Shown: positions 1-7,341 of the stretch, in pieces
Layout: every line of letters begins with the position of its first letter
Position numbering within the stretch: the stretch's first letter is position 1
NCBI GenBank assembly: GCA_016934535.1
Contig: JAFGSQ010000065.1
Coordinates: 1-7,341 of the forward strand
DNA: 7,341 nucleotides
Source of the DNA: a candidate division WOR-3 bacterium
Lineage (GTDB): Bacteria; SDB-A
Reading direction: 5' to 3'
Made by a program: the position numbers and the translations under genes
The notes under the pieces: generated by a model
Seen by the model: the letters and a program-made list of their open reading frames with translations, nothing else
What the model was told of the DNA's origin: nothing
The model's database searches: none

Positions 1-1
1 G

Positions 2-64
2 AATCCCGACAATCCCCTAAATGCCAGAGACCCTTGTGGACAAATGAATCTCTTCAATTTATAA
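2..64 (+). CDS. 3' end of an open frame entering from the left edge (possible gene tail)
   Basis: Reading frame 2 is open from the window edge and ends in TAA at 62-64, giving 20 residues that include the stretch ARDPCGQMNLFNL. It is too short to assign to a family. It could be the true end of an upstream gene. It could also be the upstream half of the type IX cargo protein that continues in another frame after position 85, separated from it by a frameshift or small lesion. It has no ribosome binding site or start in view because the gene lies mostly outside the window. Whether it is coding at all is uncertain. Confidence 0.3.
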   Translation, partial: NPDNPLNARDPCGQMNLFNL

Positions 65-111
65 TGATTTTATTAGGACACTAGTGTTTTAAATCATATT
101 ATGAACATCCT

Positions 112-570
112 TTGAACTTTTACGGTTACGGTGTCGCTGAATACGTAAAAGTAGTAAATTCTAACAACAACACGGGTCAGGTATATCTGGGCACATACAC
201 ATCTTCGATGACGAACCCCGATAATTATTATCCCTATCTCACTTACAAATCCAATCCAGTTTTGACACCTTATGAACAGCTCTCGGAAGTAGAAATTTCT
301 GGACACGATATTACAAATTTTCAAGTAAATAATTTAAGCGGAGGAGTTGAATTTTCTTTTGTTCTTGAAAATGATGCCAATCTCGACATATCAATTTTCG
401 ACATTAACGGAAGAAAAGTTTCTGAAGAAAACAGTGTTTTCTTCAATTCCGGTATAGCAAATTACAGATGGGAAAGAAACAGTTCAGACATATCGAGCGG
501 GACATACTTCTTAGTAATAAACAGCGGGGGAAAAACTCTTCACAAGGGCAAATTCGCGATTTTTGAATAA
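112..570 (+). CDS. C-terminal part of a type IX secreted protein (Por sorting domain), probably truncated or a pseudogene remnant
   Basis: The frame is open from 85, just after an in-frame TAG at 82-84, and ends with TAA at 568-570. The only usable start is TTG at 112, with no Shine-Dalgarno sequence before it. Of the 152 residues, about 72-152 form a type IX secretion/Por C-terminal sorting domain: a beta-sandwich pattern with FSFVLEND, IFDINGRKV (95-103), SGTYFLVI (129-136) and a final KGKFAIFE strand. Residues 1-65 look like a protein body rich in Tyr and Asn and were not assigned. Proteins with this tail need an N-terminal Sec signal peptide to reach the periplasm, and none is present. 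The frame is therefore best read as the 3' part of a longer gene that has lost its front, or that is frameshifted relative to the open frame ending at 64. It converges on the lipoprotein operon and shares its terminator. The domain call is firm, but whether the frame is expressed is doubtful. Confidence 0.6.
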   Translation: MNFYGYGVAEYVKVVNSNNNTGQVYLGTYTSSMTNPDNYYPYLTYKSNPVLTPYEQLSEVEISGHDITNFQVNNLSGGVEFSFVLENDANLDISIFDINGRKVSEENSVFFNSGIANYRWERNSSDISSGTYFLVINSGGKTLHKGKFAIFE

Positions 571-581
571 CAAGAAAATTG

Positions 582-625
582 AAAACAAAAAAAGGGCAAG
601 AGTGATCTTGCCCTTTTTTTGTTTT
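582..625. terminator. Bidirectional intrinsic terminator between convergent genes
   Basis: A perfect inverted repeat has 19-base arms at 582-600 and 607-625 around the 6-base loop AGTGAT. The core GGGCAAG/CTTGCCC is flanked by runs of A on the left and T on the right, so the RNA from either strand forms a GC-core hairpin followed by a U run. It lies 11 bases after the stop of the plus-strand frame (570) and 8 bases after the stop of the minus-strand lipoprotein gene (634), the position expected for a terminator shared by convergent genes. Confidence 0.92.
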
Positions 626-633
626 TGTGATGT

Positions 634-1428
634 CTAGAAAGCTCCGCGGAAACCCTGGACGGGCTGCCACCAGTAACGGAAATAAAGGTCTTTTGTGTTA
701 AGTGAAGTTACAAGAATTCTGACATAATGACCATTTGATAGTTCTACCCAGAAATAATTCGTTGTATTAAGAGGAATCTGGGTTATAGCTGCCCATGCAG
801 GAGGATTTAAACCAGTCGGAGGTGCGAAATGTGTATATGTGCCGTTTACATCACTTGCCAGGTATGTTGTTTTTGTGCCAGTTGAAGGAGAAGTTTGACC
901 CCCAACAAAATATAAATTGTTTGAAGTGTTATTATCGTACAGGAATATATCGATTAATGATGCGTTGTATGGTGGATTTCCCGTCGCTTGTGAAGACATC
1001 AAATAACCGTTACCTGAATTGTCCCAGTAAAAACATGAAAGATAAGAACTGTGAGTCCATTCACCTATGTGGAAACCCGATTGTTCGACCGGATTTGTTG
1101 TAACAGATGAAGACCAAGTGCTCGTATCATTGTCTACAAAAGTTCTCACTCTGTATGATCCGAGTTCTGTCGGATTGTTGTGCGTATAACTTGTGCCTGT
1201 CACAACGGCATAACCTTTTGTTCCGGGGTATTCGATCTGGTATGAATCAGCATTTGTGACTGCATACCAAGTGATTACTAATCCCATCCCATCCATTGTC
1301 GCATCGATGGCAACATTAGTAGGTGCTGCAGCAGTTCCACCGCCTGGATTTGTCGGACTGTCGTCTTTGGTACAGCCAAAAACTGCTAACGAAGCTACAG
1401 CAATGACCAACAATAATATTTTCTTCAT
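634..1428 (-). CDS. Lipoprotein with fibronectin-III-like domain and putative surface-export signal
   Basis: The 264-residue protein starts at ATG (1426-1428) with a strong GGAGG site at 1433-1437 and ends in TAG. The N-terminus is a lipoprotein signal (MKK, hydrophobic 4-18) with a lipobox ending FGC, so lipidation is predicted at Cys19. The next residues are T-K-D-D-S, matching the C-x-K-(D/E)2 lipoprotein export signal known in Bacteroidetes for surface-exposed lipoproteins. A Gly/Ala/Pro linker (24-36) leads to a fibronectin-III-like beta domain (about 36-112) with VITWYAVTNADSYQIEY and SYRVRTFVD strands. The C-terminal half (113-264) is rich in Tyr, Trp and Asn, is probably all-beta, and was not recognised. 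It ends in YFRYWWQPVQGF. It is the last gene of the minus-strand operon, 11 bases after the upstream lipoprotein gene, and terminates at the shared hairpin. The function is unknown; binding or adhesion is only a guess from the domain type. Confidence 0.85.
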   Translation of the reverse strand: MKKILLLVIAVASLAVFGCTKDDSPTNPGGGTAAAPTNVAIDATMDGMGLVITWYAVTNADSYQIEYPGTKGYAVVTGTSYTHNNPTELGSYRVRTFVDNDTSTWSSSVTTNPVEQSGFHIGEWTHSSYLSCFYWDNSGNGYLMSSQATGNPPYNASLIDIFLYDNNTSNNLYFVGGQTSPSTGTKTTYLASDVNGTYTHFAPPTGLNPPAWAAITQIPLNTTNYFWVELSNGHYVRILVTSLNTKDLYFRYWWQPVQGFRGAF

Positions 1429-1432
1429 CTTT

Positions 1433-1437
1433 CCTCC
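1433..1437 (-). promoter_or_regulatory. Ribosome binding site of the fibronectin-III lipoprotein gene
   Basis: On the minus strand the sequence AAAAGGAGGAAAG precedes the ATG, placing GGAGG 4 bases upstream. This strong site fixes the start at 1428 and gives the gene its own initiation despite the short operon spacing. Confidence 0.8.
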
Positions 1438-1439
1438 TT

Positions 1440-1796
1440 TTATTTTATTGGAACAATAGGAATTGTAGGGTGTGTTTGCAAAGGCGGTTTGTCAGGATTA
1501 TGCAATCCGTATATAACGCTGTCGAGAGAGTCATTGGCTCTTTTTAACACGACATTTTCTTCGCGTAATCTTAGTATATCATCCTGAATTTCTGACAATC
1601 CGACACTGTCAATTGTTATATTGCTGTATTTTGCCAGTTCTGTTTCCAACTCGGAAATCTTTGCCTCATATTGGATTGATTTATCCTGATATATCTTGAG
1701 TTCTTGACGAAGCTGTTCCAATTGTGCATTGTTTGAACAACCAGCAAATAATACTGCAATAAGTAAAATCGCAAGAATAAATGGTCCTTGTTTCAT
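1440..1796 (-). CDS. Lpp-like coiled-coil lipoprotein, paralogue of its upstream neighbour
   Basis: The 118-residue protein has a lipoprotein signal (hydrophobic 6-19, lipobox LFAGC), so Cys20 should be lipidated and the mature chain would be 99 residues. The start of the mature chain, CSNNAQLEQL, resembles E. coli Lpp (CSSNAKIDQL). Residues 26-57 give a clean heptad pattern (L26, L29, L33, Y36, S40, Y43, I47, L50, L54, Y57). After a short break, residues 67-98 give another (L67, I70, I74, L77, N81, L84, N88, L91, I95, L98). A Pro-rich linker (101-107) leads to the end HPTIPIVPIK with a C-terminal lysine. Residues 67-98 align without gaps to 69-100 of the neighbouring lipoprotein, including EIQ and NDSL-x2-VI-x2-L, so the two are tandem paralogues. 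The ATG at 1796 has only a weak upstream AAGG, so translation may depend on the upstream gene, which ends 14 bases before. By analogy with Lpp it may link the outer membrane to peptidoglycan; this is inference. Confidence 0.8.
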   Translation of the reverse strand: MKQGPFILAILLIAVLFAGCSNNAQLEQLRQELKIYQDKSIQYEAKISELETELAKYSNITIDSVGLSEIQDDILRLREENVVLKRANDSLDSVIYGLHNPDKPPLQTHPTIPIVPIK

Positions 1797-1810
1797 TATG
1801 CTTCAAGCCT

Positions 1811-2188
1811 TTACTTTATTGGAGTAATCGGTATCGTCGGATGACCACCGCCGCCTGATGAGCCGCCGCCAGAAGTCGAACCTGCTTTGAGTTTTTCAAT
1901 GACTTGTATCAGTGAATCATTTGTAGTTTTTAAAGTAGCAATTTCTTCATTCAAAGCGTCCATCTCTTCTTGGATTTCTTCAATATCCATATCGCCGAAA
2001 TCTTCGATCTGGGTTTCGAGAGTCGCGACTTTATCAGTGAGAGTCGCATTTTCTTTAGTCAGGTCTTCAATCTTTGTCTGAGCTGTTTTGAGATCATCGA
2101 GAATTTTCTGGCTGTTTCCCATCATCGAACAACCAACTGCAAAAACAAGAACCAGACACATCACGGTTGCTAATGTTAGCTTTTTCAT
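1811..2188 (-). CDS. Lpp-like coiled-coil lipoprotein, first gene of the lipoprotein operon
   Basis: The 125-residue protein has a lipoprotein signal with a lipobox-like AVGC, so Cys20 should be lipidated and the mature chain would be 106 residues. The body is almost entirely coiled coil. Positions 29, 33, 36, 40, 43, 47, 50, 54, 57, 61 and 64 are I/L/A/N/V/F in strict 4-3 spacing. After a GDMD break a second segment (69, 72, 76, 79, 83, 86, 90, 93, 97, 100) continues with I/M/L/N. Asn47 and Asn90 occupy core positions, as is common in oligomeric coiled coils. A Gly/Ser linker (103-115) leads to HPTIPITPIK, ending in lysine. The start is set by AAGGAGG at 2193-2199, 4 bases before ATG. It heads a three-gene operon with its own promoter at 2214-2242. 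Lipid anchor, rod-like helix and C-terminal lysine match Braun's lipoprotein, although it is longer than the 58-residue mature Lpp of E. coli. A spacer or scaffold lipoprotein not bound to peptidoglycan is the alternative. Confidence 0.83.
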   Translation of the reverse strand: MKKLTLATVMCLVLVFAVGCSMMGNSQKILDDLKTAQTKIEDLTKENATLTDKVATLETQIEDFGDMDIEEIQEEMDALNEEIATLKTTNDSLIQVIEKLKAGSTSGGGSSGGGGHPTIPITPIK

Positions 2189-2192
2189 ACTA

Positions 2193-2199
2193 CCTCCTT
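2193..2199 (-). promoter_or_regulatory. Strong ribosome binding site of the first lipoprotein gene
   Basis: AAGGAGG on the minus strand lies 4 bases before the ATG at 2188. It is the strongest Shine-Dalgarno match in the window and suits an abundant structural lipoprotein. Confidence 0.8.
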
Positions 2200-2213
2200 A
2201 GTTTTAACTTATT

Positions 2214-2242
2214 ATGTTAGCAGATGAAATATGAAAGGTCAA
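2214..2242 (-). promoter_or_regulatory. Promoter of the lipoprotein operon (sigma-70-like, extended -10)
   Basis: On the minus strand TTGACC (2237-2242) is separated by 17 bases from TAACAT (2214-2219). A TGC precedes the -10, giving an extended -10 motif. Transcription should start near 2207, shortly before the AAGGAGG site and the ATG at 2188. This was predicted by eye. If the organism uses a Bacteroidetes-type sigma factor its consensus may differ. Confidence 0.55.
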
Positions 2243-2312
2243 GAACGAGTAACTCTTAACGGATAAAAAATCTTGACTGATGAGTTGTTCTGTTGTAAAA
2301 ATTGACGGATAT

Positions 2313-2342
2313 TTGGATATATTCGCTCTTTGAACATAGAAT
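2313..2342 (+). promoter_or_regulatory. Candidate promoter of tRNA-Leu
   Basis: TAGAAT (2337-2342, five of six matches to TATAAT) ends 9 bases before the tRNA, with a weak TTGGAT (2313-2318) at 18-base spacing. Other TTGAC motifs at 2273 and 2302 lack a well-placed -10. The -10 is convincing but the -35 is not. Confidence 0.4.
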
Positions 2343-2351
2343 ACTTTTTTT

Positions 2352-2435
2352 GCCGGGGTGGCGGAATTGGCAGACGCACCAGCTTGAGGGGCTGGCGGGA
2401 GAAATCTCGTCTGGGTTCAAGTCCCAGTCCCGGCA
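2352..2435 (+). tRNA. tRNA-Leu (anticodon GAG), CCA not encoded
   Basis: A class II tRNA cloverleaf is visible. The acceptor GCCGGGG (2352-2358) pairs with TCCCGGC (2428-2434), followed by discriminator A2435. The anticodon stem is CCAGC/GCTGG (2379-2383/2391-2395) with loop TTGAGGG and anticodon GAG at 2386-2388. A long variable arm (2396-2410) and a T arm CTGGG-TTCAAGT-CCCAG follow. The bases after the discriminator are TTT, so CCA must be added by a nucleotidyltransferase. The T-rich stretch at 2436-2446 follows directly. It reads codons CTC/CTT. Confidence 0.96.
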
Positions 2436-2449
2436 TTTTTCTTTTTAAA

Positions 2450-2477
2450 TTGTTTTTTACCGCCTCTCCGATATAAT
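2450..2477 (+). promoter_or_regulatory. Candidate promoter giving a leaderless phosphoesterase mRNA
   Basis: A perfect TATAAT lies at 2472-2477, with TTGTTT (2450-2455) at 16-base spacing as a weak -35. The A of the phosphoesterase ATG (2484) is exactly 7 bases after the -10, where transcription normally begins. No Shine-Dalgarno sequence lies between the -10 and the start (CTCTCT). The arrangement predicts a transcript with no 5' leader. Confidence 0.55.
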
Positions 2478-2483
2478 CTCTCT

Positions 2484-3899
2484 ATGAAAAGACTCAGACC
2501 AATCGTTTTTGCAATGCTTATTTTTATGGACATCCAGGCACTGTCGTTTGTTCACGGGCCGAGAATTTCTTCCGTATTCAGGGATTCCGTTTTTATTACA
2601 GCCGAGACAGACGATTCATGTTTTCTTCAGGTGATGTATGGCGAGGATAGCGGGATTATGTCAGAGACCGCGTATTGCAGTTCTCCGGACACATTCCATT
2701 CCGTCGTTCTCAGGCATTTCAACGCGACGAGGTCCTGGAAATACTCCGTAAAAATCCAAAATGCTCAAGACACAGTCCAGACACCCGAAAGGGTGTTCAG
2801 AATGCCAGCCGCACCAGGCGAAAGTTTTACATTCGCAGTTTTGGGGGACGCCCACTGCACGGCGGGATCAGGAGGAATACCACCGGAGTTTACGGCCAAC
2901 ATAGCCAATATCTGCGCCTACGACCCCGATTTCGTCCTTTTTTTAGGCGACGGAATTCACAACTCATACTATCAATCCGAGGTCAGACAGCAGTGGGACA
3001 ATTTTAAAATTGCCACCGACACGATTGCATTCAACAGGCCGGTATTCATGGTTATAGGCAATCATGACGTCAACACCTGGTATCACAACTTCAACGGAGG
3101 AGACATTCTTGCCGACGAATTCGAAATGCCCCGTAATGCGCCCATGCCTGAATTTTATGATGAACTCGTCTACTTTTTCGGTTGGGGAGACGTCACTTTT
3201 TACATTCTCGATTCCGATTATTACGACAATCCGGAGATAATTGACGTAGTCCAGAGAAACTGGCTCGTTCAAAATATTTCGACCGGCCAATCGCGCTTTA
3301 AAATCACCGCCCATCACGAACACGCATGGTCAACAGCGGGCGACCTCTACGGTTTTTTGGGCGAGCATCCCGAAGAACGAGACGCTTACTGGAAAGTTTT
3401 GAGAGACAACGGAGTCATACTCGACATGGCCGGTCACATACATCTTTATAACCGTGACTTTTTCGGCAGACCTCTTCCGGACACGATAACCTGCGTTAAT
3501 CAGCTCATTTCAGGAGGCGCGGGGGGAAGTATCGTGGGAGGATATGGCGGAGATTACCACCATTTCTGCCTTATCGAAGTAAACGGCAATACGCTGAGTA
3601 TCACGGCCATAGACAACACTGGCGCTATCAGGGACAATTTTTCTCTGACAGATGTCGAAGAGACTGCTGAACCGGTTTTCGACCGCTGTCCTGTAGAGTA
3701 CATGAGTAACGGTTTCAGGTATTACGCCGAGATTCCCGGAGTACTTCGCGTCTTTGACCAAACCGGCAGAGTGCTTTTTGAAAAAAGAGTTCAACCGGAT
3801 CAACAAGCCGAGTTTTTGACGGACATATCCGGAGTATATTTTTTAATGTTTGACTCTGGCGAAGAAGTTTACTCAAATAAATTCACTGTGATGAGGTAA
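2484..3899 (+). CDS. Secreted calcineurin-like (purple-acid-phosphatase-type) metallophosphoesterase with type IX sorting domain
   Basis: The 471-residue protein is a predicted metal-dependent phosphoesterase secreted by type IX secretion. It starts with a basic then hydrophobic signal peptide (about 1-20). Residues about 21-107 form a beta domain like the fibronectin-III-like N-domain of purple acid phosphatases. The catalytic domain (about 115-380) holds the full two-metal set: GDAH (121-124), GDGIHN (155-160), GNHD (192-195), HHEH (277-280) and GHIH (317-320). The tail (about 405-471) has the type IX sorting pattern with RVFDQTGRVLFEK, DISGVYFLMF and a final SNKFTVMR. All expected metal ligands are present, so activity is likely, but the substrate (phosphate monoester or diester) cannot be read from the sequence. 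It is the first gene of a plus-strand operon, 4 bases before the channel gene. It has no Shine-Dalgarno site, and the -10 box at 2472-2477 would start the mRNA at the ATG. The next ATGs downstream would remove the signal peptide, which supports this start. Confidence 0.9.
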   Translation: MKRLRPIVFAMLIFMDIQALSFVHGPRISSVFRDSVFITAETDDSCFLQVMYGEDSGIMSETAYCSSPDTFHSVVLRHFNATRSWKYSVKIQNAQDTVQTPERVFRMPAAPGESFTFAVLGDAHCTAGSGGIPPEFTANIANICAYDPDFVLFLGDGIHNSYYQSEVRQQWDNFKIATDTIAFNRPVFMVIGNHDVNTWYHNFNGGDILADEFEMPRNAPMPEFYDELVYFFGWGDVTFYILDSDYYDNPEIIDVVQRNWLVQNISTGQSRFKITAHHEHAWSTAGDLYGFLGEHPEERDAYWKVLRDNGVILDMAGHIHLYNRDFFGRPLPDTITCVNQLISGGAGGSIVGGYGGDYHHFCLIEVNGNTLSITAIDNTGAIRDNFSLTDVEETAEPVFDRCPVEYMSNGFRYYAEIPGVLRVFDQTGRVLFEKRVQPDQQAEFLTDISGVYFLMFDSGEEVYSNKFTVMR

Positions 3900-3903
3900 T
3901 TTA

Positions 3904-5424
3904 ATGCTTTTTTCTTTTTTGACTCTGAAAATCGCCGCCACTTTTATCGGATGGTTCGTCCTGGAACTTCTGATGGCTAAAACTTTCAAGCACAGGTTTC
4001 TCTTAAAGAACAAGTTTTTTATTCACGCGCTCGTTTTTTTTCTTTTTCTATGGTTGCTCAGTCTTGTACTTTCGGACCTGATATTTCCAGCCAGAATCGG
4101 CATAATTCTGGGCAATCTTTTCTCAGGAGCCGTACTTGTAATCGGCTCATATCTTTTGGCGGACCTTGCGGATTTCTTTTTGTCGGGACAGACTCACTAC
4201 AAAGGACAATCCGCCAGAATAATTCCCGGCGTCCTCAGGAACATAATAAAATTCGTCCTGGTGGTCATTTTCGTATTACTTATACTTCATTTCCACTTCA
4301 AGATGGAACTGAAGGGTATTTCAGTTACGTCCGCGGTCCTGGCCGGTGTCCTCGGTTTTGCACTTCAGGAAACTCTCGGAAATCTTCTTTCCGGTATAGC
4401 CTTGAACATGGAATCGCCGTTCAAGCACGGAGACTGGATAAAAGTCGGTGAAGAAGAGGGATGGGTCATTGATATCACATGGAGATCGACTACCATACAC
4501 ACAAGGCAGGACGACCTGATAACAATACCGAATTCGAAAGTGAGTTCTGAAAAAATAATCAATTTCTCGAGACCTCAGAGAAACAAGGCTGTCGAGATCA
4601 ATGTCGGAGTGTCGTACGAAAATTCACCCGAAAAAGTAAAAAATATAATCATTCAGTGCGCCCTCGAATCCAAGCTCGCTAAAAAAGAGCCCCGGCCTCT
4701 GTGCTGGCTGACAAATTACGGGGATTCTTCTATAAATTACAAGCTTAAGTTCTGGATAAAAGATTACGCAGAGATACATCAGGCCCAGGACGAGGTCATG
4801 ACTAAAATCTGGTATTCATTCAAGAGGAACAGCATTGATATACCTTTCCCGATAAGACAGATAAAGAATTACGAGTCCCATGCCGCTTCGGTCGAAATAA
4901 GGATACAGGAAACAGTCGAAACTCTCAAAAGAATAGCTATTTTCGAGCCGCTGGAATCGGAGGACATAATGCTTCTGGCGAAGAATTCTCCGAGAGTGTC
5001 CTACGGCCAGGGAGACATAATCATAAGGCAGGAAGACGAAGGCGATTCAATGTTCATAATCACCAAAGGCGAGGTGGTTGTTGAGAAGAAAGGGGAGGAC
5101 GGATCTCATAAATTCGTCGCTAAACTCGGACCTCTCGACTTTGTAGGGGAGATGTCACTCTTGACCGGCGAAAGGAGGAGCGCGACCGTAAAGGCGTTCA
5201 CTGAAGTCGAGGTGATCCTTATAAATAAAAACGCTTTCAAACAGATACTTGTCGCGAATCCCAAGATAGCTTTTTCTCTAAGTGAAAAACTTCTGGGAAG
5301 AAAAAAAGAACTTGAAAGGCTCGGCGATCCGAAGTATTCTGAGCTCGACAGCGTTCATGACGAAAAAGAAAAAACTTCGATTCTCATGAAAATTCAGGGA
5401 TTTTTCGGTATAACCAGGAAGTGA
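3904..5424 (+). CDS. MscS-family channel fused to a cyclic-nucleotide-binding domain
   Basis: The 506-residue inner-membrane protein has hydrophobic segments at about 5-23, 38-59, 63-93 and 112-131, followed by the MscS pore helix and beta domain (about 140-213). The pore helix shows the typical Ala/Gly/Leu packing (VLAGVLGFALQETLGNLL, 145-162), then SPFKHGDWIKV (171-181) and ITIPNSKV (206-213). An MscS C-terminal alpha/beta domain runs to about 325. Residues 343-463 are a cyclic-nucleotide-binding domain. Its phosphate-binding cassette FVGEMSLLTGERRSATV (413-429) keeps the Glu (E416) and Arg (R425) that contact ribose and phosphate. A charged tail ends the protein. This matches the bacterial cyclic-nucleotide-gated (bCNG) branch of the MscS superfamily, in which ligand rather than tension is thought to matter most. 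The start uses a GAGG (3893-3896) inside the end of the upstream gene, so translation is probably coupled. Which nucleotide binds is not visible; cAMP or cGMP are the usual ligands. Confidence 0.93.
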   Translation: MLFSFLTLKIAATFIGWFVLELLMAKTFKHRFLLKNKFFIHALVFFLFLWLLSLVLSDLIFPARIGIILGNLFSGAVLVIGSYLLADLADFFLSGQTHYKGQSARIIPGVLRNIIKFVLVVIFVLLILHFHFKMELKGISVTSAVLAGVLGFALQETLGNLLSGIALNMESPFKHGDWIKVGEEEGWVIDITWRSTTIHTRQDDLITIPNSKVSSEKIINFSRPQRNKAVEINVGVSYENSPEKVKNIIIQCALESKLAKKEPRPLCWLTNYGDSSINYKLKFWIKDYAEIHQAQDEVMTKIWYSFKRNSIDIPFPIRQIKNYESHAASVEIRIQETVETLKRIAIFEPLESEDIMLLAKNSPRVSYGQGDIIIRQEDEGDSMFIITKGEVVVEKKGEDGSHKFVAKLGPLDFVGEMSLLTGERRSATVKAFTEVEVILINKNAFKQILVANPKIAFSLSEKLLGRKKELERLGDPKYSELDSVHDEKEKTSILMKIQGFFGITRK

Positions 5425-5428
5425 AGGT

Positions 5429-6193
5429 ATGTTGTTCAGAAAAAGCAGAAAATCAAAGGAAAATTTCAGTTCGACCAGGGAATGGATAGAATCAATAGCA
5501 GTGGCGGTATATTTCGTTTTGATAGTCAGGCTGGTTTTGATACAGTCTTTCAGAATTCCGACTCCGAGCATGGTAAATACGCTTCTGGTAGGCGATTTTC
5601 TTTTCGTCGAAAGACTCTCCCTCGGCCCCAGGATTGCTTATCACAGAGGAAATGAAGAGCTCTGGAATCTTCATCTGTTCAAGTTCGCCGATCCCAAAAG
5701 GGGAGACATAATCGCTTTCAGGTATCCGATAGACGGCAGGGATTTTGTGAAAAGGTGTATAGGATTGCCCGGCGACACGGTGAGGATAATTGATAAAAAA
5801 GTGTACATTAACGGAAAAAGCCTCGAAGAAGACTACACAGTGTTTTCAGACGACAGAATTTTTCCCTCCCTTTTTCAGACACAGCTTGGCGCATCTTTGA
5901 CCATCGAAGAATACCAGAAACTTTGGGAAGAAAGAAAATTTCACGAAGGGGCTATTTTCCCTTACATAAGAGACAATTTCGGACCGATCGTCGTTCCCCG
6001 GGGACAATACCTGATGTTGGGCGACAACAGGGACAATTCGGACGACTCGAGAGCGTGGGGTCCGGTCCCGGCAAAAGAACTCAGGGGCAAACCCCTGATA
6101 TTGTATTTCTCTTTCAACATGAAGGAAAACGAAAAAGTGATCGCGCCGTGGAAATGGGTGAAATGGACACGAATAGGAAGATTGTTAATCTAA
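5429..6193 (+). CDS. lepB: Signal peptidase I
   Basis: The 254-residue serine/lysine protease (peptidase family S26) cleaves Sec and Tat signal peptides at the outer face of the inner membrane. A basic N-terminus leads to one membrane segment (about 21-40). The nucleophile Ser47 lies in RIPTPSM (42-48) and the general-base Lys108 in DFVKRCIGLPGD (105-116). The family signature GDNRDNSDDSRAWGPV (198-213) follows. An extra stretch of about 50 residues (137-186) separates the Lys box from the final boxes and probably forms the variable cap region. Gram-negative LepB of E. coli has two membrane segments and 324 residues; this one has a single segment and is intermediate in length. The gene starts 4 bases after the channel gene, with AGGA at 5416-5419, and is the last of the operon. 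It would be expected to process proteins such as the phosphoesterase encoded two genes upstream. Confidence 0.96.
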   Translation: MLFRKSRKSKENFSSTREWIESIAVAVYFVLIVRLVLIQSFRIPTPSMVNTLLVGDFLFVERLSLGPRIAYHRGNEELWNLHLFKFADPKRGDIIAFRYPIDGRDFVKRCIGLPGDTVRIIDKKVYINGKSLEEDYTVFSDDRIFPSLFQTQLGASLTIEEYQKLWEERKFHEGAIFPYIRDNFGPIVVPRGQYLMLGDNRDNSDDSRAWGPVPAKELRGKPLILYFSFNMKENEKVIAPWKWVKWTRIGRLLI

Positions 6194-6227
6194 ACCTTTT
6201 TTGACAGTAAAAAAAAATGTTTGGGAA

Positions 6228-6256
6228 TTGACAAATAAAGAATTCAATTATATTCT
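6228..6256 (+). promoter_or_regulatory. Promoter of tRNA-Gln and probably of the downstream gene
   Basis: A perfect TTGACA (6228-6233) is followed after 17 bases by TATTCT (6251-6256). TATATT (6249-6254) overlaps it at 15-base spacing. A start near 6263 lies 10 bases before the mature tRNA. No terminator follows the tRNA, so the same promoter probably serves the gene beginning at 6358. Confidence 0.6.
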
Positions 6257-6272
6257 TTTCAAATTCGAACAC

Positions 6273-6346
6273 TGGGGTGTCGTCCAATGGCAGGACTCGT
6301 GACTCTGGATCACGCTATTGGGGTTCAAATCCCTGCACCCCAGCCA
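6273..6346 (+). tRNA. tRNA-Gln (anticodon CTG), CCA encoded
   Basis: The 74-base cloverleaf has acceptor TGGGGTG (6273-6279) paired with CACCCCA (6336-6342). The discriminator is G6343 and CCA is encoded at 6344-6346. The anticodon stem CGTGA/TCACG (6298-6302/6310-6314) holds loop CTCTGGA with anticodon CTG at 6305-6307. The T arm is GGGGT-TCAAAT-CCCT-like and ends before the acceptor. The weak first pair U1-A72 and discriminator G are typical of glutamine tRNAs. It reads CAG. The next gene begins 11 bases after the CCA. Confidence 0.96.
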
Positions 6347-6357
6347 GATAATTCCTG

Positions 6358-7200
6358 ATGAACAGCCAGAATTTATCCGACGGAAAATTTTTCGATCTTG
6401 AAAAATATTTTTTTGATTTCAAAGGCGCGTACGCTATCACTGAAACAATTCAGCTCGATCTGGAAAAAGCGGGCGTTTTGGTCGAAAAAATTTCTGAAAA
6501 TTTGTCCATTAATCCCGAATCAAGAAAAATCGACGATGAAAACGGGTACGTCGTGATAGACAGAAACGAGAGCACGAATGAATATTTTCTCACGGTCACT
6601 TTTTTATCTGAATTGACTGACGAGAAACCGGTATCCAATTGTTCAAAACTCATTATAACGAGAAAATCTTCCGACGATGACCGTTCCTTTTTGTCTCACG
6701 AAGGATTTGTGCCGTTTACTGAAATGTTTGCATGTTTCTTCAACGTGTGGAGCGTTGAAAAAATAAACATATTTCCGTACGAACCGGAAAAGATTTTTTT
6801 TGACTACGATTTTGAAACTTTTGATTTTCTACTCGTCAAATATATCGCGCCTGTCAAAATATCTGACATGCAGAAATACTATTTCAAGAACGATTACGTG
6901 TTGTTGTCAGGAGAATACGGCGAAAAGGGAGAAGTGTTTTGGGGAAAAAACGATCCTGACCTTTTCGCCAGGAAATTTTTGAACGGCGAGTCAAAACGGA
7001 AAATTAAACTTTCTGAATTGTCCGAAGAACTTAAAATCGACAAAGATTTTCTGATTTCGGCTATTGTATCCCGGACAGGCGCTTCAACAAAAATCGAAAC
7101 CGGGGAAAAAATATATTTTGGTTCAGAGGCTGTTATCGTCTTGTCGGGAGAGGAGATAACCGTCTATTCTCCTTCGTACTTTTTAAACGACGACGATTGA
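6358..7200 (+). CDS. Unrecognised acidic cytoplasmic protein downstream of tRNA-Gln
   Basis: I do not recognise this 280-residue protein. It has no signal peptide or membrane segment, so a cytoplasmic location is inferred. It is rich in Asp, Glu, Lys and Phe. The N-terminal two-thirds mixes helices and strands, with a Phe-rich stretch (115-162) including FTEMFACFFNVW and FETFDFLL. Residues about 214-255 (IKLSELSEELKI, then FLISAIVSR, then KIETGEKIYF) could form a winged-helix-like unit, which is a weak pattern match and not a domain call. It ends in NDDD. The start at ATG 6358 is 11 bases after the tRNA-Gln CCA and has no Shine-Dalgarno site. An in-frame TAA at 6349-6351 blocks any longer version. 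There is no promoter of its own in the gap, so it is probably transcribed through the tRNA and released by 3' processing of the tRNA. Confidence 0.72.
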   Translation: MNSQNLSDGKFFDLEKYFFDFKGAYAITETIQLDLEKAGVLVEKISENLSINPESRKIDDENGYVVIDRNESTNEYFLTVTFLSELTDEKPVSNCSKLIITRKSSDDDRSFLSHEGFVPFTEMFACFFNVWSVEKINIFPYEPEKIFFDYDFETFDFLLVKYIAPVKISDMQKYYFKNDYVLLSGEYGEKGEVFWGKNDPDLFARKFLNGESKRKIKLSELSEELKIDKDFLISAIVSRTGASTKIETGEKIYFGSEAVIVLSGEEITVYSPSYFLNDDD

Positions 7201-7224
7201 CCGGAACATTTTTTCTTATTTTAA

Positions 7225-7252
7225 TTGACATCGCTGAAAAATCAAATATAAT
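7225..7252 (+). promoter_or_regulatory. Strong promoter of initiator tRNA-fMet
   Basis: TTGACA (7225-7230) and TATAAT (7247-7252) are both perfect consensus hexamers at 16-base spacing. The predicted start near 7259 is about 12 bases before the tRNA. It is the best sigma-70-type promoter in the window. Confidence 0.8.
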
Positions 7253-7271
7253 CTTTGTAATAATTTTGCGT

Positions 7272-7341
7272 CGCGGGATGGAGCAGTGGTAGCTCGCTGG
7301 GCTCATAACCCAGAGGCCGAGGGTTCAAATCCCTCTCCCGC
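7272..7341 (+). tRNA. Initiator tRNA-fMet (anticodon CAT), cut by the window edge
   Basis: The 70 visible bases reach position 71 of the acceptor. C1 is followed by GCGGGA, which pairs with TCCCGC at 7336-7341; positions 72, 73 and any CCA lie beyond the window. The anticodon stem is CTGGG/CCCAG with loop CTCATAA (anticodon CAT). It carries the three consecutive G-C pairs next to the loop that mark initiator tRNAs. The sequence parallels E. coli tRNA-fMet closely (CGCGGG start, GAGCAG..GGTAGCTCG D arm). An initiator normally has A72 opposite C1, which cannot be seen here. Confidence 0.95.

Follow-up and report, generated by a model that had tools for sequence, protein, structure and literature searches.

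Tandem coiled-coil lipoproteins with a shared C-terminal tail as candidates for outer-membrane attachment in a candidate division WOR-3 bacterium

How the outer membrane is attached to the wall in diderm bacteria that lack Lpp is, to our knowledge, a largely open question outside the Proteobacteria. It is raised by a locus of a candidate division WOR-3 bacterium encoding two adjacent coiled-coil lipoproteins with almost the same C-terminal end: do these proteins tether the outer membrane in the manner of Braun's lipoprotein, and what might the shared end bind? The window, i.e. the whole stretch of 7,341 nucleotides that was analysed, spans the entire contig 65 of a genome of 2.23 Mb in 76 contigs (G000). 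It was compared with three further genomes of the same phylum (G001 and G002 from the same genus, G003 from the same family; n = 4 with G000), with 17 genomes of a second phylum, that of G154, and with G128, the single representative of a third lineage related to the window genome at the domain level. The relevant features of the window are as follows.

1811 to 2188, minus strand: lipoprotein A, 125 aa, with signal and Cys20, coil 1 (about residues 23-65), the break FGDMD, coil 2 (about 69-101), a Gly/Ser linker and the tail HPTIPITPIK
1814 to 1843, minus strand: tail codons of A (HPTIPITPIK), from pattern search and codon comparison
1440 to 1796, minus strand: lipoprotein B, 118 aa, a paralogue of A, with Cys20, two coils, a Pro-rich linker and the tail HPTIPIVPIK
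1443 to 1472, minus strand: tail codons of B (HPTIPIVPIK), from pattern search and codon comparison
634 to 1428, minus strand: gene 3, a lipoprotein of 264 aa with lipobox VFGC, an FN3 domain (about residues 35-110) followed by a C-terminal domain; its place next to the coil lipoprotein is conserved
634 to 1074, minus strand: C-terminal domain of gene 3, the type of which changes with the tail type of A
582 to 625, minus strand: intrinsic terminator-like hairpin directly after gene 3, by its position the probable end of the transcription unit (one of two such hairpins found, against 1.4 expected in shuffles)

The three genes are separated by only 14 bases (A to B) and 11 bases (B to gene 3). 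A previous sequence-only reading had described A and B as adjacent lipoproteins with a lipidated Cys20, two heptad segments, a flexible linker and a shared tail, and open reading frames, lipoboxes, periodicity and AlphaFold2 models all bear this description out, while the third operon member, the conserved partner gene 3, had been missed. Both proteins carry N-terminal signals with a lipobox Cys20 (FAVGC, LFAGC), and the cysteine is retained in all six aligned sequences. With respect to the coils, at most one of 5000 shuffles was as periodic as the actual sequence for both helices of A and for the first helix of B; the second helix of B is moderately periodic (153 of 5000 shuffles as good), so that the word "strict", as applied previously to the heptads, holds for three of the four helices and is slightly overstated for the fourth. 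In the AlphaFold2 models, which were computed for single chains only and with six sequences, A forms helices at residues 2-65, signal included, and 69-104, and B at 23-58 and 64-99, in both cases with a short break between the helices and a tail of low confidence; at a pTM of about 0.3 for either protein, the arrangement of the helices is not given by these models. A Foldseek search of the PDB with the model of A returned no match. Matches of the coils to unrelated Pfam and NCBIfam families (DivIC, phage scaffold and others) were dismissed as compositional.

Lpp of E. coli (NF011925, NF040598) resembles the window proteins in its lipidated cysteine, its heptad coil and its C-terminal lysine, and B aligns with it from the signal through the first coil (one pairwise BLASTP: E = 1e-8, 55 aa aligned at 29% identity). 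The mature start is thus Lpp-like in B, as had been claimed; that of A, CSMMGNSQKILDDL, shows no such likeness by eye. In contrast to Lpp, however, A and B have two coils with a break, a Gly/Ser or Pro linker and the tail HPTIPIxPIK, and two homologues of A end in D or E and some of the counterparts in other lineages in N, M or Q. Both proteins also score below the curated Lpp cut-offs (B: 25.2 vs. 108 bits for NF011925 and 20.8 vs. 43 for NF040598; A: 21.3 vs. 43 for NF040598), and Pfam LPP was not among the matches listed for B. Of the features that define the family, the lipobox cysteine at position +1 and the heptad coil following it are present, whereas a conserved C-terminal lysine is not. 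Because the curated cut-offs were missed and the terminal lysine is not a conserved feature, A and B were not filed as Lpp; "works like Lpp" is nevertheless still the best functional comparison for them.

The genes for LppA and LppB of Salmonella are arranged in tandem. As in that genus, two lipoprotein paralogues of the same kind occur here in one genome; however, those of Salmonella are Braun lipoproteins and members of the Lpp family (PMC5103298), while neither A nor B matches the Lpp models, their two linkers are of different kinds, and the next gene encodes an FN3 lipoprotein. Attachment through a terminal lysine is also known for a protein other than Lpp: in OutB of D. dadantii the single C-terminal lysine is necessary and sufficient for linkage to peptidoglycan and the Lpp box around it is tolerant, which makes ends in PIK plausible acceptors, although OutB, unlike the location proposed for A and B, sits in the inner membrane and has a basic tail, VRTTKK (PMC12274547). 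The outer-membrane proteins LimB27, BpbA and BpbB of C. burnetii are likewise linked to peptidoglycan by L,D-transpeptidases, but at other sites (Lys21, N-terminal Gly/Ala; PMC12729407).

With respect to the shared end, the last ten residues of A and B agree at nine positions, in contrast to an identity of 33% in the coils of the two paralogues (column permutation of the A/B alignment: p = 0.0005 for these ten columns, p = 0.02 for a window of ten columns anywhere). As synonymous differences separate six of the nine matching codons, recent gene conversion was rejected as the source of the equal tails, and the tail is, judging from these codons, maintained at the protein level. This agrees with the former proposal that the end is probably under selection while the linkers have diverged, and the conservation of more than the lysine, i.e. 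of HPTIP, suggests specific binding. Among the four genomes of the window phylum, motifs of the HPTIPIxPIK type occur in no proteins other than A and B of G000 and G003; the search that had been recommended thus recovers the motif from a second genus, but it is confined to these two genomes, and a genome-wide sorting signal was therefore discarded. On the other sequence stretches examined no similar tail was found on any convincing gene. As to the lysine itself, it is the last residue in 12.7% of 259 open reading frames from 400 kb of G000, and none of eight lipoprotein-like frames found there by a crude ORF finder ends in it, a number too small to serve as a base rate.

Orthologues of A occur in all four genomes of the window phylum, whereas B was found, apart from the window genome, only in G003, where A ends in HPTIPVHTIK and B in HPTIPVVPIK. 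In G001 and G002 only A is present; its coil has about 60% identity, its Gly/Ser linker is retained, and since gene 3 starts 11-18 bases after A there is no room for a remnant of B. Their A proteins end in HPDLGPQIIIE and LGPNVIID, respectively, so that the terminal residue of A is K in G000 and G003 (as it is for B), E in G001 and D in G002. Homologues that keep the coil but lose the terminal lysine had been named as an argument against attachment to peptidoglycan, and they exist within the window genus itself; the lysine is thus not universal. Nor can two tethers of different length per operon be regarded as a general arrangement, as G001, G002 and the second phylum have one. Two tethers might set two spacings, as had been suggested; Lpp length by itself does not fix the width of the periplasm (PMC8824477).

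Gene 3 varies along with these differences. Its FN3 assignment rests on matches to fibronectin-type chains (E from 4e-9 to 1e-3), and Pfam fn3 matches 6 of 13 members of the family; the C-terminal domain of the window protein has no Pfam match of its own, and an HmuY match in one of 13 relatives is a weak lead. In this C-terminal domain G000 and G003 are 64% and G001 and G002 66% identical, as opposed to 39-41% between the two types (41% for G000 and G001), while the FN3 half, which in the operon lies between the tail and the C-terminal domain, stays genus-like (76% identity between G000 and G001, 51% between G000 and G003). The domain types are paired with tail types, namely HPTIP..IK in G000 and G003 and LGPxxII[DE] in G001 and G002. 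A sister relationship of G001 and G002 is rejected by 3728 columns of other proteins (AU test, p = 4e-9), which excludes simple inheritance of their type from a common ancestor of the two, but it is the only grouping supported by the C-terminal domain (log-likelihood difference 72.5). Three traits accordingly change together in the window phylum, in conflict with the species tree: the type of the tail, whether B is present, and which type of C-terminal domain the partner carries. No topology is rejected by the FN3 half on its own, so the locus may also have moved between lineages as a unit.

Outside the window phylum, the gene-3 profile found homologues in all 17 genomes of the second phylum, and wherever upstream sequence exists a coil lipoprotein lies directly upstream of the FN3 lipoprotein (4, 14 and 1 genomes in the three lineages). 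The upstream lipoproteins of the second phylum measure about 97-120 aa; besides the coiled coil they have a linker of low complexity and, in general, a basic tail. They share only 24-31% identity among themselves, and they are linked to A by gene position and architecture, with no claim of sequence homology. The tally of their tails comprises 14 complete or partial genes (that of G388 is incomplete at the 5' end; G398, with a broken frame, was left out), of which ten end in Lys, three, all from one genus, in Asn and one in Met, the penultimate residue being Ile or Val in 12 of the 14. Compared with a lysine content of 36% in the preceding eight residues, the terminal lysine is in excess (binomial p = 0.007, kinship ignored). 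In G128 the pair consists of a coil lipoprotein ending in IKQ (L144:1177-1488) and an FN3 lipoprotein (L144:1492-2313). These pairs from three lineages are candidates for the attachment of the outer membrane to the wall; literature searches on WOR-3 envelopes and on HmuY/FN3 lipoproteins yielded nothing on a pair of coil and FN3 lipoproteins.

A covalent attachment would call for an L,D-transpeptidase, and a check of the genome for YkuD enzymes, suggested at the outset, was positive: proteins with the SHGC[IV]R motif were found by profile search in all four genomes of the window phylum, G000 included. Two SHGC families are common to all four, one membrane-anchored (about 250 aa) and one of about 300 aa without a lipobox, while a third, lipobox-bearing family was found only in the Lys-tailed genomes (L023 and L024 in G000, L044 in G003) and thereby follows, in four genomes, the same pattern as tail type, B and the gene-3 domain. 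The profile search found no lipoprotein-type YkuD in G001 and G002, where a copy may have been missed, as the G000 members score near the threshold (three candidates at first look, all reported). In the second phylum YkuD was detected in 8 of 17 genomes, and all six of these with a known tail end in Lys; there was no match in the three Asn-ending genomes (one genus, 92-98% complete), nor was YkuD detected in the Lys-tailed genomes G154 (97% complete), G396 (89%), and G387 and G391 (both incomplete). The association of Lys with YkuD has a Fisher p of 0.06-0.08, with kinship ignored.

Taken together, we tentatively favour, at somewhat less than an even chance, an Lpp-like outer-membrane tether, the Lys-ending members of which are covalently bound to peptidoglycan. 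The acylated cysteine would anchor the N-terminus of A and B in the outer membrane, the two coiled-coil helices would serve as a spacer, probably in an oligomer, and the disordered linker would present the short conserved tail as the working end. In both window proteins, as in the other Lys-ending members, a YkuD L,D-transpeptidase would most likely link the side chain of the terminal lysine to the peptidoglycan stem. This may be the enzyme of lipoprotein type that was found, within the window phylum, only in the Lys-tailed genomes, and the coil lipoprotein may act together with the adjacent lipoprotein of FN3 and C-terminal domain. Outer-membrane location, co-transcription, oligomerisation, covalent attachment and contact between tail and partner are all steps that we infer. 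Covalent attachment is favoured because D and E ends co-occur with the lack of a lipoprotein YkuD and N ends with the lack of any detected YkuD, and Lys-ending, Lpp-box-like tails recur in comparable operons of the second phylum. It is opposed by the two Lys-ended lineages without detected YkuD and by G001 and G002, where coil and linker are retained but the ends are QIIIE and NVIID despite two SHGC-type YkuD enzymes in the same genome; the conservation of HPTIP besides the lysine and the scores below the Lpp cut-offs also count against it. The original proposal of an outer-membrane tether with a new C-terminal motif is thus supported in part, by the outer-membrane type of coil lipoprotein, the conserved end, the YkuD enzymes and the Lys tails of the second phylum, but a universal lysine is not.

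The main rival, which we regard as rather unlikely, holds that the tail docks non-covalently on the C-terminal domain of the gene-3 product, the two proteins forming a complex at the outer membrane, and that the terminal lysine is incidental. It is favoured because tail and partner domain change together while the FN3 half stays genus-like, with the C-terminal domain supporting only the grouping that the other sampled proteins reject; it also fits the adjacency of the pair in three lineages and the tolerance for D, E and N ends. However, the sample of four genomes contains what amounts to a single change of type, and this coincides with the lack of both B and the lipoprotein YkuD, so that the causal one among the linked traits cannot be told; the whole locus may have moved together, and the tails of the second phylum are basic. 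The latter (e.g., KKKSRRIIK, PKKKVKRRIK), along with Lys tails in genomes without detected YkuD, would rather suit a non-covalent binding of peptidoglycan or another polyanion with the charged end as a mere electrostatic contact, a reading which is decidedly improbable in view of the modest charge of HPTIPITPIK and the acidic ends in G001 and G002. That the shared tail is a functionless relic of duplication would agree with the paralogy of A and B, but is very improbable considering the near-identity of the tails in spite of synonymous codon changes and their conservation between two genera whose coils and linkers have diverged. Covalent tether and docking are not mutually exclusive. An improbable, further-reaching variant of the tether is one outside the Proteobacteria in which the tail, the domain of the FN3 partner, the paralogue and a lipoprotein L,D-transpeptidase dedicated to the system exist as two allelic types that switch jointly, the tail being a specificity code and not a generic Lpp box. 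The natural variation of the terminal residue among K, D, E and N makes the covalent hypothesis testable.

Several further observations concern the envelope genes around these loci. A second small coiled-coil lipoprotein of 86 aa ending in ERGL or ERGM (L003, L016, L017, L019; G000:C18:429-665 and neighbours) directly precedes a secreted protein that also has a coiled coil and whose end is LysM-like. With 89-98% identity within the genus and 71-73% between genera, both are far more conserved than A, and they are candidates for tethering peptidoglycan non-covalently. G393 and G394 have, after gene 3, a gene for a 422-aa lipoprotein in which FN3 units are repeated and the C-terminal domain is of the same kind (L103:2382-3650, L101:2373-3641); this points to domain expansion. 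G002 and G003 encode, downstream of gene 3, an apparently beta-rich secreted protein of about 344 aa with a ComEA-like helix-hairpin-helix domain at its end (L026:7085-8122, L025:1699-2730; HHH_3, E = 3e-20 and 8e-19), which is not present at the corresponding place in the window. There, a reading frame at 112-570 converges on gene 3; it covers the C-terminal portion of a protein and matches the type IX secretion sorting domain TIGR04183 (34.6 bits), and only short 3' pieces match at that place in G001 and G002.

The remainder of the window encodes a calcineurin-like phosphoesterase that is secreted and carries a weak type IX sorting tail (2484-3899; 18.5 bits, cut-off 23), and an MscS-type mechanosensitive channel fused to a cyclic-nucleotide-binding domain (3904-5424), behind which, in an order kept in G002, lies a signal peptidase I gene (5429-6193). 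The tRNA genes are those for tRNA-Leu (gag) at 2351-2436, tRNA-Gln (ctg) at 6273-6346 and, at the contig end, tRNA-Met (cat) at 7272-7341.
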